A stretch of 9,424 nucleotides of DNA. Origin: Clostridia bacterium. GTDB lineage: Bacteria; Bacillota_A; Clostridia; Christensenellales; Aristaeellaceae. Below are positions 1 through 9,424 of the stretch, one piece after another. The first letter of the stretch is position 1, and each line of letters starts with the position of its first letter. Made by a program: the position numbers and the translations under genes. The notes under the pieces are model-generated. The model was not told where the DNA came from, made no database searches, and worked only from the letters and a program-made list of their open reading frames with translations. The stretch is taken from positions 1 to 9,424 of the forward strand of contig JAFQOY010000176.1 in NCBI GenBank assembly GCA_017412025.1, read 5' to 3'.

Positions 1-45
1 GATGTTAACGTGCGGCTTAGTGCGCTCAAACTTTTGCTTCGCCAT
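1..45 (-). CDS. tuf: Elongation factor Tu, N-terminal 15 codons (partial)
   Basis: The first 15 codons read MAKQKFERTKPHVNI, the characteristic start of bacterial EF-Tu just before its GTP-binding P-loop; the rest lies beyond the left edge. EF-Tu is the cytoplasmic GTPase that brings aminoacyl-tRNA to the ribosomal A site. The ATG is preceded by a strong Shine-Dalgarno (GAGGAGG at 54-60, 8 nt spacer). It lies 67 nt downstream of a tRNA-Gly gene with no convincing terminator between, so co-transcription with the tRNA is likely. A tuf gene following the sigH block is usual in clostridia. The identification rests on a short but distinctive peptide together with this context. Confidence 0.9.
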   Translation of the reverse strand, partial: MAKQKFERTKPHVNI

Positions 46-53
46 TGGAAAAA

Positions 54-60
54 CCTCCTC
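54..60 (-). promoter_or_regulatory. Strong ribosome binding site of tuf
   Basis: GAGGAGG on the minus strand with an 8-nt spacer to the tuf ATG. It is nearly a full anti-16S complement, as expected for one of the most highly translated genes. Confidence 0.85.
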
Positions 61-62
61 GT

Positions 63-98
63 AATTTCGGCTGACAGTTGTTCTGCGCCCGCCGAATT
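63..98 (-). other. Hairpin in the tRNA-tuf spacer
   Basis: AATTCGGC (98-91) can pair with GCCGAAATT (71-63), leaving one bulged A and a loop of about 19 nt. It sits directly upstream of the tuf ribosome binding site. No U-tract follows, so it is not a terminator. It may be a processing or leader structure; no function is proven. Confidence 0.35.
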
Positions 99-112
99 GT
101 CGGTGGTCGCTC

Positions 113-186
113 TGGAGCAGGTGATGGGAATCGAACCCACGCGATCAGCTTGGGAAGCTGAAGTTCTGCCATTAAACTACACCTGC
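113..186 (-). tRNA. tRNA-Gly (anticodon CCC)
   Basis: A complete cloverleaf is readable on the minus strand. The acceptor stem GCAGGTG/CACCTGC is perfect. The D-stem is GTTT/GAAC, the anticodon stem TCAGC/GCTGA with the 7-nt loop TTCCCAA, and the T-arm GTGGG-TTCGATT-CCCAT. The anticodon CCC (154-152) reads GGG glycine codons. The discriminator base is U73, as in bacterial tRNA-Gly, and the 3' CCA is encoded (115-113). It lies between sigH and tuf, preceded by its own consensus promoter. Confidence 0.96.
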
Positions 187-199
187 AAAGGGCTGTCAA
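171..199 (-). promoter_or_regulatory. Possible second sigma-A promoter overlapping tRNA-Gly
   Basis: On the minus strand a perfect TTGACA (199-194) is followed by exactly 17 nt and then TTTAAT (176-171, 5/6 match to TATAAT). The -10 lies in the conserved D-arm of the tRNA. A start about 7 nt further on would fall inside the tRNA gene, so this promoter could make only a tuf transcript. The -10 match may be a by-product of tRNA sequence; the perfect -35 and spacing are harder to dismiss. Confidence 0.45.
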
Positions 200-217
200 C
201 CGGTTTATTCATCCCTT

Positions 218-246
218 ATTCTATCTAAATATCACGGGATTGTCAA
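218..246 (-). promoter_or_regulatory. Consensus sigma-A promoter for tRNA-Gly (and tuf)
   Basis: The minus strand has TTGACA (246-241), a 17-nt spacer and TAGAAT (223-218), which is 6/6 and 5/6 to consensus at ideal spacing. The predicted start is near 211, about 25 nt before the mature tRNA 5' end, a normal leader for RNase P processing. The A/T-rich surroundings contrast with the GC-rich genes. Confidence 0.88.
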
Positions 247-290
247 TACGCCGTACACATTTTCGCCTGAAAAACCGCCCTTCTTCCCCT

Positions 291-324
291 CCGCCGCGCA
301 GCGCCCTTTCCCTGTCCGCGGCGG
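291..324 (-). repeat. Inverted repeat after sigH, possible weak terminator
   Basis: Perfect 8-bp arms CCGCCGCG (324-317) and CGCGGCGG (298-291) enclose 18 nt, starting about 40 nt after the sigH stop codon. The nearest T-run (275-271) is about 15 nt beyond the stem, so it is not a standard intrinsic terminator. The rest of the sigH-tRNA gap holds only the promoter described separately. Confidence 0.3.
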
Positions 325-363
325 ACGGAACCAGCGCCATCCGGCCAAAAAGGAGCTTCCCGC

Positions 364-984
364 TCACGCGTTCCGCTCCCTGATCAGCTTTTCCAGCTTG
401 TGCTTGACGCGCTGCAGCGCGTTGTCGATGCTCTTGACATGGCGGCCGAGCATCTTGGCAATCTCCTGATAGCTCTTGCCGTCCAGATACGCAGCCAGCA
501 CTTTTCTTTCAAGCGGAGACAGCGCCTCGTCAATCTGGCTTTCAATGCTCACATAATTTTCCTGTCCGATGAGCAGTTCCTCCGGATCGGTGCTTCTGCC
601 CTCTGTGATCACATCCATCAGCGTCCTGTCGCTCTCCTCCTCGTAGATCGGCTTGTTCAGCGATACATAGGAATTGAGCGGGATGTGCTTCTGGCGCGTC
701 GCGGTCTTGATCGCCGTGATGATCTGCCGGGTTACGCACAGCTCGGCAAACGCATGAAAGGAGGCCAGCTTGTCCGCCTTGAAATCGCGGAACGCCTTGA
801 ACAGGCCGATCATGCCCTCCTGCACGATGTCCTCGTGATCTGCGCCGACCAGGAAGTACGACCGCGCCTTGGACCGGACGAAGTTCTTATACTTATTGAG
901 CAGGTATTCCGACGCGTCGGCGTCGCCCTGCTGTGCCAGCAGCGCGATTTCCTCGTCGGTCATGCTTTCATAATCCCTGTGCAT
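364..984 (-). CDS. sigH: RNA polymerase sporulation/stationary-phase sigma factor SigH
   Basis: A 206-residue sigma-70 family protein of the SigH (sigma-30) type. In Bacillus and clostridia SigH directs RNA polymerase to early sporulation and transition-state promoters. Region 2 covers about residues 20-92 and includes the core-binding/-10 segment HEDIVQEGMIGLFKAFRDF (50-68). Region 4 covers about 150-200 with the -35-binding helix-turn-helix at about 169-190 (SYQEIAKMLGRHVKSIDNAL). No region 1.1 or 3 is visible, and the length fits the family. The start codon is supported by GGGGAGG five nt upstream. It is the last gene of the operon, 105 nt after rae1, the same adjacency as in B. subtilis (rae1-sigH). 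No separate sigH promoter was recognised in that gap, so control probably comes from the operon promoter or from unseen sites. Confidence 0.95.
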   Translation of the reverse strand: MHRDYESMTDEEIALLAQQGDADASEYLLNKYKNFVRSKARSYFLVGADHEDIVQEGMIGLFKAFRDFKADKLASFHAFAELCVTRQIITAIKTATRQKHIPLNSYVSLNKPIYEEESDRTLMDVITEGRSTDPEELLIGQENYVSIESQIDEALSPLERKVLAAYLDGKSYQEIAKMLGRHVKSIDNALQRVKHKLEKLIRERNA

Positions 985-1089
985 TTCGTCCTCCCCGGTG
1001 CGGTTTCCCCGGCCGCCGCCGGAAAAGCCCGCTTCTTTCTTCTGGTTTATTGTGCTGCCCGCAGCAGAGTTTCTGCCAGACCGGCGCGC

Positions 1090-1602
1090 TCACTCGTCAA
1101 GCCCCTTGCGCATCCGGTCAAATATTTCCCTCTGATGCGGCGGCAGGCGGGAGAAGATGTCCCCGCGCGAAACCTTTTCTTCTTTCATGCGCACGCGGCC
1201 CACGCTGCGCACCTGCGTCAGCTCAATGAGAAACTCCCGCGAGGAAATGCGCACCGCGCCGCGCCCCATCGTCACCGTCTGTTCGGTGGAATCGCTCGTC
1301 GCCACGCGCACATGCCGCCATTTGGGCGCCTGCGCGCACAGCGTTTCGATATAGTTGTCCGCGCTCTCGGCATGCTTGGTAAAAACGACTTCTACCCCAT
1401 GCACAGTCGTGCGCGAGCGTACCGGCCTGTCGGTATAGTGCCCGTCAAAGACGACGATCACCTCTTCGCCCGAAAAGCCGGCATAATCCGCAATCAGATG
1501 CACGAGCCGCTCCCGCGCCTCGTCGATGGACAGATGCTCCTCTCTGGGCACGCTCCACGCTCCGATGACGTTGTATCCGTCCACAAGCAGCAGGGGCTTC
1601 AT
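1090..1602 (-). CDS. rae1: NYN-domain ribosome-associated endoribonuclease Rae1 (YacP)
   Basis: A 170-residue protein of the YacP/Rae1 family (NYN, PIN-like fold). In B. subtilis Rae1 enters the ribosomal A site and cuts mRNA during translation. The acidic metal-binding residues expected of the fold are visible: D8 and N11 in VDGYNVIG (7-14), D53 in VVFDGH, D82 in ESADNYIE (79-86), and D104 in ATSDS. The C-terminal tail (about 133-170) is basic and charged. The ATG lies 3 nt after the rlmB stop and its Shine-Dalgarno (GAGGG) is inside the end of rlmB, indicating translational coupling. Placement between rlmB and sigH matches the conserved Bacillota order. Confidence 0.93.
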   Translation of the reverse strand: MKPLLLVDGYNVIGAWSVPREEHLSIDEARERLVHLIADYAGFSGEEVIVVFDGHYTDRPVRSRTTVHGVEVVFTKHAESADNYIETLCAQAPKWRHVRVATSDSTEQTVTMGRGAVRISSREFLIELTQVRSVGRVRMKEEKVSRGDIFSRLPPHQREIFDRMRKGLDE

Positions 1603-1605
1603 CGC

Positions 1606-2733
1606 TTATGCCCTCGCGCCGGCCACGGCATACAGCAGGATGCCCGCCGCAACAGAGGCGTTCAGCGAATCGATATGGCCCTTCATCGGCAGGGACACCA
1701 GCTTGTCGCAGCTCTCCCTCACCAGGCGGGAAATGCCCTCGCCCTCGGAGCCGATGACGATCGCCGCCGCGCCGGAGAAGTTCACCTTTCGATAATCCTC
1801 TCCGTTCATCGCCGCGCCGTAAATCCAGATTCCTTCCTTCTTCAGGCGCTCAATCAGCCGGGTCAGGTTCGTCTCCTTCGCCACCGGCATGTATTCCACC
1901 GCGCCGGCGCTCGACTTCACAGCCGCCGGCGTCAGGCCCACGGCCCTGCGCTCCGGAATGATCACGCCGTGCGCACCCGCGCACTCCGCGCTGCGGATGA
2001 TCGCGCCCAGATTGTGCGGATCGGTCACGCCGTCAAGGATCACCAGCAGCGGCGCTTCTCCGCGCTCCTTCGCCAGCGCCAGCATATCGTCGACCGTCTT
2101 GTAGCTGTACGCGCTCGCCACCGCGATCAGGCCCTGATGATTGGGCGCCATCTGGTCAAGGCGTGTGCGGTCAACCTCCTGCACCACGATCTTCGCATCC
2201 CTGGCCATCGCCACGATTTCTCTGGCGGAGCCGATCAGCTCGCCCCGGGCAACCAGCAGCTTTTCGATGTCGCGTCCGGCGCGCAGCGCCTCGCGGATCG
2301 GATTGCGTCCGACAAGCAGGTTGTTTTCCAGTTCCTCCTCGCGCGCAGGCGGCGGAGTCTGCACGCGCACATCGCCAACGCGCTCCTCACGGCGCTGCGG
2401 CCGCGGGCCGCCAAAGGCCGGGCGCTCGCCATAGGGCTTCTTCTCGCCATACTCGCAGCGCTCGCCGTAGGGCTTCTTCTCGCCGTACTCGCGGCGCTCC
2501 CCATAGGGCTTCTTTTCGCCGTACTCGCGGCGCTCCCCATAAGGCTTCTTCTCGCCGTAGGGCTTCTTTTCGCCGTACTCGCGGCGCTCCCCGTAGTTCT
2601 TCCTCTCGCCATAGCGGCGCTCGGTCGGCGCAGCCATATCGCCATCACGCGCCGGGCGGCGGGTCAGCTCGTCGTCGCGCCAGTCATCGCGCTTGCTCTG
2701 CGGCTTTTTCGTGAAGCTGTCATAGTATGCCAT
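1606..2733 (-). CDS. rlmB: 23S rRNA 2'-O-ribose methyltransferase RlmB/TrmH family with repeat-rich N-terminal tail
   Basis: A 375-residue SPOUT (TrmH/SpoU) RNA methyltransferase, the YacO/RlmB type that methylates the ribose of a conserved 23S rRNA guanosine (G2251 in E. coli). The substrate-binding domain begins near NLLVGRNPIREAL (138-150). The catalytic knot motifs are DPHNLGAIIRSAE (238-250), IVIGSEGEGISR (325-336) and LPMKGHIDSLNASVAAGILLY (348-368). Usual family length is about 245-250 residues; the extra ~130 at the N-terminus is low-complexity. It includes 11 tandem hexads of type YGE(R/K)(R/K)X at residues 41-106, flanked by charged and Pro-rich linkers. The tail is probably disordered, basic and RNA-contacting (inference). 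The start has AGAGGG 6 nt upstream. It lies 143 nt after thyX and 3 nt before rae1. Confidence 0.93.
   Translation of the reverse strand: MAYYDSFTKKPQSKRDDWRDDELTRRPARDGDMAAPTERRYGERKNYGERREYGEKKPYGEKKPYGERREYGEKKPYGERREYGEKKPYGERCEYGEKKPYGERPAFGGPRPQRREERVGDVRVQTPPPAREEELENNLLVGRNPIREALRAGRDIEKLLVARGELIGSAREIVAMARDAKIVVQEVDRTRLDQMAPNHQGLIAVASAYSYKTVDDMLALAKERGEAPLLVILDGVTDPHNLGAIIRSAECAGAHGVIIPERRAVGLTPAAVKSSAGAVEYMPVAKETNLTRLIERLKKEGIWIYGAAMNGEDYRKVNFSGAAAIVIGSEGEGISRLVRESCDKLVSLPMKGHIDSLNASVAAGILLYAVAGARA
2416..2613 (-). repeat. In-frame tandem repeat encoding 11 hexapeptides in RlmB
   Basis: Eleven back-to-back 18-nt units encode YGERKN, YGERRE, YGEKKP and variants, ending in YGERPA and a degenerate FGG. 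Units mostly alternate YGERRE and YGEKKP, which makes a 36-nt higher-order period. One ERCE unit and two adjacent EKKP units break the pattern. Near-identical DNA copies suggest expansion by slippage or recombination, so copy number may vary between strains. Confidence 0.95.
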
Positions 2734-2763
2734 ACATTTCCCTCTTTTATATCTCCATGGTAG

Positions 2764-2784
2764 GGGAGGGCCTCTGCTCCTCCC
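2764..2784 (-). other. Hairpin in the thyX-rlmB gap
   Basis: GGGAGG (2784-2779) and CCTCCC (2769-2764) form perfect 6-bp arms around a 9-nt loop, about 30 nt before the rlmB start. One arm resembles a Shine-Dalgarno and the other an anti-Shine-Dalgarno. No T-run follows, so it is not a terminator. The 143-nt gap (2734-2876) shows no other gene or clear promoter. Confidence 0.3.
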
Positions 2785-2876
2785 TGATTTCGCATTTCTT
2801 TTCCCCGGGTGGCGCGGTGCTCCTTCCCGGCGTTCTGTTTTTCATCCGGTCGAACCACGACCGTCTTCCCGCCGTC

Positions 2877-3602
2877 TCACGCCAGCGAAGCGTGTCTCTT
2901 TTTGATCTCTCCGGCCCTGCCGCAGGAGGCCTTCCCCTCCGGGCATGCGCCTCGCAGGCACGACGGACCGGCATTTTCAAACAGCGCCGGCGCCGCTTTG
3001 CGGCACTCTCTGAGCATCTGCCAGGCCATCTCACGGATCTCCCACTGCGCACGGCTGCAGCAGCGCAGCTCAAAGAAGTGCATCAGCTCGCGTGCGTTCA
3101 TCGTCACCAACAGGCGGGTCGCAGCCGCATTGGGCAGCACGAAGCGCGCATCCTCGTTGGATTTCTCCTTTGCTCCGCCCAGCTTTTCCTGCCACTGGCA
3201 GTACCATGCATGCATCGTATCCATCTGCCGGATAAACTCTTTTTCCTCCTCCTCGCCAAGCGCGGAGATGGACGGCGGAATCACATAGTCAAATCCATCC
3301 GCCATGGACACATAGCGCTGGCTCTGCACGGAGAAGGACGCAATGCGGTGGCGCGTCAGCTGCGCCAGCAGCGCGCGGGATACGCCCTCCACCGCAAAGG
3401 TGAAGCTCGCATGCTCCGTCACCGACAGATGCCCCCGCTCCATCACCCGCGCGACAAATTCCTGCTGATCCGACGCCTCCACGCGCTCGCGAAGGCTTTC
3501 CACATCCGCCTGCGCATAGCACAGACGCGCGCCCAGCGCCACAATCTCATCGGCGTCCGGCGTCGCGCGCAGCAGGATTACCTTGAGGTTTGCTTTTGCC
3601 AT
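2877..3602 (-). CDS. thyX: FAD-dependent thymidylate synthase ThyX
   Basis: A 241-residue flavin-dependent thymidylate synthase that makes dTMP from dUMP with methylene-tetrahydrofolate and NADPH. The ThyX signature RHRx7S is present as R84-H85-R86 to S94 (RHRIASFSVQS). Also visible are the conserved GHLSVTEHASFTF (57-69) and the C-terminal MHFFELRCCSRAQWEIR block (174-190). The tail carries three cysteines (C215, C220, C227) in NAGPSCLRGACPEGKASCG, a form I associate with clostridial ThyX proteins. The first 25 nt overlap the end of mrnC, and GGAGG sits 4 nt before the ATG, so translation of the two genes is coupled. Length is normal for the family. Confidence 0.96.
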   Translation of the reverse strand: MAKANLKVILLRATPDADEIVALGARLCYAQADVESLRERVEASDQQEFVARVMERGHLSVTEHASFTFAVEGVSRALLAQLTRHRIASFSVQSQRYVSMADGFDYVIPPSISALGEEEEKEFIRQMDTMHAWYCQWQEKLGGAKEKSNEDARFVLPNAAATRLLVTMNARELMHFFELRCCSRAQWEIREMAWQMLRECRKAAPALFENAGPSCLRGACPEGKASCGRAGEIKKRHASLA

Positions 3603-4024
3603 ATATCCTCCGTCTTTTCAAGCGCCATTTTCACCAGCGTATCCAGCCGCTGCGTCTGTCCCGTCAGATACAGGTAGCCCCACAGCGCCTCCAGCCCCGT
3701 CGCATGGGCGTAGTCCGCCGGATCGGCGTGCTTCGGGGCCGCATGCTTGGCCTGGCTGTTGCGTCCGCGCCTGGCGATATCCGCCTCGTCCGCATCAAGC
3801 AGCGGCTCAATCGCTTCCAGCATCCTCGCCTGCGCATAGGCGCTGACCATCCGCACCGCCTGCTTATGCATCTTTCCAACCGTCATCCCGCGGGATACCA
3901 GCATGCTGCGCACATACAGATCGTGAATCGTATCGCCGACATATGCCAGCTGCAGCGGATTGAGTTCCTTCGTATCGCGCACGGCAAAGGCGTCGTGCGC
4001 CGCATTGATCTCCTGTGTAAGCAA
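3578..4024 (-). CDS. mrnC: Mini-ribonuclease III (MrnC)
   Basis: A 148-residue RNase III-like catalytic domain without a dsRNA-binding domain. Mini-III trims 23S rRNA precursor ends in Bacillota. The signature QLAYVGDTIHDLYVRSML (25-42) contains the catalytic Asp (D31). RRGRNS (85-90) and the second acidic block ATGLEALWGYLYL (108-120, E112) follow, in the same order and spacing as B. subtilis MrnC (143 residues). The start is TTG: an in-frame TGA lies five codons upstream (4039-4037), no ATG is available before the domain, and GAGGAAG sits 7 nt before the TTG. It is the first gene of the mrnC-thyX-rlmB-rae1-sigH operon. In many relatives cysS precedes it; here an amidase does. Confidence 0.92.
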   Translation of the reverse strand: MLTQEINAAHDAFAVRDTKELNPLQLAYVGDTIHDLYVRSMLVSRGMTVGKMHKQAVRMVSAYAQARMLEAIEPLLDADEADIARRGRNSQAKHAAPKHADPADYAHATGLEALWGYLYLTGQTQRLDTLVKMALEKTEDIWQKQTSR

Positions 4025-4031
4025 CAGGCCA

Positions 4032-4038
4032 CTTCCTC
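4032..4038 (-). promoter_or_regulatory. Ribosome binding site deciding the TTG start of mrnC
   Basis: GAGGAAG on the minus strand, 7 nt before TTG at 4024-4022. The in-frame stop TGA overlapping this site excludes any longer reading. CTG at 4027-4025 is the only other nearby candidate. Confidence 0.7.
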
Positions 4039-4085
4039 ATCATGTTCTGTGCAATGGCGGCTACTGCGCCAATACTGCATTTTAC

Positions 4086-4094
4086 AGTATATCA
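4086..4094 (-). promoter_or_regulatory. Extended -10 promoter of the mrnC-thyX-rlmB-rae1-sigH operon
   Basis: The minus strand reads TGA-TATACT: an extended -10 TGn (4094-4092) joined to TATACT (4091-4086, 5/6 to TATAAT). The region where a -35 should lie is TTTCCT inside the preceding terminator, a poor match, which fits an extended -10 promoter. The start is predicted near 4079, giving a leader of about 55 nt. That leader can form a small GGCG/CGCC stem. It is the only promoter-like element found between the amidase and mrnC. Confidence 0.6.
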
Positions 4095-4100
4095 CCAATC

Positions 4101-4127
4101 AAAAAAAAAGGAAAGTCCTTCTTTTTT
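4101..4127 (-). terminator. Intrinsic terminator after the amidase gene
   Basis: On the minus strand, AAAAAAGAAGGA, loop CTT, TCCT plus a run of nine T. The stem can extend to 12 pairs including one G-U, but only two are G-C. It begins about 50 nt after the amidase stop. The T-run both pairs with the A-run and serves as the U-tract. It is plausible but A/T-rich, so termination may be incomplete. Confidence 0.65.
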
Positions 4128-4175
4128 GCAAAGGTCATCTGTTTTCCTTTCCCGTATGCTGCGCCGATCCGCCCA

Positions 4176-4982
4176 TTACCCGCCGGTTTCCTCGCCGCTT
4201 CTGTCAACCGCCTCAAGCGGCTTCGGACGCTCCCCCGGCAGCGCCGCCCAGTCGCACACCCCCTGCACAATGCCCTGCGCCACGCGCTGCCTGTACGCAT
4301 CGCTGAGCAGCAGTTCCTCCTCCTCCCTGTTAGACAAAAAACCGCATTCCACCAGCACGCCCGGTATTCCAAACGTCAGGATATAGTAATCTCCGCCCAG
4401 CGCTTCTCTCTCCTTCCTGGGCTGAAGCTGCCGGACCATCGCCGTCTGCACCGCCCCCGCCAGCAGCCGGCCCGCCGGGCAGCCCTCGCGGTAGAATACC
4501 TGCGGTCCGCTCTGGCTGCGTCCAGCGTATTCATTCATGTGGATGGAGAGCAGCAGATCCGCGCCGCCGCCCATGACGATCGCCGCTCTCCGCTGCATAT
4601 CCTGCAGCTTCCTGCGGATCGGCGGATTGTCGTCGCACAGCGCGTAATCATCCGTGCGCGTCATGATCACCTCCGCGCCCTTTTCAAGCAGCAGCTCCCG
4701 AACCTTGACCGCCACATCCAGATTCAGCCCCTTTTCCGGCACGCCGCTCACCCGGCCGACCGCACCGCCGTCGTATCCGCCGTGCCCGGCGTCCACCGCA
4801 ATGCGCATTCCGTTCAGTACGCCTGCATATTCCTCTCCTGCCGCCGTCTCCTGAGCAGCTCCGCCGGCAAATGTGCGCACGGCACTGTCCCCCGCGCAGA
4901 AAAGCAGCATCGCGGAGCACATCGCCGTCACCCCCAGCAGCAGCCTCGCATGCAGCTTCACCCGATCTATCGTTCCTTTCAT
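4176..4982 (-). CDS. cwlD: N-acetylmuramoyl-L-alanine amidase, CwlD-like (Amidase_3)
   Basis: A 268-residue zinc amidase that cuts the bond between N-acetylmuramic acid and the stem peptide of peptidoglycan. Residues 1-30 form a signal or membrane anchor (basic MKGTIDRVKLHARLLLG, then a hydrophobic stretch), so the enzyme acts outside the membrane. The Amidase_3 domain runs about 59-243: H67 in VDAGHGG, E84 in EKGLNLD and H148 in SIHMN are the zinc ligands, and E212 in VECGFLSN is catalytic. Size and lack of cell-wall-binding repeats resemble B. subtilis CwlD, which makes muramic-lactam in spore cortex; the specific CwlD role is inferred. The start at 4982 is preferred because GAGGGGAGG lies 10 nt upstream. 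An in-frame ATG at 5057 lacks a ribosome binding site. Upstream DNA is the DnaA-box cluster; a terminator follows. Confidence 0.88.
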   Translation of the reverse strand: MKGTIDRVKLHARLLLGVTAMCSAMLLFCAGDSAVRTFAGGAAQETAAGEEYAGVLNGMRIAVDAGHGGYDGGAVGRVSGVPEKGLNLDVAVKVRELLLEKGAEVIMTRTDDYALCDDNPPIRRKLQDMQRRAAIVMGGGADLLLSIHMNEYAGRSQSGPQVFYREGCPAGRLLAGAVQTAMVRQLQPRKEREALGGDYYILTFGIPGVLVECGFLSNREEEELLLSDAYRQRVAQGIVQGVCDWAALPGERPKPLEAVDRSGEETGG

Positions 4983-4992
4983 TGATGCGCCG

Positions 4993-5001
4993 CCTCCCCT
5001 C
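4993..5001 (-). promoter_or_regulatory. Ribosome binding site deciding the amidase start
   Basis: GAGGGGAGG on the minus strand, 10 nt before the ATG at 4982-4980. The alternative ATG at 5057 has only TTGTGAAACC upstream, with no Shine-Dalgarno. Starting at 4982 also puts the basic/hydrophobic anchor exactly at the N-terminus. Confidence 0.75.
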
Positions 5002-5080
5002 ACGCAGGCATATGCGCCGTATCCCGCCGCTATGCCCGAAAGGCGGAAATATTCCATATGGTTTCACAATCTTCATCCGG

Positions 5081-5110
5081 AACAAATAAATGTTACAAAT
5101 CTTTTTCACA
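5081..5110. other. AT-rich stretch beside the DnaA-box cluster
   Basis: By direct count 24 of 30 bases are A or T, against strongly GC-rich surroundings. It abuts the leftmost DnaA-box-like sequence. It could act as an unwinding element or simply as the upstream region of the amidase promoter. No clear DnaA-trio (repeated TAG/TAA-type triplets) was seen. Confidence 0.4.
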
Positions 5111-5280
5111 GGTTTTCCCCGCTTGCCAACAGGTTTTCCCCAGTTATCCCCAAACTTATCCACATTTGTTTTCCAATGAAAATCCAGCTTTTTCCGACTT
5201 CTTCACGGGGTTATCCACAATTGTCCACAGGACATTTCGCGACATTTGTGGACAATTCTTGATAACATATGTTTTCCACA
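5102..5280. promoter_or_regulatory. Cluster of DnaA boxes between tsaD and the amidase gene
   Basis: Compared with the DnaA box TTATCCACA, the plus strand has perfect copies at 5156-5164 and 5211-5219. One-mismatch copies are TTATCCCCA 5144-5152, TTGTCCACA 5221-5229 and TTTTCCACA 5272-5280 on plus, and TTGTCCACA 5255-5247 on minus. Weaker plus-strand copies are TTTTTCACA 5102-5110, TTTTCCCCG 5113-5121 and TTTTCCCCA 5134-5142. Starts at 5102, 5113, 5134, 5144 and 5156 step by 11, 21, 10 and 12 bp, and 5211/5221 by 10 bp, close to helical phasing. The stretch has no gene of its own. It lies between the tsaD terminator and the amidase start, so it also occupies the amidase upstream region; no clear sigma-A promoter was found in it. 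Confidence 0.85.
5108..5141 (+). repeat. Direct repeat ACAGGTTTTCCCC, two copies
   Basis: The 13-mer ACAGGTTTTCCCC occurs at 5108-5120 and 5129-5141, start-to-start 21 bp (two helical turns). Each copy contains a degenerate DnaA-box-like TTTTCCCC, and they form the left part of the DnaA-box cluster. Confidence 0.85.
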
Positions 5281-5287
5281 GCCCGGC

Positions 5288-5344
5288 AAAAAGCAAAAAC
5301 CGCCGCCTATTATTACAAATCTGTAATATATAAGCAACGGTTTT
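5288..5344 (-). terminator. Long intrinsic terminator after tsaD
   Basis: On the minus strand AAAACCG (5344-5338) pairs perfectly with CGGTTTT (5302-5296). The stem continues inward through G-U/G-C/A-T pairs with one bulged A, to perfect arms TATTACA (5328-5322) and TGTAATA (5317-5311) around the loop GATT: about 22 pairs in all. The transcript then reads U, GC, UUUUU (5295-5288). It starts about 40 nt after the tsaD stop and closes the secA-prfB-tsaD transcription unit. The symmetric stem could also stop plus-strand transcription, though no plus-strand gene needs it. Confidence 0.88.
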
Positions 5345-5368
5345 GTCATATTCGTACACGCAGTATCC

Positions 5369-5388
5369 TGATTTCCCAGCCGAAATCA
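5369..5388 (-). other. Hairpin over the tsaD stop codon
   Basis: TGATTTC and GAAATCA form perfect 7-bp arms around the 6-nt loop GGCTGG; the first arm begins with the tsaD TGA stop. No T-run follows. It may protect the mRNA 3' end or be incidental. Confidence 0.35.
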
Positions 5389-6444
5389 CACCAGGCGCAG
5401 CGACGGCGTCGCATTGAGATCAAGCGATGCTATTTCCCCCCGCATCAGGCGGTAAAATCCCGCGCTGCCAATCATCGCTGCGTTATCCGTGCACAGAATC
5501 GGAGGCGGCATCACCAGACGGATTCCGGCTTTCTGGCATTTGTCGTTCATGGTGTTGCGAAGGCCGGAGTTGCTCGCCACGCCGCCGGCCATGGCCATCA
5601 CCCTTGCACCGGTCTCCTTCGCCGCCAGCACGGCCTTATCTGTCAGCAATTCCACCGCAGCATGCTGAAAACTCGCCGCAATGTCCGCCGCAGGCACGTC
5701 CTGTCCGTTCTGCCTGAGCTTGTGGACGGTGTTGATCAGCGCCGTCTTCAACCCGGAAAAGCTGTAGTCATATCTTCCCGGCGTCTGCACGTGCGGCAGC
5801 TTCAGCGCATGCGGATTTCCCTCGCGGCTGAGCTTGTCCAGCAGCGGACCGCCCGGATACGGCAGCCCCAGCACGCGCGCCGCCTTGTCAAACGCCTCTC
5901 CGGCCGCATCGTCCATCGTCTGTCCCAGCAGGGTATACACCCCGTAATCCTCCACGCGCACGATGTGCGAATGACCGCCGGAGGCGACAAGGCAGACAAA
6001 CGGCGGCTCAAGATCCCTGTGCGCGATGTAGTTCGCGCTGACATGCCCTTCGATGTGGTTCACCGGGATCAGCGGCTTGCCCGCCGCATAGGCCAGCGCC
6101 TTCGCCGCCGATACGCCAATGAGCAGCGCGCCGACCAGCCCCGGCCCGTACGTCACCGCAACAGCGTCCACGTCTGCGAGGGTCATGTCCGCCTTTTTGA
6201 GGCATTCGTCAATCACCGGATCGATGCTCTCCACGTGCTTGCGGGAGGCAATCTCCGGCACGACGCCGCCGTACATCGCATGCAGTGGAATCTGAGATGA
6301 TATGATGGATGACACCACCTCGCGGCCATCCTTTACAATCGCCGCCGCCGTTTCATCGCAGCTGGATTCAATAGCCAGAATGGTCGCATGCCCGCTTTCG
6401 CGAAGGCGCTGCACCTGCTGCTCCACACTCTGCTTGTAGTTCAT
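5386..6444 (-). CDS. tsaD: tRNA N6-threonylcarbamoyladenosine transferase TsaD
   Basis: A 352-residue Kae1/TsaD (formerly Gcp) protein. It transfers threonylcarbamoyl from threonylcarbamoyl-AMP to A37 of ANN-decoding tRNAs, with TsaB and TsaE (not in this window). The ASKHA ATP-binding start LAIESSCDETAAAI is at 23-36. Metal ligands are H130 and H134 (NHIEGHVSANY) and D320 (TDNAAMIG). SGGHSH (155-160) and GGVASNSGLR (287-296) are also conserved. About 20 residues precede the usual start, giving a short charged N-terminal extension. The chosen ATG is supported by AAGGAG inside the end of the preceding gene. Only 1 nt separates the two genes, so translation is coupled. It is the last gene before a strong terminator. 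Confidence 0.96.
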   Translation of the reverse strand: MNYKQSVEQQVQRLRESGHATILAIESSCDETAAAIVKDGREVVSSIISSQIPLHAMYGGVVPEIASRKHVESIDPVIDECLKKADMTLADVDAVAVTYGPGLVGALLIGVSAAKALAYAAGKPLIPVNHIEGHVSANYIAHRDLEPPFVCLVASGGHSHIVRVEDYGVYTLLGQTMDDAAGEAFDKAARVLGLPYPGGPLLDKLSREGNPHALKLPHVQTPGRYDYSFSGLKTALINTVHKLRQNGQDVPAADIAASFQHAAVELLTDKAVLAAKETGARVMAMAGGVASNSGLRNTMNDKCQKAGIRLVMPPPILCTDNAAMIGSAGFYRLMRGEIASLDLNATPSLRLV

Positions 6445-6445
6445 C

Positions 6446-7186
6446 TTATTTCTCCTTATTCAGATGCCTGCGGATCATGCCGCCGACGAGCAGATCAATC
6501 GCAAACAGCATCACGGCCATCACCAGAAGCATCCTCAGCGCCATGTTTGCGCCGTTGACAAGCGCCTGCTCAAACAGCGGCTGCGGCATGATGCGGATGA
6601 GAATATCCGTTTCAGGATTCATCATCCACAGATCATTGGTAAACAGCGTTTCATGCATCTGCACAAACAGCGTTTCAAAGCCGCCCGCACTGATCTGATT
6701 CACGATATTCTGCACAAATACCATCATCACCGTTACCGCCGCAAGGGCGCCTATCAGCTGCGGTCTCATTCGGTTTTTAAGCCTCGCGCCCGTCCATGCA
6801 ATCACGACGGCCAATGCAGCAGCAAGCGTCAGATACACTTTGCTCATATCCCTTGCCGTAAAGATCAGCCCGCGCACATCGATCATGTGACGTACCTCAT
6901 CCTCGCTGACGTAAAGCGGAAAATCAATACTCTGATCTTCTCCCAACATATACTGGCTGGCAATCCATGCAAATTCCTTCTGCTGCTCCTGCGTCAGCCC
7001 GATATATGCGGATACCTCTTCCTCCGTCGTATAGCCCATCGCCTTCTTGACCGCCGCGCGCGACTGCTCATGATAAAACGTCTCGTCAACCGCAATCTGA
7101 CAGACCGCATTGAGAACGGAACCAAGCGCCGCAAAGATGATCATCATGCCCGTCAGAATACCGGTAATCCATGCCATTTTCTTCAT
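6446..7186 (-). CDS. DUF1461 (TIGR01906-like) integral membrane protein
   Basis: A 246-residue membrane protein of unknown function. Hydrophobic segments lie at about 4-27, 117-133, 144-163 and 213-236. The loop between the first two holds TEEEV... and SEDEVRHMIDVRGLI (94-108). The loop between the last two holds HETLFTNDLWMMNPETDILIRIMPQPLF: a His, an Asp-Leu-Trp, and an Asn-Pro-Glu-Thr-Asp before a Leu-Ile-x-x-Met-Pro segment. I recognise these as the DUF1461/TIGR01906 pattern from memory, not from a search. The start at 7186 is preferred (GAGGAA 7 nt upstream, then MKKMAWITG and a hydrophobic helix) over an in-frame ATG at 7237 that lies inside the upstream terminator. It ends 1 nt before tsaD. 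Confidence 0.8.
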   Translation of the reverse strand: MKKMAWITGILTGMMIIFAALGSVLNAVCQIAVDETFYHEQSRAAVKKAMGYTTEEEVSAYIGLTQEQQKEFAWIASQYMLGEDQSIDFPLYVSEDEVRHMIDVRGLIFTARDMSKVYLTLAAALAVVIAWTGARLKNRMRPQLIGALAAVTVMMVFVQNIVNQISAGGFETLFVQMHETLFTNDLWMMNPETDILIRIMPQPLFEQALVNGANMALRMLLVMAVMLFAIDLLVGGMIRRHLNKEK

Positions 7187-7193
7187 AATCTGA

Positions 7194-7199
7194 TTCCTC
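7194..7199 (-). promoter_or_regulatory. Ribosome binding site deciding the start of the DUF1461 gene
   Basis: GAGGAA on the minus strand with a 7-nt spacer to ATG 7186. A start at 7237 would place the coding region through the terminator hairpin and add 17 polar residues before the membrane segment. Confidence 0.7.
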
Positions 7200-7209
7200 G
7201 GAAAATCGG

Positions 7210-7235
7210 AAAAGAGCGGACGATACCGTCCGCCC
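7210..7235 (-). terminator. Intrinsic terminator directly after prfB
   Basis: On the minus strand GGGCGGACG (7235-7227), loop GTAT, CGTCCGCTC (7222-7214), then TTTT (7213-7210). All nine stem positions pair (one G-U). It starts 8 nt after the prfB stop and ends about 24 nt before the next gene. With a short U-tract it may be leaky, so the DUF1461-tsaD pair would be expressed by read-through, since no separate promoter was recognised in the 57-nt gap. Confidence 0.8.
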
Positions 7236-7243
7236 AAAACACG

Positions 7244-8344
7244 TCACTGCATCTGCAGATATGCGGTGATGAAGCCGTCGATCTCGCCGTCCATCACAGC
7301 GTCCACATTGCTGGTTTCATAGCTGGTGCGATGATCCTTGACCATGGAATACGGATGGAAGACGTAGGAGCGGATCTGGCTGCCCCACTCGATCTTCTTC
7401 ATCTCGCCCTTGATGTCGGCCATCTTCTCCTCGCGCTCGCGCTCGCGCAGCTCCAGCAGCTTCGCCTTGAGCATGCGGATACAGTTCTCGCGGTTGTGCA
7501 CCTGGTCGCGGCTGGTCTGGGAGGAGACGACAATGCCCGTGGGATAGTGCGTCATACGCACGGCAGAAGAGGTCTTGTTGACGTTCTGTCCGCCTGCGCC
7601 GGAGGCGTGGTACACGTCCGTGCGCACGTCCTTCATGTCGATCTCAATCTCGTTGTCGTCATCCTCGATGATCGGGGAGACGTCCAGCGAGGAGAAGCTC
7701 GTCTGGCGGCGGGCGTTGGAGTCAAACGGGCTGATGCGAACCAAACGGTGCACGCCCTTCTCGCTGCGCAGGAATCCATAGGCGTTTTCGCCCGTGATTT
7801 CCATCGTCACGGACTTGAGGCCCGCCTCGTCGCCGTCCAGAATGTCGATGATCTTCACTTCATAGCCGTGGCGCTCGCAGTAGCGCATGTACATGCGCGA
7901 GAGCATCTGCGTCCAGTCCTGCGCCTCGGTGCCGCCTGCGCCCGCATGCAGGGAAATGTATGCGTTGTGGCTGTCATAGTCGCCGCGCAGCAGGCTCTCA
8001 AGCTTCAGCTCCGCCAGATCCTTTTCCAGCTTTGCGATCTCCTCGCCCGCCTCGGCCACCAGATCGTCGTCTTCCATCTCCGCCGCCAGCTCCATGGTTG
8101 CATCCACGTCGTCCGCGCGGGCAATGAGCTTGTTATAGTGCTCCAGCTTGTTTTCGATCGTGCGCGCCTTCTTCGTCACAGACGTGGAACGCTCCAGATC
8201 GTTCCAGAAATCCGGCTCGTTCATGGTCTCGCTCAGTTCCATGAGCTGTTCCCTGAGCGTTTCAATATTCAGCGACGTGCCCGCCTCCGCGATGTCTTCG
8301 CGGATCTGGGTCATTTTCTGCTTGTAAAGATCCAGTTCAATCAC
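7244..8344 (-). CDS. prfB: Peptide chain release factor 2 (RF2), without programmed frameshift
   Basis: A 366-residue class I release factor that ends translation at UGA and UAA codons. The stop-codon recognition tripeptide SPF (205-207) identifies RF2 rather than RF1 (PxT). The catalytic GGQ is at 251-253 (SGAGGQNVNK). Acidic coiled N-terminal helices span about 60-120. The start is GTG at 8344-8342, giving the usual family length (E. coli 365), with AAGGA about 10 nt upstream. Another GTG three codons earlier sits too close to that site. In many bacteria codons 25/26 hold the autoregulatory CTT-TGA frameshift; here codons 24-26 are TCG CTG AAT (8275-8267) and the frame is unbroken. Following secA matches the common Bacillota secA-prfB pairing. 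A terminator follows. Confidence 0.95.
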   Translation of the reverse strand: MIELDLYKQKMTQIREDIAEAGTSLNIETLREQLMELSETMNEPDFWNDLERSTSVTKKARTIENKLEHYNKLIARADDVDATMELAAEMEDDDLVAEAGEEIAKLEKDLAELKLESLLRGDYDSHNAYISLHAGAGGTEAQDWTQMLSRMYMRYCERHGYEVKIIDILDGDEAGLKSVTMEITGENAYGFLRSEKGVHRLVRISPFDSNARRQTSFSSLDVSPIIEDDDNEIEIDMKDVRTDVYHASGAGGQNVNKTSSAVRMTHYPTGIVVSSQTSRDQVHNRENCIRMLKAKLLELREREREEKMADIKGEMKKIEWGSQIRSYVFHPYSMVKDHRTSYETSNVDAVMDGEIDGFITAYLQMQ

Positions 8345-8354
8345 GGGATTCACT

Positions 8355-8359
8355 TCCTT
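8355..8359 (-). promoter_or_regulatory. Ribosome binding site of prfB (GTG start)
   Basis: AAGGA on the minus strand lies 10 nt before GTG 8344-8342 and 1 nt before GTG 8353-8351. The second spacing is unworkable, so the downstream GTG is the better start. The 83-nt secA-prfB gap shows no terminator and no clear promoter. Confidence 0.6.
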
Positions 8360-8427
8360 TATCCTGGTTATTTTATGCTTTGGTGCCGTCTTTCTCCGGG
8401 CGGAGCAGAGCCCCGTCCCTGCAGACG

Positions 8428-9424
8428 TTACGCCTCTTTGCCGCAGCAGTTCTTGTATTTCTTGCCGCTGCCGCACGGGCAGGGATCGTTGCGTCCGGCT
8501 TTCTTTGCAGCTTTCTTGGTGCCCGCCGGGCCGCCGGCCGCTTTCGCCTGCTCGAGGTTCGTCTCCTTCACCTCGGCAACCTGCCTGCGCTCCTGCGGCA
8601 CGTTGATGCGCGCCATATACATCCTGCGGACGGTGTCCTCGCGGATGAGGTGCACCATCTCGTCAAACATGTCGTAGCCCTCGATCTGGTATTCGGTGAT
8701 CGGGTTGCGGTTGCCGTATGCGCGCAGGCCGATGCCGTCTCGCAGCTGATCCATCGCGTCGATGTGATCCATCCAGCGCTTGTCGACACATGTCAGCAGC
8801 ACGACGCGCTCAAGCTCGCGCACATCCAGTCCGATCTTGGCAAAGTCCGCTTCGCGGATCTCGTAGAAATCGCGCGCTTCCTTCTTGAGCAGATCCGTCA
8901 GGTCGTCCTTCTGAATATGGCTCATGACGTCCTCATGCGCCGCAAAGAATCCCATGCGCACGCACAGGCGCTCCATGTAATTCTTGAGCCCTTCCATATC
9001 CCAGTCAAGCGTATCGTCGCCGTTGCCGCAGTAGAGCGCAATCGCCTCGTCGATCAGCTTCTCCGCCATGCCGGCGATGGTCTGCTGCATGTCGCGGCCC
9101 TCGAGCACCTGCCTGCGCTGCTCATAGATTTCCTTGCGCTGCTCGTTCATGACGTCGTCATACTGCAGCACGTTCTTGCGGATCTCGTAGTTTCGGCCTT
9201 CGATGCGCTTCTGCGCGTTCTCGATCTGGCCCGTGAGCATGCCGGCCTCAATCGGCTCGGTTTCCGCCACGCCCAGTTTGGCAATCAGCCCGGAGACCTT
9301 ATCGCTGCCGAACAGACGCATCAGATCATCCTGCATGGAGATGAAGAACTGAGAGGAGCCCGGATCGCCCTGACGGCCCGCGCGGCCGCGCAGCTGGTTG
9401 TCGATGCGTCGGGACTCGTGGCGC
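8428..9424 (-). CDS. secA: Preprotein translocase ATPase SecA, C-terminal 331 residues (partial)
   Basis: The reading frame is open to the right edge, so this is the 3' part of a larger gene (SecA is usually about 800-900 residues). SecA is the ATP-driven motor that pushes secretory proteins through SecYEG. The visible part begins RHESRRIDNQLRGRAGRQGDPG, helicase motif VI of the second nucleotide-binding domain. The helical wing/scaffold domain follows, including RNYEIRKNVLQYDDVMNEQR and a long helical segment with LTCVDKRWMDHIDAMDQLRDGIGLR. An Ala/Lys-rich linker then leads to the zinc-binding tail NDPCPCGSGKKYKNCCG (CxCx8CC), which binds SecB or ribosomes in known SecA proteins. An internal ATG at 9336 is not the start. 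prfB follows 83 nt downstream. Confidence 0.97.
   Translation of the reverse strand, partial: RHESRRIDNQLRGRAGRQGDPGSSQFFISMQDDLMRLFGSDKVSGLIAKLGVAETEPIEAGMLTGQIENAQKRIEGRNYEIRKNVLQYDDVMNEQRKEIYEQRRQVLEGRDMQQTIAGMAEKLIDEAIALYCGNGDDTLDWDMEGLKNYMERLCVRMGFFAAHEDVMSHIQKDDLTDLLKKEARDFYEIREADFAKIGLDVRELERVVLLTCVDKRWMDHIDAMDQLRDGIGLRAYGNRNPITEYQIEGYDMFDEMVHLIREDTVRRMYMARINVPQERRQVAEVKETNLEQAKAAGGPAGTKKAAKKAGRNDPCPCGSGKKYKNCCGKEA

What the first reader, a model, noticed from the sequence alone, without database searches (positions are those of the whole stretch)
5102..5280. Dense DnaA-box cluster between tsaD and a CwlD-like amidase
Two perfect TTATCCACA and four one-mismatch boxes fall within about 137 bp (5144-5280), with weaker copies out to 5102. 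This density is far above chance and is typical of oriC or of dedicated DnaA-binding loci. My recollection, to be verified, is that one of the B. subtilis DnaA-box clusters that titrate DnaA lies next to gcp, the old name of tsaD. If so, linkage of a DnaA-box cluster to tsaD may be conserved across Bacillota.
Basis: partly seen in the sequence, partly recalled or inferred. Interest (0 to 1): 0.78.

Follow-up and report, generated by a model that had tools for sequence, protein, structure and literature searches.

The report
Conserved DnaA-binding cluster behind tsaD
A dense group of likely binding sites for the replication-starting protein DnaA lies just behind the tsaD gene; it does not look like the replication origin, and the same arrangement recurs in about two thirds of a broad sample of related bacteria, which points to an old replication-control site like one known in Bacillus subtilis.

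Summary
In detail: six sites within one mismatch of TTATCCACA lie in 5144-5280, and weaker copies 10-12 bp apart run on to 5102. The window's own genome is not held, so relatives were used. The suspected conservation is real: of 136 phylum genomes with tsaD, 91 have at least three boxes within 250 bp in the 1 kb 3' of tsaD; permuted 9-mers average 0.12. The downstream gene varies. It is not oriC in a near-complete relative, whose GC-skew minimum lies 1.2 Mb away. In 14 of 16 measurable loci of the clade, TGTAAC/CGTAAC lies 227-230 bp from a TTAC-GTAA hairpin core. Best reading: a non-origin DnaA reservoir restraining initiation, counterpart of the B. subtilis gcp cluster. DnaA binding and function here are inferred. 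Against: 45 of 136 lack it, and other box groups exist in the five genomes scanned. A second recurrent site lies by comFC, csp or hpf.

The parts
5386..6444 (-). tsaD (gcp), upstream neighbour
   Evidence: TIGR03723 432 bits, TIGR00329 gcp_kae1 342 bits
5296..5344 (-). hairpin just 3' of tsaD, followed by T-rich sequence on the tsaD strand; probable terminator
   Evidence: RNA fold -25.1 kcal/mol, z -5.6; 12 of 22 pairs with changes on both sides over 12 sequences. The consensus terminator scan did not list it
5313..5326 (.). TTACnnnnnnGTAA palindrome in the hairpin
   Evidence: its eight outer letters are invariant in the 12 sequences (window and 11 relatives); spacing to the distal motif
5272..5280 (+). 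DnaA box, 1 mismatch (TTTTCCACA)
5247..5255 (-). DnaA box in the opposite orientation, 1 mismatch (TTGTCCACA)
5221..5229 (+). DnaA box, 1 mismatch (TTGTCCACA), 10 bp from the next
5211..5219 (+). DnaA box, perfect
5156..5164 (+). DnaA box, perfect; head of the phased array
5144..5152 (+). DnaA box, 1 mismatch (TTATCCCCA)
5102..5142 (+). four weak boxes (5134, 5123, 5113, 5102; 2-3 mismatches), steps 10-11 bp
   Evidence: by eye the stretch is recognisable in the alignment of 14 elements
5091..5097 (-). distal TGTAACA motif
   Evidence: 229 bp from the hairpin core here; 227-230 bp in 14 of the 16 loci where the core was found
4176..5057 (-). cwlD-like N-acetylmuramoyl-L-alanine amidase, downstream neighbour here and in 16 of the 80 loci
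   Evidence: TIGR02883 169 bits, below its cut-off; neighbours

Best explanation
This is a non-origin DnaA-box cluster. DnaA, probably the ATP form, binds the spaced strong boxes and spreads onto the weak boxes phased at about one helical turn, so the site withdraws active DnaA from oriC and is doubled when the fork passes, which restrains re-initiation. It is the counterpart of the B. subtilis cluster 3' of gcp. The hairpin between tsaD and the boxes probably ends tsaD transcription and keeps RNA polymerase off the complex. Shown here: the boxes, their arrangement, their conservation, and a non-origin position in relatives. Inferred: DnaA binding in this organism, ATP preference, effect on initiation, roles of the hairpin and of TGTAACA.
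For: Box density beyond shuffles. In B. [quoted passage not shown] Deleting all six B. subtilis clusters outside oriC causes early initiation, partly relieved by re-adding one (PMC5295017, passages; early initiation also PMC13220808, passages). Cluster 3' of tsaD in 91 of 136 genomes; 418 of 467 boxes there in one orientation; recurring steps of 9, 12 and 42-45 bp. 18-mer of two abutting boxes: 66 of 150 listed genome-wide sites are within 1 kb 3' of tsaD. Position away from the origin.
Against: No binding or replication assay was possible. 45 of 136 sampled genomes lack a cluster in that 1 kb, 31 without a single box (four of the 136 flanks held are shorter than 1 kb). Of 51 loci with TsaD 63-69% identical, 47 show no cluster there (L034, L042 and L075 hold under 1 kb downstream). 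In five relatives scanned for perfect boxes, 12 groups of two or more within 500 bp appear: 3 upstream of dnaA, 1 at tsaD, 8 elsewhere, so the tsaD site is one of several. [quoted passage not shown] subtilis, and the effect was strong only with all six removed.
Confidence: 0.75

Rival explanations
1. The cluster is a DnaA-controlled promoter region of cwlD (or a regulator of tsaD), so its purpose is transcription control.
For: It lies directly upstream of cwlD. In four genomes (G006, G012, G018, G060) the boxes stand upstream of cwlD while no tsaD lies in the DNA held there (only 516 bp upstream is held for G006).
Against: Across the phylum the next gene differs: Lgt, a radical SAM protein, 5-FTHF cyclo-ligase, a Mur ligase, MoeA, or a convergent ABC-F C-terminal domain or TsaD-fold gene, which needs no promoter there (ten proteins scanned, one without a family, one below its cut-off). 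In six cluster-bearing relatives no cwlD match reached E 1e-15 in the whole genome. No sigma-70-like promoter in 4900-5500 (sporulation promoters are not covered).
Confidence: 0.12
2. It is the chromosomal origin (oriC), or part of a split origin.
For: Box number and a neighbouring AT-rich stretch resemble oriC. In one MAG (L002) dnaA and tsaD lie on one 73,720-base contig about 20 kb apart.
Against: In G053 (3.97 Mb contig, TsaD 80% identical) sampled skew is positive from 0.2 to 2.0 Mb and negative from 2.2 Mb on; the cumulative minimum of the first 200 kb is at 60-65 kb, where other boxes lie; tsaD is at 2.83 Mb. In 15 chromosomes with the cluster, tsaD is 0.20-0.73 of a half chromosome from dnaA or, in G053, from the skew minimum. 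Of 29 dnaA loci, 25 hold at least four boxes of their own, and of 7 more, 4 do.
Confidence: 0.04
3. A datA/DARS-like site that changes the nucleotide state of DnaA rather than only binding it, with a partner protein at the TGTAACA sites and control by tsaD read-through.
For: Near-fixed 227-230 bp geometry in 14 of 16 loci, covarying hairpin, strong plus weak boxes. E. [quoted passage not shown]
Against: B. subtilis lacks homologues of Hda and IHF (PMC13220808), and I know of no such activity there. The motif partner is unknown.
Confidence: 0.09

Closest known systems
Bacillus subtilis gcp/ydiF DnaA-box cluster (DnaA region 4 of PMC4447404; one of the clusters outside oriC)
   Same: Directly 3' of tsaD (gcp), many boxes between genes, away from oriC. 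G334 and G319 have a convergent gene with an ABC-F-type C-terminal domain after the cluster, as in gcp/ydiF (that YdiF is an ABC-F protein is recalled).
   Different: Here the next gene is a co-oriented cwlD-like gene. The hairpin and the TGTAACA motifs were not compared with B. subtilis, whose sequence was not at hand.
E. coli datA
   Same: Non-origin DnaA-box cluster placed 3' of a tRNA-related transcription unit, behind a terminator.
   Different: datA works with IHF and promotes hydrolysis of DnaA-ATP; neither is shown here, and B. subtilis lacks IHF. Not at tsaD.
oriC of Bacillota
   Same: Clustered boxes of the same consensus.
   Different: Not beside dnaA and not at the skew minimum in the relatives tested.

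Membership tests
B. subtilis-type DnaA-box cluster outside oriC | several DnaA boxes clustered between genes beyond chance | tested here: met
B. subtilis-type DnaA-box cluster outside oriC | lies outside oriC | tested here: inconclusive
   met in relatives; the window's own genome is not held
B. subtilis-type DnaA-box cluster outside oriC | same place as the gcp cluster (3' of tsaD) | tested here: met
B. subtilis-type DnaA-box cluster outside oriC | bound by DnaA | not testable with these tools
   shown for B. subtilis only
B. subtilis-type DnaA-box cluster outside oriC | contributes to timing of initiation | not testable with these tools
   shown for B. subtilis for the set of six
oriC | at the GC-skew minimum | tested here: not met
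   in relative G053
oriC | adjacent to dnaA/dnaN | tested here: not met
   of ten window proteins scanned, eight matched an NCBIfam family, none of them DnaA or DnaN; tsaD and dnaA are far apart in the chromosomes
oriC | DNA unwinding element with DnaA-trios | not tested
   an AT-rich stretch by the hairpin was only seen by eye
E. coli datA | IHF site and stimulation of DnaA-ATP hydrolysis | not testable with these tools
   IHF is absent from B. subtilis per PMC13220808

The most novel reading that the evidence does not exclude
The site is an old, Bacillota-wide replication-control element with a defined anatomy: tsaD terminator hairpin, boxes in set register, weak phased array, and in this clade bounding TGTAACA sites for an unnamed partner. 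It switches between DnaA-loaded and cleared states with tsaD read-through, coupling translation capacity to initiation, as datA is tuned by tRNA-Gly transcription. A sister site by comFC-csp-hpf works with it.
Probability: 0.22. Interest if true: 0.87.

Novelty: new member of a known kind. Interest (0 to 1): 0.72.

Why it matters
In B. [quoted passage not shown] A cluster kept at one place, mostly in one orientation and with recurring spacings across a phylum argues for selection on it. It names two loci (tsaD 3' and comFC-csp-hpf) to test in cultured members, and gives comparative anatomy for asking whether such sites only titrate DnaA or also change its state.

Tried and rejected
oriC: rejected for relatives on skew and distance. 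cwlD promoter as the general role: disfavoured by the changing next genes, though in four relatives the boxes stand with cwlD and not tsaD. RNA element: no Rfam match in 4900-5500 at E up to 1. TGTAACA as a general companion of DnaA sites: absent from 23 of 25 dnaA loci scanned (L145 has one about 1.9 kb from the boxes, L108 has four), so it seems tied to the tsaD site.

Literature: eight searches of the held library. No paper holds DnaA, tsaD and DnaA boxes together; none holds 'DnaA box cluster', gcp and Bacillus subtilis together; DnaA, gcp and ydiF together gave only PMC4447404. Two papers that I recall as most likely to discuss conservation (Okumura 2012, Ishikawa 2007) are not held under the ids tried, so I cannot say that conservation of the gcp cluster is unreported.

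The 3-in-250 rule passes at least one likely chance case: G243, the only one of the 91 with no perfect box. Four flanks are shorter than 1 kb (G255, G267, G290, G332), and the G216 flank starts inside tsaD because its match was partial. The 1 kb limit misses sites a little further off (G220, G236, G280, G346 at 2.1-3.2 kb). The list of 18-mer sites was cut at 150; 101 genomes have one and 86 are in the list. Rows dropped: L014 and L021 from the element alignment (other spacing); L279 and L280 from the hairpin alignment, because their outer stem looked decayed, which favours the covariation count; G319, because its dnaA is on another contig. The upstream control covers only 29 of 136 genomes. 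The comFC/hpf/csp count includes the four loci from which the queries came and has no chance control.

Full report
What is there. Reading down the minus strand the window carries secA, prfB, a TIGR01906-like membrane protein (below that model's cut-off), tsaD, a gap of 328 bp, a cwlD-like gene, a gene that I take for mrnC (recall; no NCBIfam match), thyX, rlmB, a gene that I take for yacP (recall; no NCBIfam match) and sigH. The gap holds six sites within one mismatch of TTATCCACA in 137 bp, five of them in one orientation. Toward cwlD four weaker copies (2-3 mismatches) continue the series in steps of 10-12 bp, about one helical turn per site. On the tsaD side stands a hairpin (-25.1 kcal/mol, z -5.6).

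Near relatives. The window's own genome is not held. TsaD led to 80 loci in GTDB genomes, mostly MAGs, the closest named Clostridia bacterium, Clostridiales bacterium or Candidatus Ventricola, TsaD up to 94% identical. Of the 29 loci with TsaD at 75% or more, 24 have a cluster of three or more boxes 3' of tsaD; of the 51 others, 4 do. In the 80 loci no other cluster by the same rule (three boxes, gaps under 150 bp) was found. The five exceptions among the 29: L018 ends 148 bp after tsaD; L005 was not pursued; in the genomes of L007, L013 and L020 boxes stand upstream of cwlD, as in G060, with no tsaD in the DNA held there.

Other clusters in these genomes. In five relatives (G002, G014, G020, G023, G053) the perfect boxes number 28, 10, 20, 9 and 17. 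Groups of two or more within 500 bp: 12 in all, 3 upstream of dnaA, 1 at tsaD (G053), 8 elsewhere. So the tsaD site is one of a few clusters, as in B. subtilis, and not the strongest everywhere.

Phylum survey. From G053 (TsaD 80% identical) an even draw of 139 genomes of its phylum was searched; 136 have TsaD at E 1e-60 or better. I took the 3' flank of all 136 (and L119). In 91 of 136 at least three boxes lie within 250 bp in the first 1 kb, in 68 at least four; 31 have none. Of the 91, 90 hold at least one perfect box. Controls: 40 permuted 9-mers gave on average 0.12 of 136, at most 4; 20 shuffles of each of the first 69 flanks gave 0 of 1380; the 1 kb upstream of tsaD gave 0 of 29. In the positive flanks 418 of 467 boxes run in one direction relative to tsaD, and the commonest steps between neighbours of that direction are 9 (83), 12 (46) and 42-45 bp (59). 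Many share a core: a box ending in GA, two abutting boxes TGTGGATAATGTGGATAA, three bases, then a TGTTAATAA-like site. The next gene is of many kinds, so the cluster does not travel with one downstream gene.

The 18-mer of two abutting boxes, at most one mismatch, occurs in 101 of 139 genomes; the pattern read backwards was found once. Of the 150 listed sites, in 86 genomes, 66 in 55 genomes are within 1 kb 3' of tsaD, 64 of them on the tsaD strand; four more are 2.1-3.2 kb on. Of the 84 sites not within 1 kb, I looked at 44 loci holding 45 of them: 15 of 44 have comFC beside them and 22 of 44 have comFC, hpf or a cold-shock gene (four of these loci supplied the queries). So a second recurrent place seems to exist.

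Not the origin in relatives. G053 has a 3.97 Mb contig in a genome of about 4.2 Mb. Sampled GC skew is positive from 0.2 to 2.0 Mb and negative from 2.2 Mb on; over the first 200 kb the cumulative minimum lies at 60-65 kb, with boxes at 61.9-62.1 and 64.8 kb; dnaA is at 16 kb and tsaD at 2.83 Mb. In 15 chromosomes on one or nearly one contig with the cluster, tsaD is 0.20-0.73 of a half chromosome from dnaA (from the skew minimum in G053), median 0.37; five others without the cluster by the rule lie at 0.21-0.50. Taking dnaA as the origin is an assumption, and G053 shows that it can be off by tens of kb. Of 29 dnaA loci in 28 relatives 25 hold four or more boxes, and 4 of 7 further ones. One MAG, L002, has dnaA and tsaD about 20 kb apart on one 73,720-base contig, an outlier.

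Fine anatomy in the clade. A TTAC(4-8)GTAA core was found in 16 of 34 flanks examined (5 of the 34 lack the cluster), and in 14 of these 16 a TGTAAC/CGTAAC lies 227-230 bp away (249 in L014; 203 and 214 in L021), although the 14 aligned elements average only 61% identity. TGTAACA/TGTTACA averages 0.05 per kb in the 80 loci. The hairpin covaries: over 12 sequences 12 of 22 pairs have changes on both sides (shuffles 7.8 on average, 5 of 500 as high), and 85.6% of cells pair, against 77.5% in shuffles and 35-48% when slid. The structure came from the window sequence and two loci with decayed stems were left out, both of which favour it. By eye, L279 and L280, away from tsaD, seem to lose the outer stem but keep the TTAC-GTAA core, while L282 keeps both. 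That suggests that the outer stem serves as the terminator of tsaD and the core belongs to the element; three loci are too few to be sure.

Known counterpart. Smith and Grossman (PMC4447404; passages and part of Table 1) list region 4 as downstream of gcp and of ydiF, 10 sites, Kd 0.15 uM with ATP and 0.33 with ADP, and a 16-fold difference in DNA bound at 55 nM in favour of ATP-DnaA. Reviews (PMC5295017, PMC13220808; passages) report that removing six clusters outside oriC causes early initiation. gcp is the old name of tsaD (recalled; the window protein matches the model named gcp_kae1). Hence the best reading: a homologous or at least equivalent DnaA reservoir. Common descent of the B. subtilis and the sampled clusters is inferred from place and plan; I did not have the B. 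subtilis sequence.

What stays open: whether DnaA binds here, what binds TGTAACA, whether read-through from tsaD tunes the site as read-through of glyV-X-Y tunes datA (PMC10950094, abstract and passages), and why about a third of the sampled genomes lack it.

Noticed in passing
L248, L249, L252-L256, L261, L262, L264, L265, L268-L270, L273, L275, L276, L373, L378, L379, L381, L382: A second recurrent place of abutting DnaA boxes: beside comFC, a cold-shock gene or hpf, in 22 of 44 loci inspected that are not within 1 kb 3' of tsaD.
   Followed up: partly
B. subtilis, Table 1 of PMC4447404: Neighbours of the B. subtilis DnaA regions include gcp, ywlC, trmE and yydA; by recall these are tsaD, tsaC, mnmE and rlmH, all RNA-modification genes. 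Chance or not was not tested.
   Followed up: no
window 2400-2700 (minus strand): The RlmB-like protein carries an N-terminal run of repeats of the kind GERREYGEKKPYGE.
   Followed up: no
L002 / G002:C18: dnaA and tsaD about 20 kb apart on one 73,720-base contig, unlike G053 and the chromosomes; rearrangement or assembly error.
   Followed up: no
G053:C3:191277-191445 and 2968648-2968801: Two more box groups in this relative: seven boxes, one perfect, about 130 kb from the skew minimum, and four boxes, two perfect, near 2.97 Mb.
   Followed up: no
G014:C28:4762-4814, G023:C30:35170-35312: Groups of three perfect boxes at places not examined.
   Followed up: no
L083, L084, L085, L107, L143, L144: dnaA loci with fewer than three boxes in the DNA held, so in these lineages oriC may lie away from dnaA.
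   Followed up: partly
window 2877-3602 and 3578-4024: thyX overlaps the end of the preceding gene by 25 bases; the two stay together in many of the closest relatives.
   Followed up: no
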